DNA of 64,000 nt from Streptomyces sp. CA-210063 (GTDB lineage Bacteria; Actinomycetota; Actinomycetes; Streptomycetales; Streptomycetaceae): assembly GCF_024612015.1 (NCBI RefSeq), contig NZ_CP102512.1, forward strand, positions 6,262,001 through 6,326,000. The letters are read 5' to 3'. The position numbers and the translations under genes were made by a program. This document shows positions 1 to 64,000 of this stretch, in pieces (positions within the stretch are counted from its first letter, which is position 1; the number at the start of each line of letters is the position of its first letter). The notes below the pieces were generated by a model that made no database searches, was not told where the DNA came from, and was given only the letters and a program-made list of their open reading frames with translations.

Positions 1-3000
1 GACGTTCGTGTAGGTGGGGGGGTCTGTTGGGGGGTGGGATTTCAGGAGGTCGAGGGCCAGGGTTACCGCCGCGTCGAGTTGGGTGTGGCGGCCCTCGGCC
101 CAGTCCAGGGGGGTGCGGAGGGATTCCAGGTCGGGGGTGACGCCTCGGTTCTCGACGGACCAGCCGTACGCGTCGAACCAGGCGGCGTTCATGGGGACGG
201 TGATGACGGTGCCGTCGCCCAGTTGGTGGCGGCCGGTCATGCCGACGACGCCGCCCCAGGTGCGGAGGCCGACGACGGGGCCGAGTTCGAGGAGCTTGAA
301 GGCCGCCGTGATCATGTCGCCGTCGGACGAGGTCGCCTCGTCGACCAGGGCGACGACCGGGCCGCGCGGGGCGCTCGACGCGTACGACACCGGCTGGGCG
401 TTTCTCGTCAAGTCCCAGCCCAGGATCGTACGGGTGAGTTTCTCCACGACCAGTTCGCTGATGTGGCCGCCCGCGTTGCCGCGTACGTCGACGATCAGGG
501 CGGGGCGGGACACCTCCATGCGCAGGTCGCGGTTGAACTGGGCCCAGCCGGAGCCGCCCATGTCCGGGATGTGGAGGTAGCCGCAGTGGCCGCCGCTCAG
601 CTCCCGTACGACCTCGCGGCGTTTGGCCACCCAGTCCTGATAGCGCAGGGGGCGCTCGTCGATGAGGGGGACCACGGCCACACGGCGGGAGCGGCCCTCG
701 CCCTCCGCCGGGGTGAAGGTCAGTTCGACGGTCGAACCGCCCGCGCCGGCGAGGAGGGGATACGGTCCCGTCACCGGATCCACCGGGCGGCCGTCCACGT
801 GGGTCAGGGCCGCGCCCTCCCGGATGCCCAGGCCGGCCAGCGGTGAGCGGGCCTTGGAGTCGGACGAGTCGCCGGGGAGGATACGGCGGACCACCCAGCC
901 CTCGTCCCTGCGGACGAAGTTGGCGCCCAGTAGGCCCTGGCGGCGCTGGTAGTGGGGTGGGCCCTCGTTGCGGCGCGCGGGAGAGACGTAGGCGTGGGAC
1001 GTGCCCAGTTCGCCGAGGACCTCGCGCAGCAGATCCGCGAACTCGTCGGGGGACGCCACCCGTTCGACCAGCGGGCGGTACTGGTCCAGGATCCCGTCCC
1101 AGTCGATGCCGCTCATCTTCGGGTCCCAGAAGTACGCGCGGATCAGGCGCCCGGCCTCCGCGTACGCCTGGCGCCACTCCGCCCCCGGGTCGACCTGGTG
1201 CAGCACGCGCCGCAGGTCGATCCAGACGGTCGAGTCGCTGTCGCCGGGCTCGGTGGAGGGGACGGCCCGTAGCTCGACGTCGTCCACCACGACCAGCCGC
1301 GAGCCGTCGCCGCTCACCGCGAACCAGTCCAGGTGTTCGACCAGTTCGGACTTCTTCGCCTTGCTGATGTTGAAGTATTCGAGGGTCGGGCGGCCGGTCA
1401 TGTCGTCCGGGTTGGCGAAGGTCTCGCCCAGGGCGCCCGAGATCGGCCAGCGCAGCCAGACGAGGCCGCCGCCGTTGACCGGGCAGAGCGCCGAGTACTT
1501 GGAGGCGGTGACCGGGAAGGGCGTGACGCGGTTCTCCAGGCCCTCGATCTCCACGGTGACCGTGGAGCCGGTGTCCTCGTCCTCGGTCGGGTCCATGCCT
1601 CCGGCCACCGGGCGGCCGTCGGGGTTCAGGGCGAAGGGGGAGGGGGTGGCGGAGGAGAGAGGGACCAGGTAGGGGCGGCAGCCGAGGGGGAAGGACAGGT
1701 CTCCCGTGTGGACGTCGTACACCGGGTCGAAGCCGCGCCAGGACAGGAAGGCCAGGTAGCGGCCGTCGCGCGTGAACACCGGGTTCTCGTCCTCGAAGCG
1801 GCCGTTGGTGACGTCGACGATGAGCCGGTCCTTCATCCGGGCCATCTTGATCTGGCGGAGGGTGCGGCCGATGCCCGGGTGGGACCAGGTCAGCCAGGCG
1901 CCGTCCGGGGAGAAGGCGAGGTCGCGGACGGGACCGTTGAGGGAGGTGATGAGCTCGGTGACCTCACCGTTCGATTCCTCGGTGCCCGCGGCGGCAGCCG
2001 CTTCCTCGGACACCGTGAGGAGGAGGACACGGCCGTCGTGCGCGGCGATGGCCAGGCGCTCGCCGCCCGGGTCCGACACCAGTTCCAGGACGCGGCCCAG
2101 GTCGCCGGAGGCCAGGCGGCGGGGCTCGCGGTCGCCGGTGGCCCGGGGGAGGTAGGCGATCTCGATCGCGTCCTCGCCGTCCGCGTCCGTCACGTACGCC
2201 ACCTGCCCGCCGGAGCCGAGCATCTCGGGCAGCCGGACGCGTACGCCGGGGGTGTCGGCGATGGTCCGGGCGGGGCCGTCGCGGTGGGTCAGCCAGTACA
2301 GGCTGCCGCGTACGACGACCGCGCTCGCCCGGCCCGTGTCGTCGACCGAGAGGCCGTCGACGTGCTGGGCGGCCGGCACCTGGTACGGCCGCCGCCCGGT
2401 GAGCGACCCGCCGAGCCGTACGTCGAGGCGGCGCGGGAAGGAGCCCGGGGCGAGGTCGTCGACGATCCACAGGTCGCCCGCGCACTGGTACACCACCCGG
2501 GTGCCGTCGCTCGCCGCGTGCCGGGCGTAGAAGGAGTCGTGGTCGGTGTGGCGGCGCAGGTCGGAGCCGTCGTACGCGCAGGAGTAGAGGTTGCCGATGC
2601 CCTCGTGGTCGGAGAGGAAGGCGATACGGCCGCCGACGAACAGGGGGGAGTGGAGGTGCCCGTCGAGGTCGGCCAGCAGCCGCTCGCCGTGCAGCCAGAG
2701 GCGGCCCGTCGCACCGCCCCGGTAGCGCTTCCAGGAGGCCGGCTCGTGCGGGGGCGTACCGGTGAGCAGCAGCGTGCGGCGCTCGCCGTCGATCTCGGCG
2801 ACCTGGATGTCGGAGACCGGGCCCCAGGGGAGCTTGCGGCCCGGCTCGCCGTCGAGACGGACTTTGTAGGCCCAGGTGAAGTACGAGAAGGGCTCGCCGT
2901 GGGAGGCGACGGCCAGGATCTCCGAGCGGCCCGACTCGTCAGGGGGCGTCCAGCCGCGTACCTCGGTGTCGGGGCTGCCCCAGTAGGTGAGGCGTCGTGC

Positions 3001-3291
3001 GGGCCGGCCGCCGTCCACCGGGGTCAGATGGATCTCCGGGGCGATGCTGCGCCAGCTCGTGTACGCGATGTGCCGGCCGTCGGGCGAGAAGCGCGGGGTG
3101 GCGACCTTCGTACGGTCGACGGTGAGCCGCCAGGCGCGGTCCGAGCCGTCGAGCGGGGCCAGCCACAGGTCGTCCTCGGCCACGAAGCAGAGGCGGTCGC
3201 CGCTGAGGTGGGGGAAGCGGAGGTAGCCGGATGCTCCGGCGGTGGTCCCGTACGTGTCACTGCCGGCTGCCTGCTCGTACTCGTCGCTCAC
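1..3291 (-). CDS. Tricorn protease homologue (S41 family), 3' end beyond window
   Basis: Cytosolic peptidase of the tricorn type, which trims oligopeptides released by larger proteases. The frame is open from GTG 3291 to base 1 (1,097 codons); the C-terminus lies outside the window. The first ~650 residues look like beta-propeller repeats (FSPDGRHIAYTSW, FSPDGAWLTWS, FTRDGRYLAFLSW). The C-terminal half holds the S41 catalytic core: Ser765-His766 in GTSHAYV, the serine pair 988-989 in SSDGD, a VRGNAGG motif, and Glu1047 in ENRGVTPD, matching the Ser/His/Ser/Glu set of tricorn. A PDZ-like stretch lies between. GTG 3291 is chosen because the ATG nine bases upstream meets a stop at once. No signal peptide, so it is intracellular. 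Identity is firm; only the tail is missing. Confidence 0.93.
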   Translation of the reverse strand, partial: MSDEYEQAAGSDTYGTTAGASGYLRFPHLSGDRLCFVAEDDLWLAPLDGSDRAWRLTVDRTKVATPRFSPDGRHIAYTSWRSIAPEIHLTPVDGGRPARRLTYWGSPDTEVRGWTPPDESGRSEILAVASHGEPFSYFTWAYKVRLDGEPGRKLPWGPVSDIQVAEIDGERRTLLLTGTPPHEPASWKRYRGGATGRLWLHGERLLADLDGHLHSPLFVGGRIAFLSDHEGIGNLYSCAYDGSDLRRHTDHDSFYARHAASDGTRVVYQCAGDLWIVDDLAPGSFPRRLDVRLGGSLTGRRPYQVPAAQHVDGLSVDDTGRASAVVVRGSLYWLTHRDGPARTIADTPGVRVRLPEMLGSGGQVAYVTDADGEDAIEIAYLPRATGDREPRRLASGDLGRVLELVSDPGGERLAIAAHDGRVLLLTVSEEAAAAAGTEESNGEVTELITSLNGPVRDLAFSPDGAWLTWSHPGIGRTLRQIKMARMKDRLIVDVTNGRFEDENPVFTRDGRYLAFLSWRGFDPVYDVHTGDLSFPLGCRPYLVPLSSATPSPFALNPDGRPVAGGMDPTEDEDTGSTVTVEIEGLENRVTPFPVTASKYSALCPVNGGGLVWLRWPISGALGETFANPDDMTGRPTLEYFNISKAKKSELVEHLDWFAVSGDGSRLVVVDDVELRAVPSTEPGDSDSTVWIDLRRVLHQVDPGAEWRQAYAEAGRLIRAYFWDPKMSGIDWDGILDQYRPLVERVASPDEFADLLREVLGELGTSHAYVSPARRNEGPPHYQRRQGLLGANFVRRDEGWVVRRILPGDSSDSKARSPLAGLGIREGAALTHVDGRPVDPVTGPYPLLAGAGGSTVELTFTPAEGEGRSRRVAVVPLIDERPLRYQDWVAKRREVVRELSGGHCGYLHIPDMGGSGWAQFNRDLRMEVSRPALIVDVRGNAGGHISELVVEKLTRTILGWDLTRNAQPVSYASSAPRGPVVALVDEATSSDGDMITAAFKLLELGPVVGLRTWGGVVGMTGRHQLGDGTVITVPMNAAWFDAYGWSVENRGVTPDLESLRTPLDWAEGRHTQLDAAVTLALDLLKSHPPTDPPTYTNV

Positions 3292-3397
3292 CTACCCATG
3301 CTTTTCCTCGGGACGGACACCGGCAACTTGGCGCGGCGAATCGACCGCGTGACCGAGGTGACCACGTGACCACGGTGACCAGGTGACCCAGGACACG

Positions 3398-3472
3398 AAC
3401 GAAACCGTTTCGTTTCGTTGACAGGGTGGGCGCCTCTCGGGGTATCTTCAGAGGCGTACGAAACCGTTTCGT
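3398..3472 (+). promoter_or_regulatory. TetR promoter flanked by two identical palindromic operators
   Basis: Two copies of ACGAAACCGTTTCGT (centres 3406 and 3465, 59 bp apart; the first extends to AACG...CGTT, 3398-3414) flank a TTGACA at 3418-3423 and a TATCTT-like -10 at 3443-3448. The -35/-10 spacing of 19 bp is long. The layout is typical of TetR autorepression, possibly with a repressor on each side of the polymerase site. The assignment to the regulator starting at 3559 is inferred from position. Confidence 0.7.
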
Positions 3473-3558
3473 TCGGGAGCGGGGTGTTCAGGCCGGGCGA
3501 TGGCGCGTGGCCGGTAGCCTTGTCGTCTCGAACGTCCAGCCGGAGCAAGGGGAGTGGG

Positions 3559-4161
3559 ATGACTGAGACCGCGACGGCGCGACGCAGTCGGCTCACGCCC
3601 GAGCGCGAGGCCGAGTTGTACGCGGCCGTGCTCGACCTGCTCCGGGAGGTCGGCTACGACGCCCTCACCATGGACGCCGTGGCCGCTCGCACCCGGTCCA
3701 GCAAGGCCACCCTCTACCGCCAGTGGGGCGGAAAGGCCGAGCTGGTGGCGAAGGCCATGCGGCACAACAAGCCGGGCCCCGACATCTCCTCCGTCGACAC
3801 CGGGTCGCTGCACGGCGACATGCACGCGCTGGTGAGGAGCCAGGACGACTGCGCCATCGAACAGAACTCCGCGCTGATGCGGGGGCTGGCCATGGCGATC
3901 CACGGGAATCCCGACCTCCTCAAGGCGTTCCGTGAGCTGATCATCGAGCCCGAGATGGTGGAGATCCGTCGTGTGCTGCAACGCGCCGTCGACCGGGGAG
4001 AAGTCCGCCCGGACAACCCGGCCGCCGCGTACGTGCTGCACATGTTCATCGGAGCCTTCGTCGCCCGGGGCCTCATCGAGGACCAGCCGCCGACGCAGGC
4101 CTTCCTCGCTTCGTACATCGACGCCGTGGTCCTCCCCGCCCTCGCCGCACCGACCGACTGA
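3559..4161 (+). CDS. TetR/AcrR family transcriptional regulator
   Basis: DNA-binding repressor of 200 residues. The N-terminal helix-turn-helix is clear: LTMDAVAARTRSSKATLYRQWGGKAELV is the TetR recognition region (about residues 35-65, with the usual K-x-T-x-Y-R-x-W). The rest is a helical ligand-binding domain of the TetR_C type. ATG 3559 is chosen because GGGGAG lies just upstream and homology begins shortly after; an in-frame extension back to 3418 would run through the operators. The MMPL exporter follows 182 bp downstream on the same strand, and this pair is a common drug/lipid efflux arrangement. Two operators sit in its promoter (3398-3472). The inducer cannot be read from sequence. 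Confidence 0.9.
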   Translation: MTETATARRSRLTPEREAELYAAVLDLLREVGYDALTMDAVAARTRSSKATLYRQWGGKAELVAKAMRHNKPGPDISSVDTGSLHGDMHALVRSQDDCAIEQNSALMRGLAMAIHGNPDLLKAFRELIIEPEMVEIRRVLQRAVDRGEVRPDNPAAAYVLHMFIGAFVARGLIEDQPPTQAFLASYIDAVVLPALAAPTD

Positions 4162-4246
4162 CCCCCCCGCGTAGTCGCCGTCCCTGATGCGCGGCTGAGC
4201 TCCACCTGACGCGACCGCTCACGTCGTCGGGCCGATCATCCCTGTC

Positions 4247-4286
4247 CCCGTACACCCGTACGTCCGTGCACCCGTACGTCCGTACA
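4247..4286 (+). repeat. Short tandem repeat, 16-bp unit, about 2.5 copies
   Basis: CCCGTACGTCCGTGCA (4255-4270) is followed by CCCGTACGTCCGTACA (4271-4286), with a partial copy before. It lies in the leader between the tetR gene and the MMPL gene. The CGTACG core is itself palindromic, so an operator function is possible but not shown. Confidence 0.5.
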
Positions 4287-4343
4287 CGGGCTGATCACCC
4301 CTGCCCTCCTGCACCTCCACGACTTGAACGGGAGTACCGCTCC

Positions 4344-6650
4344 GTGGCCACATTTCTCTACAAACTGGGTCGGCTCGCCTTCCGGCGACGACATTTCGTA
4401 GCCCTGCTCTGGGTGGCACTGCTGACGCTCGCGGGCGTCGGCGCCGCCTCCGCGCCCGCCGCGGGCCCGTCCTCCTTCTCCATCCCCGGCACCGAGGCGC
4501 AGAAGGCCTTCGACCTGCTGGAGGAGCGCTTCCCCGGCATGAGTGCCGACGGCGGCACCGCCCGAGTCGTCTTCAAGGCGCCCGACGGCGAGAAGATGAC
4601 CGACGCCGAGAACAAGGCGACCGTCGAGAAGACCGTCAAGGAACTGGGCGACGGCTCCCAAGTCGGCGCCGTCAGCGACCCGTTCACCACCAACGCGGTC
4701 AGCAAGGACGGGACGGTCGCCTACACCTCGGTGACGTACAAGGTCCCGGCCATGGAGCTGGAGGACTCCACCAAGGAGGCTCTGGAGACCACCGCGCACA
4801 AGGCGCAGGACGCCGGGCTGACCGTCGAGATGGGCGGTGACGCCCTCCAGGCCGAGCCCGAGACGGCGGCCACCGGCGAGATCATCGGCCTCGCCCTCGC
4901 CGCGGTCGTCCTCGTCGTCACCCTGGGCTCGCTCGTCGCGGCCGGGCTGCCGCTGCTGACGGCGATCATCGGCGTCGGCATCGGCGTCTCCACCATCACC
5001 GCCCTCGCCAACGTGCTCGACCTCGGCGACACCACCTCCACCCTCGCCCTGATGCTCGGTCTCGCGGTCGGTATCGACTACGCGCTGTTCATCGTCTCCC
5101 GCTACCGGTCCGAACTGGCCGAGGGCCGGGATCGCGAGGACGCGGTCGGCCGGGCCGTCGGCACCGCAGGCTCGGCGGTGGTCTTCGCCGGGCTCACGGT
5201 CGTGATCGCGCTGGCCGGTCTCGCGGTCGTCAACGTCCCGATGCTGACCAAGATGGGTCTCGCGGCGGCGGGCACGGTCGTCATCGCCGTCCTCATCGCC
5301 CTCACCATGGTCCCGGCGCTGCTCGGCTACGCGGGCCGCAAGGTCCGGCCGGCCGGTGAGAAGGGCAAGCTGCTCGGACGCGGCAAGGCGAAGGGCTCCA
5401 CCAAGGGCTCCACGACGGACTCCACCGAGGAATCCGTCAAGGGCTCCACCGAGGAATCCGTCGAGGCATCCGCCGTGATCAAGCCCAACATGGGCTCCCG
5501 CTGGGCGAGCTTCGTCGTCCGTCGTCCGGTGGCCGTGCTGCTGTTCGGCGTGGTCGGCCTGGGCGCGATCGCGCTCCCGGCCACGCAGTTGGAGCTGGGC
5601 CTGCCCGACGACGGTTCGCAGCCGACGTCCACCACGCAGCGCCGGGCGTACGACCTGCTGTCCGAGGGCTTCGGGCCCGGCTTCAACGGCCCCCTGATGG
5701 TCGCCGTCGACGCCAAGGACAGCGCGTCCCCGCAGGAAGCCGCCACCGCGGTGACCGACGAGATCAAGGGTCTCAAGGACGTCGTGACGGTGACCCCCGC
5801 GACGTTCAACAAGGCGGGCGACACCGCGATGATCACGGTGATCCCGAAATCCGAGCCGGCCTCGACGCAGACCGAGGACCTGGTGCACGCCATCCGTGAC
5901 GCGGGCGTCGGCGTGACGGCGGACACGGACGCGAAGGTGCTGGTCACCGGCGCCACGGCGATGAACATCGACTTCTCGCAGAAGCTCACCGACGCGCTGC
6001 TGCCGTACCTGGCGCTGGTGGTGGGTCTCGCCTTCCTCCTGCTGATCGTGATCTTCCGTTCGATCCTGGTTCCGCTGAAGGCGGCCCTCGGCTTCCTGCT
6101 CAGCGTGCTGGCCGCGCTCGGCGCCGTGGTCGCGGTCTTCCAGTGGGGCTGGCTGGCGGGACCCATCGGCGTCGAGGAGACCGGCCCGATCATGTCGATG
6201 ATGCCGATCTTCATGGTGGGCGTGGTCTTCGGCCTGGCGATGGACTACGAGGTGTTCCTCGTGACCCGCATACGCGAGGCGTACGTCCACGGCGAGAAGC
6301 CGAACCAGGCCGTGGTGACCGGCTTCAAGTACAGCGCCCGGGTGGTCGCGGCCGCTGCGGCGATCATGATGGCCGTCTTCGCCGGCTTCATCGGCTCCGG
6401 CGAGTCGATGATCAAGATGATCGGCTTCGGCCTCGCGATCGCCGTCTTCTTCGACGCGTTCGTCGTCCGTATGGCCATCGTCCCGGCCGTCCTCGCCCTG
6501 CTGGGCGACAAGGCCTGGTGGCTGCCGAAGTGGCTCGACCGCGCCATCCCGAACGTCGACGTCGAGGGTGAGGGCCTGCGGACGCGGGATGAAGCCGCCT
6601 CGAAGAACGCGGCCGAGGACGACGAGGACAGGGAGCTGGTCCGCGCCTGA
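4344..6650 (+). CDS. MMPL/RND family transporter
   Basis: Membrane exporter of 768 residues in the MMPL branch of the RND superfamily, which moves lipids or drugs outward using the proton gradient. Two repeats are seen, each a membrane helix, a large extracytoplasmic loop and a bundle of helices. The first has the GLAVGIDYALFIVSRYR motif (DY pair near residues 245-246). The second has FGLAMDYEVFLVTRIRE. A cytosolic linker between them holds a hydrophilic STKGST/STEESV-rich tract (about 5390-5475), a species-variable spacer. GTG 4344 follows CGGGAG at good spacing and begins at the first conserved residues. Probably controlled by the TetR protein upstream. Substrate unknown. Confidence 0.9.
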   Translation: MATFLYKLGRLAFRRRHFVALLWVALLTLAGVGAASAPAAGPSSFSIPGTEAQKAFDLLEERFPGMSADGGTARVVFKAPDGEKMTDAENKATVEKTVKELGDGSQVGAVSDPFTTNAVSKDGTVAYTSVTYKVPAMELEDSTKEALETTAHKAQDAGLTVEMGGDALQAEPETAATGEIIGLALAAVVLVVTLGSLVAAGLPLLTAIIGVGIGVSTITALANVLDLGDTTSTLALMLGLAVGIDYALFIVSRYRSELAEGRDREDAVGRAVGTAGSAVVFAGLTVVIALAGLAVVNVPMLTKMGLAAAGTVVIAVLIALTMVPALLGYAGRKVRPAGEKGKLLGRGKAKGSTKGSTTDSTEESVKGSTEESVEASAVIKPNMGSRWASFVVRRPVAVLLFGVVGLGAIALPATQLELGLPDDGSQPTSTTQRRAYDLLSEGFGPGFNGPLMVAVDAKDSASPQEAATAVTDEIKGLKDVVTVTPATFNKAGDTAMITVIPKSEPASTQTEDLVHAIRDAGVGVTADTDAKVLVTGATAMNIDFSQKLTDALLPYLALVVGLAFLLLIVIFRSILVPLKAALGFLLSVLAALGAVVAVFQWGWLAGPIGVEETGPIMSMMPIFMVGVVFGLAMDYEVFLVTRIREAYVHGEKPNQAVVTGFKYSARVVAAAAAIMMAVFAGFIGSGESMIKMIGFGLAIAVFFDAFVVRMAIVPAVLALLGDKAWWLPKWLDRAIPNVDVEGEGLRTRDEAASKNAAEDDEDRELVRA

Positions 6651-6677
6651 CGCGACGGACGGCTGCCGAGCAGGACC

Positions 6678-6715
6678 GCCGGTGAGGGCCCGTGGGGACG
6701 GGCGCCCTCACCGGC
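6678..6715 (+). terminator. Hairpin terminator after the MMPL gene
   Basis: A perfect 11-bp stem (GCCGGTGAGGG 6678-6688 with CCCTCACCGGC 6705-6715) follows the MMPL stop by 28 bases. No U-run is seen, which is usual in Streptomyces terminators. Confidence 0.7.
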
Positions 6716-6862
6716 TTCTGCGTGCTCTGGACCTACCCGCTCGCCCCCCCGGATCCGCTTCCTCAAGAACTTCTGGGCGGGCTGATGGGAATCGCACAGC
6801 AATCGCTCATAGCATCAGCGCGCATTCCATGACGGGAACCCGAGAAAGCGCGCAGGCACACC

Positions 6863-7741
6863 ATGAGCGAGAAGACCGGTAGTCAAGGCCGCGGCCACCA
6901 CCACGACGACGAGCACGAGATCGACGGAGGGCTCGTCCACGACCTCCCCATGTTCGCCCGTCGCCGCATGATCGGACTGCTGGCCGGGGCGAGCATGGCC
7001 CCGCTCCTGGCGGCCTGCAGTCCGGGTTCGGAGGACTCGGCGTCGTCCTCGGCGTCCTCGTCGTCCCCTTCCGGCTCGTCCTCCTCCGGCACGTCCTCCT
7101 CCTCCGGCTCGGACTGCGAGGTCATCCCGGAGGAGACGGCCGGACCGTACCCGGGCGACGGCTCGAACGGAGTGAACGTCCTCAAAGAGAGCGGAGTCGT
7201 CCGCAGCGACATCACGAAGAGCTTCGGTTCGGCCGGCGGCGTCGCCGAGGGCATCCCGCTGACGATCACCCTGACCGTCGTGGACCAGGCGTCCGGCTGC
7301 GAGACGCCGAAGGAGGGCGCCGCCGTCTACCTGTGGCACTGCGACCGGGCGGGCCTCTACTCCCTCTACTCCGAGGGCGTCACCGAGGAGAACTACCTGC
7401 GCGGCGTCCAGGAGACCGACGAGAAGGGCCAGGTCACCTTCACGTCGATCTTCCCCGCCTGCTACACGGGCCGCTGGCCGCACATCCACTTCGAGGTGTA
7501 CGGCAGCATCGACGACGCCACCGCCGCCCAGAACATCGTCGCCACCTCGCAGCTCGCCTTCCCCAAGGACGTCTGCGACACCGTGTACGCGACGGACGGC
7601 TACAGCGAGAGCGTCCAGAAACTCGGCGAGCTCTCCCTGGAGACCGACAACATCTTCAGCGACGGCTACGACCAGCAGCTGGCCACCATCGAGGGAAGCA
7701 CCGACAAGGGCTACACGGCCACGCTCACCGTGCCGGTGTAA
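6863..7741 (+). CDS. Exported intradiol ring-cleavage dioxygenase-like lipoprotein
   Basis: Probable secreted non-haem iron dioxygenase of the intradiol (catechol/protocatechuate) fold, 292 residues. A His/Asp-rich N-terminus precedes a twin-arginine export signal (ARRRMIGLLAG, residues 32-42) ending in a lipobox LAAC with Cys52, so the enzyme should be Tat-exported folded and lipid-anchored. A long Ser-rich linker follows to about residue 83. The dioxygenase domain keeps all four expected iron ligands: Tyr166 (RAGLY), Tyr201, His207 and His209 (YTGRWPHIHFEVY). ATG 6863 was kept as the first start in frame. Its substrate is unknown; no catabolic genes adjoin it, so a role outside classical aromatic catabolism is likely. 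Confidence 0.85.
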   Translation: MSEKTGSQGRGHHHDDEHEIDGGLVHDLPMFARRRMIGLLAGASMAPLLAACSPGSEDSASSSASSSSPSGSSSSGTSSSSGSDCEVIPEETAGPYPGDGSNGVNVLKESGVVRSDITKSFGSAGGVAEGIPLTITLTVVDQASGCETPKEGAAVYLWHCDRAGLYSLYSEGVTEENYLRGVQETDEKGQVTFTSIFPACYTGRWPHIHFEVYGSIDDATAAQNIVATSQLAFPKDVCDTVYATDGYSESVQKLGELSLETDNIFSDGYDQQLATIEGSTDKGYTATLTVPV

Positions 7742-7766
7742 CCCGGCGTACACGGTGGTACCCGGG

Positions 7767-7810
7767 CTGATTCGGCAGATCATGAGGTCTCTCGGCGGCT
7801 GCCGAATCAG
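7767..7810. terminator. Bidirectional terminator-like inverted repeat
   Basis: A perfect 12-bp inverted repeat (CTGATTCGGCAG 7767-7778 and CTGCCGAATCAG 7799-7810, 20-base loop) lies between the convergent dioxygenase and phosphatase genes. The right arm overlaps the phosphatase stop codon. Confidence 0.6.
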
Positions 7811-8493
7811 GCGAGGTGCCCGGTGTCGCCCCACCGGACGAGACGCAGCCGCCCGCCGTCGCCGTTCCAGTGGGACACCGACGCGTTGGGCACCGGCGGC
7901 AGCGCCTCGGGGGCGGGCGCGCCGAGGCCGGCCAGGACGAAGCGGACGGCGACGGCGATCGCGTCGTGCGCGATCAGCAGCACGCGCCGCCCGGGGGCCA
8001 CCCGGTCCAGCTCGGTCACGAAGTCCCGTACGCGCAACGCCACATCGCTCAGGGCCTCACCGCCCGGCGGCCGGTACGCCCACTCGCCCAGCAGTTCGCG
8101 CCGTGCGGCCTCCTCGGGTGCGCGGGCGCGCAGCGCGGCCGGTGGGTGCAGCTCGAAGATGCCCATCTCCCGGTCCCGCAGCCGCTCGTCGATCAGGAGG
8201 GGAGGGGAGGGCACCCGAGGACGGGCGGTCATGACCTCCCAGGTCTCCCGGGCCCGCGCGTACGGCGAACAGACCACCAGGTCGGGCCCGCCGCCCTCGC
8301 GGGCCACCCCCGCGAGCCACCCGCCCAACACCCCGGCCTGCGCCCGCCCCAGCTCCGACAACGGCACATCCGCGTCACGCCCCGCCAACGGCAAGCCGGT
8401 CGAACCGGTCCCCTCCGCCTCCGCGTACGCCACATTCGCGATGCTCTGCCCATGCCGCACGACCCACACCCCACCGAGCGCGTACGACGACAT
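7807..8493 (-). CDS. Histidine phosphatase family protein (phosphoglycerate mutase-like)
   Basis: A 228-residue member of the branched histidine phosphatase superfamily. The catalytic RHG motif is VVRHGQS near residues 11-17, with the nucleophilic His. A second conserved His lies in LLIAHDAIAVAVRF near residue 177. These enzymes dephosphorylate small metabolites or sugars through a phospho-histidine; the substrate cannot be told. ATG 8493 gives a start close to the RHG motif, as usual. The gene ends tail to tail with the dioxygenase and shares its terminator-like repeat. An SsgA-like gene lies upstream on the same strand, 19 bases before the start, so the two may be cotranscribed. Confidence 0.88.
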   Translation of the reverse strand: MSSYALGGVWVVRHGQSIANVAYAEAEGTGSTGLPLAGRDADVPLSELGRAQAGVLGGWLAGVAREGGGPDLVVCSPYARARETWEVMTARPRVPSPPLLIDERLRDREMGIFELHPPAALRARAPEEAARRELLGEWAYRPPGGEALSDVALRVRDFVTELDRVAPGRRVLLIAHDAIAVAVRFVLAGLGAPAPEALPPVPNASVSHWNGDGGRLRLVRWGDTGHLA

Positions 8494-8512
8494 CAGCAGC
8501 CCGCGGGGCGCG

Positions 8513-8851
8513 TCAGTGCGCCACCGGCGTCGCCGTATAAGTCCGTCGCAGAAAGCGGATCAACGCCTTCGTGTCGAACTGCATCACCGCCACCCCCTGG
8601 GCGGAGTGGAACTCCATGACGGCCTGGACGCGGCCGCAGGGCCAGATGCTCACCTGGCCGGCGGTGGTGGGGGCGCGCAGGCCGCGTTCGAGGAGGTCGC
8701 GGGGGAAGGCCCACTCGGCGGGGCCGGGGAGGCCCACGCGGACCGCGGAGGTGTCGGCGTCGTAGCGGAGGATGACGGGGACCGTGTCGTGGTCCTCGGG
8801 GGAGTCCGTGACGACATGGGCCCGGGCGTACTGCTCGACCGTGACAGACAT
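8513..8851 (-). CDS. ssgE: SsgA-like sporulation/cell division protein, probably SsgE
   Basis: A 112-residue SsgA-like protein (SALP), a family confined to sporulating actinomycetes that guides septation and spore-wall events. Family hallmarks are seen: the N-terminal EQYARAHV region, VPVILRYDADTSAVRVGLPG, WAFPRDLLERGL and WPCGRVQAVMEFHSAQGVAVMQFDTKALIRFL. ATG 8851 is preferred over an upstream in-frame start at 8971, because the upstream residues lack family similarity. It is shorter than SsgB-type members (~137 residues). The name ssgE rests on my recollection that ssgE of S. coelicolor lies near paired PBP genes and a pmt gene, as here. The family is certain, the paralogue less so. Confidence 0.8.
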   Translation of the reverse strand: MSVTVEQYARAHVVTDSPEDHDTVPVILRYDADTSAVRVGLPGPAEWAFPRDLLERGLRAPTTAGQVSIWPCGRVQAVMEFHSAQGVAVMQFDTKALIRFLRRTYTATPVAH

Positions 8852-8998
8852 CGGGCGGCTCCTCACGCTGAGTGACCCATGCGGAAGCTGTAAATCCGCT
8901 GTCCGCTGCCTCTCCAATGTCGCATATTTTCCGCGCCGCGCCCCCGGAAGGGGTGCACCGCGCTCGCCCATCGGTCGCTAATCAGCTACGAGGCGCTC

Positions 8999-9029
8999 TT
9001 GCAAGAGAGTCGCAATAAGGCTCTATCAT
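8999..9029 (+). promoter_or_regulatory. Nur-box-like palindrome overlapping the cbiM promoter
   Basis: TTGCAA-GAGAG-TCGCAA (8999-9015) fits the published Streptomyces Nur box, tTGCaa-N5-ttGCAA, with one mismatch in the right arm. It covers a possible -35 (TTGCAA) ahead of a TATCAT -10 at 9024-9029. Nur is the nickel-responsive Fur-family repressor. Its position before an ECF metal transporter supports nickel control. Confidence 0.6.
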
Positions 9030-9118
9030 CGTGAGGTTCCAGCCACCGCCGACCGGCACCCCGGTCGGCGCGTCCCCACCCGGTGGCCCGGCCCCCGACC
9101 AGGAGAGCGAGCCCTCGT

Positions 9119-10183
9119 ATGCACGTCCCCGACGGATTCATCAACGCCCCCGTCTCGGCGGTCGCCGGAGTCGTCGCCGCCGGTGCGGTCGCCGTCAGCC
9201 TGCGCGGCGCCCGGCGTGAACTGGACGAGCGCACGGCGCCCCTCGCCGGACTCGTCGCCGCGTTCATCTTCGCCGTGCAGATGCTGAACTTCCCGGTCGC
9301 GGCCGGCACCAGCGGACATCTGCTCGGCGGGGCCCTGGCCGCGATACTCGTGGGCCCCTACACGGGGGTCCTCTGCGTGTCCGTGGTGCTCCTCATGCAG
9401 GGCATCCTCTTCGCGGACGGCGGCCTCACCGCCCTCGGCGTGAACATCAGCATCATGGCGGTCGTCACGACCGTCGTCGCGTACGTCGTCTTCCGGGGGC
9501 TCGTCAAGATCCTTCCCAAGGTGCGGCGCTCCGTCACCGTCTCCGCGTTCGTCGCCGCCCTGATCTCCGTGCCCGCCGCGGCCGCCGCCTTCACCCTCGT
9601 CTACGCGATCGGCGGCACCACGGACGTGCCGCTCGGCTCGGTCCTCACCGCCATGGTCGGCGTCCACACCCTCATCGGCATCGGCGAGGCCGCGATCACC
9701 GCCGCCACGGTCGGCGCCGTCATCGCCGTACGCCCGGACCTCGTGTACGGCGCGCGCGGCCTGACCGCCCCGCTGAAGCTGCGCGTCAACGGCGAACTGG
9801 TCGACGCGCCCGCGGCCGAGCCGGCGCTCGCCCCCGTCGCCGCCCGATCGCCCCGCAAGCTGATCCTCGCGGGCCTCGGCACGTCCCTCCTCCTCGCCGG
9901 TGTCGTCAGCTTCTACGCCTCCGCCAGCCCCGACGGCCTGGAGAAGGTCGCCGCCGACAAGGGCATCGACGCCAAGGCCGAGGACCACGCCGCCGCCGAC
10001 TCCCCGCTCGCCGACTACGGCGTCGAGGGCCTCACCGACGCCCGGCTCTCCGGCGGCCTCGCGGGCGTGATCGGCGTCGGCGTCACGGTCGTCGCCGGGA
10101 CGGGGATCTTCTGGGCCGTACGCAAGCGGCGTACCGGCGAGAGCGACGCCACGTCCCCCGCCTCCGTGCCCGAGAACGCCTGA
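9119..10183 (+). CDS. cbiM: ECF metal transporter substrate component, CbiM/NikM fused to a CbiN-like domain
   Basis: Substrate-binding membrane protein of a group I ECF cobalt or nickel importer, 354 residues. It begins with the invariant MHVPDGFI, whose N-terminal Met-His forms part of the metal site; this fixes ATG 9119 and excludes the upstream in-frame start at 9083. About seven membrane segments follow, including GHLLGGALAAILVGP and LLMQGILFADGGLTALG. From about residue 250 a second part with two membrane segments carries a PDGLE motif and an ADYG motif, typical of CbiN/NikN partners, so M and N are fused. The stop lies one base before the cbiQ start, so the genes are cotranslated. A Nur-like box suggests that the ion is nickel. 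Confidence 0.9.
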   Translation: MHVPDGFINAPVSAVAGVVAAGAVAVSLRGARRELDERTAPLAGLVAAFIFAVQMLNFPVAAGTSGHLLGGALAAILVGPYTGVLCVSVVLLMQGILFADGGLTALGVNISIMAVVTTVVAYVVFRGLVKILPKVRRSVTVSAFVAALISVPAAAAAFTLVYAIGGTTDVPLGSVLTAMVGVHTLIGIGEAAITAATVGAVIAVRPDLVYGARGLTAPLKLRVNGELVDAPAAEPALAPVAARSPRKLILAGLGTSLLLAGVVSFYASASPDGLEKVAADKGIDAKAEDHAAADSPLADYGVEGLTDARLSGGLAGVIGVGVTVVAGTGIFWAVRKRRTGESDATSPASVPENA

Positions 10184-10184
10184 C

Positions 10185-10946
10185 ATGGGCGCCGGCCACG
10201 CCCACAAGCTCTACCGGCACGCGCACTCGCCCGTGCACGCCCTGCCGCCGCACACCAAACTCGCGGCCGTCTTCGCCTTCGTGGTGGTCGTGGTGTCGAC
10301 GCCACGGGAGGCGATGTGGGCGTTCGGGCTGTACGCCGTGCTCCTCGGCGGGGTCGCGTACACGGCCCGCGTGCCCGCCGGGTTCCTGCTCCGGCGGCTG
10401 CTGATCGAGATCCCGTTCGTCGCCTTCGCCGTGCTCATGCCGTTCGTGGCGCAGGGCGAGCGGGTCGAGGTGCTGGGGATGTCCCTGAGCGTCAGCGGGC
10501 TCTGGGGCGCCTGGAACGTCCTCGCCAAGGGCACGCTGGGCGTCGCCGCCTCCGTCCTCCTCGCGTCCACCACCGAACTCCGCGAACTCCTCCTCGGCCT
10601 CCAGCGCCTCAAACTGCCGCCGCTGCTCGTCCAGATCGCGTCCTTCATGATCCGGTACGGGGACGTCATCACCGACGAGATGCGGCGGATGCGGATCGCC
10701 CGCGAGTCACGCGGCTTCGAGGCGAGCGGCGTACGGCACTGGGGCGTGCTCGCCAAGTCGGCGGGAGCGCTGTTCATCCGCTCGTACGAGCGTGGGGAGC
10801 GGGTCCATCTGGCCATGATCAGCCGGGGGTACGCCGGCACCATGCCCGTCATCGACGAGGTGACCGCGTCCCGGGCGCAGTGGTCCTACGCCTTCGAGCT
10901 TCCGGGCGCGGCCCTCGTTGTCTGTCTGCTGGGATGGACCCTTTGA
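10185..10946 (+). CDS. cbiQ: ECF transporter membrane component CbiQ
   Basis: Transmembrane T component of the ECF metal importer, 253 residues, which couples the ATPase to CbiM. It has the N-terminal LPPHTKLAAVFAFV region, several hydrophobic segments, and the two charged coupling-helix motifs (MRIARESRGFE near residues 168-178 and MISRGYAG near 208-215), both of the A-R-G type that contacts CbiO. ATG 10185 starts one base after the cbiM stop. The ATPase gene follows after a 205-bp gap containing a hairpin, an unusual separation in this operon. Confidence 0.92.
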   Translation: MGAGHAHKLYRHAHSPVHALPPHTKLAAVFAFVVVVVSTPREAMWAFGLYAVLLGGVAYTARVPAGFLLRRLLIEIPFVAFAVLMPFVAQGERVEVLGMSLSVSGLWGAWNVLAKGTLGVAASVLLASTTELRELLLGLQRLKLPPLLVQIASFMIRYGDVITDEMRRMRIARESRGFEASGVRHWGVLAKSAGALFIRSYERGERVHLAMISRGYAGTMPVIDEVTASRAQWSYAFELPGAALVVCLLGWTL

Positions 10947-10950
10947 CTCC

Positions 10951-10972
10951 TCCCTCTTGCGAACAAGAGGGA
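10951..10972 (+). terminator. Hairpin between cbiQ and cbiO
   Basis: A perfect 9-bp stem with a CGAA tetraloop (TCCCTCTTG 10951-10959, CAAGAGGGA 10964-10972) lies five bases after the cbiQ stop. It may be a terminator or attenuator setting a lower cbiO level, or a processing site. Confidence 0.55.
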
Positions 10973-11151
10973 TTCCTGGCTCACGCCGCTCGGTCATCCA
11001 GCGGATGATCAAGTCTCACACGATCAACACCAGTCGGGTTGAGACCAGCCCGGATGATATGAACGCCAAAAGGGATGCGCATGCTTGGTTCTCGCTATGC
11101 ACCGTTCGCCATCGACGTTACCCGATCGCGCAGTGGCATTCGGAGAGTTTC

Positions 11152-11898
11152 GTGACATTCTCTCTCGAAGTCGCCGGCCTCGCCTTCGCCTACCCCGACG
11201 GCCACCAGGCCCTCTTCGGCGTCGACTTCACCGTCGGGCGCGGCGAGCGGGTCGCCCTGCTCGGGCCGAACGGCGCCGGCAAGACCACTCTCGTCCTGCA
11301 TCTCAACGGCATCCTCACCGGGGGCGCGGGCACGGTGACCGTCGCCGGGATGCCGGTGGGCAAGCGGCACATGGCCGAGATCCGGCGGAAGGTCGGCATC
11401 GTCTTCCAGGACCCCGACGATCAGTTGTTCATGCCGACCGTGCGGGAGGACGTGGCCTTCGGGCCCGCCGCGGCCGGGATGAAGGGCCCCGAGCTGGAGG
11501 CCCGGGTGGACAAGGCCCTCGAACAGGTCGGCATGGCCGAGTTCAAGGAACGGCCGCCGCACCACCTCTCCTTCGGCCAGCGCCGCCGGGTGGCCGTCGC
11601 CACCGTGCTCGCCATGGAGCCGGAGATCCTCGTCCTCGACGAGCCGTCCTCCAACCTCGACCCCGCGTCCCGCCGCGAACTCGCCGATATTCTGCGGTCG
11701 TTGGACGTCACGGTCCTCATGGTGACGCATGACCTGCCGTACGCCCTCGAACTGTGCCCGCGCTCGCTGATCCTCAGCGAAGGGGTGATCGCGGCGGACG
11801 GGGCGACGGGGGAACTTCTCGGCGACGACGAGCTGATGCGGGCGCATCGCCTTGAACTGCCGTTCGGGTTCGACCCGCGGTCGGTGAGGGCGGGTTAG
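11152..11898 (+). CDS. cbiO: ECF transporter ATPase CbiO
   Basis: ATP-hydrolysing component of the metal importer, 248 residues. Walker A GPNGAGKTT is at residues 38-46, a Q-loop follows in FQDPDDQLF, the signature is LSFGQRR (139-145) and Walker B is ILVLDEP (159-165). GTG 11152 has GGAGAG just upstream and brings the FSLEVAGLAFAYPDG opening of the family to the N-terminus; the in-frame extension to 10918 would run through the cbiQ 3' end and a hairpin. It belongs with cbiM and cbiQ despite the gap. No second ATPase gene is present, so it probably acts as a homodimer. Confidence 0.92.
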   Translation: MTFSLEVAGLAFAYPDGHQALFGVDFTVGRGERVALLGPNGAGKTTLVLHLNGILTGGAGTVTVAGMPVGKRHMAEIRRKVGIVFQDPDDQLFMPTVREDVAFGPAAAGMKGPELEARVDKALEQVGMAEFKERPPHHLSFGQRRRVAVATVLAMEPEILVLDEPSSNLDPASRRELADILRSLDVTVLMVTHDLPYALELCPRSLILSEGVIAADGATGELLGDDELMRAHRLELPFGFDPRSVRAG

Positions 11899-11921
11899 AG
11901 CTCGGGGGTGCGGGCCGTACG

Positions 11922-12067
11922 CCGGGTGCGGGTGCGTCGTGGTTGCTCGCGCAGTTCCCCGCGCCCCTTGGCGGCATGGGGCGCGCCCGGGATCTTTCAG
12001 GGGCGCGGGGCTGTGTCGATATGCGGCTCCGCCGCGTGGGCGCGACCAGCCCCCACCCACCCGCACG
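11922..12067. repeat. Dispersed intergenic repeat, copy 1 (long form)
   Basis: Begins with GCGGGTGCG-type sequence, contains the core GCGCAGTTCCCCGCGCCCCT, then CAGGGGCGCGGGGCTGTGTC, ATGCGGCTCCGCCGCGTGG and GACCAGCCCCCACCCACC. The ends are imperfect inverted repeats. It lies between cbiO and ohrR and may end transcription. Confidence 0.8.
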
Positions 12068-12081
12068 CGACAATGGGCCCC

Positions 12082-12552
12082 GTGACGACTCATGAGGAAC
12101 CCGAAGGGCAACGGTACGGCTCGCTGCTCCTCGACGAGCAGTTGTGCTTCGCGCTGTACGCGGCCCAGCGCGCGGTCACCGCCGCGTACCGCCCGCTGCT
12201 CGACGAACTCGGCCTCACCTACCCGCAGTACCTGGTCATGCTCTGCCTCTGGGAGCGCGGCGAGACCACGGTCAAGGACCTCGCGGGCGCCCTGCGGCTC
12301 GACTACGGCACGGTCTCGCCGCTGCTGAAACGGCTGGAGTCGGCCGGGCTGCTCCGCCGGGAGCGGTCGCTGCGGGACGAGCGCTCGGTGAGCGTCGCAC
12401 TCACCGGACGCGGCGAACAGCTCCGCGACCGCGCGGCCGCCGTCCCCACCACGCTGGCCGCCGCCACGGGGCTCGACGGCCCCGAGGTGGCGCGGCTGCG
12501 CGCGGAACTGTGGGAGCTGACGGCGCACGCGGCGAAGGCGGCCGGCCGCTGA
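12082..12552 (+). CDS. ohrR: MarR-family organic peroxide sensor OhrR
   Basis: Repressor of 156 residues. The redox-sensing cysteine of OhrR is present in LLDEQLCFALYAAQRA (Cys22 from GTG 12082), followed by the TYPQYLVMLCLWE segment and the winged helix (VKDLAGALRLDYGTVSPLLKRLESAGLLRRERS). Oxidation of this Cys by organic hydroperoxides releases DNA. GTG 12082 or ATG 12073 (three codons earlier) are both possible. A MarR-like inverted repeat lies just downstream, in front of ohr, on the same strand. The pair is therefore a peroxide-inducible unit. Confidence 0.92.
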   Translation: MTTHEEPEGQRYGSLLLDEQLCFALYAAQRAVTAAYRPLLDELGLTYPQYLVMLCLWERGETTVKDLAGALRLDYGTVSPLLKRLESAGLLRRERSLRDERSVSVALTGRGEQLRDRAAAVPTTLAAATGLDGPEVARLRAELWELTAHAAKAAGR

Positions 12553-12560
12553 GCGGTGAC

Positions 12561-12598
12561 CTTGGGTTACCCCTGGTTACTACCCCCTGGTAACCAAG
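12561..12598 (+). promoter_or_regulatory. Probable OhrR operator
   Basis: TGGTTAC (12574-12580) and GTAACCA (12590-12596) form a perfect inverted repeat around 9 bases, and CTTGG/CCAAG (12561-12565, 12594-12598) add an outer pair. The element lies between ohrR and ohr. OhrR as the binder is inferred. Confidence 0.5.
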
Positions 12599-12689
12599 AT
12601 GGCCCTACCAGCCGGTACCTTGTGCACGATGCATTCGTGCGCGCCTGTCCTGGGGAAGGCCACGCGCTCGTCCTGGGGGAGGCCAAGGA

Positions 12690-13148
12690 ATGACTGACGA
12701 CGCCGCGACGGAGGCGCGTCCGGACACCCGTCCGACGAAGATCATGTACGTCGCCGAGGCCACCGCGCACGGCGGCCGGGACGGCTACATCACCAGCCAG
12801 GACGGTCAGATCGACCTCAAGGTCGCGATGCCGCCGGCGATGGGCGGTGACGGCAACGGCACCAACCCCGAGCAGTTGTTCGCCGCCGGGTACAGCTCCT
12901 GCTTCCACAACGCGCTGGTCCTCGTCGGCCGCCGCGAGGGCTACGACCTGACCGGCTCCACCGTCGCCGCGAAGGTCGGCATCGGCCCCAACAAGCAGCG
13001 CGGTTACGGCCTCGCCGTCGCCCTCAGCGTCTCCCTCCCGGTCATCGACCAGGACCTCGCCGCCAAGCTCGTCGACGCGGCCCACCAGGTCTGCCCGTAC
13101 TCGAACGCGACCCGCGACAACATCGAGGTCACGATTCTGCTGGGCTGA
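12690..13148 (+). CDS. ohr: Organic hydroperoxide resistance peroxidase Ohr
   Basis: Thiol peroxidase of the Ohr/OsmC family, 152 residues, reducing organic and fatty-acid hydroperoxides in the cytosol. Both redox cysteines are present: Cys71 in YSSCFHNAL and Cys135 in HQVCPYSNATR, with the spacing normal for Ohr. The N-terminus carries about 15 extra residues before KIMYVAEATAHGGRDG. ATG 12690 follows a GGGGAGG-type ribosome site. Located 137 bp after ohrR with a palindrome between, so induction by peroxide is expected. Confidence 0.95.
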   Translation: MTDDAATEARPDTRPTKIMYVAEATAHGGRDGYITSQDGQIDLKVAMPPAMGGDGNGTNPEQLFAAGYSSCFHNALVLVGRREGYDLTGSTVAAKVGIGPNKQRGYGLAVALSVSLPVIDQDLAAKLVDAAHQVCPYSNATRDNIEVTILLG

Positions 13149-13230
13149 CCATCCACGGAATCCCCGCCCGCGAGCGCGTGTTCCCCCCAGGGCCACCATG
13201 GCCGCGGACGAACGGACAGGGAGTGCGGGC

Positions 13231-14406
13231 GTGGACGTGAACGGCACTGTCGCGGAGGGCTTCGAGCCGGTCAGGGCGGCGTTCCTACGAGGCTTCGAGA
13301 CGCTCGGCGAGCGGGGCGCGGCCGTCGTCGTGTACCGGCACGGCCGCAAGGTCGTCGACCTGTGGGGCGGCACGCGGGACGTCGACGGCGCCGAGCCCTG
13401 GCAGCACGGCACCGCCCAGATCATGCGCTCCGCGACGAAGGGCGTCGCCGCCGCCGTACCGCTGATGCTGGCCGAGCGCGGCGAACTGGACCTGGACGCG
13501 CCGGTGGGCCGGTACTGGCCGGAGTTCAAGACGCACGGCAAGGACCGCGTACTGGTCCGGCACATCCTGAACCACCGGGCCGGCCTCCCGGTCCTCGACC
13601 GTCCCCTCACCCCCGCCGAGGCGCTGGACCCGCGCCGGGGCCCCGAAGCCGTCGCCGCCCAGGCCCCCGCCTGGGAGCCCGGCACCGACCACGGCTACCA
13701 CCCGCTGACGTACGGCTGGCTGCTCGACGAACTGGTCCGGCGTGTGACCGGGCGGGGGACCGGCGAGTGGATCGCGTCGGAGATCGCCGCCCCGCTGGGG
13801 CTGGACACGGACCTCTGGCTGGGGCTTCCGGAGTCGGTGGCGGCGACGGGCCGGGTGGGCCGCGCCGGCCGCCTGGAATCGGCCCCCGAGTCCACGGGCG
13901 GCCTACGCGTGCGCGCCAAGCGCTCGGTCACCGAGGCCTACGACGACCCGGACTCCCTCACCCGCCGCGCCTTCGCCGCGATCACCCCGTTCCCCGACCA
14001 GAACGACCCCGCGTACCGCGCGTCCGCGCTCCCCGCGACCAACGGCATCGCCACCGCCGACGGCCTGGCCCGCTTCTACGCGGCGCTCATCGACGAGGTC
14101 GACGGCGTACGGCTGATCGGCCCCACGACCATGGAGGCGGCCCGCGCCGAGGAGTCCGCCGGCCTCGACCGCGTCCTCGTCATCAACACCCGCTTCGGCC
14201 TCGGCTACATGCTCCACGGCCCCGCCTCCCCGCTCCTGGGCCCCGGCTCCTTCGGCCATCCCGGCCGAGGCGGCCCCCTCGGCTTCGCCGACCCCGCCAC
14301 GGGCATCGCCTTCGGCTACGTCACGAACGGCTACCGCAAGACGGTGACAGCGGACCCGAGGGCCCAGGCGCTGGTGAGGGCGGTGAGGGAGGGCCTGGGG
14401 GCTTGA
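13231..14406 (+). CDS. Serine hydrolase, class C beta-lactamase/EstB-like
   Basis: A ~391-residue penicillin-binding-like serine hydrolase, probably an esterase. The active-site SxxK is SATKG near residue 70 (RSATKGVAAAVPLMLAERGELDLD); the nearby VRHILNHRAGLPV motif is typical of the family, and YHPLTYGW probably supplies the catalytic Tyr. A Gly-rich GHPGRGGPLGF near the end takes the place of KTG/HTG. No signal peptide, so it is cytosolic. GTG 13231 has GGGAG at good spacing and begins at VNGTVAEGFEPVR, where family similarity starts; ATG 13198 is the alternative. It starts 82 bases after ohr and could be read from the same transcript. Confidence 0.85.
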   Translation: MDVNGTVAEGFEPVRAAFLRGFETLGERGAAVVVYRHGRKVVDLWGGTRDVDGAEPWQHGTAQIMRSATKGVAAAVPLMLAERGELDLDAPVGRYWPEFKTHGKDRVLVRHILNHRAGLPVLDRPLTPAEALDPRRGPEAVAAQAPAWEPGTDHGYHPLTYGWLLDELVRRVTGRGTGEWIASEIAAPLGLDTDLWLGLPESVAATGRVGRAGRLESAPESTGGLRVRAKRSVTEAYDDPDSLTRRAFAAITPFPDQNDPAYRASALPATNGIATADGLARFYAALIDEVDGVRLIGPTTMEAARAEESAGLDRVLVINTRFGLGYMLHGPASPLLGPGSFGHPGRGGPLGFADPATGIAFGYVTNGYRKTVTADPRAQALVRAVREGLGA

Positions 14407-14473
14407 AAGGGGGCGCAGCCCCTTCTTCAGGGGCGCGGGGAACTGCGCGATCAACCACGAACGACCCGCACCC
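14407..14473. repeat. Dispersed intergenic repeat, copy 2 (half unit)
   Basis: Only the right half is present: CAGGGGCGCGGGGAACTGCG followed by an ACCACGAACGACCCGCACCC-type end, with a local GGGGGCGCAGCCCC hairpin before it. It lies between the convergent serine hydrolase and AraC genes. The rest of the gap to 14682 shows nothing further that I recognise. Confidence 0.75.
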
Positions 14474-14682
14474 GCCCGCCGAGAGGTCCTCCCGAGCTAT
14501 AAGGCGGTCTACCCAGCGGAGCGACACCGCGGAGCGACCGTCACGGACGAGCGACCAGACCGGCCCAGGGCTCCCCCGTGGTGTCCTGGCCCGACCCCGA
14601 TGATCCGGACAGCCGCCCTCCGCGGCGGCGATCACCAGAATGCGCCGAAGTCCCTCCCGTGTCGTTGGCTGACGGTCCACGA

Positions 14683-15795
14683 TTACTTGGCAACGCGTCC
14701 ACTCCCGGCCACCCGGCTGGAAGTCACCCCGCGCCGCAGCTCACTCGGCGGCACCCCGTACGCCGTACGGAACGCCCTGCTGAACTCGGCGGCACGCGGA
14801 AACCCCCAGCGCGCGCCGATCGCGTGGACCGGCGTGGCCCGCAGCACCGGGTCGGGATCGGTGAGGTCGCGGTAAGCGTTCCGCAGCCGCTGGTCGCGGA
14901 CGTACGCGCCGACGGTGAGGCCCTCCGCCTGGAAGAGCCGGTGCAGATAACTGCGCGAGATGTGATGCGCGGCGGCGATCGTCGTGGGGGTCAGCTCGGG
15001 GTCGCCGAGGTGGCGCCGTATGAACGCCTTGACGTTCAGGAGCAGCGTCCTCCCATGGGCCTCCGGTGTCAGCCGCGGTTCCGCGTCGACGGCGTGCGCG
15101 AAGAGCGCGGTGACCAGGTCGGCGACGACCGTGCCGAGGCGGGGCGCGTCGGACGGGCGGTACGGGGTCGTGTCGGCCGCCAGCTGCATCAGGAACTGCG
15201 CCAGCAGCGTGCCGACGCCCTCCCGTCCCGACAGGCGGCTGCCGATCACCTGGTCCGCGTGCCGGGCGGGCAGGGCGACGAGCGAGCGCGGTATCTCGAT
15301 GCCGACGGTGGTGACCGGTTCGGTCCCGGTCAGGATCTCGTACGCCATCGAGGTGCAGTTGACGTGGAAGTCCTGTGCGCCGTACGCGACTTGCTGTCTG
15401 CCCCAGGTGGCCGCGCCCTCGCCCCGGAGAAGGAGGGAGAGGTGGAAGTTCTCCGGGTCGGACTGGCGGATCAGTTTCGGGGTGCGGCGGAAGACGATCG
15501 GGTCGAAGGTGGCCGGCCATATCGTCACGTCGCCCAGGGCTATCAGGCGTTGGTGGGCGTGGTAGTCCGCCGGCGGATGGTCGGGGCGGTCGGCTGCCGA
15601 CAGGGGGATCGGGGAGAGCCCCATCGGTGCGTGCGTCTTCCCCAGCAGCTCCGCCCAGGCCTCGAACCGGCCGCCCACCGGGAGGTCCACGGTACGGAAG
15701 ACCGACTCGTGCAACACGGGGTCAGTCAACCACAGCGCCGGATTCGGGCCGTTGGGCGCCCGGCGGCACGACTGCCCGCAGCCACGGACGTCCAT
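14683..15795 (-). CDS. AraC family transcriptional regulator
   Basis: A 370-residue regulator. The first ~230 residues match the AraC-binding-like domain found before the DNA-binding part in many actinobacterial regulators (DYHAHQRLIALGDVTIWPA, RGEGAATWGRQ, DFHVNCTS). The C-terminal ~110 residues hold two helix-turn-helix motifs: LTPTTIAAAHHISRSYLHRLF and the conserved IGARWGFPRAAEFSRAFRTAYGVPPSELR. ATG 15795 is the only sensible start. It stands alone; the downstream gene is convergent and the DUF1876 gene is 31 bases upstream on the same strand. Target and ligand unknown. Confidence 0.92.
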   Translation of the reverse strand: MDVRGCGQSCRRAPNGPNPALWLTDPVLHESVFRTVDLPVGGRFEAWAELLGKTHAPMGLSPIPLSAADRPDHPPADYHAHQRLIALGDVTIWPATFDPIVFRRTPKLIRQSDPENFHLSLLLRGEGAATWGRQQVAYGAQDFHVNCTSMAYEILTGTEPVTTVGIEIPRSLVALPARHADQVIGSRLSGREGVGTLLAQFLMQLAADTTPYRPSDAPRLGTVVADLVTALFAHAVDAEPRLTPEAHGRTLLLNVKAFIRRHLGDPELTPTTIAAAHHISRSYLHRLFQAEGLTVGAYVRDQRLRNAYRDLTDPDPVLRATPVHAIGARWGFPRAAEFSRAFRTAYGVPPSELRRGVTSSRVAGSGRVAK

Positions 15796-15826
15796 GAACA
15801 GCTGCGAGCCAGTCGCGCGGCCGTAC

Positions 15827-16102
15827 TCAGAGGGCGATCGGGTGCGACGTCCGCCCCGATGCCTCGTCTATCTCGTCGTGGGCCTTGGTGAGGAGCTTCA
15901 TGGCGAGCTCGTTCAGGGCCCTCGCCCCGGCTATCTCCTCGCCGACCCGGGGCTGATTGGGGTCGGTGTGGTGGCGGCTGGCGTAGCCGTGGGCACGTAC
16001 TTCCTTCCCGTCGGGAAGCCGTACGAGGGCCGCCGCCCGTGTGCGCTGATCGTCCTCCTGGAACTCCAGCTCGATGTGCCATCCGACTGCGGTTTTCATC
16101 AT
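15827..16102 (-). CDS. DUF1876 family protein
   Basis: Small acidic protein of 91 residues resembling the actinobacterial DUF1876 family: MMKTAVGWHIELEFQEDDQRTRAAA opens it, then ARGYASRHHTDPNQPRVGEEIA-like sequence (HGYASRHHTDPN here) and ALNELAMKLLTKAHDEID close it. The family is predicted to fold like a double-stranded-RNA-binding domain, but its role is not known. ATG 16102 has GGAGG eight bases before it; a longer in-frame start at 16177 lacks family similarity and a ribosome site. It is the first of a short minus-strand run with the araC-type gene. Confidence 0.8.
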   Translation of the reverse strand: MMKTAVGWHIELEFQEDDQRTRAAALVRLPDGKEVRAHGYASRHHTDPNQPRVGEEIAGARALNELAMKLLTKAHDEIDEASGRTSHPIAL

Positions 16103-16180
16103 GACGATCACCTCCGGAACCGCTCTCTCCAGAGTGCTCCTCCACGCCCGCCGATGCACGGCCTGCCCGTCCCGCACGGC

Positions 16181-17041
16181 CTATCCGGCCCGCAGCATCA
16201 GCCCGATCCCCACCACCAGCAGTCCCGCCGCCACGAGCCGAGGCGCCCCGAACCGCTCCTTGAAGAACACCGCCCCGATCGCCGCCCCCACGATGATCGA
16301 CGACTCCCGCAGGGCCGCGATGGGCGCCAACTCCGCCTTCGTCTGGGCCCACAGGACCAGCCCGTACGCCGCCACGGACAGCGCGGCGCCGAGGAGCCCC
16401 ACGGCGGCGAACGGCCGGAGCATCGCGACCGTCTGCCCGCGCCAGCGCCAGACCGCGTACGCGGGGATCGCCAGCCCCTCCAGGGCCATCAGCCAGGCGA
16501 TGTAGCTCAGGGTGGACCCGGAGGCCCGTACGCCGAGGCCGTCCACGACCGTGTACGCGGCGATCGACAGGCCCGTGGCCAGCGCCGCCCCGATCGCCGC
16601 CCAGTGCGGCCGGCCGCCGCGCAGGCCCCACAGCGCGACCCCGGTCAGCCCGGCGCAGCTCAGCAGGATGCCGGCCGCCGCCCAGCCGTCCGGCACCTCG
16701 TGCGCGAAGACCGCGGCGAGGACGGTGACGACGAGGGGCGCGGAGCCGCGTGCGAGGGGGTAGGCCTGGCCGAAGTCGCCCAGCCGGAAGGACGTCATCA
16801 GCAGCACGTAGTACACGAGGTGCACGATCGTCGAGGCGATCAGATACGGCCACGCGTCGGCCTCCGGGAACGGCACGAACGGCACCATCGCGAACCCGAT
16901 CAGCGCGCCGCCGCCGGCTATCAGCGTGAAGCCGACCAGCTTGTCCGTGATCCTGTGCGCGATCGCGTTCCAGCTGGCGTGGGTGACCGCGGCGAGCAGC
17001 ACCGCCGCGGTGACGACCGGCGTCACGCGTGCGGCTCGCAT
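16181..17041 (-). CDS. EamA/DMT superfamily transporter
   Basis: Integral membrane protein of 286 residues with ten predicted helices in two EamA repeats, as in RhaT/YdcZ-type metabolite exporters. The repeats are seen in the ALLHASWNAIAHRI-like start (THASWNAIAHRITDK), YPLARGSAPLVV near residue 95, and the second-half IAALRESSIIVGAAIGAVFFKERFG near 243-267. GTG/ATG choice: ATG 17041 gives a helix starting at residue 8. A 35-codon reading frame overlaps the start by 19 bases. Substrate unknown. Confidence 0.88.
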   Translation of the reverse strand: MRAARVTPVVTAAVLLAAVTHASWNAIAHRITDKLVGFTLIAGGGALIGFAMVPFVPFPEADAWPYLIASTIVHLVYYVLLMTSFRLGDFGQAYPLARGSAPLVVTVLAAVFAHEVPDGWAAAGILLSCAGLTGVALWGLRGGRPHWAAIGAALATGLSIAAYTVVDGLGVRASGSTLSYIAWLMALEGLAIPAYAVWRWRGQTVAMLRPFAAVGLLGAALSVAAYGLVLWAQTKAELAPIAALRESSIIVGAAIGAVFFKERFGAPRLVAAGLLVVGIGLMLRAG

Positions 17042-17130
17042 CCGGGCATCTCCCGTACGACCTCGGGGCGGGCCTCGGCGAAACGGGGGTGGGCTCCGGA
17101 GCCCTCGGTGTCCTGCGCGGCGTTGGTCAT
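17023..17130 (-). CDS. Possible 35-residue upstream peptide overlapping the EamA gene
   Basis: A short frame starts at ATG 17130 (MTNAAQDTEGSGAHPRF...) and ends 18 bases inside the EamA gene, an overlap that suggests translational coupling. The peptide is hydrophilic with no family I recognise. It could be a real leader peptide or chance. Between here and the hydrolase gene at 17404 the only other thing seen is a dispersed repeat. Confidence 0.3.
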   Translation of the reverse strand: MTNAAQDTEGSGAHPRFAEARPEVVREMPGCEPHA

Positions 17131-17189
17131 GTCCGGCACGCTAGTGGTGGGTGTACGGGCCATGCGAGTGGGTTGTTGAGGCTGTCGGG

Positions 17190-17340
17190 CCGGTGCGGGT
17201 GGTTCGTGGTTGCTCGCGCAGTTCCCCGCGCCCCTGAGCGGCATGGGTCGCGCCCGGTGCTTTCAGGGGCGCGGGGCTGTGTCGATGTGCGGCTCCGCCG
17301 CGTGGGCGCGACCAGCCCCCACCGGACCCGCACCCGACCG
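17190..17340. repeat. Dispersed intergenic repeat, copy 3 (long form)
   Basis: Same architecture as the copy at 11922: GTTGCTCGCGCAGTTCCCCG, then CAGGGGCGCGGGGCTGTGTC, GCGGCTCCGCCGCGTGGGC and GACCAGCCCCCACC. It lies between the divergent EamA and hydrolase genes. Confidence 0.8.
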
Positions 17341-17403
17341 ACAACCCATCCGGCCACAGAGACGGCACTGGACCGGCAGATCCGTTTCGCTGACGATCAG
17401 GGG

Positions 17404-18069
17404 ATGACAGAGACTCCGCCTACCCCGCCCGCCGACGGCACCCGCGCCTTCCTGATCCTGCACGGCTGGCAGAACCATCGGCCGGCCGAGCACTGGCAGC
17501 ACTGGCTGGCCGACCGGCTCACCGATCTGGGCCACGAGGTCGCGTACCCGCAGTTGCCGGAGCCGGACGACCCGGATCTGGAGCGATGGCTGGCGGAACT
17601 GGACGCGCTGCTGGGGGAGTTGGCGGGGCGGCGGATCACCGTGGTCTGCCACAGCCTGGCGTGTCTGCTGTGGCTGCACGCGGTCGCGCGGGACGACGTG
17701 CTGTCCGGCCCCGTCGACCGCGTCCTGCTCGTCGCCCCGCCCGCACCGGAAGTCGCCCTGGAGCACCCGGAGATCGCCGAGTTCGCCCCGCCGGAGCCGG
17801 CGCCCGCACGGCTGGCCGCGGCCGCCTCGTACACCCGGGTCGTCGGCACCGACAACGACCCGTACTGCTCGCGGGGCGCGGCCGCGACGTACGCCGTACC
17901 GCTGGACCTGCCCGCCGACGTGCTGCGGGGTGAGGCCCATCTCGACCTGGACGCGGGCTACGGTTCCTGGCCGTCGATGTTCGACTGGTGCCTGGACCCG
18001 TCACCCGAGTCGTACGAGAAGAAGCCCCTCCACAACCGAAGGCACCGCACGGCCGCCCCCGGAACCTGA
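17404..18069 (+). CDS. RBBP9/YdeN family alpha/beta hydrolase
   Basis: A 221-residue small serine hydrolase. The opening ILHGWQNHRPAEHWQHWL is the family's oxyanion-hole region, the nucleophile sits in VVCHSLACLLWLH (Ser near residue 82; the family has GHSLG or SHSLG), an Asp is in VVGTDNDPYC and the catalytic His in GEAHLDLDAGYGSWP. ATG 17404 is followed at once by a Pro-rich segment and then the domain. Family members act on small esters or peptides in the cytosol, but few substrates are known. It converges with the PBP genes, 28 bases from the first. Confidence 0.88.
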   Translation: MTETPPTPPADGTRAFLILHGWQNHRPAEHWQHWLADRLTDLGHEVAYPQLPEPDDPDLERWLAELDALLGELAGRRITVVCHSLACLLWLHAVARDDVLSGPVDRVLLVAPPAPEVALEHPEIAEFAPPEPAPARLAAAASYTRVVGTDNDPYCSRGAAATYAVPLDLPADVLRGEAHLDLDAGYGSWPSMFDWCLDPSPESYEKKPLHNRRHRTAAPGT

Positions 18070-18097
18070 AGGCTCCCGGCGGCCGGCGCCGTACCGC

Positions 18098-19837
18098 TCA
18101 GCCTCCGCTGCCCGCCTTGAGGAGTGCCGCCACGATCGGGCCCGCCGACTCGCTGCCGTGGCCGCCCTGTTGGACGACTCCGGCGGAGGCGAGGTCGCCC
18201 TTCCAGGCGGTGAACCAGCCGTTGGGCTGCTTCTGGCCGTCGACCTCGGCGGAGCCGGTCTTGGCGCCGTAGTCGGGGCCGAGGCCCGACATCGCCTCGG
18301 CCGCCGTACCGGCCGCGGCGGTGTACTGGAGGAGTTCGGTGAGCTGGGAGCGGACGGCGTCCGACATGGGCCGGGAGGCGGTCGCGAGCGGGCGGCCGTC
18401 GACCGACGGCGGGACCAGATAGGGCTGCTTGAAGACGCCCGTCTTGGCCGTGGAGACCACCGACGCCATGTTCAGCGGGTTCATCCGCACCCCGCCCTGG
18501 CCGATCAGCGAGGCCGCCATCGGGGCGTCGCTCTGCACCGGCACCGCGCCGTCGAAGCTGGACACCCCGATGGCCCAGTTGTTGAGGCCGAGCCCGAAGA
18601 CCTGCTGGGCCTCCCGGGTCAGGGAGTCGTCGTCCAGCTCCTTCGCCTGGGAGATGAAGGCGGTGTTGCAGGAGCGCGCGAAGCTCGCCTTGAACGTGCC
18701 GCCCTTGATCTCGAACTTGTCGTCGTTCTGGAACTTCCAGCCGCCGTACGACGAGAACTTGGGGCACGGGTGGACCTTGTCCGTCGAGGCCAGGCCCTTG
18801 TCGATGAGCAGCGCCGACGACACGATCTTCATCGTGGAGCCGGGGGCGAGCGAGCCCTGGAACGCCACGTTGAAACTGCTGGAGTTCGCCGCGGCCAGGA
18901 TCTCGCCGGTCGACGGGCGCATCACGACCACCGACGCCTTCTTCGTGGACTTGACCTGCTCCTCGGCGGCGGCCTGGAGCGACGGGCTGAGCGTCGTCTT
19001 CAGCTCCCCCGGCGTGCCCTCGCTCAGCTCCAGCAGCGTCTTGTCGGCTGCCTTCTCCTTCGTGGACTTCTCGGAGGTCCCCGACTGCTCGTCGGACTCG
19101 GCCGAGGCGTCCTTGGCCGGATCGGCCCGGACGACCCGCAGTTCGACGCCCGCCTCGCCGCCGGCCTTCTTGCCGTACTTCTCCCGCAGGCCGTCCAGCA
19201 CCGAGCCCAGCGACGGGTACTTCTTCGTCGTCAGCTCGCCGCCGTCCCGGTCGAGGGCCTTCACCGGGGGTGTGCCCGCCTCGCCGGTCACCAGCCGGTC
19301 GCCCTCGTCGAGGTCGGGGTGGACGACGGACGGCTGCCAGTCGACGACCGGTTCGCCGTCCTTCTCCGCCCGTACGACGGTGAGGGCGGACGCGTAGGTC
19401 AGCGGCTTCTCCGTGCCCTTGTAGGAGACCGTGCCCTTCACCGTGAACGGCACCTTGTCACCCGAGCGCTTGCCGCGGGTGAGGGTGACGTCCTTGATGT
19501 GGGCGTCCTTGGTGAAGCCGGTCAGCGCGGTCTTCGCGGCCGCCGAGTCGTCGGTGGCGGCGGCGGCCTTCGCGACGGTGCCCTTCTGCCAGGCGGTGAG
19601 GAACGCGGTCGCGGCCGTACGGACCTCGCCGGCGGACAGCGGCCCGCTCTTCACGGCCTTGGCGTCGGCCGAACGGTCGTTGGCCGCCGCGCCACCGCCG
19701 AACACCGTGTACACGGCGAACGCCCCGCCGCCGAGGGCCACGACCGCGATCCCGCCCAGCACGACGTGCCGCCGTGACCTGCCCGCCGTCGACGACTTCA
19801 CAGTCTTGCGCTCGTCGACACGCCTTCTCTTACCCAC
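18098..19837 (-). CDS. Penicillin-binding protein (class B-like, NTF2-like N-domain)
   Basis: Peptidoglycan transpeptidase, 579 residues, anchored by one N-terminal helix (about residues 24-46, HVVLGGIAVVALGGGAFAVY) with the catalytic part outside. An NTF2-like MecA_N domain covers about 65-180, a dimerisation region follows, then the transpeptidase: SxxK as GSTMK (Ser334), SxN as SCN (389-391) and KTG (526-528). A Lys/Ser/Glu-rich linker (EKSTKEKAADK) lies near 270. It is a close paralogue of the next gene and the pair is 277 bp apart. ATG 19837 gives a short positively charged cytoplasmic tail as expected. Confidence 0.92.
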   Translation of the reverse strand: MGKRRRVDERKTVKSSTAGRSRRHVVLGGIAVVALGGGAFAVYTVFGGGAAANDRSADAKAVKSGPLSAGEVRTAATAFLTAWQKGTVAKAAAATDDSAAAKTALTGFTKDAHIKDVTLTRGKRSGDKVPFTVKGTVSYKGTEKPLTYASALTVVRAEKDGEPVVDWQPSVVHPDLDEGDRLVTGEAGTPPVKALDRDGGELTTKKYPSLGSVLDGLREKYGKKAGGEAGVELRVVRADPAKDASAESDEQSGTSEKSTKEKAADKTLLELSEGTPGELKTTLSPSLQAAAEEQVKSTKKASVVVMRPSTGEILAAANSSSFNVAFQGSLAPGSTMKIVSSALLIDKGLASTDKVHPCPKFSSYGGWKFQNDDKFEIKGGTFKASFARSCNTAFISQAKELDDDSLTREAQQVFGLGLNNWAIGVSSFDGAVPVQSDAPMAASLIGQGGVRMNPLNMASVVSTAKTGVFKQPYLVPPSVDGRPLATASRPMSDAVRSQLTELLQYTAAAGTAAEAMSGLGPDYGAKTGSAEVDGQKQPNGWFTAWKGDLASAGVVQQGGHGSESAGPIVAALLKAGSGG

Positions 19838-19936
19838 GCTCCCGACCTTCCGCTGCCCCCGGCTGCCTCTCGTCCGTCAACGAGAACCACCACCCTAGAG
19901 TCCCGCGGGTCACTCCGTGGGTTCGGCCGGAAGTAC

Positions 19937-20083
19937 GTGCGGGTGGGTGGGGGCTGGTCGCGCAGTTCCCCGCGCCCCTGAAAGACACGGCCCTGCGGGC
20001 CGAAAAGCACGGGGCGCAGCCCCTGCTTTTCAGGGGCGCGGGGAACTGCGCGACCAGCCACGACGAGCCCGCACCCCGCAACG
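19937..20083. repeat. Dispersed intergenic repeat, copy 4 (symmetrical form)
   Basis: GCGCAGTTCCCCGCGCCCCT on the left and AGGGGCGCGGGGAACTGCGC on the right are exact inverse complements. The centre holds a second hairpin (CTGCGGGCCGAAAAGCACGG region with GGGGCGCAGCCCC). It separates the two PBP genes. Confidence 0.85.
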
Positions 20084-20114
20084 AATCCGCACCCCTACGG
20101 CGCGACCCGCAAAC

Positions 20115-21749
20115 TCACCCGCCCGCCTTCAGCACATCCACGACCATCGGCCCGGCCGCCTCACCCCCACGACCGCCCCCCTCCGACATGGCCGCGGCGG
20201 CGACATCCCCCCGGAACCCGGTGAACCAACTGTCCGCCTCGGCGTTCCCGTCGATCTCGGCGGATCCGGTCTTCGCCCCGATGTCCCCACCGAGACCGGA
20301 CATGACGTCCGCGGCCGTCCCCTGCGTCGCGGTCAGCCTCATCATCTGCTTCAACTGCGAGGAGGTGCCGGCCTTCAGCCCCTTCGCCGTGGCCAGCTGC
20401 CGGTCGTCCAGCTCCGGCGACACCAGGTACGGCTGCCGGAACTGTCCCGTGATCGCCGTCGCCGTCACCGACGCCATGTTCAGCGGGTTCATCAGGACGT
20501 CGCCCTGCCCGATCGCGTTGGCGGCCCGGTTCGGCCCGCTGGAGGGCGGCACCTTGCCGTCCATGGAGACGATGCCCGTCTTCCAGTTGTCCCTGCCGAG
20601 CCCGAACCGCTGCTGGGCCTCCTCGGTCAGCGACGCGTCGTTCATCGGCCCCTCGTCGATCAGCTTGATGAAGGCCGTGTTGCAGGACCGCATGAAGCTG
20701 TTGGCGAGCGTGGCGTTCGGCGTCTCGTCGGCCTTGAGCCCCGGCAGGTTCTTGAAGGTCTGGCTCTGCCAGGTCGCAGTGTCCGGGCAGGGGGCGGGGC
20801 CGTTCATCGAGGTCACGCCGTTGTCGATGAGGGTCGCGGCGGTGATGATCTTCATGGTGGAACCGGGCGGCAGTTCGCCCTGGAAGGCCGCGTTGAAGCC
20901 GTCCTGACGGTTGTTGGCGACCGCCAGCACCTGCCCGGTGCTGGGCCGCAGCGCGACCACGGACGACTCGGCGTACTTCTTGACCGCCTTCTCGGCCGCC
21001 GCCTGCACGCGCCCGCTGATCGTCGTCTCCACCTTGCCCGCCTTGCCCTCGGCGAGGGTCAGCAGCGTGGTGTCGCCGGCCTCCGCGGCCGTGTGGCGGA
21101 TACCCAGCTCGACACCGGGCGTGCCGCCCGCGTCATCGCCGTAGCGCTCGCGCAGGGTGTCGAGGATCGGCCCGAGGGAGGGGTACTTCTCCTTGGTCAG
21201 CACGGTGCCGTCCCGGCCCACGGCCTCGATGGGCGGCGCCGCGGCCTCCCCGGTGAACAACGTGTCACCGGCCTTCAGCTCGGGATGCACGACGGACGGC
21301 TGCCAGTCGACCAGCGCACGCCCGGTCGTCTTCCCGCGTACGACGGTCAGTTCGCTCTTGTACGCGAGCTCCTTGCTCTTCCCGTCGTACGACACCGTCG
21401 CCGCGACGGAGAACGGGACGGTCCGGCCGCCGGTCCCCGTCGGCTTCCCCGGCTCGATCCTCACATCGTCGATCCGCGCGTCGACGACGAAGCTGCCGAA
21501 CACCTTTCCCGCGTCCACCTCGTCGTTCGTGTACGACGACGCCGTGGCCGAATCGCCCTTCTCCCAGGCCGCGAAGAACTTCTCCGACGTCTCCTGGACC
21601 TCGTCGGCACTCGGCGGCCCGGTCCGTTTCTCCGTACCGCCGCCGCCCCCGTTGAGCGCGGTCACGAAGTTGTACCCGCCGTACCCGGCGCCCCCCACCA
21701 TCGCGGCGAACACGCTGCCGACTATGGCGACCTTGACCCCCTTGCGCAT
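20115..21749 (-). CDS. Penicillin-binding protein, tandem paralogue
   Basis: Second class B-like transpeptidase, 544 residues, with the same order as its neighbour: membrane helix (KVAIVGSVFAAMVGGAGYGGY), NTF2-like domain, then GSTMK (Ser297), SCN (355-357) and KTG (493-495). The two share blocks such as VDWQPSVVHP, ALVVMRPSTGE-like sequences and MNPLNMASV, so they arose by duplication. ATG 21749 is chosen over the upstream in-frame ATG 21809, since MRKGVKVA gives a normal charged start after a purine-rich site. Upstream lies a symmetrical element (21785-21807) that may control it. Confidence 0.92.
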   Translation of the reverse strand: MRKGVKVAIVGSVFAAMVGGAGYGGYNFVTALNGGGGGTEKRTGPPSADEVQETSEKFFAAWEKGDSATASSYTNDEVDAGKVFGSFVVDARIDDVRIEPGKPTGTGGRTVPFSVAATVSYDGKSKELAYKSELTVVRGKTTGRALVDWQPSVVHPELKAGDTLFTGEAAAPPIEAVGRDGTVLTKEKYPSLGPILDTLRERYGDDAGGTPGVELGIRHTAAEAGDTTLLTLAEGKAGKVETTISGRVQAAAEKAVKKYAESSVVALRPSTGQVLAVANNRQDGFNAAFQGELPPGSTMKIITAATLIDNGVTSMNGPAPCPDTATWQSQTFKNLPGLKADETPNATLANSFMRSCNTAFIKLIDEGPMNDASLTEEAQQRFGLGRDNWKTGIVSMDGKVPPSSGPNRAANAIGQGDVLMNPLNMASVTATAITGQFRQPYLVSPELDDRQLATAKGLKAGTSSQLKQMMRLTATQGTAADVMSGLGGDIGAKTGSAEIDGNAEADSWFTGFRGDVAAAAMSEGGGRGGEAAGPMVVDVLKAGG

Positions 21750-21784
21750 GAAGCGCCCCCCTTTTTCGAACGCGTTCAGAAAAC

Positions 21785-21807
21785 GCTTACTGTGGCTCAC
21801 TGTAAGC
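21785..21807 (-). promoter_or_regulatory. Inverted repeat upstream of the PBP pair
   Basis: GCTTAC (21785-21790) and GTAAGC (21802-21807) flank 11 bases, 36 bp upstream of the PBP start at 21749. Position suggests an operator; no regulator is known. Confidence 0.35.
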
Positions 21808-21892
21808 ACGGTGACGAGACGGGTGGGGCGGATGCTTCCTGTGTGTTCCCTGATTGTTAGCCCGGCGGACCGGGAGAACCGGATTCAGGCCA

Positions 21893-23632
21893 TCAGACCC
21901 AGGTATCCAGCCACATCCGTGACCGCCAGCTGTCGATCGGGATGGCCTGGCCCGTGTAGAGGGGCCAGAAGTAGATGAAGTTCCAGGTGATCAGGAGGAC
22001 CAGGACGCCGGCGCCGGCCGCGCCGGCGACGCGGCGGCGTTCCGTCGCGCCGGGGGGGCCGAGGATGGCGCCGATCATCATCGTGACGGCGAGGCAGAGG
22101 AAGGGGAGGAAGACGACGGCGTAGAAGAAGAAGATCGTTCGCTCCTGGTAGAAGAACCAGGGGAGGTAGCCGGCGGCGATGCCGCAGGCGATCGCGCCGG
22201 CGCGCCAGTCGCGGCGGAAGAGCCAGCGCCACAGGACGTAGAGGACCGCGAAGGCGGCGGCCCACCACAGCAGCGGGGTGCCGATGGCGAGGACCTCGCG
22301 GGCGCACTTGTCGGCGGTGTCGGCCGCGCAGCCGTCGTTGCCGGGGGACGGGGACTCGTAGAAGTACGAGACCGGGCGGCCGACGACGATCCAGCTCCAC
22401 GGGTTCGACTCGTACGTGTGCGGGGACGACAGGCCGACATGGAACTCGTAGACCGCGTGCTCGTAGTGCCACAGGCTGCGCAGCCAGTCCGGCAGCCAGC
22501 TGAACCAGCCGCCCTTGCCCTCGGTCGCGGCCCAGTTGCGGTAGTAGCCGCCGGTGCCGTCGTCCGGGGAGAGGATCCAGCCGGTCCAGGAGACCAGATA
22601 CGTGGCGATCATGACCGGGACCGTGGACAGGAAGGCGAGCCCCAGGTCGCGCTGGAGCATGGCGATCAGCGGCTGGCGGGCGCCGGCGACCTTGCGGGAC
22701 GCGTAGTCCCAGAGCACCGCCATGATCCCGAAGAACACCAGGAAGTACAGGGCGTTCCACTTGGTGCCGAGGGCCAGGCCCAGGCAGAGACCGGCCAGCC
22801 AGCGGTACGGGCGCCATCCCAGGCGGGTCGTCTCGGCGATGAGGGAGTTGGGGCGTACAACTCCGTCGCCGTCCGGGGGGAGGGCCTCGGCCAGTCGTTT
22901 CCGTGCCCGGTCGCGGTCGATGACCAGACAGCCGAACGCGGCGAGGACGAAGAACATCAGGACCTGGTCGAGCAGCGCCGTGCGGCTCATCACGAAGTGC
23001 AGGCCGTCCACCGCCATCAGCGCGCCCGCGAGACAGCCGAGGAACGTCGAGCGGAAGATACGGCGGCCGATCCGGCACAGCATCAGCACGGACAGCGTGC
23101 CGAGCAGGGCCGTCATGAAGCGCCAGCCGAACGGGTTGAACCCGAACATCAGCTCGCCCAGCCCGATGACGTACTTGCCGACGGGCGGGTGCACCACATA
23201 CGCCGGGTCCGTCGGGATCGGGACGTTCCCGTTGTTCTGGAGGATCAGCTCATTGGCGTTCTTGGCCCAGTTGACCTCGTACCCGCGGTGGACGATCGCC
23301 CACGCGTCCTTGGCGTAGTACGTCTCGTCGAATATCACCGCCTTGGGACTGCCCAGGTTGTAGAACCGCGTCAGCCCCGCGACCAGCGTCACCAGCAGCG
23401 GACCGCCCCACGCCGACCAGCGGGCGATGAGCGCCCCCAGCTCCTCGCGCAGCCCCAGCACGGCCCACACGCGCGGGCTCGGCCGGGTGTACGGGGGCAT
23501 CAGTCGGTCGCGGACGTCGACTCTCGGCGGCGCCGCGTAGCCGAAACGGCGCAGGCGCTGCTGCCACGACGGCCGCTGCTCTTCGGTGGCCTGGTCCTGC
23601 CGGGTGTCCGTGGAGGACGCGGTACTGGTCAC
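21893..23632 (-). CDS. pmt: Dolichyl-phosphate-mannose--protein mannosyltransferase (Pmt)
   Basis: Membrane O-mannosyltransferase of the GT39 family, 579 residues, moving mannose from polyprenyl phosphate mannose to exported proteins at the outer face of the membrane. The first loop has FDETYYAKDAW with the conserved catalytic Asp-Glu, followed by many hydrophobic helices, and the long loop has HPPVGKY and FGWRFMTALLG motifs. GTG 23632 is chosen because an ATG eight bases upstream runs out of frame, and in-frame extensions to 23947 lie inside a dispersed repeat. It is divergent from rsmI. In Streptomyces this protein glycosylates phosphate-binding and cell-wall proteins and is a phage phiC31 receptor determinant; that is family knowledge. 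Confidence 0.92.
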   Translation of the reverse strand: MTSTASSTDTRQDQATEEQRPSWQQRLRRFGYAAPPRVDVRDRLMPPYTRPSPRVWAVLGLREELGALIARWSAWGGPLLVTLVAGLTRFYNLGSPKAVIFDETYYAKDAWAIVHRGYEVNWAKNANELILQNNGNVPIPTDPAYVVHPPVGKYVIGLGELMFGFNPFGWRFMTALLGTLSVLMLCRIGRRIFRSTFLGCLAGALMAVDGLHFVMSRTALLDQVLMFFVLAAFGCLVIDRDRARKRLAEALPPDGDGVVRPNSLIAETTRLGWRPYRWLAGLCLGLALGTKWNALYFLVFFGIMAVLWDYASRKVAGARQPLIAMLQRDLGLAFLSTVPVMIATYLVSWTGWILSPDDGTGGYYRNWAATEGKGGWFSWLPDWLRSLWHYEHAVYEFHVGLSSPHTYESNPWSWIVVGRPVSYFYESPSPGNDGCAADTADKCAREVLAIGTPLLWWAAAFAVLYVLWRWLFRRDWRAGAIACGIAAGYLPWFFYQERTIFFFYAVVFLPFLCLAVTMMIGAILGPPGATERRRVAGAAGAGVLVLLITWNFIYFWPLYTGQAIPIDSWRSRMWLDTWV

Positions 23633-23726
23633 CGCGCCATCGTAGGGAACACGGCTGTGGGAGTCCCGTGGGACGGGGATGTAGGCCGTGGGCGCCTCAT
23701 GGGATGGGGGTGCCTGCGGTACGGCG

Positions 23727-23800
23727 GCTGCGGGTGGGTTGTGGCTGGTCGCGCCGTTCCCCGCGCCCCTGATGGGGGCTTCGCCCCCATCACGCGCCGG
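23727..23800. repeat. Dispersed intergenic repeat, copy 5 (short form)
   Basis: GCGGGTGGGTTGTGGCTGGT leads into a CGCCGTTCCCCGCGCCCCTG core, then a GATGGGGGCTTCGCCCCCATC hairpin. It lies between the divergent pmt and rsmI genes, so here it cannot serve only as a terminator. Confidence 0.75.
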
Positions 23801-23816
23801 CTGGGAGGATGGGGGT

Positions 23817-24665
23817 GTGACAGGAATCCTTGTGTTGGCAGGCACCCCCATCGGCGACGTCGCGGACGCGCCGCCCCGGCTTGCCGAGGAGCTGACCGGT
23901 GCGGACGTGGTCGCGGCCGAGGACACCCGGCGGCTGCGCCGGCTCACCCAGGCGCTGGGTGTGCAGCCGGGCGGGCGGATCGTGTCCTACTTCGAGGGCA
24001 ACGAGGCCGCGCGTACGCCGGAGCTCGTCGAGGCGCTGGTGGGGGGTGCGCGGGTGTTGTTGGTCACGGACGCGGGGATGCCGTCGGTCTCCGACCCCGG
24101 GTACCGGCTCGTCGCCGCGGCCGTGGAGAAGGACATCCGCGTCACGGCCGTGCCGGGGCCGTCCGCGGTGCTGACCGCCCTCGCGTTGTCCGGGCTGCCC
24201 GTCGACCGGTTCTGCTTCGAGGGGTTCCTGCCGCGCAAGGCCGGGGAGCGGCTCGGGCGGCTGCGCGAGGTCGCGGAGGAGCGGCGCACACTCGTCTACT
24301 TCGAGGCGCCCCACCGCCTGGACGCGACGCTCTCGGCGATGGCCGAGGTGTTCGGGACCGAGCGACGGGCCGCGGTGTGCCGCGAGCTGACCAAGACGTA
24401 CGAGGAGGTCAAGCGGGGGCCTCTCGGGGAGCTGGCCGAGTGGGCGGCGGCCGGTGTGCGCGGGGAGATCACCGTCGTCGTGGAGGGCGCGCCGGAGAAG
24501 GGGCCGGAGGAACTCGACGCGCAGGAGTTGGTGCGGCGGGTCCGGGTGCGGGAGGAGGCGGGGGAGCGGCGCAAGGAGGCGATCGCGGCGGTGGCGGTGG
24601 AGGCCGGGTTGCCCAAGAGGGAAGTGTTCGACGCGGTGGTGGCTTCCAAGCGTTCGGCGTCGTAG
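23817..24665 (+). CDS. rsmI: 16S rRNA (cytidine1402-2'-O)-methyltransferase RsmI
   Basis: SAM-dependent methyltransferase of 282 residues that 2'-O-methylates C1402 in the decoding centre of 16S rRNA. The family opening ILVLAGTPIGDVADAPPRL, the AEDTRRLRRL motif, the LVTDAGMPSVSDPGYRLV motif and AVPGPSAVLTALALSGLP are all present, as is the later FEAPHRLDATL. GTG 23817 follows GGGAGG and matches the family start. Divergent from pmt. This gene next to tatD, rpf, ksgA and ispE is a familiar actinobacterial core arrangement. Confidence 0.95.
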   Translation: MTGILVLAGTPIGDVADAPPRLAEELTGADVVAAEDTRRLRRLTQALGVQPGGRIVSYFEGNEAARTPELVEALVGGARVLLVTDAGMPSVSDPGYRLVAAAVEKDIRVTAVPGPSAVLTALALSGLPVDRFCFEGFLPRKAGERLGRLREVAEERRTLVYFEAPHRLDATLSAMAEVFGTERRAAVCRELTKTYEEVKRGPLGELAEWAAAGVRGEITVVVEGAPEKGPEELDAQELVRRVRVREEAGERRKEAIAAVAVEAGLPKREVFDAVVASKRSAS

Positions 24666-24682
24666 GGGGTGCGTGTCGTTCG

Positions 24683-24810
24683 CCGGGTGCGGGTGGATCG
24701 TGGTTGCTCGCGCAGTTCCCCGCGCCCCTGAAAGACCCCGGGCGCGACCCATGCCGCCAAGGGGCGCTGGGAACTGCGCGACCAGCCCCCACCCACCCGC
24801 ACCCGACAAC
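24683..24810. repeat. Dispersed intergenic repeat, copy 6 (symmetrical form)
   Basis: GCGCAGTTCCCCGCGCCCCT (left) pairs with AAGGGGCGCTGGGAACTGCG (right, one mismatch) around GAAAGACCCCGGGCGCGACC. It follows rsmI by 18 bases. Confidence 0.8.
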
Positions 24811-24897
24811 GCACCCCCAACCCCTACGGCGCTCCCCGGAACAACCCCCCGCCCCATGCCCTGGCAAAGCCGAGCAAAGTACAGCCCTCGCGCAGAC

Positions 24898-24919
24898 GGC
24901 CTTCCCACAAGGGAAGGCC
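24898..24919 (+). terminator. Hairpin in the rsmI-25031 gap
   Basis: A perfect 9-bp stem with ACAA loop (GGCCTTCCC 24898-24906, GGGAAGGCC 24911-24919) followed by AAAAC. The 24666-25030 gap holds in turn copy 6 of the dispersed repeat, this hairpin and a 24-bp palindrome. Confidence 0.5.
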
Positions 24920-24981
24920 AAAACGGCTTCAACAGTCGGCAGATCGGCTGCACTTGGGGTCGGCGCGGGCGTCCACTTGGT

Positions 24982-25005
24982 GGTGAGGACGTACACGTTC
25001 TCACC
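24982..25005 (+). promoter_or_regulatory. 24-bp palindrome upstream of the 25031 gene
   Basis: GGTGAGGACGT-AC-ACGTTCTCACC, 11-bp arms with one mismatch, centred 37 bases before the start codon. Likely an operator or RNA hairpin; the binding protein is unknown. Confidence 0.45.
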
Positions 25006-25030
25006 GTCCAGCGGACAAGAGGAGCTGGCA

Positions 25031-25438
25031 ATGACCGAAACCGTGGAGCGGGCCGTACTGCGCGACACCGCCACCGCCATCGTGCACGAGTCGTATGCGT
25101 TCGCCTGCATGCGCTGCGGGCACGGCTGGGAGCAGTCGTACGAGATAGAGCACCACAACGACGCCCAGGGGCGCGACTTCGTGATGTACGTGGCCGACGG
25201 TCAGGTCGTGCCGTCCCCGCTGTCCAGGCCCACGTGCCAGAACTGCGACGGTCATGTCGTACGGATCATGCGGGCGGGCCAGGTGTCGTCGGTGCGGGAC
25301 GCCGAGCGGCGGCGGCACCTGCCGAAGCCCCGCCCGGCGGAGACGGACGCGACGGCGTCCGACGCGGCGAAGCCCGAGGAGCACCACCACTGGCACCTGG
25401 CCGACCTGCTGCACACGTTCCACCGCAAGGCGAGCTGA
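25031..25438 (+). CDS. Conserved Streptomyces protein with zinc-ribbon-like CxxC pairs
   Basis: Protein of 135 residues of no family I can name. Residues 26-29 form one CMRCGHGWEQ knuckle and about 76-79 a second (CQNCDGHVV), so the two CxxC pairs probably bind one zinc ion, as in small zinc ribbons. The central FVMYVADGQVVPSP links them. The C-terminal third is charged and ends in a His-rich HHHWHLADLLHTFHRKAS. ATG 25031 follows GGAGCTGG. A nearly perfect palindrome lies just upstream. The function might be DNA/RNA or protein binding; that is inference only. Confidence 0.75.
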   Translation: MTETVERAVLRDTATAIVHESYAFACMRCGHGWEQSYEIEHHNDAQGRDFVMYVADGQVVPSPLSRPTCQNCDGHVVRIMRAGQVSSVRDAERRRHLPKPRPAETDATASDAAKPEEHHHWHLADLLHTFHRKAS

Positions 25439-25460
25439 CCCTCCCCCAGCGAGCCTGGAG

Positions 25461-25501
25461 GGCATGCCCCGATCGTGCGATTCGTAGGATCGGGGCATGC
25501 C
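25461..25501 (+). promoter_or_regulatory. Perfect 14-bp inverted repeat spanning the tatD promoter and start
   Basis: GGCATGCCCCGATC (25461-25474) and GATCGGGGCATGCC (25488-25501) flank a 13-base loop. The right arm contains the tatD start codon, and TAGGAT (25485-25490) stands six bases before the ATG, the usual spacing for a leaderless Streptomyces mRNA. The repeat may be an operator, or a terminator for the gene ending at 25438. Confidence 0.6.
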
Positions 25502-26414
25502 TTCGAACGACTCCGGCAACGCCTCCGGCAAGAGCGCGTCCGGCAAGAACGACAAGAACGCCGCGCCCCCGCTTCCCGAACCCCTCCGGGTGCCGGTCGC
25601 CGATTCGCACACCCATCTGGACATGCAGTCCGGCACGGTCGAGGAGGGCCTCGCGAAGGCCGCCTCCGTGGGGGTGACGACGGTCGTACAGGTCGGCTGT
25701 GACATCAAGGGCTCGCGCTGGGCCGCCGAGACCGCCGAGCGGTACGAGGCCGTGCACGCGACCGTCGCACTGCATCCCAACGAGGCACCGCGGATCGTGC
25801 ACGGCGACCCGGACGGCTGGTCCCGGCAGGGCGCGCGGACGGCCGGCGGGGACGCGGCGCTCGACGAGGCCCTCGCCGAGATCGACCGGCTGGCCGCGTT
25901 GCCGCAGGTCAAGGGGGTCGGGGAGACGGGGCTCGACTACTTCAGGACCGGGCCGGAGGGCAAGGCCGCCCAGGAGCGGTCGTTCCGCGCGCACATCGAG
26001 ATCGCCAAGCGCCACGGCAAGGCGCTGGTCATCCACGACCGCGACGCCCACGACGACGTGCTGCGGATCCTGAAGGAGGAGGGCGCGCCCGAGCGGACCG
26101 TCTTCCACTGCTACTCCGGCGACGCGGCGATGGCCGCGATCTGCGCCGGGCACGGCTACTTCATGTCCTTCGCCGGGAACATGACCTTCAAGAACGCCCA
26201 GCCGCTGCGCGACGCCCTCGCCGTCGCGCCGCTCGAACTCGTCCTCGTCGAGACCGACGCGCCCTTCCTGACGCCCGCGCCGTACCGCGGACGGCCCAAC
26301 GCGCCGTATCTCATTCCGGTCACGGTTCGGGCGATGGCCGAGGTGCGGGGCATCGACGAGGACGCGCTGGCGACGGCGATCGCGGCGAACACGGCGAGGG
26401 CGTTCGATTACTGA
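25497..26414 (+). CDS. tatD: TatD family metal-dependent hydrolase (DNase)
   Basis: Cytosolic TIM-barrel hydrolase, 305 residues, with the amidohydrolase-type metal site of TatD DNases. SHTHLD (near residue 37), GVGETGLDYF (near 140-149), the HDRDAHDD region replacing the usual HxR(D/E), FHCYSGD and LVETDAPFLTP are all present. The N-terminus has a ~30-residue Ser/Gly/Lys/Asn-rich lead absent from most homologues. The ATG is probably the first base of a leaderless transcript. TatD proteins degrade single-stranded DNA and aid repair; their frequent place before ksgA and rpf is known in actinobacteria. Confidence 0.93.
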   Translation: MPSNDSGNASGKSASGKNDKNAAPPLPEPLRVPVADSHTHLDMQSGTVEEGLAKAASVGVTTVVQVGCDIKGSRWAAETAERYEAVHATVALHPNEAPRIVHGDPDGWSRQGARTAGGDAALDEALAEIDRLAALPQVKGVGETGLDYFRTGPEGKAAQERSFRAHIEIAKRHGKALVIHDRDAHDDVLRILKEEGAPERTVFHCYSGDAAMAAICAGHGYFMSFAGNMTFKNAQPLRDALAVAPLELVLVETDAPFLTPAPYRGRPNAPYLIPVTVRAMAEVRGIDEDALATAIAANTARAFDY

Positions 26415-26496
26415 CGGGTCACGTTTCGTCAGCCGTCAGGGGGACCCAAAAAGATGATCAGCGGCCCGTGTCGCGACACTGCGTGACCACGTTGCT

Positions 26497-26524
26497 TTGG
26501 AGGGTGACCGGAGTCCGCTAGGTT
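26497..26524 (+). promoter_or_regulatory. Possible promoter for the Rpf-type gene
   Basis: TTGGAG (26497-26502), 16-bp spacer and TAGGTT (26519-26524) lie 46 bases before GTG 26570. No riboswitch fold is visible in the 155-base leader. Confidence 0.4.
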
Positions 26525-26569
26525 CACGTCGCCCGACCCGGACCCGGATCCCCTCTGGAGCGTGTCGTC

Positions 26570-27877
26570 GTGAGCAACGTGCAGTCGTCGTCGCAGGAGA
26601 CCTATGACCCGGACGGTACGGATCGGCAGCCGGCGTGCGACGCCGAGACGCTGCCGTACGGGGTCCACGAGGACACGTACCGGCCCGCCTATGAAGACCT
26701 GCGAGGCCGCCCTGATCCGGCCCCGACGCCGGCCGGCCGGGGCGGCTCCCGGCGGGCCGTGCGCCGCCGACGGGTGGCCGACCGGCCGACCTCGTTGCGG
26801 CGGCTGCTGCCGCAGGCGCTCGTGGTGGCGTTCCTCGCGGGCGGGACCTCCGCGTTCGTGGCGGAGGACAAGGCGATCGAGCTGACCGTCGACGGGCGGC
26901 CGCGCACGCTGCACACCTTCGCCGACGACGTCAGCGAACTCCTCGCCGACGAGGGGGTCGCCTTCGGCTCGCACGACGTCGTCGCCCCCGCCCCCGGTAC
27001 CGCGCTGAGCAGCGGTGACGAGGTCGCCGTGCACTACGGGCGGCCCGTCGCCCTCACCCTCGACGGCCATCGGCGCAGGGTCTGGACGACCGCCCGCACG
27101 GTGGACGGGGCGCTCCAGCAGCTCGGGGTGCGTGCGGAGGGCGCGTACGTGTCGACCTCGCGCTCCCAGCGCATCGGGCGGACGGGGCTGGAACTGGACG
27201 TCCGCACCGAGCGGACCGTCACGATCATGGCGGACGGGCGGACGCGGACGATCCGTACGAACGCGGCGACCGTGGGGGAGGCCGTGGAGCAGGCCGGGGT
27301 CACTCTGCGTGGGGAGGACACCACCTCCGTCGCGTGGTCGAGCTTCCCGCGCGACGGGCAGACCGTGACCGTGCTGCGGGTGACCGGGTCCAAGGAGGTC
27401 CGGGAGGAGCCGATCCCGTTCCAGGTGCGCCGCAGCGAGGATCCCTCGCTCTTCCGGGGCACCGAGGTCGTCGAACGCGCCGGGCACGCGGGTACCCGCC
27501 GAGTCACGTACGCGCTCCGCACGGTCAACGGGGTCAGGCAGCGGCCCCGGCTGCTGCGGACCGAGGTCGTGCGTGAGCCCCAGGACCGGATCGTCAAGGT
27601 GGGGACGAAGCCGGTGCCCACGTCCGTGCGGGGGGCGGAGGGGCTGAACTGGTCGGGTCTGGCGGCGTGCGAGTCCGGGGGGCGTCCGAACGCGGTCGAC
27701 CCCTCGGGCACGTACGGCGGCCTCTACCAGTTCGACACCCACACGTGGCAGAGACTCGGCGGCCAGGGGCGGCCCCAGGACGCCCCCGCCGCCGAACAGA
27801 CCCTCCGCGCGAAGAAGCTGTATGTCCAGCGGGGGGCGAGTCCTTGGCCGCACTGCGGGGCCCGCCTGCGCGGCTGA
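26570..27877 (+). CDS. Resuscitation-promoting factor-type muralytic protein (DUF348-G5-transglycosylase)
   Basis: Secreted or membrane-anchored peptidoglycan hydrolase of 435 residues, built like mycobacterial RpfB. One N-terminal membrane helix (about 75-95, ALVVAFLAGGTSAFVAED) follows a long hydrophilic cytoplasmic lead. Three DUF348 repeats come next (IELTVDGRPRTLHTFADDV, VALTLDGHRRRVWTTARTV, VTIMADGRTRTIRTNAATV), then a G5 domain (about 275-345) and the C-terminal lysozyme-like Rpf domain with GLAACESGGRPNAVDPSGTYGG-type sequence, whose Glu is catalytic. It helps spores or dormant cells resume growth by cutting cell wall. GTG 26570 is the first in-frame start after an immediate stop. Confidence 0.92.
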   Translation: MSNVQSSSQETYDPDGTDRQPACDAETLPYGVHEDTYRPAYEDLRGRPDPAPTPAGRGGSRRAVRRRRVADRPTSLRRLLPQALVVAFLAGGTSAFVAEDKAIELTVDGRPRTLHTFADDVSELLADEGVAFGSHDVVAPAPGTALSSGDEVAVHYGRPVALTLDGHRRRVWTTARTVDGALQQLGVRAEGAYVSTSRSQRIGRTGLELDVRTERTVTIMADGRTRTIRTNAATVGEAVEQAGVTLRGEDTTSVAWSSFPRDGQTVTVLRVTGSKEVREEPIPFQVRRSEDPSLFRGTEVVERAGHAGTRRVTYALRTVNGVRQRPRLLRTEVVREPQDRIVKVGTKPVPTSVRGAEGLNWSGLAACESGGRPNAVDPSGTYGGLYQFDTHTWQRLGGQGRPQDAPAAEQTLRAKKLYVQRGASPWPHCGARLRG

Positions 27878-27958
27878 GGCAGGCTTTCTCGCCCCCGCCG
27901 CCCCTACTCGTCCCATCCCCAGGGGCTGCCGCCCCTTCGACCCCGAGGGGTGGGCTTT

Positions 27959-28083
27959 CGGGTGCGGGTGGGTGGGGGCTGGTCGCGCAGTTCCCCGCGC
28001 CCCTGAAAGACCCCGGGCGCGACCCATGCCGTCAAGGGGCGCGGGGAACTGCGCGAGCCACCACGACGAACCCGCACCCGCCG
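27959..28083. repeat. Dispersed intergenic repeat, copy 7 (symmetrical form)
   Basis: GCGCAGTTCCCCGCGCCCCT and AGGGGCGCGGGGAACTGCGC are exact inverse complements around AAAGACCCCGGGCGCGACCC, with TGGGTGGGGGCTGG and CCACCACGACGAACCCGCAC ends. It lies between the rpf-type gene and ksgA. Confidence 0.85.
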
Positions 28084-28153
28084 ACGTACCGCCCCCCGAG
28101 CTCCAAGGCGCCCAAGAACCGAGGCGCACCCCCCGCCCCGTACCCTAGGTGCC

Positions 28154-29158
28154 GTGACCAGCCCCACCCCCGACGCCCTCCTGGGCCCCGCCGACGTCCG
28201 CGAACTCGCGGCAGCGCTCGGCGTGCGGCCCACCAAGCAGCGCGGCCAGAACTTCGTCATCGACGCCAACACGGTGCGCCGGATCGTGCGGACCGCGGAC
28301 GTCCGCCCGGAGGACACGGTCGTCGAGGTGGGCCCGGGCCTCGGCTCCCTCACCCTCGCCCTGCTGGAGGTCGCGGACAGGGTCACGGCCGTCGAGATCG
28401 ACGACGTGCTCGCCGGCGCGCTGCCCGCGACGATCGCCGCCCGCATGCCCATGCGTGCCGACCGTTTCGCCCTCGTGCACTCGGACGCCATGCACGTCAC
28501 GGAGCTTCCCGGCCCGGCCCCCACGGCCCTCGTCGCGAACCTCCCGTACAACGTCGCCGTCCCCGTGCTGCTGCACATGCTCGAGACCTTCCCGACCATC
28601 GAGCGCACCCTCGTGATGGTCCAGGCGGAGGTCGCCGACCGCCTCGCCGCGGGGCCGGGCTCGAGGGTGTACGGCGTGCCGTCGGTGAAGGCGAACTGGT
28701 ACGCGGAGGTCAAGCGGGCCGGGGCGATCGGGCGGAAGGTCTTCTGGCCGGCGCCGAACGTCGACAGCGGGCTCGTCTCGCTGGTCCGCCGGACGGAGCC
28801 GCTCAAGACGACCGCCACCAGGCGCGAGGTGTTCGCGGTCGTCGACGCGGCCTTCGCCCAGCGGCGCAAGACGCTGCGCGCGGCTCTCGCGGGATGGGCC
28901 GGTTCCGCGGCCGCCGCCGAGACCGCCCTCGTCGCCGCCGGCGTCTCCCCGCAGGCCCGCGGCGAGTCCCTGACGGTCGAGGAGTTCGCGGCCATCGCCG
29001 AGAACCGCGTCACCGAGAACGCCGAGAGCACGCAAAGCACCGAGAACGCCGAGAACGCCGAGAGCACCGAGAACGTCGAGAGCACCGAGAGCACCGAGAA
29101 CGTCGAGAGCACCCAGACCGTCGCGAGCACCCGGAACAAGGAGCCCCGTCAGCCGTGA
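28154..29158 (+). CDS. rsmA: 16S rRNA dimethyladenosine transferase KsgA/RsmA with repeat tail
   Basis: Methyltransferase that dimethylates A1518 and A1519 of 16S rRNA, a late step in small-subunit assembly. The SAM pocket [17 protein letters not shown] (about residues 55-71), the NLPYN motif (129-133) and the C-terminal QRRKTLR motif are present. The enzyme proper ends near residue 285; a further ~48 residues are made of [12 protein letters not shown]-type repeats that other KsgA proteins lack. GTG 28154 is preceded by TACCCT, so the message may be nearly leaderless. Its TGA overlaps the ispE GTG (GTGA), so the two are coupled. Confidence 0.95.
29014..29130 (+). repeat. In-frame tandem repeat coding the KsgA tail
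   Basis: An imperfect tandem array of short units (GAGAACGCCGAGAGCACC and variants with GTCGAG or ACCGAG) coding alternating E-N-A/V-E-S-T. Units differ mostly by whole-codon steps of 9 or 18 bases, so copy number could vary by slippage without breaking the frame. Confidence 0.75.
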
Positions 29159-30057
29159 GCGTCACCGTTCGCGTCCCCGCCAAGGTCAATGTGCAGCTCG
29201 CGGTCGGCGGCGCCCGGCCCGACGGGTTCCACGACCTGGCCAACGTCTTCCTCGCCGTCGGGCTGTACGACGAGGTCACCGCCACCCCGGCCGACGAGCT
29301 GACCGTCACCTGCGAGGGCCCCGGCGCCGACCAGGTCCCCCTGGACCGTACGAACCTCGCCGCCCGCGCCGCGCTCGCGCTGGCGGAACGCCACGGCATC
29401 GAGGCCGCCGTGCACCTGCACATCGCCAAGGACATCCCCGTCGCCGGCGGCATGGCCGGCGGCAGCGCGGACGCGGCCGGCGCGCTGCTCGCCTGCGACA
29501 CCCTGTGGGGCACGAACGCCTCGCGCGACGAACTCCTCGACATCTGCGCCGCGTTGGGGAGTGATGTGCCGTTCAGCCTGGTGGGCGGGGCAGCCCTCGG
29601 GACCGGGAGGGGCGAGCAGCTGAGGCCCCTCGACGTGGGCGGCTCGTTCCACTGGGTGTTCGCGGTCGCCGACGGCGGGCTCTCCACCCCGGCCGTCTAC
29701 CGCGAGTTCGACCGGCTCCACGAGTACGACGTCGTGCCCGAGCCCGTCGCCTCCCAGGTACTGATCGACGCGCTCGCCAAGGGCGACGTAGACGCCCTCG
29801 CGGACTTCCTGCCGGACTCCAACGGCCTCCAGCCCGCCGCCCTCTCGCTGTTCCCGAAGCTGGCCGACACCCTCGCCGAGGGCCGCGCGGCCGGCGCCCT
29901 CGCCGGGCTCGTCTCCGGCTCGGGGCCGACCACGGCGTTCCTCGCCCGGGACGCCGAGTCGGCACGCGCCATCGCTCAGGGGCTCCTCGCGTCCGGCACG
30001 TGCAGGGCGGCGCGGGTGGCCGCCTCGCCCGCACCGGGCGCGACAGTCATTCCATAA
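29155..30057 (+). CDS. ispE: 4-diphosphocytidyl-2-C-methyl-D-erythritol kinase IspE
   Basis: GHMP kinase of the MEP isoprenoid pathway, 300 residues, phosphorylating the 2-hydroxyl of CDP-methylerythritol. The family opening [24 protein letters not shown] is complete with the invariant AKVN/GF(H)xL elements, the ATP loop is [18 protein letters not shown] (about 100-117), and the third motif is [13 protein letters not shown] near the C-terminus. GTG 29155 overlaps the ksgA stop by four bases. The ksgA-ispE pair is typical of actinobacteria. Confidence 0.96.
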
Positions 30058-30090
30058 GTCCGGTGAGTCCGGTGAGTCCCGCGAACGCGA

Positions 30091-30115
30091 CGTACTCAGA
30101 CGTGAGTTGAGTACG
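30091..30115 (+). promoter_or_regulatory. Inverted repeat upstream of the acyltransferase gene
   Basis: CGTACTCA (30091-30098) and TGAGTACG (30108-30115) flank nine bases that hold a further TGAGT half-site. A GGTGAGTCC direct repeat lies just before, after the ispE stop. Probably an operator. Confidence 0.45.
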
Positions 30116-30158
30116 GGAGCGCTGATGCCCGCCCGGGCGCCCGCGCGACCGTACTCCC

Positions 30159-31532
30159 ATGAGTGCAAGCGTGAGTGCGAGAGAACTCGCCGCCGTCACC
30201 CCGTCCACCCGAGACCGGTACGTCGACCTCCTCCGCGTCGCCTCCCTCGGCACGGTCGTCCTCGGCCACTGGCTGATGGCGGCCGTGACCACCGGCGGTG
30301 ACGGGCGGGTCGAGGTGGGGAACCTCCTCGCCGTCGAGCCACGGCTCCAGATCCTCACCTGGGCCCTGCAGATCATGCCGGTGTTCTTCTTCGTCGGCGG
30401 CTTCTCGCACGCCCTCTCCTACCGCTCGCTCAGCCGAAAGAGCACGGATGAGACGGATGAGGGGGCATCCGTCTACCCCGCCTTCCTCCGCGCCCGTCTT
30501 CAGCGGCTCCTCCGCCCCACCATGGTGTTCATAGGTGTGTGGGGTGCCGCCGCCGTCCTTCTCCAACTCGCGGGCGGAGGCGGCGGACTGCTCGACGTCG
30601 CGCTGCGGCTGGTCGCGCAGCCGTTGTGGTTCATCGGGATCTATCTCGCGATGGTCGCCTTCACCCCGCCGCTGCTGAAGCTGCATGAGAGGTACGGGTG
30701 GGGCGCGTTCGGGGGGCTGGTCGCGGCCGCCGCGCTCGTGGACGTGCTGCGGTTCGCGCTCGACGTGCCGTTCGTCGAGTTCCTCAACTTCGCCTTCGTG
30801 TGGCTCGCGATCCACCAACTCGGGTTCCTGCGGGCCGACGGGCGGCTGACACGGCCGTATCTGCTCGCCGGCGCGGGGCTCGCGGGGGCCGCGCTGCTGG
30901 TGGCGTACGGGCCGTATCCGCTGTCGATGGTCGGGATGCCGGGCGAGAAGGTGTCGAACATGGCGCCGCCGACCTTCGCGCTGCTGTGCCACGGGCTGTG
31001 GCTGGTCGGCGCGGTGGAGTGGCTGCGCGGGCCGGTGACGCGGTGGCTGGAGCGGCCGAAGGTGTGGCGGGCGGTCGTGGCGGCCAACGGCATCTCGATG
31101 ACGGCGTTTTTGTGGCATCTTTCGGCCATGCTCGGGGTGTACGGCGTCCTGCTCGCGCTGGATGTGCCGCTGCCCGCGCCCGCGACGGGTGCCTGGTGGG
31201 CCCAACTGCCCCTGCGGATCGCCGCCGCGGCCGTCCTCACGGCGGTCCTCGTCACCGCCTTCCGGAGCTTCGAGCGGCCCGCCGCACGGTCGTCCCGGGC
31301 GAGTGGTTCGCGCAGGCCGGGGGCGTATTCCGGTCCCGCCGCGGCCCTCGGGGTGACCTTGTGTCTCTTCGGTGTGCTCGGGCTCTCCATGGTCGGTTTC
31401 GGCGGGCTGTTCGAGGGGCGTTCGGCTCTGTTGATCGCCGTCCAGGTGACCGCGCCGATGGCGGTGGCCATGACGGTCGCCGGGTGGTCGCTGGTGGAAC
31501 TCATTGGTCGTGCCAAACGGTCAAGTGCTTGA
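30159..31532 (+). CDS. Membrane acyltransferase (acyltransferase-3 type)
   Basis: Integral membrane protein of 457 residues with about ten helices, of the acyltransferase 3 family that O-acylates sugars or other exported molecules. The first helix has the family pattern RYVDLLRVASLGTVVLGHWLM, with a conserved Arg and His. The second has MPVFFFVGGFSHALS. A later helix region carries GISMTAFLWHLSAMLGVYG. A short charged loop (KSTDETDEGAS) lies near residue 95. ATG 30159 is the first start; an upstream operator-like repeat sits 44 bp before it. Substrate unknown. Confidence 0.88.
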   Translation: MSASVSARELAAVTPSTRDRYVDLLRVASLGTVVLGHWLMAAVTTGGDGRVEVGNLLAVEPRLQILTWALQIMPVFFFVGGFSHALSYRSLSRKSTDETDEGASVYPAFLRARLQRLLRPTMVFIGVWGAAAVLLQLAGGGGGLLDVALRLVAQPLWFIGIYLAMVAFTPPLLKLHERYGWGAFGGLVAAAALVDVLRFALDVPFVEFLNFAFVWLAIHQLGFLRADGRLTRPYLLAGAGLAGAALLVAYGPYPLSMVGMPGEKVSNMAPPTFALLCHGLWLVGAVEWLRGPVTRWLERPKVWRAVVAANGISMTAFLWHLSAMLGVYGVLLALDVPLPAPATGAWWAQLPLRIAAAAVLTAVLVTAFRSFERPAARSSRASGSRRPGAYSGPAAALGVTLCLFGVLGLSMVGFGGLFEGRSALLIAVQVTAPMAVAMTVAGWSLVELIGRAKRSSA

Positions 31533-31572
31533 CCGGGGTGGTCCGGTGGAGGAAATGTGCACGTCGCGCATT

Positions 31573-31585
31573 GGTTTGCCAAACC
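31573..31585 (+). promoter_or_regulatory. 13-bp palindrome in the MHYT leader
   Basis: GGTTTG-C-CAAACC is a perfect palindrome in the 231-base gap before the MHYT gene. A weak SigR-like pair (GGAAA, 18 bases, GTT) overlaps it from the left. Both are weak hints. Confidence 0.3.
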
Positions 31586-31763
31586 TCTCAGTTTGTAACC
31601 CACGCCACAGCGTTTTAATGTTCACCCAAGTCCCTTGTGGTCCCTTTCGATCGGTATGCCCGTCGTTTTCGAGTGGCATGATCTCGATCCCCGGTGACTC
31701 GTTACCGGCGGTACTTCCCGTGCGCACGGTGTCGTCCGCGCGGCGGGCGAGAGGGGTTCCTTC

Positions 31764-32543
31764 ATGGGACACATGGACCACTTCAGCGCCGGATGGGTCA
31801 CCCCCGTCCTCTCCTACGTCATGGCCTGCGTCGGCTCCGCACTCGGACTGCGCTGCACCGTCAGGGCACTTGAGGCCGAGGGCGCCTCGAAGCGGAACTG
31901 GCTGACCCTCGCGTCGTTCGCGATCGGCTCGGGCATCTGGACCATGCACTTCGTGGCGATGATGGGCTTCGGCGTGGAAGGGACGCCCATCCGTTACGAC
32001 GTCCCCATGACCGTCCTCAGCCTGGTGATGGCGATCGCCGTGGTCAGCGCCGGTGTCTTCACCGCCGGTTACGGCCGCTCCCGGGTCCGGGCGGTGGCCT
32101 TCGGCGGCCTGGGCACCGGGCTCGGCGTGGCCGCCATGCACTACACCGGCATGGCCGCGCTCAACCTGCACGGCGAGGTCAGCTACAACCCGTCCCTGGT
32201 CATCGCCTCCGTGGTGATCGCGGTCGTCGCCGCGACCGCCGCGTTGACGCTCACGCTGATCGTGCGGGGCGGGGTGCTCGCCGCGATCGCCGCGCTCGTG
32301 ATGGGGCTCGCGGTCAGCAGCATGCACTACACCGCGATGTACGCCGTGAGCATCGATCTCGCGCCCAGCACGGCCCAGTTGGCGGGGGCCACGGCCACGG
32401 AGTTCCTGTTCCCGCTCGCCGTGTTGCTGGGGTCGTTCCTCTTCCTGACCTCCGCGTATGTGGCGCTGTCGCCGACGGGCAAACGTGCGGAGTCTTCCTT
32501 CGCCGATGAACTGCTGCGTGAGGTTGAGCTTTCGACTGCGTGA
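31764..32543 (+). CDS. MHYT domain integral membrane sensor
   Basis: Seven-helix membrane protein of 259 residues with the three-fold MHYT repeat: GIWTMHFVAMM (about 52-62), VAAMHYTGMA (about 120-129) and VSSMHYTAMY (about 184-193). The Met and His of these motifs are thought to bind copper and sense oxygen, CO or NO; that is family prediction. No GGDEF, EAL or kinase domain is fused to it, so it would need a partner. The histidine kinase gene lies 110 bp downstream. ATG 31764 follows GAGAGG. Confidence 0.93.
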   Translation: MGHMDHFSAGWVTPVLSYVMACVGSALGLRCTVRALEAEGASKRNWLTLASFAIGSGIWTMHFVAMMGFGVEGTPIRYDVPMTVLSLVMAIAVVSAGVFTAGYGRSRVRAVAFGGLGTGLGVAAMHYTGMAALNLHGEVSYNPSLVIASVVIAVVAATAALTLTLIVRGGVLAAIAALVMGLAVSSMHYTAMYAVSIDLAPSTAQLAGATATEFLFPLAVLLGSFLFLTSAYVALSPTGKRAESSFADELLREVELSTA

Positions 32544-32578
32544 GCGGTCCGCTTTGAGCGCCGTTGTCATCTGCGGGC

Positions 32579-32632
32579 CCGGTGGGGGCTGGTCGCGCAG
32601 TTCCCCGCGCCCCATACGGGGCGCTTGAGCCG
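32579..32632. repeat. Dispersed intergenic repeat, copy 8 (short form)
   Basis: GGTGGGGGCTGGTCGCGCAG leads to the TTCCCCGCGCCCC core and a short GGGGCGC end. It lies between the MHYT and histidine kinase genes. Confidence 0.75.
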
Positions 32633-32653
32633 CCCTTTCCGAGCGAGGTCCCC

Positions 32654-34657
32654 ATGCAAATCTTCCGAATGACCGCCCGGCTGCGACCCAGATCCGTGCG
32701 GGCGAAGATCGTCGCCCTGTTGATGCTGCCCATCGTGTCGCTGATGGCGCTGTGGAGCTACGCCGCCGTGACGACCGTGGCGAGCATCGGTGACACCGAG
32801 CGTGCCAAGGACGTCAACAGCGAACTGCTCGCGCCGGTCGCGGAGTTCGTGACCGCCCTGCAGGCCGAGCGGACCGCCGCCATCCGGTACGCGGCCAAGC
32901 GCACCGAAACCGGCCTGGACGAACTGCGGGCCGACCAGCAGACCACCGACAAGGCCGTGACGGAGCTCCGCGCGGGCCTCAACTCCTCCAGCTCGGACGC
33001 GGGCCTCATCGACAGCGGTCTGCCCAAACGCCTGGACGCCCTCGAAGCCGACTTCAGCGACCTGGCGGCCCTGCGCGCGGAGACCACCGCGTCCGGGGCG
33101 AAGGACGCGGTGTCGACGGCGTACACCCAGTACTCGGCGGTCATCGACCACGCCTTCGCCGTGACCGGTGCGCTCACCAGCGAGAAGGGCACCGACGCGA
33201 CCTCCGAGGCGCGTGTCGTCCTCGAACTCTCCCGCGCCCGCGACGCCGTCGCCCGCGAGCAGGCGCTGCTGGCCGCCGCCACCGCCTCCGGGACGCTCAC
33301 CAAGGAGCAGTACGCGCAGTTCATCGGCGCCGTCGCCACCCAGCGCGAGCTGCTGAAGCCGGCTGTCGCCGACCTCAAGCCCGAGCACCAGCCCGCCTAC
33401 AACGTGCTGCTGGAGAGCGACGGTTACACCACCCTCGCCGAGGTCGAGGACCGGGTGACCGACGCCGGGGCGGGAGCCGTGTCGGCGGCCGTGCTGCGGG
33501 ACTGGGACTCCTCCTCGACGACCGTGCTCAAGGGCCTCGCCGAGGCGGAGGAGGCCGCCGGTACGGGCGCGGCGGCCAAGGCGGACGCCTTCGGCTGGGA
33601 CTCGCTCGGCGCCTCCGGCGTCGCGGTCGTCCTCGGCCTCGTCGGCGTGCTCCTGTCGCTCCTCGTCTCCGTGGGCGTCGGCCGCGGCCTCATCGTCGAA
33701 CTCCTCGACCTGCGCAACTCCGCCCTCGAGGTCGCCGGCCGGCGCCTGCCGCAGGCCATGCGCAAGCTGCACGCCGGGCAGGGCGTCGACATCGACGCCG
33801 AGGCCCCGATGCGGCGCCTCGCGGGTGACGAACTCGCCCAGGTGGGCACCGCGTTGACGGCGGTGCAGCGGGCCGCGCTCAAGGCGGCCGCCGAGCGCGC
33901 CGAACTCCTCAGCGGCATCTCCGGGGTGTACGTCAGCCTCGCCCGCCGCAGCCAGGTGCTGCTCCACCGCCAGCTCGACCTGCTCAGCGTGATGGAGCAG
34001 CGCCAGCAGGAACAGCAGAACCACGCCGAGCTGTACGACCTCTACCGCATCGACTACCTCGCCACGCGGATGCGGCGCCACTCCGAGTCGCTGCTCATCC
34101 TGTCCGGGATCGCCCCCGGCCGCGGCTGGCGCGACCCGATCGCGCTGTCGGACATCCTGCGGGCCGCCGTCGCCGAGATCGAGGACGCGACCCGCGTGCA
34201 GATCTGGGCCGCACCACGTGTGTCGCTGAACGGCGGTTCCGTCGCCGACGTCATCCATCTGCTCGCCGAACTCGTCGAGAACGCCGCCGCGTTCTCCCCG
34301 CCCTCCACCAAGGTGCAGCTGCGCGCCGCCCGGCTGCGCGACGGGGTCCTCATCGAGGTCGAGGACAGCGGCTTCGGCATGAACGAGGAGGCGATGGCCG
34401 ACGCCAACCGCAAGATCCAGTCGGAGAAGGTCGACCTCCTCGACGCCAAGCAGATCGGTCTGATCGTGGTGAACCGGCTCGCCGACCGCCAGGGTCTGCG
34501 CGTCGAATTGCGCCAGTCGACCAACGGAGGAGTCGCCGCGGCCGTCTTCATCCCCGAGAACCTGATCCGCGACGACATGCCCGTCCACCAGGAGTCGGCC
34601 CCCGACGGGCGCTCTCTGGCCCCGGCGTCGGCGCTGATCCAGCGGCAGCGGCCGTAG
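32654..34657 (+). CDS. Sensor histidine kinase with NIT (nitrate/nitrite sensing) domain
   Basis: Membrane histidine kinase of 667 residues. A first helix (about 17-40) is followed by an extracellular NIT domain (about 45-300, rich in helices, AERTAAIRYAA motif), a second helix (GVAVVLGLVGVLLSLLVSVGVG), a HAMP-like segment and the catalytic part. That part has the DLYRIDYLATRMRRHSESLLILSG segment of this family in place of a classical H-box, the N-box LLAELVENAAAFSPP, the G-box DSGFGM and GLIVVNRLADRQGLRV. ATG 32654 follows AGCGAGG. In Streptomyces such kinases usually head conservons with roadblock, DUF742 and GTPase genes; none of these follow here. It may sense nitrogen oxides or a related ligand; inference. 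Confidence 0.9.
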   Translation: MQIFRMTARLRPRSVRAKIVALLMLPIVSLMALWSYAAVTTVASIGDTERAKDVNSELLAPVAEFVTALQAERTAAIRYAAKRTETGLDELRADQQTTDKAVTELRAGLNSSSSDAGLIDSGLPKRLDALEADFSDLAALRAETTASGAKDAVSTAYTQYSAVIDHAFAVTGALTSEKGTDATSEARVVLELSRARDAVAREQALLAAATASGTLTKEQYAQFIGAVATQRELLKPAVADLKPEHQPAYNVLLESDGYTTLAEVEDRVTDAGAGAVSAAVLRDWDSSSTTVLKGLAEAEEAAGTGAAAKADAFGWDSLGASGVAVVLGLVGVLLSLLVSVGVGRGLIVELLDLRNSALEVAGRRLPQAMRKLHAGQGVDIDAEAPMRRLAGDELAQVGTALTAVQRAALKAAAERAELLSGISGVYVSLARRSQVLLHRQLDLLSVMEQRQQEQQNHAELYDLYRIDYLATRMRRHSESLLILSGIAPGRGWRDPIALSDILRAAVAEIEDATRVQIWAAPRVSLNGGSVADVIHLLAELVENAAAFSPPSTKVQLRAARLRDGVLIEVEDSGFGMNEEAMADANRKIQSEKVDLLDAKQIGLIVVNRLADRQGLRVELRQSTNGGVAAAVFIPENLIRDDMPVHQESAPDGRSLAPASALIQRQRP

Positions 34658-34672
34658 GGGTCCCACAGGACT

Positions 34673-34716
34673 GCCGTGCGCCTCGGGTGATGATTCCCCG
34701 GGGCGCACGGCCTTTT
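34673..34716 (+). terminator. Rho-independent terminator after the histidine kinase gene
   Basis: GCCGTGCGCC (34673-34682) pairs perfectly with GGCGCACGGC (34702-34711), inner CGGG/CCCG extends the stem, and CTTTT follows. One of the few hairpins here with a T run. Confidence 0.8.
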
Positions 34717-34834
34717 CCGACGAACTTTTCTGACGAACTGCTGCTCTTCAGGCGGTACGTCGAGCCGTCGGGGGCGACGAGGTCGGCCGGGTCGGCGGCG
34801 AGCCGCTTGCCTGCCGGCGCCGCAGTGGGGGCCA

Positions 34835-35029
34835 CTACCCTCGCAGTCGCCTCGGATCCGGCTGTGGGTCGGGCTCCGGCTCGGGCTCGGGCTCCGGCTC
34901 GGGCTCCGGTTCCGGCTCAGGGCGGCCCTCGGACTCAGGGCGGAGCACGGTCCAGGCGAAGCGCATGGCCAGGGCCAAGGAAGGCACCAGCAGAGTTGCC
35001 GGCAGCAGGCTCCACCATCCCAACCCCAT
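34835..35029 (-). CDS. Small membrane peptide with Glu-Pro repeat tail
   Basis: Sixty-four residues: one hydrophobic helix (WWSLLPATLLVPSLALAMRFAW, given here as the span of residues 5-26) followed by an arginine/proline and then Glu-Pro dipeptide tract about 20 residues long, ending DPQPDPRRLRG. It starts 30 bases after the DUF2269-like gene on the same strand, which suggests one operon. No family recognised. The dipeptide tract comes from a GAGCCC-type repeat on the coding strand and could vary in length. It may be a real small membrane protein, but a repeat-driven chance frame cannot be excluded. Confidence 0.45.
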   Translation of the reverse strand: MGLGWWSLLPATLLVPSLALAMRFAWTVLRPESEGRPEPEPEPEPEPEPEPEPDPQPDPRRLRG

Positions 35030-35059
35030 GGTGCCGGTCCGGGTACCAGCCGGCGAAGG

Positions 35060-35689
35060 TCAGCGGCTTGCCCGCGTCGTCGAGGAGCGGCTCCCGGTCG
35101 AGGTCGTCGACGCGGTCGCGGCGACGCTGTCGGCCGCGCGGCCGGGGCCCTCGGTCCGAGTCGTGCGCCCCGTGGCGGCCCGCTCGCCGCGGGCGGTGGC
35201 CTGCCGCAGCCGACGGCCACGCCTGGTGAGGCCCCAGGGCTTCAGCACCGAGATGGCGGTCATGAAGACGTACGCGGTCAGCGAGACGACCGGTCCGAAC
35301 AGCACGTCTCCCGCGTCGGGCAGCGGGCCGCCCGCCGCGACGGCGGTGAGCGCCGAGTTCACGCCGGGGCGCAGCGCGAAGACCGTGGCGGTGAGGGTGG
35401 CCAGGGTCAGCCAGAACTTCGTCCAGACCCAGCGGTGCCGGGCCAGCCCCCACGGGGTGCCCAGCGACAGCACCAGCCCGCTGCCGAACGTCAGGAGCGC
35501 GACCGGGATCAGGAGCCAGTCCGCGAACAGCTTCATGGCCCGGACGGACGCCTCCACCGTCTCCGAGGACCCGGTGGTGCCCGCGGTGACCCCGAGCGCG
35601 AGCAGCCCGAGCGTGAGCCCGAGCCAGCAGGCGGAGGCGGCGACATGGACGACGAGGAAGCCCCGGCGTACGGGACGGCTTGTCTTCAT
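35060..35689 (-). CDS. DUF2269-like integral membrane protein
   Basis: Membrane protein of 209 residues with four predicted helices: FLVVHVAASACWLGLTLGLL near the start, a second around FADWLLIPVALLTFGSGLVLSLG, a third in WTKFWLTLATLTATVFAL and a fourth in VVSLTAYVFMTAISVLKPWG. The HVAAS...W pattern and GTPWGLARHRWVWTKFWL loop resemble DUF2269 and related predicted membrane proteins. ATG 35689 begins the conserved part; the in-frame extension to 36013 is Pro/Arg-rich shadow. The tail after residue 170 is Arg/Thr/Ser-rich. Role unknown. Confidence 0.72.
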   Translation of the reverse strand: MKTSRPVRRGFLVVHVAASACWLGLTLGLLALGVTAGTTGSSETVEASVRAMKLFADWLLIPVALLTFGSGLVLSLGTPWGLARHRWVWTKFWLTLATLTATVFALRPGVNSALTAVAAGGPLPDAGDVLFGPVVSLTAYVFMTAISVLKPWGLTRRGRRLRQATARGERAATGRTTRTEGPGRAADSVAATASTTSTGSRSSTTRASR

Positions 35690-35820
35690 GCGCACCACGG
35701 TGCCGGGCGGGGGCGCCGGGGTCGTCTGCCGGCGGGAGTATCCGGGGCTACTGGGCTCGGCGTACGGGACGGGGGCACGGCTGCTCCCCCACCGCTCCCC
35801 GCTCCTGTCGGCGCCATCGG

Positions 35821-36113
35821 TGCCTGGGTGATCAGGGGTGGGCGGACGTACGGCAGCGGGTCGCGGCGTTAGGTGCCGCGTCGGCCGACGGCGCGGCGTT
35901 CGGGGAGCTCGGGCACGGGCGGGGCCTGGAGGAACCTCTTGCCGAGGACTCGCCGGCCGAGCTGGAAGCGCAGATGGGCGTGCGCCTGCCGAGGAGTACG
36001 GGACATTCCTCACGCGAGTAGGAGCGGGTGGCGCGGGACCGTCGTACGGGGTCTACCGGGTGTGGCGTGTGGAGGGCCGCTGCCGCTGGGAGGGCGACGG
36101 GGCGGACCTGGCC
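35821..36113 (+). pseudogene. Broken SMI1/KNR4 (SUKH) family gene
   Basis: Two frames join into one SUKH protein. Frame one reads GWADVRQRVAAL...LEEPLAEDSPAELEAQMGVRLP (35839-35988), then the next frame goes on with AEEYGTFLTRVGAGGAGPSYGVYRV and WRVEGRCRWEGDGADL up to about 36113. The family has LPEEYRxFLxxVGAGGAGPxYG here, so one base (a G) was lost near 35987. There is also no plausible start in the first frame, and the 3' end runs into a GGCCCCC repeat after GADL. The gene is therefore dead, or the product needs frameshifting, which is unlikely. SUKH proteins are often immunity proteins to toxins. The rest of the 35690-36326 gap shows the repeat and the ABC-F leader. Confidence 0.7.
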
Positions 36114-36184
36114 TCTGGCCTCTGGCCCCCGGCCCCCGGCCCCCGGCCCCCGGCCCCCGGCCCCCGGCCCCCGGCCCCCGGCCC
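36110..36184. repeat. GGCCCCC heptanucleotide tandem repeat
   Basis: Eight exact GGCCCCC units (36124-36179) plus a partial one, after two degenerate TGGCCTC units. The minus strand carries runs of five G at seven-base steps, which could form G-quadruplexes. It ends the broken SUKH gene and lies 140 bases before the ABC-F start. Confidence 0.9.
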
Positions 36185-36326
36185 TGAGTATGTCCGCCCC
36201 CAGTCCCCGCCCCCGGTCGCGGCGTCCCGCCCCGGTCCCACCCCCGCCCCCCACCCCGCCGCCCGTCACACCCCTCCGCCCCGCGGACTACCCTGGAGGG
36301 TCGATCGTCCCCGTGGCAGGAGAGTA

Positions 36327-38138
36327 ATGGCCGTCAACCTGGTCAATGTCGAGAACGTCAGCAAGGTGTACGGCACCCGCGCCCTGCTCGACGGGGTCTC
36401 GCTCGGCGTCTCCGAAGGGGACCGGATCGGCGTCGTGGGGCGGAACGGGGACGGGAAGACGACCCTGATCCGGATGCTCGCGAAGCTGGAGGAGGCCGAC
36501 TCCGGGCGCGTGACCCACTCCGGCGGCATCCACGTCGGCGTGCTCACCCAGCACGACTCCCTGGACCCGGCCGCCACCGTCCGGCACGAGGTCATCCGGG
36601 ACATGGCGGACCACGAGTGGGCGGGCAACTCCAAGATCCGGGACGTACTGACCGGGCTCTTCGGCGGGCTCGACCTGCCGGGGTTCCCGCAGGGGCTCGA
36701 CACCGTCATCGGCCCGCTCTCCGGCGGTGAGCGGCGGCGTATCGCGCTCGCCAAGCTGCTCATCGAGGAGCAGGACCTGATCGTTCTCGACGAGCCCACC
36801 AACCACCTCGACGTGGAGGGCATCTCCTGGCTCGCCCAGCACCTCCGTGAGCGGCGCTCCGCGCTGGTCTGCGTCACCCACGACCGGTGGTTCCTGGACC
36901 AGGTGTGCACGCGGATGTGGGACGTGCAGAAGGGCTCGGTCTTCGAGTACGAGGGCGGGTACTCCGACTACGTCTTCGCACGCGCCGAGCGGGAGCGCAT
37001 CGCCGCCACCGAGGAGACCAAGCGGCAGAACCTGGTCCGCAAGGAACTGGCGTGGCTGCGGCGCGGGGCGCCCGCCCGTACGTCGAAGCCGCGGTTCCGG
37101 GTCGAGGCGGCGAACGAACTGATCGCGGACGTGCCGCCGCCGCGCGACACCAGCGAGCTGATGAAGTTCGCGTCGTCCCGGCTGGGCAGGACCGTCTTCG
37201 ACCTGGAGGACGTCACCGTGCAGGCCGGGCCGAAGGTGCTGCTGAAGCATCTGACGTGGCACCTCGGGCCGGGCGACCGGATCGGACTCGTCGGGGTCAA
37301 CGGCGCCGGCAAGACCTCCCTGCTGCGGGCCATGGCCGAGGCCGCGCGCAGCGACGGCGAGAAGCAGCCCGCCGCCGGACGCGTCGTCACCGGCAAGACC
37401 GTCAAGCTCGCGTACCTGTCCCAGGAGGTCGCCGAGCTCGACCCCACCTGGCGGGTGCTCCAGGCCGTGCAGCAGATCCGCGACCGCGTCGACCTCGGCA
37501 AGGGGCGCGAGATGACGGCGGGGCAGCTCTGCGAGACCTTCGGGTTCAACAAGGAGAAGCAGTGGACGCCGGTGGGCGACCTCAGCGGTGGTGAGCGGCG
37601 GCGGCTCCAGATTCTGCGGCTGCTCATGGACGAGCCCAACGTCCTCTTCCTCGACGAGCCGACGAACGACCTCGACATCGAGACCCTCACGCAGTTGGAG
37701 GACCTCCTCGACGGCTGGCCGGGGTCGATGATCGTGATCTCCCACGACCGGTTCTTCATCGAGCGCACGACCGACAAGGTGTTCGCCCTCCTCGGCGACG
37801 CGACGCTGCGGATGCTGCCGCGCGGGATCGACGAGTACATCGAGCGGCGCCACAAGATGGAGGAGGCCGCCGCGGCCTCCGCCGGGGTGGCCGTGAAGCC
37901 CGCCGCCGAGGCCGCGCAGAAGAACGCCGCGGACGCCCGGGCCGCGAAGAAGGAACTCCAGAAGATCGAGCGGCAGTTGGACAAGGTCTCCGAGAAGGAG
38001 GCGAAGTTGCACGCGCGGATCGCGGAGAACGCGACGGACTTCGCGAAGGTGGGGGAACTCGACGGGGAGTTGCGGGCGTTGGGCGCCGAGAAGGAAGAGC
38101 TTGAGATGCGGTGGCTGGAACTCGCCGAGGAAGCGTGA
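36327..38138 (+). CDS. ABC-F family ATPase (EttA/Uup-like)
   Basis: Ribosome-associated ABC protein of 603 residues without membrane helices. Two nucleotide-binding domains are seen: the first with GRNGDGKTT (Walker A, about 35-43), LSGGERRR and LIVLDEPTNHLD; the second with GVNGAGKTS, LSGGERRR and VLFLDEPTNDLD. The linker between them (about 215-285) is charged as expected. The C-terminal ~90 residues form an Ala/Lys/Glu-rich coiled coil like that of Uup. ATG 36327 follows CAGGAGAG. ABC-F proteins aid translation or confer ribosome protection; which of these applies cannot be told, though no antibiotic cluster adjoins, so a housekeeping role is likelier. Confidence 0.92.
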   Translation: MAVNLVNVENVSKVYGTRALLDGVSLGVSEGDRIGVVGRNGDGKTTLIRMLAKLEEADSGRVTHSGGIHVGVLTQHDSLDPAATVRHEVIRDMADHEWAGNSKIRDVLTGLFGGLDLPGFPQGLDTVIGPLSGGERRRIALAKLLIEEQDLIVLDEPTNHLDVEGISWLAQHLRERRSALVCVTHDRWFLDQVCTRMWDVQKGSVFEYEGGYSDYVFARAERERIAATEETKRQNLVRKELAWLRRGAPARTSKPRFRVEAANELIADVPPPRDTSELMKFASSRLGRTVFDLEDVTVQAGPKVLLKHLTWHLGPGDRIGLVGVNGAGKTSLLRAMAEAARSDGEKQPAAGRVVTGKTVKLAYLSQEVAELDPTWRVLQAVQQIRDRVDLGKGREMTAGQLCETFGFNKEKQWTPVGDLSGGERRRLQILRLLMDEPNVLFLDEPTNDLDIETLTQLEDLLDGWPGSMIVISHDRFFIERTTDKVFALLGDATLRMLPRGIDEYIERRHKMEEAAAASAGVAVKPAAEAAQKNAADARAAKKELQKIERQLDKVSEKEAKLHARIAENATDFAKVGELDGELRALGAEKEELEMRWLELAEEA

Positions 38139-38174
38139 GGGTTCGCCCAGTCGCCGTGGGGTGCGGTGTTCGAT

Positions 38175-38285
38175 TGCGGGTGCGGGTGCGGGTGCGGGTG
38201 CGGGTGCGGGTTGTTCGTGGTTGCTCGCGCCCACGCGGCGGAGCCGCATATCGACACAGCCCCGCGCCCCTTGAGGGGCGCGACT
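38175..38285. repeat. Dispersed intergenic repeat, copy 9, with GCGGGT hexamer array
   Basis: Six GCGGGT units (38176-38211) replace the usual single end, followed by TTCGTGGTTGCTCGCGCCCACGCG-type sequence, GCGGAGCCGCATATCGACAC, and CCCCGCGCCCCTTGAGGGGCG. It lies in the 407-base gap after the ABC-F gene. Confidence 0.75.
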
Positions 38286-38383
38286 CCTGACCGGCGCTCA
38301 TAAGTTCCCTGGCCTTCAAATGGCGTATCGCGCACGGCGCGCACGTCCCGTGAAGGGGGCGTGAAGGAGCGTAACGAGGGCAT

Positions 38384-38429
38384 CACGGGCCGGTTCTCCC
38401 TTGGGAACAGGGGAGCGACCGGCCCCGTG
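38384..38429 (+). promoter_or_regulatory. Long hairpin in the leader of the 38546 gene
   Basis: CACGGGCCGGT (38384-38394) pairs with ACCGGCCCCGTG (38418-38429, one bulge), with an inner CTCCC/GGGAG stem. Further on, GTCTGAGAAG occurs twice (38460-38469 and 38480-38489), with TGAGA-AGAG-TCTCA inside. Attenuator, terminator or operators are all possible. Confidence 0.45.
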
Positions 38430-38545
38430 CGTGGGAGCGTCGCAGTGATAGAAAGAGCCGTCTGAGAAGAGTCTCAACAGTCTGAGAAGCGACACCACGC
38501 GTGACCACGGGTGGCTCGAAAGCAGCGAACAGGGGGAAAGCGCTG

Positions 38546-40375
38546 ATGACTCAGCCACCCGATCAGCCGCCGCAGGGCGGCTTCGGAACTCCGCAGCACC
38601 CACCACACCAGTCACAGCCGCAACCGCCGCAACCGCCGTACGGCTACCCGCAGACGCCCCCGCCGCAGGGCCCGCCCGCGCAGGGCCCCGGCTACGGCTA
38701 CCCCCAGCAACCGCCCGCGCAACAGGGCCCGTACGCCCAGCCCGCGCAGTCCGGTCAGTACGCCCAGCCGCAGCAGCCCGGCCCGTACGCGCAGCCGCAG
38801 CAGTCGGGGCCGTACGCGCAGCCCGGCCCGTACAACCCGGCGTCGCAGGCCGGTTACGGCTACCCGCAGCCCCAGTACCCGGGCGGGCCCACCCCGCCGG
38901 ACGGCGGCGGAGGCTCGAAGAACCCCTTCAAGGGCAAGCCCGCGATGATTGTCGGCGCCGCCGTGGCCGCGCTGCTCGTGGTCGGCGGCACGGTGTTCGC
39001 GGTGACGAGCCTCGGTGACGACGGCGAGAAGAAGCCGGTCGCCAAGGAGAGCGCGAGCCCCACCGGGGACGGCAAGCCCACCCCTTCGCCCACCCAGCCC
39101 GTCAACAAGGGCGACGGCAGCGGCGACGGCGCCGAGGACGTCGACGTCTCCGACCTCAACGCGGACCGCAAGGCCGGCGAGGCGAAGGTGCTCTGGTACA
39201 AGAGCGCGCCCGACGCCCCCGGTTCCGGCGCCAACGCCCCCGGCCTGTGGGTGACCGACAAGGTCGCGGTGAAGCCGGCGTACAAGCAGCTCTTCGCCTA
39301 CAACGTCGGTGACGGGAACCCTGCCTGGGACCCGATCGAGTTCCCCGGCAAGGTCTGCTCGGTCACCCCGGAGGCGACCTCCGGCGGCCGGGTCGTGATC
39401 TCGTACCAGAAGACCACCTCGGCGAACGCCGAGTGCGACCAGCTCCAGCAGGTGGACCTGAACACCGGCGAGAAGGGCTGGTCGGCGGAGCTGGAGAAGA
39501 GCGACCTGTTCGACAGCGCCAGCAGCGTGCAGCTGTCCGTCACCGGTGACACGTTGATGGTGGGCCGCTCGCAGTCCGGGACGGCGTACGACGTCAACAC
39601 CGGCAAGAAGCTGTGGGACAAGAAGAACTACGGCCAGTCCTGCTACCCGGCCGGGTTCGCGGGCGGCACGCGGCTGATCTCCCTCTCCTCCTGCGCGGTG
39701 ACCACCGACAAGGAGCACGACGAGGTCCAGGAGCTGGACCCGAAGACCGGCAAGGCCAAGTGGACGTGGAAGGTCCCCAAGGGCTGGCGGGTCGAGCACG
39801 CGTACTCCGTGGACCCGCTCGTCCTCTACCTCACCAATGAGGAAGACAACACCTGGAACATCGCGACCCTGAAGGCCGACGGCTCGATCCGTTCACAGGT
39901 CGACCCCGCCGCCGAGCCGTTCGCGCCCGAGTGCGACGGCGGGATCATCACCCGCGACATCCAGAGCTGCGTGGGCGTCGCGGCCGACGCGAACACCGTC
40001 TACCTGCCGACCGAGGAGAAGGACGGCACGAACGAGATCGTCGCGCTGAACCTCGCGACCGGCAAGGAGAAGTGGCGCGTCAAGTCCCCCTCCTCCGACG
40101 CGGTGATGGCGTCGGTCAAGATCGACGGCTCGAAGCTGATCGCGTACGTGGAGCCGTCGCAGGGCGAGGGCGGCCAGGTCGTGTCCTTCCCGACGACCGG
40201 CGGCAACCACAAGGCGACCAAGCTCCTGCAACTGCCGGCGAGCGCCGCGAAGATCGAGAGCACCTTCTACAGGGAGGCCGTCGACTACGTGGACGGGCGC
40301 TTCTACATCTCCAACACCCTGCTGAACGGTGCCGACGACGCGAAGGAGAAGTTGATGCTGGCCTACGGCAAGTGA
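38546..40375 (+). CDS. Membrane-anchored PQQ-like beta-propeller protein, first of a tandem pair
   Basis: Protein of 609 residues. The cytoplasmic N-terminus (to about 130) is built of Pro/Gln/Gly/Tyr repeats (GPYAQPQQ, GYGYPQ). One membrane helix follows (AMIVGAAVAALLVVGGTVFAV, about 133-153), then a charged Pro/Ser linker and an extracellular eight-bladed-type propeller of PQQ repeats, as in NTGEKGWSAEL, NTGKKLWDKK, KTGKAKWTWKV and ATGKEKWRVK. Such propellers bind proteins or scaffold the envelope; no quinone use is implied. ATG 38546 follows AGGGGGAAAG. It is 64 bp before its paralogue, so they are likely cotranscribed. Function unknown. Confidence 0.88.
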   Translation: MTQPPDQPPQGGFGTPQHPPHQSQPQPPQPPYGYPQTPPPQGPPAQGPGYGYPQQPPAQQGPYAQPAQSGQYAQPQQPGPYAQPQQSGPYAQPGPYNPASQAGYGYPQPQYPGGPTPPDGGGGSKNPFKGKPAMIVGAAVAALLVVGGTVFAVTSLGDDGEKKPVAKESASPTGDGKPTPSPTQPVNKGDGSGDGAEDVDVSDLNADRKAGEAKVLWYKSAPDAPGSGANAPGLWVTDKVAVKPAYKQLFAYNVGDGNPAWDPIEFPGKVCSVTPEATSGGRVVISYQKTTSANAECDQLQQVDLNTGEKGWSAELEKSDLFDSASSVQLSVTGDTLMVGRSQSGTAYDVNTGKKLWDKKNYGQSCYPAGFAGGTRLISLSSCAVTTDKEHDEVQELDPKTGKAKWTWKVPKGWRVEHAYSVDPLVLYLTNEEDNTWNIATLKADGSIRSQVDPAAEPFAPECDGGIITRDIQSCVGVAADANTVYLPTEEKDGTNEIVALNLATGKEKWRVKSPSSDAVMASVKIDGSKLIAYVEPSQGEGGQVVSFPTTGGNHKATKLLQLPASAAKIESTFYREAVDYVDGRFYISNTLLNGADDAKEKLMLAYGK

Positions 40376-40439
40376 CCTCCCGACCCTTCCCGTTCGTCCC
40401 CCATCCGTCCACCCAGATCCGCTCCGAGGTATCCACGTC

Positions 40440-42377
40440 ATGACGCAGCCGCCGCCCCCGCCGAACCAGCCGCCGGGCCCGCCCCCGAACCAGCCGCCCG
40501 CCCAGCCCCCGCAGGACGCCCCGCCGCAGGGCGGCTTCGGCGCGCCCACGCCCCCGCCGCAGGGCGGTTTCGGCGCCCCGACGCCCCCGCCGCAGGGCCC
40601 GCCCGCCCAGGGGCCGGGCTACGGCTACCCGCAGGCACCCCCGGCCCAGCAGACCCCGCCGCCGGCCCAGCCGCCGCAGGGCCCCCCGCCCGCGCAGGGC
40701 CCCGGCTACGGCTACCCGCAGCAGACGCCTCCGCCCCAGCCCGGCTACGGCTACCCGGGCCAGCCGGGCCAGCCGGGCCCCTACGGCCAGCAGCCGCAGC
40801 CGGGCCCCTACGGCCAGCAGCCGTACGGCTATCAGCCGCAGACCATGCCGATGCAGCCGCAGGTGGGCCAGGCCCCGGTCGGCAAGAAGAAGCTCAACTC
40901 CACGGCGATCATCATCACCGCGGCGGTCGCGGCCATCGCGCTCATCGTCGGCGGCGGCGTCTATGTCGCCACCTCCGCCGGGGACGACGACAACGGCAAG
41001 AAGGACACCGCCAGTTCGGAGGGCACGACCGGCGGCAAGAACGACCCCAAGGGCGACGACGGCGGCACGTCGTCGTCCGGCGGCTCGTCCACCGGCGGCG
41101 TCGAGGTGCCGACCGAGGCGCAGGAGAAGGTGCCGTCCAGCACCGGCGCGAAGATCCTCTTCCAGGTGCCCGCGCACGAGGTCAAGGAAAAGCTGCAGAT
41201 CGACAGCGTCAAGGGCTCCTGGCTGACGAAGACCACGTACGCGAAGGCCGCCGTCAACCAGATCATCGGTTACGACCCGGACAGCGGGAAGTCCAAGTGG
41301 ACGCTGGACCTGACCGGTCAGACCTGTGCGAGCTCCCGTGAGGTCACCACCGAGGGCGTCGCCGTCGTGGTGACGGAGGCGGCCAAGCGCAAGAACAAGG
41401 ACGACCGCCAGCCCTGCACCGAGGTCACCGCGTTCAACGTGGAGACCGGCAAGGAGCTGTGGACCAAGAGCTCCGAGCTGAGCGGCGAGAAGGTGCCGTT
41501 CGGCGAGGTCACCATCTCCGGTACGACGGTCGCCGCGGCCGGCGGCTACTCCGGCGGCGCCGCCTTCGACGTCAACTCCGGCAAGGTGCTGTGGTCGCCG
41601 AAGGTCGGCGAGTGCACCGACGAGGGCTACGCGGGCGGCGCCCAGCTGATCGCGGTCCGCAAGTGCGGCGACTACGGCAGCGAGACCTTCGAGATCCAGC
41701 TGCTCGACCCGAAGTCGGGCAGCGTCAAGTGGACCTACAAGGTGCCGTCCGGCATCCAGCGAGCCAAGATCATCTCCACCAACCCGGTGGTCTTCGGTGT
41801 GGTGACGGGCAGCGACGTCCCGCTGACCGGCACGACCGACATCTTCTCGCTCGACGAGAGCGGCAAGCTGCGCGCCAAGATCTCCATCCCGGACGACAAG
41901 TACAACTACGAGTGCCCGGTGCGCGGCGTCTGGGCCTGCAAGGGCATCTACGTCGGCAACGACAAGGTGTACATGCCGACCGAGAACCACGACGGCACCG
42001 GCTCGTACAGCTCGACCAACGAGATCGTCTCCTTCTCGCTGGCCACCGGTAAGTCCACCGGCGACCGGGTCGACGCGGGCGACGACTACGAGCTGTTCCC
42101 GATCCGCATGGACGGGCCGAACATCATCGCCTGGAAGGACGGCCCGTACGACAAGGGCTCCCAGGTGGTCTCCGTCGACGGCAAGACGCTGAAGCAGACG
42201 GTGCTCCTGGAGACCCCGGCCACCGACACGGTCCGCTCCACGATCAGCAGCATGGTCCCGACGATGAGTGAGCTCCTCTACACCGACGGACGGCTCTTCA
42301 TGGGCAAGGAACTCGTCAGCCAGCCGTACTCGAAGGACGAGAAGGAGTACACGGCGCTCGGCTTCGGGGCGAAGTAA
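40440..42377 (+). CDS. Membrane-anchored PQQ-like beta-propeller protein, second of a tandem pair
   Basis: Protein of 645 residues with the same plan as its neighbour: Pro/Gln/Gly-rich N-terminus of about 150 residues (PPPQGGFGAP and GPYGQQP repeats), one membrane helix (about 160-182, AIIITAAVAAIALIVGGGVYV), Asp/Gly/Ser-rich linker, then PQQ-type blades such as DSGKSKWTLDL, ETGKELWTK, NSGKVLWSPK and KSGSVKWTYK. ATG 40440 follows GAGGT. Duplication of the upstream gene is evident from the shared layout. A strong hairpin follows the stop. Confidence 0.88.
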   Translation: MTQPPPPPNQPPGPPPNQPPAQPPQDAPPQGGFGAPTPPPQGGFGAPTPPPQGPPAQGPGYGYPQAPPAQQTPPPAQPPQGPPPAQGPGYGYPQQTPPPQPGYGYPGQPGQPGPYGQQPQPGPYGQQPYGYQPQTMPMQPQVGQAPVGKKKLNSTAIIITAAVAAIALIVGGGVYVATSAGDDDNGKKDTASSEGTTGGKNDPKGDDGGTSSSGGSSTGGVEVPTEAQEKVPSSTGAKILFQVPAHEVKEKLQIDSVKGSWLTKTTYAKAAVNQIIGYDPDSGKSKWTLDLTGQTCASSREVTTEGVAVVVTEAAKRKNKDDRQPCTEVTAFNVETGKELWTKSSELSGEKVPFGEVTISGTTVAAAGGYSGGAAFDVNSGKVLWSPKVGECTDEGYAGGAQLIAVRKCGDYGSETFEIQLLDPKSGSVKWTYKVPSGIQRAKIISTNPVVFGVVTGSDVPLTGTTDIFSLDESGKLRAKISIPDDKYNYECPVRGVWACKGIYVGNDKVYMPTENHDGTGSYSSTNEIVSFSLATGKSTGDRVDAGDDYELFPIRMDGPNIIAWKDGPYDKGSQVVSVDGKTLKQTVLLETPATDTVRSTISSMVPTMSELLYTDGRLFMGKELVSQPYSKDEKEYTALGFGAK

Positions 42378-42404
42378 CCCCACGCGCCCCCTCGGCCTCG
42401 CTCG

Positions 42405-42436
42405 ACGGCCCCGTCCCAGCTCAGGGGCGGGGCCGT
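42405..42436 (+). terminator. Hairpin terminator after the PQQ-propeller pair
   Basis: ACGGCCCCG (42405-42413) pairs perfectly with CGGGGCCGT (42428-42436). Further into the gap, ATCGGAG (42461-42467) and CTCCGAT (42495-42501) form a second inverted repeat ahead of the LuxR gene. Confidence 0.7.
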
Positions 42437-42637
42437 GGACGTATCCCTCATCACGCTCGAATCGGAGGGAATTTCGGTAATCCGGGGCACTTCTCTCCGA
42501 TAGGGGGAGCGCAACGTCGAACAAGCGTGTAGCTTCCGGGGGCATGAGAGCGGGGGAGCAGACGGGGAAGTCGGGGGGCTTCTGTCCGTGAGCACCGGTG
42601 GGCAGCCATAGTTGGCAACCATTGGGGGGACTGGGGG

Positions 42638-43345
42638 GTGGCTGGCTCGATGGGAGTGCGGCTCATGGTGGTCGACGACCACCGACTGCTCGCCGAGGCG
42701 CTGGCCTCGGCGCTGAAGTTGCGGGGGCACCGGGTGCTCGCCGCGGCGGCACCCGCCGCGGGCGCGGCGGAGCTGGTGATCACAAGGGCACCCGAGGTGT
42801 GCCTGCTCGGCACGGCGACACCCGCCGAGCCGGGCATATTCGACCCGGTGGTGAAGATCAAGCGGGAGCGTCCGCAGGTGGCGGTACTGGTCCTCGGCCC
42901 CGTACCCAGCCCGCGCGGCATCGCGGCCGCGTTCGCCGCGGGCGCGTCGGGCTACGTCCGGCACGACGAGCGCATCGAGGGGGTCGAGCGGGCCATCATG
43001 AAGGCCCGCGCGGGAGAGGCGGCGGTGGCGCCGCAACTGCTGCAGAGCGCCTTCAGCGAACTGCTGAACCCCGCCGCCCAGCCGGACGACGAGGGCCAAC
43101 GACTCCTGCAGATGCTGACGCCCCGCGAGGTCGAGGTCCTGGTCCGCGTCGCGGACGGCGAGGACACGAGACTGATCGCTGCGGGCATGGGCATCGCCCC
43201 GTCGACGGCCCGCACGCACGTGCAGCGGGTGCTGATGAAGCTGGGGGTGGGGTCGAGGCTGGAGGCGGCGGCGCTGGCGGCGCGCACGGGGTTGCTGGAC
43301 CGGGCGGGACCGGTGCCGCAGGCTCCGCCGGGGGTGGGGGGGTAG
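42638..43345 (+). CDS. LuxR/NarL-type regulator with degenerate receiver domain
   Basis: Regulator of 235 residues. The N-terminal ~120 residues have the receiver fold, with the acidic pair in MVVDDHRLLAEAL kept, but the phosphoacceptor Asp is replaced by Gly (VCLLGTATPAEPG where DLxMPGxxG is expected) and the conserved Lys of the last strand is missing (SGYVRHDERIEG). The C-terminal LuxR helix-turn-helix is intact (LTPREVEVLVRVADGEDTRLIAAGMGIAPSTARTHVQRVLMKLGV). It must act without classical phosphorylation. GTG 42638 after GGGGGGACTGGGGG is kept; ATG 42650 is close. No kinase adjoins. Confidence 0.85.
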   Translation: MAGSMGVRLMVVDDHRLLAEALASALKLRGHRVLAAAAPAAGAAELVITRAPEVCLLGTATPAEPGIFDPVVKIKRERPQVAVLVLGPVPSPRGIAAAFAAGASGYVRHDERIEGVERAIMKARAGEAAVAPQLLQSAFSELLNPAAQPDDEGQRLLQMLTPREVEVLVRVADGEDTRLIAAGMGIAPSTARTHVQRVLMKLGVGSRLEAAALAARTGLLDRAGPVPQAPPGVGG

Positions 43346-43442
43346 GGGTTCGGCCTCGGCCCCGGCGGCTGCTTCCGATGCTGTCGGCGCATCCGGCCAA
43401 CGGTTACCTATTGGCTCGCGAGTCCCATCCCGATCGGCCGTT

Positions 43443-44669
43443 TCACGGCGTGTCGTGAGACGGTGCGGACACTTGTTTCTGGGCGCACACGGCGTGGTCG
43501 ATCAGGTCCGTGATGCCCCGGATCTGGCGTACGGCGGTCGCCTCGTCGCCCGGCCGGCTGTGTACGGAGACGGTGACCGAGACCCGGCCGTCTGGCGTGG
43601 TCGCGGGCCACGCCAGATAGCCGAAGCCGCTGCCGCTGTGGCCCCAGTAGCCGCCGCCGCAGGTCAGCGGCGTCCACGCCAGCCCCAGTCCGTAGCGCGA
43701 GCCCGGCACCTCGTCGGGGGCGTCGGGCACGGCGACCGTGCGTCGCATCTCGGCGAGTTGGGCGGGGGCGAGGAGCTTGCCGCTCAGGAGCGCGGAGAAG
43801 AAGCGGTTGGTGTCGGCGGTCGTACTGATCATCGAGCCGTCGGCGTCTCCGTCGAACGGGAGGTAGGCGAGGGTGGTGTCCGTCATGAGGCCGCCCCCCG
43901 ACTCGGACGGCTGGAACTGCTGGTAGTTACGGGCGTGGGGACGGGGGAGACGCGGGTCGTCGCCCGGCGCGTAGGTGTGCGTGAGCCCCAGCGGGCGCAG
44001 GATCCGATCCCGCACCTCCTGGTCCCAGGTCCGGCCGGTGACCGCCTCGATCACCATGCCGGCCAGGATGTAGTTGGTGTTGGAGTACTCCCAGCGGGCC
44101 CCCGGCTCGAAGACGGGAGGGTGTGTCATGGCGAACGCGACGCGCTGCTCCGAGGTGTACGTCGTCGAGCGGTGCTTGAGGTATCCGGCGGCGCTCATGT
44201 CCGGGACGACGTCCGCGGTGTAGTCCGGCAGCCCGCTGGTGTGCTGGAGGAGTTGCCGGACGGTGACCCGCCGCCCGTCATTGCCGTTGCCCCGAACCAC
44301 CCCCGGCATCCACCGGTCCACGCTGTCCTCCAGCGACAGCCGCCCCTCGCCGACGAGTTGGAGGACCACGGTCGCGACGTACGTCTTGGTCGTGCTGCCG
44401 ATACGGATGTACCCGGCGGGCGGCACTGGCGTCCCCGTGGCGAGGTTGCCCACGCCACTGAGCACGGTCTGTTTGCGGCGAGGCGCGTCCAGCCGCACGG
44501 ACACCCCGGTCACGCCGGTGTCCCGTAGGGCGTCAGCGTCACGTTGCAGGGGGTCCGAGGTGGTGGCTTGGGCACGGGCTGGGGCGAGCGCTGCGAGGAG
44601 CGCGAGGGCGAGACCGAGGGCTGACGTTGCGGTCGTTCGGCCGGCGGCGTGGGGCGTGGGGGAAGGCAT
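43443..44669 (-). CDS. Secreted serine hydrolase, beta-lactamase/D-Ala-D-Ala carboxypeptidase type
   Basis: Exported class C-like serine hydrolase of 408 residues. A Sec signal peptide (about residues 10-36, ending ARAQA) is followed by the hydrolase domain: SxxK as GSTTK (Ser near 91), YxN as YSNTNYI (near 192), and HxG as GHSGSG near the C-terminus. VRQLLQHTSGLPDY is another family mark. It would act on D-alanyl peptides or esters outside the cell. ATG 44669 gives the signal peptide; the in-frame extension upstream to 44882 is unlikely. Converges with the LuxR gene. Confidence 0.9.
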   Translation of the reverse strand: MPSPTPHAAGRTTATSALGLALALLAALAPARAQATTSDPLQRDADALRDTGVTGVSVRLDAPRRKQTVLSGVGNLATGTPVPPAGYIRIGSTTKTYVATVVLQLVGEGRLSLEDSVDRWMPGVVRGNGNDGRRVTVRQLLQHTSGLPDYTADVVPDMSAAGYLKHRSTTYTSEQRVAFAMTHPPVFEPGARWEYSNTNYILAGMVIEAVTGRTWDQEVRDRILRPLGLTHTYAPGDDPRLPRPHARNYQQFQPSESGGGLMTDTTLAYLPFDGDADGSMISTTADTNRFFSALLSGKLLAPAQLAEMRRTVAVPDAPDEVPGSRYGLGLAWTPLTCGGGYWGHSGSGFGYLAWPATTPDGRVSVTVSVHSRPGDEATAVRQIRGITDLIDHAVCAQKQVSAPSHDTP

Positions 44670-44740
44670 GCGACCACCGTAGGAACGCCCGTTCCGGCCC
44701 TGCCATCCGGCGGGCCCCCGCGCGCCGACGGGGGTTTTCC

Positions 44741-45025
44741 TCAGTCCGCCGTACGGAGGCGGCCGGCCTTTATGCGGTGGAGGAGGCTGGCGAGGGGGGT
44801 GGGGGTGGTGCTGAGGTGGGTGGTGGGAGTGTCGGACTCGCGGAGGTGGAGGGTGGCGGGGGAGGCGGCGATTTCGACGCACGCGTTGCCCTCGGCGCCA
44901 CCGGAGAAGGTGGACTTCTGCCAGTAGTCGGGGGCTGCGGCCAGTTCGACGCAGGTGTCTCCTTCGCCGCCTCCGGAGAACGTCGATCTCTGCCAGGTGC
45001 CGGGGCTCATCATGGGCTGCCTCAC
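44741..45025 (-). CDS. DUF397 protein with duplicated N-terminal motif
   Basis: Protein of 94 residues. The first motif WQRSTFSGGGEGDTCVELA is followed at once by WQKSTFSGGAEGNACVEIA, then the single DUF397 tail VxLRESDTPTTHL...LLHRIKAGRL (here LHLRESDTP). One DUF397 normally has one W(x)KSSFS(x)(x)(x)G(x)xCVE(V) motif, so this is an internal duplication of about 25 residues. DUF397 proteins pair with XRE regulators in Streptomyces (whiJ, abaA type). GTG 45025 opens the frame; ATGs within MRQPMMSPG are also possible. It sits 28 bases after the next gene. Confidence 0.88.
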   Translation of the reverse strand: MRQPMMSPGTWQRSTFSGGGEGDTCVELAAAPDYWQKSTFSGGAEGNACVEIAASPATLHLRESDTPTTHLSTTPTPLASLLHRIKAGRLRTAD

Positions 45026-45053
45026 GGTTCCTTCGTCCGAAGAGCTTCGGTGA

Positions 45054-45272
45054 TCACGGGCGGCGCGGGGTGAACCTGCCGGAGTTTATTGCGCGGAGGA
45101 GTTCCGTGACGGGCACGGGCGTGGTGGTGAGGATGGCGGTGGGGGTGTCGGATTCACGGAGGCCGAGCAAGTGGGGTGATATGGCGGCCAGTTCGACGCA
45201 GTTGTTGCCGTCACCGCTGCCCGAGAAGGACGACTTCTGCCAGTTGTCGCGGGTGGTCACGGCACGCCTCAC
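45054..45272 (-). CDS. DUF397 protein
   Basis: Single-motif DUF397 protein of 72 residues: DNWQKSSFSGSGDGNNCVELA, GLRESDTPTAIL, then a short helix LLRAINSGRF. GTG 45272 overlaps the stop of the XRE gene, so the two are translationally coupled, as in known XRE-DUF397 pairs in which the small protein relieves or aids the regulator. Confidence 0.92.
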   Translation of the reverse strand: MRRAVTTRDNWQKSSFSGSGDGNNCVELAAISPHLLGLRESDTPTAILTTTPVPVTELLRAINSGRFTPRRP

Positions 45273-46120
45273 AGCTCTTTCGTCAACCTGTGGATGAAGT
45301 CACGCGACCGCTCGGGGGCGAGTGACGCAGCCTCCACTTTACGGAAAAGCGTTCGAAAAGTGGTGAGTTGGGCCTCGGAGTCGATGAAGGCGGCGCCCTG
45401 CGGCGCGTCGCGCAGCGCGGTGTCCAGCTTGGGTACCGGCCCGCCAATGTACGTCATGCCGTTCGTGGCTCCGGCGAAGCCGTCCAGGTCGAAGGGGATG
45501 ACGCGCACGCTGATGTGTTCCGCTTCGGAGAGGTCCAGGATGCGCGTGAGTTGGCTTCGTGAGGCGGCACGGTCTCCCACTCTGATGCGCAGCGCGGCCT
45601 CGTGGATCACCGCCTCGTACGAGACTGGGCCGGGTTCCTCGATGATCACCCGGCGCTGTGTTCGGTGCCGCACGCGCAGGTCGAGGTCGGCCTCTGGAAG
45701 CTCGGGAACTCGATACCCGAAGACGGCGCGGGCGTAGTCCGCTGTCTGGAAGAGGCCGGGGATGTGCAGAAACTCCACGTCGAGCCGATACGTGGAGTGG
45801 TACTCCAGCTCGGCGAGGTCCAGGAACGACGTGGGCAGCAGGCCCCGGTACTCCTCCCACCAGCCGCACGCCTTCTCGCCGGCCATCGCCACCAGCGCGT
45901 CGATCAATTCCTTGTCCGTGCAGGAGTAATGGGCGGCCATCTGCCGTACGCGTTCCTTGCTGACGCCCGCCGTGCCGGACTCGATCTGGCTCATCTGTGC
46001 CGAGTCCGTCCCGAGTAGGGCGGCGGCTTCACGTCCCTTGAACCCTGCGGCCTCACGCAGTTTCCGCAGTTCGGCACCGAGGCGCTCCTGACGTGCGGTG
46101 GGCTGCTGCCTGCGCGGCAT
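45269..46120 (-). CDS. XRE-family regulator with DUF5753-type domain (WhiJ-like)
   Basis: DNA-binding protein of 283 residues. The helix-turn-helix is in LRKLREAAGFKGREAAALLGTDSAQMSQIESG (about 18-49). The remaining ~190 residues fit DUF5753, found in WhiJ/AbaA-like regulators: YHSTYRLDVEFLHIPGLFQTADYARAVF, and VPFDLDGFAGATNGMTYIG-type sequences (IPFDLDGF here). It ends in the overlap with the first DUF397 gene. ATG 46120 has a purine-rich site. It probably controls the operon and development genes. A 6-bp inverted repeat (ACTGCT-GTGA-AGCAGT, 46134-46149) stands just upstream. Confidence 0.93.
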   Translation of the reverse strand: MPRRQQPTARQERLGAELRKLREAAGFKGREAAALLGTDSAQMSQIESGTAGVSKERVRQMAAHYSCTDKELIDALVAMAGEKACGWWEEYRGLLPTSFLDLAELEYHSTYRLDVEFLHIPGLFQTADYARAVFGYRVPELPEADLDLRVRHRTQRRVIIEEPGPVSYEAVIHEAALRIRVGDRAASRSQLTRILDLSEAEHISVRVIPFDLDGFAGATNGMTYIGGPVPKLDTALRDAPQGAAFIDSEAQLTTFRTLFRKVEAASLAPERSRDFIHRLTKEL

Positions 46121-46133
46121 GACTTCCTCCCCA

Positions 46134-46149
46134 ACTGCTGTGAAGCAGT
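46134..46149 (-). promoter_or_regulatory. Possible autoregulatory operator of the XRE gene
   Basis: ACTGCT and AGCAGT flank GTGA, 14 bases before the XRE start. Inferred from symmetry and place only. Confidence 0.3.
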
Positions 46150-46340
46150 GTCTCGTTCGAGGGGAAGATTACGGCAACGACTTGCCTGGGCCCAAAATGT
46201 GGCCCTACTGTCAGTGACGCGCAGCACGCGCTGCGGAACGCCGGGCCCCCGGAAGCGCACCACTCCGTCACGCCACGACGGCTGAGGCAATGCCACCGCC
46301 CGCCCCGACCAACTCCCCACCCCCTCCACGGAGCTGACCC

Positions 46341-46751
46341 ATGCCCGAAAACGACTCCAAACCCTGGGAGTACGTCCTCCACATCCCCCAGGACCCCCGA
46401 GCCGTCACCGTCTCCCGGCGCACCCTCCGCCTCATCCTGACGATGCACGGCCTCACCGCCCTCCTGGACACCGCCGAACTCCTCGCCACAGAGCTGATCG
46501 CCAACGCCGTACGCCACACCAAGGGCCCCGCGGCCCTCCGCGTGCGCTGGTCGGGTGGCGCGCTGTGGATCGGCGCCTGGGACGCCGACCCCGAACCACC
46601 GGAACCTCCGGGCCGGTTGGCGGAGCCCGGCGCGGAGGACGGCCGAGGCCTCGCCCTCGTACGCGCCTGCACGGACGTATGGGGCTGGCAGCCGTCGTCC
46701 CGGTTCGGGCACCGGGGCAAATACGTGTGGTGCGAACTGATGGCCGCGTAG
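46341..46751 (+). CDS. HATPase anti-sigma-type ATP-binding protein
   Basis: Protein of 136 residues of the HATPase_c anti-sigma type (RsbW-like), without histidine kinase parts. The N-box is LLATELIANAVRH (near 51-63) and the G-box is DADPEPPE, then GRGLALVRACTDVWG near 100-114. Such proteins bind sigma or anti-anti-sigma partners and are a usual third member of abaA/whiJ-type loci in Streptomyces. It is divergent from the XRE gene with 220 bp between. ATG 46341 follows CGGAGCTGACC. Confidence 0.9.
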   Translation: MPENDSKPWEYVLHIPQDPRAVTVSRRTLRLILTMHGLTALLDTAELLATELIANAVRHTKGPAALRVRWSGGALWIGAWDADPEPPEPPGRLAEPGAEDGRGLALVRACTDVWGWQPSSRFGHRGKYVWCELMAA

Positions 46752-46783
46752 CTCGTTGAACACGCCGACAGAAAGGAGATCCG

Positions 46784-47662
46784 ATGGTCAGCTCGCCGCA
46801 CGAGGCGCTGCATCAGATCTGCCAGAAGGACACCGACGGCATGATCCGCAGCTTCCGGAGGCTGTTCCACGTGCCGTTTCCGGAGCCTCGCTCGATCTCC
46901 GTGGTCAACACGGACTTGACGGAGATCGCTCCGGTGGAGCGCCGGGTGGACAGCCTGGTGCGGGTGGACACCGACGAGGGCGCCTTCCTGCTGGTCCTGG
47001 AATCGCAGGGAGAGAAGGACGACAGGAAGCGGGGCAGCTGGCCGTACTACCTCGCGTACCTCCACGAGAAGTACCGCTGCGAGCCGGTGCTGATCGTCAT
47101 GACCCAGAGCCGTGCCACCGCCCGATGGGCCGCCCAGCCCATCCGGTTCGGTCTGCCGGACTGGGCCTCGCTGGTCGTACGGCCGCTCGTCCTCGGGCCG
47201 GACAACGTGCCGGTGATCGCGGACGAGGCGGAGGTGGCGCGGGATGTCACCCTCGCGGTGTTTTCGGCGATCACGCATGGTAAAGGCCGGGATGCCGCTG
47301 CGATACTGGAACCACTCGCAGCGGTTCTGGATACCGTGAACCCTGACACTGCGTCGGTGTTCGCGGAGCTTGTCGAGTCAGGCTTGGTGGACGCCCAGGC
47401 GAAGAAGGTGTGGAGGGAGCTGATGATGCCGGTGAACTACTTCTTCAAGAACCCGGTCGCGGTGAAGCTGCGAGAAGAGGTGCGGGTGGAGGAGCGGATC
47501 GCGGGCATCCTGCGCACCCTGGATCGGCGTCACATCCTGGTACCGGACTCCGTGCGGGAGCGCGTGCGCAGCTGCACCGACCCCGAGGTGCTCCAGGTCT
47601 GGCTGGACCGCGCCTACGACGTCACCGACGCGGCAGACCTGTTCGATGACGACGAAGCCTGA
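46784..47662 (+). CDS. Rpn/YhgA-like PD-(D/E)XK nuclease
   Basis: Protein of 292 residues resembling the recombination-promoting nuclease (Rpn) family, once annotated as transposases. The nuclease core spans about residues 35-130: VDSLVRVDTDEGAFLLVLESQGEKD holds the D and ExQ of the PD-(D/E)XK fold. A helical middle follows, and the last ~80 residues are a separate helical part ending DRAYDVTDAADLFDDDEA. AAAGGAG before ATG 46784 is a strong ribosome site. A second strong site, GGAGGGAG at 47412, precedes an in-frame ATG at 47423 that would make the last 79 residues alone. It starts 32 bases after the ATPase gene. It may act as a DNase in defence or be a toxin; not shown. Confidence 0.82.
   Translation: MVSSPHEALHQICQKDTDGMIRSFRRLFHVPFPEPRSISVVNTDLTEIAPVERRVDSLVRVDTDEGAFLLVLESQGEKDDRKRGSWPYYLAYLHEKYRCEPVLIVMTQSRATARWAAQPIRFGLPDWASLVVRPLVLGPDNVPVIADEAEVARDVTLAVFSAITHGKGRDAAAILEPLAAVLDTVNPDTASVFAELVESGLVDAQAKKVWRELMMPVNYFFKNPVAVKLREEVRVEERIAGILRTLDRRHILVPDSVRERVRSCTDPEVLQVWLDRAYDVTDAADLFDDDEA
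47412..47662 (+). CDS. Possible internally initiated 79-residue C-terminal product of the Rpn gene
   Basis: GGAGGGAG (47412-47419) stands six bases from an in-frame ATGATG at 47423, so translation could start there and give MMPVNYFFKNPVAVKLREE... to the normal stop. E. coli rpn genes are known to make small C-terminal proteins (RpnS) from internal starts that inhibit the full nuclease. The site here is far stronger than chance internal sites usually are, but expression is untested. Confidence 0.45.
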
Positions 47663-47969
47663 TGCGGCGAACGCGGGCTCGGAGAACGACCGGACTCCAT
47701 GGAAGCTGCCCCCGCACATCTGGCACCCGTCGGCACGACGAGCATGGCTGGAAGCTGCGGAAAGGGCCTGGACCGAAGGCTATGTGGAAAGCTTTGAGCA
47801 GCGCCGTCTGCAGCGCCTGGTCCTGAGACTCCTCTACTGGCGAGATATCGAGGCGCCGCCCGCCGTTCGCAGCAAGATCCTGGCGACCACCGACTTGGAC
47901 AAGCTCAAGATCTTGCGCGACCGCGCCTACGAAGTGACGGACCCGGCTGACATCTTCGCCCCCGAGTGA
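47646..47969 (+). CDS. Stand-alone protein resembling the Rpn C-terminal domain
   Basis: Protein of 107 residues whose last ~50 align with the end of the upstream nuclease: LRLLYWRDIEAPPAVRSK... and LKILRDRAYEVTDPADIF match LRTLDRRHILVPDSVRER... and LQVWLDRAYDVTDAADLF. The N-terminal half (PWKLPPHIWHPSARRAWLEAAE) is its own. It lacks the nuclease core. ATG 47646 overlaps the nuclease end by 17 bases with no ribosome site of its own, so it is translationally coupled. It may be an inhibitor or partner of the nuclease; inference from domain logic. Confidence 0.75.
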   Translation: MTTKPDAANAGSENDRTPWKLPPHIWHPSARRAWLEAAERAWTEGYVESFEQRRLQRLVLRLLYWRDIEAPPAVRSKILATTDLDKLKILRDRAYEVTDPADIFAPE

Positions 47970-48002
47970 CGTGTGAGGGCCGGGATGAACTCCGGCCTTC
48001 AC

Positions 48003-48368
48003 TCACTCGGAGTCCTCCCCCGCCACCCGCTCCACATCCACCGGTGGAGGCGTAGGCCTGAGCCACAGCCACCCCAGAAAGAAAACCCCCAGCCCCAGCA
48101 TCCCCACCCCCGTCCACAGGTTGATGTTGACCCCCTCCGCCTTGTCGATGTCGGCGTCGGAGGCCGTGATGCCGGCGAGGGTCACGATGATGCCGTAGAC
48201 GACGAAGAGGCCGCCGATGATGCGGCGGATGTCGAAGAGCTGGGCGGCGGTGGCGGACTTGCCCTGGAGTTCGGTGACCTCGCGCTGGACGTCGCGCTCG
48301 GAGTACCCGGAGGAACCGGGGTGCTCGGGGGGACCGGAAGAGCCCGAGGAGCCGGGGTGTTCGGACAT
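48003..48368 (-). CDS. Small two-helix membrane protein
   Basis: Protein of 121 residues. The first 30 are Ser/Gly/Pro-rich (EHPGSSGSSGPPEHPGSSG), then a charged helix (ERDVQREVTELQGK) and two membrane helices (IIGGLFVVYGIIVTLAGI and LWTGVGMLGLGVFFLGWLWLR). ATG 48368 has GGAGG ten bases upstream; a TTG nine bases earlier would leave no room for it. It follows the Na+ symporter gene by 19 bases, so it is likely an accessory or subunit of the transporter, as small partners are known for several SSS-type carriers. Confidence 0.8.
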   Translation of the reverse strand: MSEHPGSSGSSGPPEHPGSSGYSERDVQREVTELQGKSATAAQLFDIRRIIGGLFVVYGIIVTLAGITASDADIDKAEGVNINLWTGVGMLGLGVFFLGWLWLRPTPPPVDVERVAGEDSE

Positions 48369-48387
48369 GTGGATCAACCCTCCGGTG

Positions 48388-50067
48388 TCAGAACGAGAAC
48401 GGGATGTAGCACGCCGCAGCCAGGACGACCGCGCCCCAGCCCAGCAGCGCCGGCCTCCGGTACCACGCGTCGTCGCCCTCGCCGGGCGGTTCGTCCATGC
48501 CGGGGGAGCGCGTGCCGTAGACCAGGCCCTGGAGGTCCTCCTCCGGTTTGGGGGCCGTGAAGAGCGAGACCGCCACCATCACCACCGCGCCCGCCACGAA
48601 GCCCGCGATCGCGGAGACGAAGTTGGCGCCCTGGTCGGAGGGGATGTCGATGATCTCCTGCTTGTAGAGGACGAAGTAGTTGATCATTGCCGCCGTCGTG
48701 CCGGCCAGCAGGCCCCAGAAGCCGGACTTCATCGACGCGCGCCGCCAGAACATGCCGATGATGAAGACGACGAACATCGGCACGTTGAAGAAGGAGAACA
48801 GCGTCTGGAGGTAGCTCATGATGTTGGAGAAGGAGGACGCCAGGAAGGCCGTTCCGATGGAGGCCAGTACGCCGATCGCCGTGATCAGGCGGCCGAAGCG
48901 CACGTAGTAGGCGTCCTCCCTGTCCCGCACCACGTACTTCGCCCAGATGTCGCTGGTGAAGACGGTGTTGAAGGACGAGACGTTCGCCGCCATGCCCGCC
49001 ATGAACGCCGCCAGCAGGCCGGTCACGGCGATGCCGAGGACGCCGTTCGGGAGCAGGTCCTCCATCAGGTACGGGATCGCGTCGTTGTACTGGTAGCCCG
49101 ACTCGGCGGTGCCGAACCGCGGGACCAGTACGGCGGCGACCAGTCCCGGGATCATCACCAGGAAGACGATGAAGATCTTCGGGAAGGCGGCGATGAGGGG
49201 GGTGCGCTGGGCCGCCGAGAGGTTCTTCGCGGACAGCGCGCGCTGCACCTCCGCGAAGTTGGTCGTCCAGTAGCCGAAGGAGAGCACGAAGCCGAGGCCC
49301 AGGACGATCGTCAGCCAGTTCGCGCCCAGTGGATTGTCGCTGCCGATGCCTGTCCCGCCCCAGGCCGTCACGAAGTCGGGCCCATGGCTTCGCGTCAGTG
49401 AGTCGGACAGGCCGTCCCAGCCGCCGACCTTCTTCAGGCCCAGCACCGTGATCGGGATGAGGGCCGCCAGGATCACGAAGAACTGGAGCACCTCGTTGTA
49501 GATCGCCGAGGAGAGACCGCCCAGGGTGATGTACGCCAGCACGAAGACCCCCGCGACGCCGATCGACACCCACTCGGGCCAGCCCAGCAGCGCCTCGACG
49601 ACGATGGCGAGGGCGTACAGGTTCACCCCGGCGATCAGGATCGCGGCGAACGCGAACAGGACCGAGCTGAGCAGATGCGCGCCCCGGTCGAAGCGCAGCA
49701 GCAGGAACTCGGGCACCGACCGGACCTTGCTGCCGTAGTAGAAGGGCATCATCACCAGGCCGAGGAAGACCATGGCCGGGATGGCGCCGATCCAGTACCA
49801 GTGCGTGGTGTAGACGCCGTACTGCGCGCTGTTCGCGGCCATCCCGAGGATCTCGGTGGCGCCGAGGTTGGCCGCGATGAACGCGAGGCCCGTCACCCAG
49901 GCCGGCAGGGACCGCCCGGAGAGGAAGAAGTCCAGGCTCGTCCTCACGGACCGCCGGGCGGCGAATCCGATGCCGAGGACGACGACGAAGTAGAGGGCGA
50001 GGATCGTGTAGTCGAGCCAGTCGACGGGGAGCCGTAGCTCGGCCGCGAGTTCGGCGGGTTTCTCCAT
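48388..50067 (-). CDS. Sodium:solute symporter (SSS/SGLT family), probable sugar uptake
   Basis: Carrier of 559 residues with about 14 helices. Family marks are GRSLPAWVTGLAFIAANLGATEILGMAANSAQYG (residues about 50-84), the Na+ site region WWTTN-like GYWTTNFAEVQRALSAKN, and AAFMAGMAANVSSFNTVFTSDIW. The last ~40 residues are hydrophilic and end in a short hydrophobic tail. ATG 50067 faces galT across 150 bp, so both probably answer to the same galactose control, and the substrate is likely galactose or another hexose; that is inferred from context. Confidence 0.9.
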   Translation of the reverse strand: MEKPAELAAELRLPVDWLDYTILALYFVVVLGIGFAARRSVRTSLDFFLSGRSLPAWVTGLAFIAANLGATEILGMAANSAQYGVYTTHWYWIGAIPAMVFLGLVMMPFYYGSKVRSVPEFLLLRFDRGAHLLSSVLFAFAAILIAGVNLYALAIVVEALLGWPEWVSIGVAGVFVLAYITLGGLSSAIYNEVLQFFVILAALIPITVLGLKKVGGWDGLSDSLTRSHGPDFVTAWGGTGIGSDNPLGANWLTIVLGLGFVLSFGYWTTNFAEVQRALSAKNLSAAQRTPLIAAFPKIFIVFLVMIPGLVAAVLVPRFGTAESGYQYNDAIPYLMEDLLPNGVLGIAVTGLLAAFMAGMAANVSSFNTVFTSDIWAKYVVRDREDAYYVRFGRLITAIGVLASIGTAFLASSFSNIMSYLQTLFSFFNVPMFVVFIIGMFWRRASMKSGFWGLLAGTTAAMINYFVLYKQEIIDIPSDQGANFVSAIAGFVAGAVVMVAVSLFTAPKPEEDLQGLVYGTRSPGMDEPPGEGDDAWYRRPALLGWGAVVLAAACYIPFSF

Positions 50068-50110
50068 GCGCAGCTCGCTTCAGTTGGCATTCTGGTGATC
50101 TTTGTTTAAT

Positions 50111-50185
50111 TTTGATGGTGACGAGGGTGGGGACTTGTGCTTTGATGTGTTCGGTTCTGTTTGATGAGTCGATGTGATGTATCGA
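50111..50185. promoter_or_regulatory. Divergent gal promoter region with TTTGATG repeats
   Basis: TTTGATG occurs three times (50111, 50141, 50160) and TGTGAT once (50173) in a T-rich 150-bp gap, with TCGAT-N7-ATCGA at 50169-50185. I recall that Streptomyces galP1 is described with repeated TGTGAT hexamers, and these fit that pattern. The symporter promoter must lie in the same gap. Confidence 0.55.
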
Positions 50186-50217
50186 TTGCCTGATGCGGTA
50201 CGGATGGGGAGTCCGGC

Positions 50218-51279
50218 GTGAAGAAGACCTCGACCCGGCTGGCCGACGGTCGTGAGCTGATCTACTACGACCTGCGCGACGACACCGTCCGCGACGCGGT
50301 GGACAAGCGGCCCCTGGAGCGCACCGTCACCACTTCGGAGGTGCGGCGGGACCCGCTGCTCGGCGACTCCGTCGCGATCGCCTCGCACCGCCAGGGGCGC
50401 ACCTATCACCCCCCGGCGAACGAATGTCCGCTCTGCCCCTCCGAGGGCGACCGGCTCAGCGAGATCCCCGACTCCTCGTACGACGCCGTGGTGTTCGAGA
50501 ACCGCTTCCCGTCGCTGGCCGGTGACGCCGGCCGCTGCGAGGTCGTCTGCTTCACCTCGGACCACAACGCGGCCTTCGCCGACCTGACCGACGAGCAGGC
50601 CCGTCTCGTCCTGGAGGCGTGGACCGACCGCACCGCAGAACTGTCGCATCTCCCCTCCGTGGAGCAGGTGTTCTGCTTCGAGAACCGCGGTGCCGAGATC
50701 GGTGTGACCCTGGGGCACCCGCACGGGCAGATCTACGCGTACCCCTTCACCACGCCCCGTACCGCCCTGATGCTGCGTTCGCTCGCGGCCCACAAGGACG
50801 CCACCGGCGGCGAGAACCTCTTCGACGCCGTCCTGGAACGGGAGCTCGCCGACGAGCGGATCGTGCTCCAGACCGAGCACTGGGCCGCCTTCGTGCCGTA
50901 CGCGGCGCACTGGCCGTACGAGATCCACCTCTACCCGAAGCGCCGCGTGCCCGACCTGCTCGCGCTCGACGAGGACGCGCGCTCAGAATTCCCCAAGGTT
51001 TATCTGGAACTCTTGAGGCGCTTCGACCGGATCTTCGGCGAAGGTGAGCCTCCGACGCCGTACATCGCGGCCTGGCACCAGGCCCCGTTCGGCGCGCTGG
51101 AGGAGTTCGACGGCGTGCAGCGTGAGGACTTCGCGCTCCACCTCGAGCTTTTCACCATCCGCCGCACCTCCGGCAAGCTGAAGTTCCTCGCGGGTTCCGA
51201 ATCCGGCATGAACGTGTTCATCAACGACGTGCCGCCGGAGCGCGCGGCCGAGCGATTGCGAGAGGTAGCGAGTTCATGA
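50218..51279 (+). CDS. galT: Galactose-1-phosphate uridylyltransferase GalT
   Basis: Leloir pathway enzyme, 353 residues, exchanging UMP between UDP-glucose and galactose-1-phosphate. The active-site [13 protein letters not shown] holds the nucleophilic His (near residue 168-170), and the zinc-binding region CPLCPSEGD is present near the start. The second domain has [14 protein letters not shown] and ending [21 protein letters not shown] 50218 follows a short leader from the divergent promoter. Its stop overlaps galE by ATGA, so galT-galE is coupled. Confidence 0.96.
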
Positions 51280-52238
51280 GCGGTAAGTACCTGGTCACCG
51301 GTGGCGCGGGCTATGTCGGCAGCGTGGTCGCCCAGCATCTGCTGGAGGCGGGCCACGAGGTCGTCGTGCTCGACAACCTCTCCACGGGCTTCCGCGAGGG
51401 CGTGCCCACGGGCGCGTCCTTCATCGAGGGCGACATCCGCGACGCCGCCAAGTGGCTGGACGCCTCCTTCGACGCCGTCCTCCACTTCGCCGCGTTCTCG
51501 CAGGTCGGCGAGTCCGTCGTGAAGCCCGAGAAGTACTGGGACAACAACGTCGGCGGCACCATGGCGCTGCTCGGCGCGATGCGCGAGGCGGGCGTCCGCA
51601 AGCTGGTCTTCTCCTCCACGGCCGCCACGTACGGCGAGCCGGAGACGACCCCGATCGTCGAGTCCGCGCCGACGAAGCCGACCAACCCGTACGGTGCGTC
51701 GAAGCTCGCCGTCGACCACATGATCACGGGTGAGGCGGCGGCCCACGGCCTGGGTGCCGTCTCGCTGCGCTACTTCAACGTGGCCGGCGCGTACGGCTCC
51801 TGCGGTGAGCGCCACGACCCCGAGTCGCACCTCATCCCGCTGGTCCTCCAGGTCGCGCAGGGCAGGCGGGACGCGATCTCCGTCTTCGGTGACGACTACC
51901 CGACCCCGGACGGCACCTGCATCCGCGACTACATCCACGTGGCCGACCTCGCCGACGCCCACCTGCTGGCGGTGGACGCCGCCGTCCCCGGCGAGCACCT
52001 CATCTGCAACCTGGGCAACGGCAACGGCTTCTCGGTGCGGGAAGTCATCGAGACCGTCCGCCAGGTGACGGGCCACCCCATCCCGGAGGTGGTCGCGCCC
52101 CGCCGCGCCGGCGACCCGGCGACCCTGGTCGCCTCCGCCGCCACGGCCCGCGAGCGGCTCGGCTGGAACCCGTCCCGCGCGGACCTCGCGGAGATCGTCG
52201 CGGACGCCTGGAAGTTCGCGCAGGCGCACGCCGAGTAG
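51276..52238 (+). CDS. galE: UDP-glucose 4-epimerase GalE
   Basis: NAD-dependent short-chain epimerase, 320 residues, interconverting UDP-galactose and UDP-glucose. The NAD loop is [19 protein letters not shown] (residues 7-25), the catalytic YxxxK is YGASK (near 141-145), and the sugar-binding [17 protein letters not shown] region follows. ATG 51276 overlaps the galT stop. The galK start is 103 bp downstream, so a secondary promoter there is possible. Confidence 0.96.
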
Positions 52239-52341
52239 GGCGTCTTCGCGCTGTCGCACGCCAAGTAGTGTGCCGGGTCGGCCAGTTCGTCGGTCGATCC
52301 AGTTGTTCGTCGGTTGAGTACGGAAAGGTCAGGGTCAGGGG

Positions 52342-53502
<1,161 letters not shown>

Positions 53503-53532
53503 CCTCGGCGGCAGTCCTTCCCGGAGCGGCCG

Positions 53533-53976
53533 TCAGCCGAGCCTTTTCGTCAGTGTGTACTCCGTGATCCCCGGCGGATAGTCGGGGATCACGCACACCA
53601 CCTCGTAGCCGAGGCGCTTGTAGAACTCCGGTGCCTGGAAGTCCCAGGTCTCCACGCGGGCCGAGCGGCTGGCGCGTTCGTGGGCGGCCGTGCGTTCGGC
53701 CCACGACAGCAGATGCGAGCCGAGGCCCGCTCCCCGGTGGTGTTCGTCGACCCAGAGATAGGTGATGTGGAGCCAGGTGGCCCAGGTGTGGCCGACCAGG
53801 CCGCCGGCGAGATCACCCGCCTCGTCCAGGGCCCAGACCTGGAGCGGAACCTCCCGTGCGCCGGGGGTTCCGCGCAGCTTCTGGAGGACCGGCGAGGCCG
53901 CGGTGTTGTCGGCACGCAGTCGGGAACGCAGCAATTGGCTTCGTTCCTTGTCGACTTCTGTCTCAATACGAAACAT
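53533..53976 (-). CDS. GNAT family N-acetyltransferase
   Basis: Acetyltransferase of 147 residues. The acetyl-CoA loop is VDEHHRGAGLGSHLLSWAE (R/QxxGxG/A near residue 88-93), and the core strands follow LHITYLWV. The C-terminal FYKRLGYEVVCVIPDYPPG is the usual final strand. ATG 53976 starts just before the domain; ATG 53988 is possible too. It converges with galK, 30 bases apart. Substrate unknown. Confidence 0.88.
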   Translation of the reverse strand: MFRIETEVDKERSQLLRSRLRADNTAASPVLQKLRGTPGAREVPLQVWALDEAGDLAGGLVGHTWATWLHITYLWVDEHHRGAGLGSHLLSWAERTAAHERASRSARVETWDFQAPEFYKRLGYEVVCVIPDYPPGITEYTLTKRLG

Positions 53977-54237
53977 GTGGCACACCATAAACGTGCTGGA
54001 CAACCAGTTCTGCAAATTACCTTCCGCTCCTGCCACCCGGCCTTACTCTGATGAACAGCGCCGGTGGGGGCCGGTGTGATCAGGGGGCGAGACAGTCGGG
54101 TACGACGCCCGGAGTGGGGGTAAGCGGTTCAGCACGGCGGCGGCCGTGCGGCTGCGACGCCCCGTCCCAGGTGTAAACCGGGGAGCGCTCCGGGCGCCGT
54201 ACTCGCGCCGGTCGTCCCCCGACCAGTGGGGGTTTCA

Positions 54238-55020
54238 GTGGTTCGCATCCGAGTCCTGGTCGTCGACGACCACCGTATCTTCGCCGAGTCGCTCGCCGCG
54301 GCCCTTGCCGCGGAGCCGGACGTGGACGTGTCCGCGGCCGGCAGCGGTCCCGCCGCGCTGCGCTGTCTGGACCGCGCGGCGGCGGAAGGGCGCAAGTTCG
54401 ACGTGCTTCTGGTCGACGCCGACCTGGGGGGCCATGCCCATGTCCCAGGCGTGCGTCCGGCCGCCGTACCCGTGTCCGACGGCGGCGAGGACGGGCTCGT
54501 GGACGGCATATCGCTGGTCGCGGGCGTGCGTTCGGGACAGCCGAGCGTACGGACCGTCGTCCTCGCCGAGAAGGACGATCCGCGCCGGGCCGCGCTCGCC
54601 CTGCAGGCCGGGGCGTCCGGGTGGGTCGCCAAGGACTGCTCGCTGTCCCGGCTGCTCACGGTCATTCGCGGTGTGCTGCGCGACGAGACCCATCTGCCGC
54701 CCGCGCTTCTCACCGGCGTCCTGCGGGAGTTGACCGCCGCGCGCAAGCACCGCACGGAGAGTGAGCGGCTCGTCGAGTCCCTCACCCCACGTGAGCGGGA
54801 AGTACTTCGGTGCATGGTGGCGGGGCTGGGGCGCAAGGCCGTCGCCGAGCGCCTGTTCCTCTCCCCGCACACCGTCCGCACGCATATGCAGAACGTCCTC
54901 GGCAAGCTGGGCGTGCACTCCACCCTCGCCGCGGTCGCGCTCGCGCGCCGGGCGGGTGTCGGGCCGGTCGATCTGGGGCCTGCCGGGCGGATCATGCCGG
55001 AGGAAAGTAGCAGCGCCTGA
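54238..55020 (+). CDS. LuxR/NarL-family response regulator
   Basis: Response regulator of 260 residues. The receiver keeps VLVVDDHRIF, the phosphoacceptor Asp in VLLVDADLGG (near residue 62) and the Lys in GWVAKD, but carries an insertion of about 25 residues (HAHVPGVRPAAVPVSDGGED) between the phosphorylation site and GISLV where normal receivers go straight on. The LuxR helix-turn-helix is intact: LTPREREVLRCMVAGLGRKAVAERLFLSPHTVRTHMQNVLGKLGV. GTG 54238 after GTGGGGG is chosen; GTG 54226 lies upstream. No kinase adjoins. Confidence 0.88.
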   Translation: MVRIRVLVVDDHRIFAESLAAALAAEPDVDVSAAGSGPAALRCLDRAAAEGRKFDVLLVDADLGGHAHVPGVRPAAVPVSDGGEDGLVDGISLVAGVRSGQPSVRTVVLAEKDDPRRAALALQAGASGWVAKDCSLSRLLTVIRGVLRDETHLPPALLTGVLRELTAARKHRTESERLVESLTPREREVLRCMVAGLGRKAVAERLFLSPHTVRTHMQNVLGKLGVHSTLAAVALARRAGVGPVDLGPAGRIMPEESSSA

Positions 55021-55049
55021 TCACCGGCAGGGTCCGCCCGGGCAGGCCC

Positions 55050-55547
55050 TCAGCCGGGGATGTTGTCGAACGGGGCGGTCAACTGGCGTAGCAGGCCGGC
55101 CAGTTCGCTCCGCTGGGCGTGGGACAGCTCGGCCAGGATCGCGCGTTCCTGGTCGAGGAGTCCGGCGAGCGCCTGGTCCGCGCGGTCCCGGCCCTCGTCC
55201 GTCAGCCGGACGAGGACGCCCCGGCGGTCACTGGGGTCGGGCAGCCGTTCGACCAGGCCTTTCTTCGTCAGCCGGTCGATACGGTTCGTCATCGTGCCGG
55301 AGGTCACCAGCGTCTGCGTGAGCAGCTGACCGGGGGAGAGCTGATACGGGTTTCCGGCGCGCCTGAGCGCGGTCAGCACGTCGAACTCCCACGGCTCCAG
55401 CTGGTGCTCGGCGAACGCCAGCCGGCGCGCGCGATCCAGGTGCCGGGCCAGCCTGCTCACCCGGCTGAGTACTTCCAGCGGCTCCACGTCGAGGTCGGGG
55501 CGCTCCCGGCGCCACGCTGCGACCAGCCGATCGACCTCGTCCTCCAT
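55050..55547 (-). CDS. MarR family transcriptional regulator
   Basis: Repressor of 165 residues. The winged helix spans about residues 60-115: LEPWEFDVLTALRRAGNPYQLSPGQLLTQTLVTSGTMTNRIDRLTKKGLVERLPDPSDRRGVLVRLT, shown here only as motif positions, with the SGTMTNRIDRL recognition helix and DRRGVLV wing. ATG 55547 is chosen, since the frame upstream to 56516 is only a shadow of the divergent gene. Two matching operators lie between it and the methyltransferase, which starts 171 bases away in the other direction. Confidence 0.92.
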   Translation of the reverse strand: MEDEVDRLVAAWRRERPDLDVEPLEVLSRVSRLARHLDRARRLAFAEHQLEPWEFDVLTALRRAGNPYQLSPGQLLTQTLVTSGTMTNRIDRLTKKGLVERLPDPSDRRGVLVRLTDEGRDRADQALAGLLDQERAILAELSHAQRSELAGLLRQLTAPFDNIPG

Positions 55548-55580
55548 GACGATCAGTGTAGTGGTTGTGTCGACATGAAG

Positions 55581-55626
55581 TCTCTTGAGATCGAGAAAGT
55601 TAGGGCCAAGTCTCTTGACTTCGAGA
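55581..55626. promoter_or_regulatory. Two MarR-type operators, 30 bp apart
   Basis: TCTCTTGAGATCGAGA (55581-55596) and TCTCTTGACTTCGAGA (55611-55626) are imperfect palindromes on one face of the helix (start to start 30 bp, three turns). Each is TCTC-TTGA-N2-TCGAGA. They fit control of both marR and tam. Confidence 0.65.
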
Positions 55627-55718
55627 TATTCGCCCCGCGACAGTGGAGTCGTCCGGAGCCGACGGGTGACGCCCGGCAGGTATCGGAGCCCGGAGGAGTC
55701 ACGAGGAGGTAGTCCCCC

Positions 55719-56537
55719 ATGCCCGCCACCACCCCCACCTGGGACCCCCAGCAGTACCTGCGGCACGCCGGCCACCGTGCCCGCGCCTTCGTCGACCTGC
55801 TCGCCCACATCCCCGAACCGCCCGCGAAAGCCCCGCGCATCGCCGACCTCGGCTGCGGCCCCGGCAACGTCACCCGCCTCCTCGCCGACCGCTGGCCCAC
55901 CGCGCGCATCACCGGGTACGACAACTCGCCGGAGATGCTCGACAAGGCCCACGTCGACCACGAGGGGCCCACCCCGGGCGGCGGCCGCATCGACTTCGCC
56001 GCGGCGGACGTCCGCACCTGGGTGCCCCCGGAGCCGTACGACCTGATCGTCAGCAACGCCACCTTCCAGTGGGTCCCCGGCCACCTCGACCGCTTCCCCG
56101 CCTGGATCGACGCCCTCACCCCCGGCGGCACCTTCGCCTTCCAGGTCCCCGGCAACTTCGACTCGCCCAGCCACCGCCTCATGCGCGAACTCGCCCACTC
56201 CGCCCGCTGGCGGGACCGGCTCGGCGACACCCTCCGTCACGACGACGCGGTCCACACCCCCGTCGGCTACCTCACCGCCCTCGCCGACCTCGGCTGCGAG
56301 GCCGACGCCTGGGAGACCACGTACGTCCACCTCCTCCAGGGCGAGGACCCGGTCCTCGACTGGGTCAAGGGAACGGGACTGCGACCGGTCCTCACCGAAC
56401 TGGGCCCGGACGCCGCCCCGTTCCTCACCGACTACCGCACGGCCCTGCGCGAGGCCTATCCCTCTACCCCCCACGGCACGCCGTACCCGTTCCGCCGCAT
56501 CTTCGCCATCGCCCACAAGCCGCAGGCCGGCCGGTGA
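55719..56537 (+). CDS. tam: Trans-aconitate 2-methyltransferase Tam
   Basis: SAM-dependent methyltransferase of 272 residues that methylates trans-aconitate, an inhibitor of the TCA cycle formed from cis-aconitate. WDPQQYLRHAGHRARAFVDLLAHI opens the family, the SAM loop is IADLGCGPGNVTRLLADRWP (about 41-60), and YDLIVSNATFQWVPGH and FQVPGNFDSPSHRLMRELA are marks of Tam. ATG 55719 follows GAGGTAG. Probably repressed by the divergent MarR protein. Confidence 0.9.
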   Translation: MPATTPTWDPQQYLRHAGHRARAFVDLLAHIPEPPAKAPRIADLGCGPGNVTRLLADRWPTARITGYDNSPEMLDKAHVDHEGPTPGGGRIDFAAADVRTWVPPEPYDLIVSNATFQWVPGHLDRFPAWIDALTPGGTFAFQVPGNFDSPSHRLMRELAHSARWRDRLGDTLRHDDAVHTPVGYLTALADLGCEADAWETTYVHLLQGEDPVLDWVKGTGLRPVLTELGPDAAPFLTDYRTALREAYPSTPHGTPYPFRRIFAIAHKPQAGR

Positions 56538-56681
56538 TCACCACTCCATCGGAGTCAAGGGCCGGCTGAAGGCGTACTGCTTCGGCGTCCTCGGCATGAC
56601 GGAGAGCGCGAAGCCGCCCGCGCGCGGTGTGCGGGGGGCATCGCGGAGGGCCGGTCGGCGATGTCGATGTTGTGCAAAATA

Positions 56682-56710
56682 TTGACGGCGGGCAGATGCG
56701 CGCCTACCTT
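56682..56710 (+). promoter_or_regulatory. Promoter of the MHS transporter gene
   Basis: TTGACG (56682-56687), a 17-bp spacer and TACCTT (56705-56710) stand 45 bases before ATG 56756. A TTGTGCAAAATATT stretch overlaps the -35. The rest of the 218-base gap shows nothing clear. Confidence 0.6.
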
Positions 56711-56755
56711 CGCGGTGTTCCTCCCTCGTTCCCCCTTAGCTCCAGGGAGACCCGC

Positions 56756-58117
56756 ATGTCCCCGTCCCCCCTCCCCAACCCCGCCGAGCAGGCCGAACAG
56801 GCGCTGCGGACAAGGCAGTTGCGTCGTGTCGCGCTCTCCGGGCTGCTCGGTACGGCCGTCGAGTTCTACGACTTCCTCGTCTACGGAACGGTCGCCGCGC
56901 TCGTCTTCGGCCAGCTGTTCTTCCCCGGCGCCGACCCGGCCGTCGGCACGATCGCCGCGTTCGGCACCTTCGCCGCCGGCTATGTGGCCCGCCCGCTCGG
57001 CGGCATCATCTTCGGGCACTTCGGCGACCGGCTCGGCCGTAAGTCCATGCTGCTGCTGACCATGGGCCTGATGGGTGGCGCGAGCTTCCTGATCGGCCTG
57101 CTGCCCACCTACGAGACCATCGGCGTATGGGCGCCCGTGCTGCTGATCACCCTGCGGGTGCTGCAGGGCATCGCCATCGGCGGTGAATGGGGCGGCGCCA
57201 CCCTGATGGTCGTCGAACACGCCGGGGAGAAGCGGCGTGGGCTGTGGTCCAGCTTCACGCAGATGGGAGCACCGCTCGGCTCCCTGCTCTCCTCGGTCGT
57301 CGTGACGCTCGTGGTGGCGATGCCCCGGGACCAGTTCGCGGCGTGGGGCTGGCGCGTGCCGTTCCTGCTCAGCGTCGTCCTGCTCGGCGTCGGCCTCTTC
57401 GTCCGGCTGAAGGTCGTCGAGAGCCCGCTCTTCACCAAGGTCAAGAAGGACCGCGCCGAGGCCCGGATGCCGATCGTCGACGTACTGCGCCGACCGCGCG
57501 CGCTGGTGCTCGCCGCCTGTGTCGGCATCGGCGCCTTCACCGCGCAGTCCCTGCTGACCAGCTACCTCATCTCGTACGCCACCGGTATCGGCTATCCCCG
57601 GCCGCAGGTGCTGACCGCGCTCACCGTCTCGGCGTCCGTCGCGCTCGTCGTACTGCCGTGCGCGTCGGCGCTCTCCGACCGCGTCGGCCGCCGCCCGGTC
57701 GTCCTCGCCGGAGCCATCGCCTCCGCCGCGCTCGCCTTCCCCGTGCTCGCGCTGGTGGACTCGAAGTCACCCGGACTGCTGATCCTCGCGGTCGTCCTGG
57801 GCCACGGCTTCGCGCAGTCCGTGATGTACGGGCCGCTGGGGGCGCTGCTCACCGAGATGTTCGGGACGAAGGTCCGCTACACCGGGGCGTCCCTCGGGTA
57901 CCAACTGGCCACGCTGATCGGTGCCGGGTTCTCGCCGATGATCGCCGGGAGTCTGGTGGCGGCCAACGGCGGGTCCAGTACGCCGATCTCGCTGCTGGTG
58001 TGCGGAGGCGCGGTGATCACCGCGGTGACCGTGTGGTTCGTACGGGAGACGCACCGGGAGTCGCTCGGCGAGGTGTCCCTCCGGGAGGGGGCCGCGAAGG
58101 AGGAGGTGGCCTCCTAG
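56756..58117 (+). CDS. MFS transporter, metabolite:H+ symporter (MHS) family
   Basis: Twelve-helix carrier of 453 residues. GTAVEFYDFLVYGTVAALVF opens the first helix as in MHS members (ProP, ShiA, KgtP), the loop GHFGDRLGRKSMLL is the MFS A-motif, and IGGEWGGATLMVVEHA follows in helix four. The second half repeats the plan with SDRVGRRPVVLAG. ATG 56756 follows AGGGAGA. The substrate could be an organic acid; the neighbouring tam gene fits but proves nothing. Confidence 0.9.
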   Translation: MSPSPLPNPAEQAEQALRTRQLRRVALSGLLGTAVEFYDFLVYGTVAALVFGQLFFPGADPAVGTIAAFGTFAAGYVARPLGGIIFGHFGDRLGRKSMLLLTMGLMGGASFLIGLLPTYETIGVWAPVLLITLRVLQGIAIGGEWGGATLMVVEHAGEKRRGLWSSFTQMGAPLGSLLSSVVVTLVVAMPRDQFAAWGWRVPFLLSVVLLGVGLFVRLKVVESPLFTKVKKDRAEARMPIVDVLRRPRALVLAACVGIGAFTAQSLLTSYLISYATGIGYPRPQVLTALTVSASVALVVLPCASALSDRVGRRPVVLAGAIASAALAFPVLALVDSKSPGLLILAVVLGHGFAQSVMYGPLGALLTEMFGTKVRYTGASLGYQLATLIGAGFSPMIAGSLVAANGGSSTPISLLVCGGAVITAVTVWFVRETHRESLGEVSLREGAAKEEVAS

Positions 58118-58159
58118 GTCGGTGGGCCGAGCCCCGCTCGGGGTGGTGGTCGGGGGGCT

Positions 58160-58232
58160 GCGGGGCGTCGTTCGGCTGCGGCCGCGTGGGGCTTCTCGCG
58201 CAGTTCCCCGCGCCCCTCTCGGGGCGCGGTCG
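58160..58232. repeat. Dispersed intergenic repeat, copy 10 (short form)
   Basis: GCGTGGGGCTTCTCGCGCAG then TTCCCCGCGCCCCT with a local CCCTCTCGGGG-type loop and GGGGCGCGG end. Between the MHS and paaX genes. Confidence 0.75.
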
Positions 58233-58317
58233 GAGCCCGGCGCTCCGATTCCGTACCCCGGACCGCACCGGCCCCGATCCCTGACCACGTGTGGGCGGTC
58301 GCCGTACTCTTACCGCT

Positions 58318-59202
58318 GTGGAGGACGAGATCCTGGACCCCTTGGAAACGCTGGACGCCGAGGTCGTGGACGCGCCGCAGCCGCGGCCGCAGTCGCTTGT
58401 GCTCTCCTTCTTCGGGAACCACGTGCTGGACCGGGGGGAGGGCGACCTCGGGGTGTACTCGGGGAGCATCATCGATGTGCTCGGACGGGTCGGCACGGGT
58501 GAGCAGGCCGTGCGGTCGACGCTGACGCGGATGGTGAACCGGGGGCTGCTGCGGCGGCAGCGGGAGGGCCGGAAGATGTTCTTCGGGCTCACCCCGCACG
58601 CGGCGGACGTCCTGCGGGACGGCGGTCAGCGCATCTGGCGCGACGGCGCGGTCAACGAGGACTGGGACGGCACCTGGACCCTCCTCGGCTTCTCCCTCCC
58701 CGAGTCCTGGCAGCGCCAGCGGCATGATCTGCGCTCCCGGCTCACCTGGTCCGGGTTCGGCGCCCTGTACAGCGGGCTGTGGATCGCGCCGGGACGGGTG
58801 GACGTACGGGAGATCGTCTCCGGGCTCGGGCTGGACGCGCATGTGAAGGTGTTCCACGCGCGGGCCGACGAGTTCACCGACGTCGGGCTGATGATCCGCG
58901 AGAGCTGGGACCTGGAGACCCTGGCCGCGCGATACGTCGCCTTCGACAAGCGGTGGACCACCGCCGACCTCGCCGCCGCCGACCCGATCGCCACCCGGCT
59001 GCGGCTGGTCGCCGAATGGCTGCGCATCATTCGCACCGACCCCCGGCTGCCCGGCCGGCATCTGCCGGCGGAATGGCCCGCGCGGCAGGCCCAGGACACC
59101 TTCCGGCGCATCGCGGAACAGACGGCGGGCCCGGCCGGGCGAATGGCGGCGGAGGTTCTGGAAACGACCCCGCTGCGGCCCGCTCCGCTCGAAAGTCCGT
59201 AA
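58318..59202 (+). CDS. PaaX family transcriptional regulator
   Basis: Regulator of 294 residues like PaaX, the repressor of phenylacetate degradation, a family with many other targets in Streptomyces. The N-terminal winged helix is RPQSLVLSFFGNHVLDRGEG, GEQAVRSTLTRMVNRGLLRRQREGR; the C-terminal part has WDGTWTLLGFSLPESWQRQRHDLRSRLTW and LYSGLWIAPGR (motifs listed by position 28-110). GTG 58318 is close to TACTCT (58305-58310), so the transcript may be leaderless. No paa genes are nearby, so the target is unknown. Confidence 0.9.
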   Translation: MEDEILDPLETLDAEVVDAPQPRPQSLVLSFFGNHVLDRGEGDLGVYSGSIIDVLGRVGTGEQAVRSTLTRMVNRGLLRRQREGRKMFFGLTPHAADVLRDGGQRIWRDGAVNEDWDGTWTLLGFSLPESWQRQRHDLRSRLTWSGFGALYSGLWIAPGRVDVREIVSGLGLDAHVKVFHARADEFTDVGLMIRESWDLETLAARYVAFDKRWTTADLAAADPIATRLRLVAEWLRIIRTDPRLPGRHLPAEWPARQAQDTFRRIAEQTAGPAGRMAAEVLETTPLRPAPLESP

Positions 59203-59416
59203 CTCGAAGTGGAGCGGGATATTCCGAGTCCGGTATCTCCGGCTCAGGTCTGGCTGATAATGTTCTTTGGCTTCGGTTTGTGATGACTATATCCTCACTT
59301 CACTTTCTGTTGTCTTGGATGTTCATGCAGGGGTAGCGGGGGAGGCTGCCTTGACCAGGGGGGATTCGGGCCAGTGAGCTTCTGCTGAGTTGCTCGGCGC
59401 GTTCCTGCGTCGTTTC

Positions 59417-59430
59417 GTGACGCACGTCAC
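59417..59430 (+). promoter_or_regulatory. Palindrome fitting the Streptomyces Crp motif
   Basis: GTGACG-CA-CGTCAC is a perfect palindrome that also fits GTG-N6-G-N-CAC, the Crp motif of S. coelicolor. It lies 221 bases before the glycosyltransferase start in a 448-base gap (59203-59650). The first half of this gap is unusually AT-rich for this chromosome and holds no convincing gene. Confidence 0.4.
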
Positions 59431-59650
59431 TATTCTTTCCGTCGCCGACCGGGATTTCTTTTCCGATGCGTTCCCGTGCGCATTCGAACATGTCTCTCCC
59501 GGTCGGTCGATTCGTGCTGCGTCCATTAATTCCTATTCACCGACGATGTAAATCGCCGTGCCCGCGCACAGCCCCGGCGTCCCGACCGGACCGCCAGGAG
59601 CCGCGGACGCGATGCCGCCCGCGCCGGGCGGGCTCCAGGGGGAAACACAC

Positions 59651-61720
59651 GTGAAGATCGTCTTTCTGATCAACAACGCCTTCGGGATCGGCGGCACCAT
59701 CCGCTCGACGGCCAACCTGTCCGCCGCGTTCGCCGACCGGCACGACGTCGAGGTCGTCAGCGTCCACATCTCCCGCGACGAACCGGCCCTGCCGTTCGAC
59801 CCGCGCGTACGCCTGACCTCGCTGATCGACCTGCGGGAGGAAAGCCCCGGCCACGAGGGCGACCACCCACTCACCAAGCTGCCCGGCACGATGTTCCCGT
59901 ACAGCGGGGCCACCGGAAACCTGCCCTACACCGCCCTTCAGGACGAACGCATCGGCGGCTTCCTCGCCCGCACCGAGGCCGACGTCGTCATCGCCACCCG
60001 CCCGGACCTCAACGGCTATCTCGCCCGCGACGGACGCCGCCGCTATCTGCGCGTCGGCCAGGAACACCTGAGCCTCGACCAGTACCGGGAACCGCTGCGC
60101 ACCCACCAGAACGAGGCCATCGCCGGACTCGACGCCTACGTCACCGTCTCCGAGGCCGACGCCGCCCAGTACCGCGCCGCCCTGCCCGACGTCACCACGA
60201 CCATCGTCTGCGTCCCCAACGGGGTCCAGGCCCCCGCCGTCGTACGGTCGTCCCTGGACTCCCAGGTCATCGTCGCCGCCGGCCGCCTCATCCCCATCAA
60301 GCGGTACGACCGACTCGTGAACGCCTTCGCCAAGGTCGCCGCCGAACATCCCGGCTGGACCCTGCGGATCTACGGACGCGGCCCGCAGAAGGAGAACCTG
60401 CGGGAGCAGATCGACCGGCTCGGACTGCACGACCGGGTGTTCCTCATGGGAGCGGTCTCCCCCATCGAGACCGAGTGGGCCAAGGGCGCCGTCGCCGCCG
60501 TCTCCTCCGACATGGAGTCCTTCGGCATGACCATCGTCGAGGCCATGCACTGCGGGGTCCCGGTCGTCGCCACGGACTGCCCGCACGGGCCCGGCGAGAT
60601 CATCACCCACGGCGAGGACGGCCTGCTCGTCCCCCTCGACGGCGACGTCGACGCCTACGCCGACGCGCTGAAGCGGCTCGTCACCGACGAGACCCTGCGC
60701 GAACGGCTCGGCAAGGGAGCCCTCGACAGGGCCGAGGCGTACGCGCCCGCCACCATCGCCCGCCGCTACGAGGCCCTCTTCGAGGAGCTGTCCCAGTCCC
60801 GGCGCCGCAGATGGGACGGCGCGGCCCGGCTGAGACAACTCGCCGCCCGCACCCTCCGCCCGCGCTCCCAGAAGGCCGTCGCCGCACCTCAAGGGAGCGC
60901 TCCCACACCCACCCTGCACGCCCGCGCGACCACCGACGGCGGCATGACCGTCCTCCTCGACCCCGCCGAGCTGCCCGCCGGGCCCCTCGACCTCATCGCC
61001 CGACTCCGCCGCGACCCCGCCAAACGGCAGATCCGCGTGCCGGTACTGCCGAGCGCCGACGCCCCGAACACCGTGGCTCAGGCGACCCTGCGCCGGGCCG
61101 AGCACACCCTCGCCGAAGGCCGCTGGGACTGCTACGTCGCGCCGCGCGGCACGAACAAGCGAGTACGGCCGGCCGTGCGGCTCGTGGAGCAGGCCGCGCT
61201 GGTCGGGCGGGCACCGAGCGTCGATCAGCGGGGGGTCGGGGCGTGGATTCCGTACGCGACCGCCGACGGGTTCCTCGCCCTGCGGACGTGGCTACGGCCG
61301 GCGCATGCCGAGATCGACACGGTCGAGGTGGGGGAGGCGTCGGTGACCGTCAGCGCGACGGTGTACGGCGCCGCCGGTCCGGTGGGGGAGGGGGCCACGG
61401 TCCGGGTCGTCTCCCGGGCCGATACCGCGTACGACTTCTCCGTGGCCGCGTGGGCTGTGGGGGACCGGGGGGTCCGGTTCACCGTTCCGTACGGCGAGAT
61501 CATGGCTCGGCGGAGTGTCGAGCACGATCTGTGGGATCTGCGGCTGGGAGACGTTCCGGTGGGGCGGATCGGTGGGGATGTCGTGGAGCGGCGGAAGACG
61601 GATCTGGTGCCGGCGCGGGTGTTCGAGCACCTTGAGCGGGGGCGGACCCGGGTGAGGCCGTACTTCACCGTGAACAACGAGCTGGCGCTCAGCGCGAAGG
61701 ATGTGGAAGAGGCCGGCTGA
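59651..61720 (+). CDS. GT4 glycosyltransferase with long C-terminal extension
   Basis: Protein of 689 residues. The first ~390 are a GT-B glycosyltransferase of family 4: IVFLINNAFGIGGTIRSTANLSAAFA at the start, VIVAAGRLIPIKRYDRLVNAFA in the middle, IYGRGPQKENLREQI, and the donor-binding SSDMESFGMTIVEAMHCGVPVVATDCPHGPGEI with its E(x)7E pair. The last ~290 residues form an extra beta-rich part ending RPYFTVNNELALS, also seen in Streptomyces wall-polymer enzymes as far as I recall. GTG 59651 follows GGGGGAAAC and starts the Rossmann strand. It probably builds a cell-wall or surface glycan; the acceptor is not known. Confidence 0.85.
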   Translation: MKIVFLINNAFGIGGTIRSTANLSAAFADRHDVEVVSVHISRDEPALPFDPRVRLTSLIDLREESPGHEGDHPLTKLPGTMFPYSGATGNLPYTALQDERIGGFLARTEADVVIATRPDLNGYLARDGRRRYLRVGQEHLSLDQYREPLRTHQNEAIAGLDAYVTVSEADAAQYRAALPDVTTTIVCVPNGVQAPAVVRSSLDSQVIVAAGRLIPIKRYDRLVNAFAKVAAEHPGWTLRIYGRGPQKENLREQIDRLGLHDRVFLMGAVSPIETEWAKGAVAAVSSDMESFGMTIVEAMHCGVPVVATDCPHGPGEIITHGEDGLLVPLDGDVDAYADALKRLVTDETLRERLGKGALDRAEAYAPATIARRYEALFEELSQSRRRRWDGAARLRQLAARTLRPRSQKAVAAPQGSAPTPTLHARATTDGGMTVLLDPAELPAGPLDLIARLRRDPAKRQIRVPVLPSADAPNTVAQATLRRAEHTLAEGRWDCYVAPRGTNKRVRPAVRLVEQAALVGRAPSVDQRGVGAWIPYATADGFLALRTWLRPAHAEIDTVEVGEASVTVSATVYGAAGPVGEGATVRVVSRADTAYDFSVAAWAVGDRGVRFTVPYGEIMARRSVEHDLWDLRLGDVPVGRIGGDVVERRKTDLVPARVFEHLERGRTRVRPYFTVNNELALSAKDVEEAG

Positions 61721-61742
61721 AGGGCCCGGTTCGCCGTAGGGG

Positions 61743-61915
61743 TTCGGGTGCGTACGGGGCTGCGGGTGCGTCGTGGTTGCTCGCGCAGTTCCCCGCGCCC
61801 CTTGACGGCATGGGTGGGGCGCCCGGGGTTCTTGGGGGCGCGGGGCTGTGTTGGATCTGCGGCTACCGCCGCGTGGGCGCGATCAGCCCCCACTCACCCG
61901 CACCCGACCGACAAC
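61743..61915. repeat. Dispersed intergenic repeat, copy 11 (long form)
   Basis: GCGGGTGCGTCGTGGTTGCT, GCGCAGTTCCCCGCGCCCCT, GGGGGCGCGGGGCTGTGTTG, CTACCGCCGCGTGGGCGCG, and ATCAGCCCCCACTCACCC. Between the convergent GT4 and TetR genes, fitting a terminator role. Confidence 0.8.
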
Positions 61916-61928
61916 CGCGCCCCCCCCA

Positions 61929-62606
61929 CTAACTCTTCCGGTGTCCAATCAGCCGCGGCTTCTGGTTGAGCCCGTCAAGGCCGTGCCACGCCAGATTGAC
62001 CAGGTGCGCCGCGACCTCCGCCTTCTTCGGGCGGCGGACGTCCAGCCACCACTGGCCCGTCAGGGCGACCATGCCGACGAGGGCCTGGGCGTACAGCGGG
62101 GCGAGCTTCGGGTCGAAACCGCGGCTCTTGAACTCTCGGCCGAGGATGTCCTCGACCTGCGTGGCGATGTCGGAGATCAGGGACGCGAAGGACCCCGTCG
62201 ACTGCGGGATGGGCGAGTCGCGGACCAGGATGCGGAAGCCGTCCGTGTACTCCTCGATGAAGTCGAGGAGTGCGAAGGCGGCCTGTTCGAGCAGCTCGCG
62301 GGGGTGCCCTGCCGTCAGGGAGCTGGTCACCATGTCCAGCAGACGGCTCATCTCACGGTCCACCACCACCGCGTACAGGCCCTCCTTGCCGCCGAAGTGC
62401 TCGTACACCACCGGCTTGGAGACCCCGGCCTTCGCCGCGATCTCCTCCACCGACGTGGCCTCGAAGCCCTTGGCGGCGAAGAGGGCGCGGCCGACCTCCA
62501 GCAGCTGCGCTCGGCGCTCGGCGCCCGTCATCCGGGTGCGGCGCGTACGCCGCGGCTTGTCGTTGCTCGGGGTGCTGCTGGAGTCGGTCGCCACGGCGTC
62601 AATCAT
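61929..62606 (-). CDS. TetR family regulator of the desaturase operon
   Basis: Repressor of 225 residues. After a ~30-residue hydrophilic lead, the helix-turn-helix is VEEIAAKAGVSKPVVYEHFGGKEGLYAVV (about 53-81). The C-terminal domain (FIEEYTDGFRILVRDSP) is of the type found in lipid-responsive TetR proteins. ATG 62606 overlaps the desaturase stop (ATGA), so the two are one operon. It probably binds the two palindromes before the desaturase gene, in answer to acyl-CoA or lipid state. Confidence 0.92.
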   Translation of the reverse strand: MIDAVATDSSSTPSNDKPRRTRRTRMTGAERRAQLLEVGRALFAAKGFEATSVEEIAAKAGVSKPVVYEHFGGKEGLYAVVVDREMSRLLDMVTSSLTAGHPRELLEQAAFALLDFIEEYTDGFRILVRDSPIPQSTGSFASLISDIATQVEDILGREFKSRGFDPKLAPLYAQALVGMVALTGQWWLDVRRPKKAEVAAHLVNLAWHGLDGLNQKPRLIGHRKS

Positions 62607-63634
62607 GCCGCCTCGACGGGCGCCTTCCGCTGCCGGGAGCCGTCCTCACCCGTGATGCGCCTGGAATCGATACGCGAGCGTGACGGCCAGCGGACGTCGT
62701 ACGCCCAGCCGAACACTTCGAACCAGCGGATGAGCCGCGCGGAGGAATCCAGCTGGCCGCGCTCCACACCGTGCCGGGCGGAGGTGGGGTCGGCGTGGTG
62801 GAGGTTGTGCCACGACTCGCCGCAGGACAGGACCGCCAGCCACCACACGTTGCCCGAGCGGTCGCGGGACTTGAAGGGGCGCCTGCCGACCGCGTGGCAG
62901 ATCGAGTTGATCGACCAGGTCACGTGGTGCAGCAGCGCCACCCGGACGAGCGAGCCCCAGAAGAACGCCGTGAACGCGCCCCACCAGGACATCGTCACCA
63001 GACCGCCGATCAGGGGAGGAAGGGCGAGGGAGAGCATCGTCCAGTAGATGAACTGACGGGAGATCGTCCGCAGCGCCGGGTCCTTGATCAGGTCCGGGGC
63101 GTACTTGTCCTGCGGGGTCTGCTCCTCGTCGAACATCCAGCCGATGTGGGCCCACCACAGGCCCTTCATCAGCGCGGGGACCGTCTCACCGAAACGCCAC
63201 GGCGAGTGCGGGTCGCCCTCGGCGTCGGAGAACTTGTGGTGTTTACGGTGGTCGGCCACCCAGCGGACCAACGGGCCCTCGACGGCCATCGAGCCGGCGA
63301 TCGCCAGCGCGATCTTCAGCGGACGCTTGGCCTTGAACGAACCATGCGTGAAATGCCGGTGGAAGCCGATCGTGATGCCGTGGCAGCCCAGGTAGTAGAA
63401 GAACACCAGCAGGCTGATGTCCAGCCAGCTCACGCCCCATCCCCAGGCCAGCGGCACCGCCGCGAGCAGCGCGAGGAACGGGACGGTGATGAAGAGGAGC
63501 AGCGTGAGCTGTTCGATCGATCGCTTCTGCTCGCCGCCCAGCGTCGCGGACGGAGTGGGGGAGTCGGTCGCGCCGGAGGCTGGGGAATCGGTCGCGTTCG
63601 AGGCTTCTTCGATCACATCGGACCTTGTGCTCAT
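62603..63634 (-). CDS. Membrane acyl-CoA/fatty acid delta-9-type desaturase
   Basis: Di-iron membrane desaturase of 343 residues placing a double bond into fatty acyl chains, so adjusting membrane fluidity. The three His boxes are HRHFTH (about residues 91-96), HRKHH (near 128-132) and HNLHH (near 265-269), in the order and spacing of the family. Hydrophobic helices flank them. The first ~35 residues are Ser/Thr-rich. ATG 63634 is chosen, since the in-frame lead to 63688 runs through the leader. It is the first gene of a two-gene operon with tetR. Confidence 0.94.
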   Translation of the reverse strand: MSTRSDVIEEASNATDSPASGATDSPTPSATLGGEQKRSIEQLTLLLFITVPFLALLAAVPLAWGWGVSWLDISLLVFFYYLGCHGITIGFHRHFTHGSFKAKRPLKIALAIAGSMAVEGPLVRWVADHRKHHKFSDAEGDPHSPWRFGETVPALMKGLWWAHIGWMFDEEQTPQDKYAPDLIKDPALRTISRQFIYWTMLSLALPPLIGGLVTMSWWGAFTAFFWGSLVRVALLHHVTWSINSICHAVGRRPFKSRDRSGNVWWLAVLSCGESWHNLHHADPTSARHGVERGQLDSSARLIRWFEVFGWAYDVRWPSRSRIDSRRITGEDGSRQRKAPVEAA

Positions 63635-63719
63635 GGGGCGTCCCCTTGTGGGGTCGAGGGTGGAGAAGGGGGGAGGTGCCTGTGGCAACAGCGTGAGGGA
63701 GCTACCTGTCAGCTTTCCC

Positions 63720-63746
63720 TACGGTTCCGTAACCTACGGCATCGTA
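63720..63746 (-). promoter_or_regulatory. Two TACGG-type palindromes upstream of the desaturase gene
   Basis: TACGGTTCCGTA (63720-63731, perfect 5-bp arms) and TACGGCATCGTA (63735-63746) stand 15 bp apart, about 86 bases before the start. They are the likely TetR operators. In the remaining leader to 64000, GGCACT-C-AGTGCC (63827-63839) is a further palindrome, and nothing else was seen. Confidence 0.65.
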
Positions 63747-64000
63747 AGTATGGCAGCGCGGTGCCGGGCGGCAAGAGACCACCGACCTGCGGGTCCAGGT
63801 GGAGCAGTCCACATCGGCGGGTATGTGGCACTCAGTGCCGCAGACATGGCACCTGTCGCCAGACGCGTCCAAGTGGCCACCTATCCTGGAGTCGGTCGGA
63901 CAGCGCGGTCCGCTCTGAATCCTGCCCGGATGCCAAGCCCGTACAGGCGCCCAGCCGCCGGGTGCCTGTCCGGGTTCCCCTCCAGAGAAGCTTCAACACT

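Follow-up and report, generated by a model that had tools for sequence, protein, structure and literature searches.

A probable Rpn-like toxin–antitoxin operon of Streptomyces with a predicted intragenic antitoxin start and a diverged, overlapping second gene

Introduction

The closest described systems are the Rpn toxin–antitoxin systems of E. coli (RpnL/RpnS), whose nuclease has a PD-(D/E)XK-type N-terminal domain with a D...E-x-Q arrangement (PMC10327210). The helical C-terminal domain is preceded by an internal start and contains four-residue steps, and separate downstream copies accompany the nuclease at some loci (PMC10327210). RpnS is produced either within rpn or by a separate gene (ypaA after rpnE and rpnCS after rpnC), and the internal product is reported for both E. 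coli and C. difficile (PMC10327210). The same source describes length changes in steps of four residues, located 8–20 residues past the internal start, as a hallmark of RpnS, the C-terminal domain of RpnA as an oligomerisation domain, and DUF4351 as the annotation of standalone RpnS in some species (PMC10327210). In the rpnE–ypaA pair of E. coli K-12, a nuclease gene with an internal start is followed by a small gene that repeats the C-terminal product, and the first 19 residues of the MG1655 ypaA frame are the same as the RpnE internal start region. MG1655 ypaA (positions 7817–8002 of our locus L206) is a pseudogene in its record, yet the protein was detected by tagging, as reported by Zhong et al. 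(PMC10327210).

A second point of comparison is provided by the whiJ/bldB/abaA (XRE–DUF397–HATPase) gene clusters of Streptomyces. In a bldB mutant of S. venezuelae, the expression of abaA paralogues rises strongly, and the similarly placed IosA is described as having a mass of 15 kDa and resembling no solved structure; the word "nuclease" is absent from the main text of that paper (PMC10294661).

Here, we describe a locus in a 64,000-nucleotide stretch of DNA from Streptomyces sp. CA-210063 (the window) that probably represents an actinobacterial Rpn-like toxin–antitoxin operon, consisting of a nuclease gene with an intragenic antitoxin start and an overlapping 107-residue gene that is likely to encode a second antitoxin. 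An initial sequence-only reading of the locus had taken such a three-product arrangement to be undescribed, a view that is contradicted by the separate downstream RpnS genes of E. coli, ypaA and rpnCS (PMC10327210).

Results

The Rpn-like nuclease gene

The locus contains the following features, all on the forward strand of the window.

46784–47662, + strand: Rpn-like nuclease gene, likely toxin (292 residues, ATG start, AAAGGAG 5 nt ahead of the ATG)
46949–47029, + strand: codons of the likely catalytic residues D56, E73-x-Q75 and K82 (conservation in 123 homologues)
47412–47425, + strand: internal ribosome-binding site and start (GGAGG core at 47412–47416, ATG at 47423; AGR-only arginine codon and shuffle control)
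47423–47662, + strand: predicted internal product, a putative RpnS-like antitoxin comprising the last 79 residues (conserved start)
47646–47969, + strand: second gene (107 residues, ATG start), homologous to the nuclease C-terminal domain and overlapping the nuclease gene by 17 nt

The N-terminal domain of the window nuclease is predicted to adopt a PD-(D/E)XK fold, and the D56, E73-x-Q75 and K82 residues are conserved across 123 homologues. The predicted combination of this fold with a D...E-x-Q arrangement is that of the Rpn nucleases and is consistent with the earlier assignment of the gene to the Rpn type. A profile comparison with E. coli RpnA/B/C/E using hhalign gave a weak match (probability 38, E 3.3e-4), a similarity at the detection limit, in which D56 pairs with D63, and E73-x-Q75 with E82-H-Q84. 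The window nuclease matches neither of the curated Rpn models, TIGR01784 and PF04754. Among 57 homologues, 17 match TIGR01784 weakly, and none matches PF04754 at E 1. Membership in the curated models was therefore rejected, and the protein is classed as Rpn-like. DUF4351 (PF14261) produces weak matches in 11 of the 57 homologues and matches neither window protein, and no Pfam model was found for the actinobacterial nuclease family. The source records of some close homologues use the names RpnC/YadD or YhgA-like.

The 126 intact ORFs collected include three duplicates, the removal of which gave the 123 distinct homologues; loci L001–L004, which duplicate the window and its paralogue, were excluded, as were partial nucleases. 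Sixty loci were hand-picked among the matches listed, with query coverage from residue 1 or 2 to at least residue 284, and the frequencies given here are valid for the sample only. The upstream DNA examined spans 500 nt for these 60 loci and 1,500–4,000 nt for most others. Two loci (L062 and L048), one of them from S. albiflavescens, encode identical nucleases. The genome of the window itself contains a second pair, composed of a 41% identical nuclease at 5293370–5294245 and a 136-residue C-terminal-like ORF 176 nt downstream.

A conserved internal start signal within the nuclease gene

The sequence GGAGGGAG occupies positions 47412–47419, and its GGAGG core ends 6 nt ahead of the in-frame ATG at 47423 (residue 214), which is directly followed by a further ATG at 47426. 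The internal GGAGG and ATGATG that had been proposed to yield the last 79 residues of the nuclease are thus positioned as first described. The site is built around residue 211, which follows the invariant Trp210 and is Arg in 104, Lys in 15 and another residue in 4 of the 123 distinct intact homologues. The Arg211 residue is encoded exclusively by AGR codons (AGG in 95 and AGA in 9; 104/104), whereas AGR accounts for 203 of the 2,900 Arg codons at other positions of these genes. Of the 44 columns in which Arg occurs 15 times or more, the one ranked next reaches an AGR fraction of 37.5%. AGR usage at residue 211 remains complete after clustering at 70% identity (32/32), and across 101 other long ORFs, an Arg that follows Trp is encoded by AGG or AGA in 3 of 45 cases. 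Where Lys occupies position 211 (n = 15), its codon is AAG or AAA, which again makes the site purine-rich.

The start codon is conserved along with the site. Codon 214 is ATG in 90, GTG in 27, TTG in 2 and another codon in 4 of the homologues, i.e. a start-type codon in 119 of 123. Val at this position is encoded by GTG in 27 of 27 genes, versus 1,187 of 2,992 Val codons elsewhere. A site and a start are found together at residues 211–217 in 104 of the 123 genes, against a mean of 16.5 and a maximum of 23 in 100 synonymous shuffles. A second, wider set of 44 further nucleases, 32 of which come from other families of the class, contains a site and a start in 34 members (mean 12.0 and maximum 18 in 200 synonymous shuffles). 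In this set, 19 of the 27 genes that lack Trp-Arg make the site from other codons, often those of Leu-Glu or Trp-Glu. Because the DNA signal is retained while the protein sequence varies, an internal start fits better than a constraint on the protein. At the nucleotide level, the internal start is strongly supported as a sequence signal. In the loci from other families of the class (L235–L258), Trp-Arg is mostly gone and often replaced by Leu-Glu or Trp-Glu, and most of the genes without Trp-Arg retain the site and the start.

Ribosome-binding-like sites within genes can slow ribosomes. The internal GGAGG could accordingly be retained because it pauses ribosomes or structures the mRNA of the full-length protein, with no separate short product, since the support for an internal start consists of sequence conservation. 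We consider this very improbable: the nearby start codon is conserved as well (119/123, with GTG for all 27 Val residues), and some of the downstream and toxin-less copies described below retain the site together with a start. An internal product is, moreover, reported for the Rpn proteins of E. coli and C. difficile (PMC10327210).

The region that follows the internal start resembles that of Rpn in its four-residue repeats. The length of segment 220–244 is a multiple of four in 96 of the 123 homologues, and at least two successive xxGx units, a permissive pattern, are present in 86. Helices are predicted in the C-terminal part of the nuclease at residues 224–248, 255–263, 267–277 and 283–287; the three-helix bundle structure of RpnAS (7TH0) was absent among the sequence matches and the listed fold matches.

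C-terminal domains with and without a nuclease

The C-terminal domain lies behind a complete nuclease domain in the same ORF in 136 of 137 cases (127/127 and 9/10 in two samples), a tally that includes duplicates and one case cut by a contig end. The ten loci of the smaller sample were chosen in search of nucleases lacking the C-terminal domain. A need for the C-terminal domain in folding would also account for this near-universal linkage. The sole exception, L196 (G175), retains GGAGG-ATG and the first helix, beyond which its open frame of 901 codons encodes unrelated sequence.

One or more C-terminal-like ORFs are located downstream on the same strand of 36 of the 123 intact nucleases, amounting to 42 units. 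The remaining 87 have none in the at least 700 nt examined for each, and no standalone copy was found upstream or on the opposite strand near the 123 nucleases (500–4,000 nt examined). On these counts, the standalone gene is not obligatory. Tandem downstream copies are found at L007, L082 and L088. At L094, L096 and L097, a single downstream ORF contains two C-terminal domains. The best-matching nuclease end is that of the unit's own neighbour for 16 of the 42 downstream units. Across 72 standalone units, homology to the nucleases begins at residues 205–220 in 32, at residues 150–204 in 24, later in 14 and earlier in 2, and the surviving or copied unit would roughly correspond to the predicted short product.

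C-terminal domains also occur in ORFs that lack a complete nuclease domain. Among 26 such ORFs, which come from 23 loci picked by eye (L057 and L186 being apparently one locus) and include broken frames that may in part be assembly errors of draft genomes, the strict site and a start are present in 17, whereas 200 synonymous shuffles gave 6.8 on average and never more than 12. With a looser pattern, the count for the same ORFs is 19 of 26. The apparent persistence of C-terminal genes without a complete toxin looks new. At L182 (G205), an N-terminal nuclease fragment (profile positions 1–91) precedes two C-terminal-like ORFs in tandem, and L188 (G149) contains a tandem pair of C-terminal-like ORFs with no nuclease domain in the 5.5 kb examined.

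Genes upstream of the nuclease

Immediately upstream of the nuclease gene, the window contains a whiJ/bldB/abaA-type cluster (44741–46751) with the following genes.

46341–46751, + strand: abaA-like HATPase_c_2 gene (Pfam PF13581), separated from the nuclease gene by 32 nt
45269–46120, − strand: divergent whiJ-like XRE–DUF5753 regulator gene (Pfam PF19054 and PF13560)
44741–45025 and 45054–45272, − strand: two bldB-like DUF397 genes (Pfam PF04149 in both)

The XRE regulator, DUF397 and HATPase genes are adjacent, as in the clusters described in Streptomyces, and here they lie next to a nuclease gene (PMC10294661). The association was analysed in 1,400 nt of upstream DNA for the window clade, defined as 43 nucleases at least 55% identical to that of the window. 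An abaA-like gene on the same strand is located upstream of 38 of the 43 clade nucleases versus 1 of 19 more distant ones, and a divergent whiJ-like gene upstream of 36 of 43 versus 3 of 19. In 28 of the 39 loci with an abaA-like gene, its last sense codon lies 35–36 nt ahead of the nuclease. The gene order suggests that the nuclease may be under the same control as the abaA-like gene, and the association of the clade with whiJ/bldB/abaA-type genes looks new.

These neighbours, which suggest a link to development (PMC10294661), raise the question of whether the gene pair has a toxin–antitoxin role at all. The nuclease could instead process DNA, with its small paralogues serving as assembly subunits, in line with the oligomerisation of the RpnA C-terminal domain (PMC10327210). 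Such a role seems unlikely, given that the four-residue length steps, the toxin-less C-terminal ORFs and a patchy presence resemble a conflict system. Within the genus, 180 of 295 genomes contain a nuclease or C-terminal match; within the class, 86 of 394 genomes do.

The overlapping 107-residue gene

Both ORFs and their 17-nt overlap were found where the sequence-only reading had placed them. No ribosome-binding-like word is present in the 16 nt ahead of the ATG at 47646. In a single BLASTP comparison, the 107-residue protein is 46% identical to the nuclease C-terminus over 39 residues (E 1e-8), and a profile–profile alignment matches its residues 37–107 to the nuclease end (E 1.2e-18, probability 99). 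Judged from these alignments, the C-terminal resemblance of the two proteins is true homology. The segment shared by the proteins had been put at the last ~50 residues, leaving the small protein an N-terminal half of its own; the homology and the existence of a separate segment hold, but about two thirds of the protein (residues 37–107) has a counterpart in the nuclease, and just the first ~36 residues are unique.

The 107-residue family comprises 16 protein clusters that are 47–91% identical, and its N-terminal segment is conserved. Six distinct loci with the gene were examined, at four of which (the window, L035, L043 and L048) the gene directly follows an intact nuclease gene. The 17-nt overlap is repeated in L035, and an ATG is available at the equivalent place in L048. 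At L088, the gene comes after a nuclease and a C-terminal piece. At L176, all that is left of the nuclease, judged by eye, is its start with a stop after 23 codons; this runs into the 107-residue frame, which has no obvious start codon. Strong copies were detected in 4 of 295 genomes. Among the six other nucleases at least 75% identical to that of the window, five (L036, L037, L038, L040 and L059) have no intact 107-residue gene in the DNA examined. Just past the nuclease stop of L037, the apparent first and last residues of the gene are present in different frames with the middle missing (by eye; 12-residue tblastn match). Because L037 appears to retain the two ends of the gene, at least one of the absences is probably a loss. 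On this distribution, the 107-residue gene would be an optional addition and not the main antitoxin, and its rarity implies that most loci would have to rely on the intragenic product.

The second gene may be a relic that preserves the C-terminal end of an older nuclease since replaced and that now does little or nothing; we regard this as possible but doubtful. It would fit the limited identity of the 107-residue protein to its neighbour (46% over 39 residues), the lack of an intact copy beside most close nuclease relatives, with apparently just two ends left at L037, and the truncated nuclease start that runs into the frame at L176. It fits less well with the conserved N-terminal segment, the ATG overlap shared with L035 and the ATG available in L048. 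The dN/dS values (NG86) of the gene are 0.21 (window versus L035), 0.23 (L048 versus L043) and 0.29 (window versus L048), near those of the nuclease in the same pairs (0.34, 0.27 and 0.32, respectively), and values of 0.21–0.29 in three pairs disfavour mere decay.

Nuclease subtypes at the galT-linked site

Other loci also favour a relic. At L046, L047, L081 and L088, the downstream copy is 74–88% identical to another nuclease subtype and 40–50% identical to its neighbour. The simplest reading of these mismatched copies is that the nuclease was replaced in place and the old C-terminal end was left behind. Such copies, which appear as if left by a replaced toxin, look new.

The galT gene adjoins L046 and L088, as it does the window locus; at L047, no galT was found in the 4.4 kb examined. 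The membrane-protein and symporter genes that lie in between at the window are missing from L046 and L088, and the sites are not perfectly equivalent. The galT-linked chromosomal site (window positions 47662–50218; also L035, L037, L038, L040, L043, L046, L050, L088 and L092) contains three nuclease subtypes in different genomes, and window-like, L043-like and L006-like nucleases alternate there. In L088, an L006-like nuclease is followed by a window-type C-terminal piece with GGAGG-ATG, a 107-residue-type gene and galT.

We tentatively propose, as a minority reading, that the galT-linked site is a toxin-swapping slot, in which one nuclease subtype displaces another in place. Each displaced nuclease would leave its antitoxin half behind as a standalone gene, in many cases with an internal start of its own. 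Tandem antitoxins would then keep a record of earlier toxins and give protection should these come back, the 107-residue gene would be the antitoxin of an absent subtype, and the slot would be wired into the whiJ/bldB/abaA developmental switch.

Discussion

In the toxin–antitoxin operon that we favour, the 79-residue product would be made in excess from the shared mRNA and would pair, via its long first helix, with the C-terminal domain of its full-length counterpart, keeping the nuclease off as reported for E. coli RpnA. Translation of the 107-residue protein would be coupled to that of the nuclease across the 17-nt overlap, and the protein would add a more diverged C-terminal domain, either as a back-up inhibitor or as an antitoxin left over from a nuclease that formerly occupied the site. 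Inhibition of the nuclease by either small protein is what we infer from E. coli. Transcription may continue into the operon from the abaA-like gene, controlled by the divergent whiJ/bldB-type regulators, and phage infection or another stress may free the nuclease.

The window family shares with E. coli Rpn the predicted nuclease domain, the helical C-terminal domain with four-residue steps, the internal start ahead of that domain and the separate downstream copies at some loci (PMC10327210). Unlike the E. coli systems, the second protein of the window does not represent a recent duplicate of its neighbour and begins with an N-terminus of its own, the window clade lies behind an abaA-like gene beside whiJ/bldB-type genes, and toxin-less C-terminal loci occur. 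The contrast is clearest with rpnE–ypaA: ypaA copies its own RpnE, whereas the 107-residue protein is diverged and its gene overlaps that of the nuclease. What looks new relative to the known Rpn systems is the divergent family, the diverged overlapping second gene, the mismatched or toxin-less copies elsewhere and the developmental-type neighbourhood.

If this reading is true, the gene-within-gene toxin–antitoxin principle, reported experimentally for E. coli and C. difficile, would extend to a large actinobacterial family. At the sequence level, codon choice at a single site strongly supports an internal start that functions, and the toxin-less C-terminal genes and mismatched downstream copies offer a testable case of antitoxins that may outlive their toxins.
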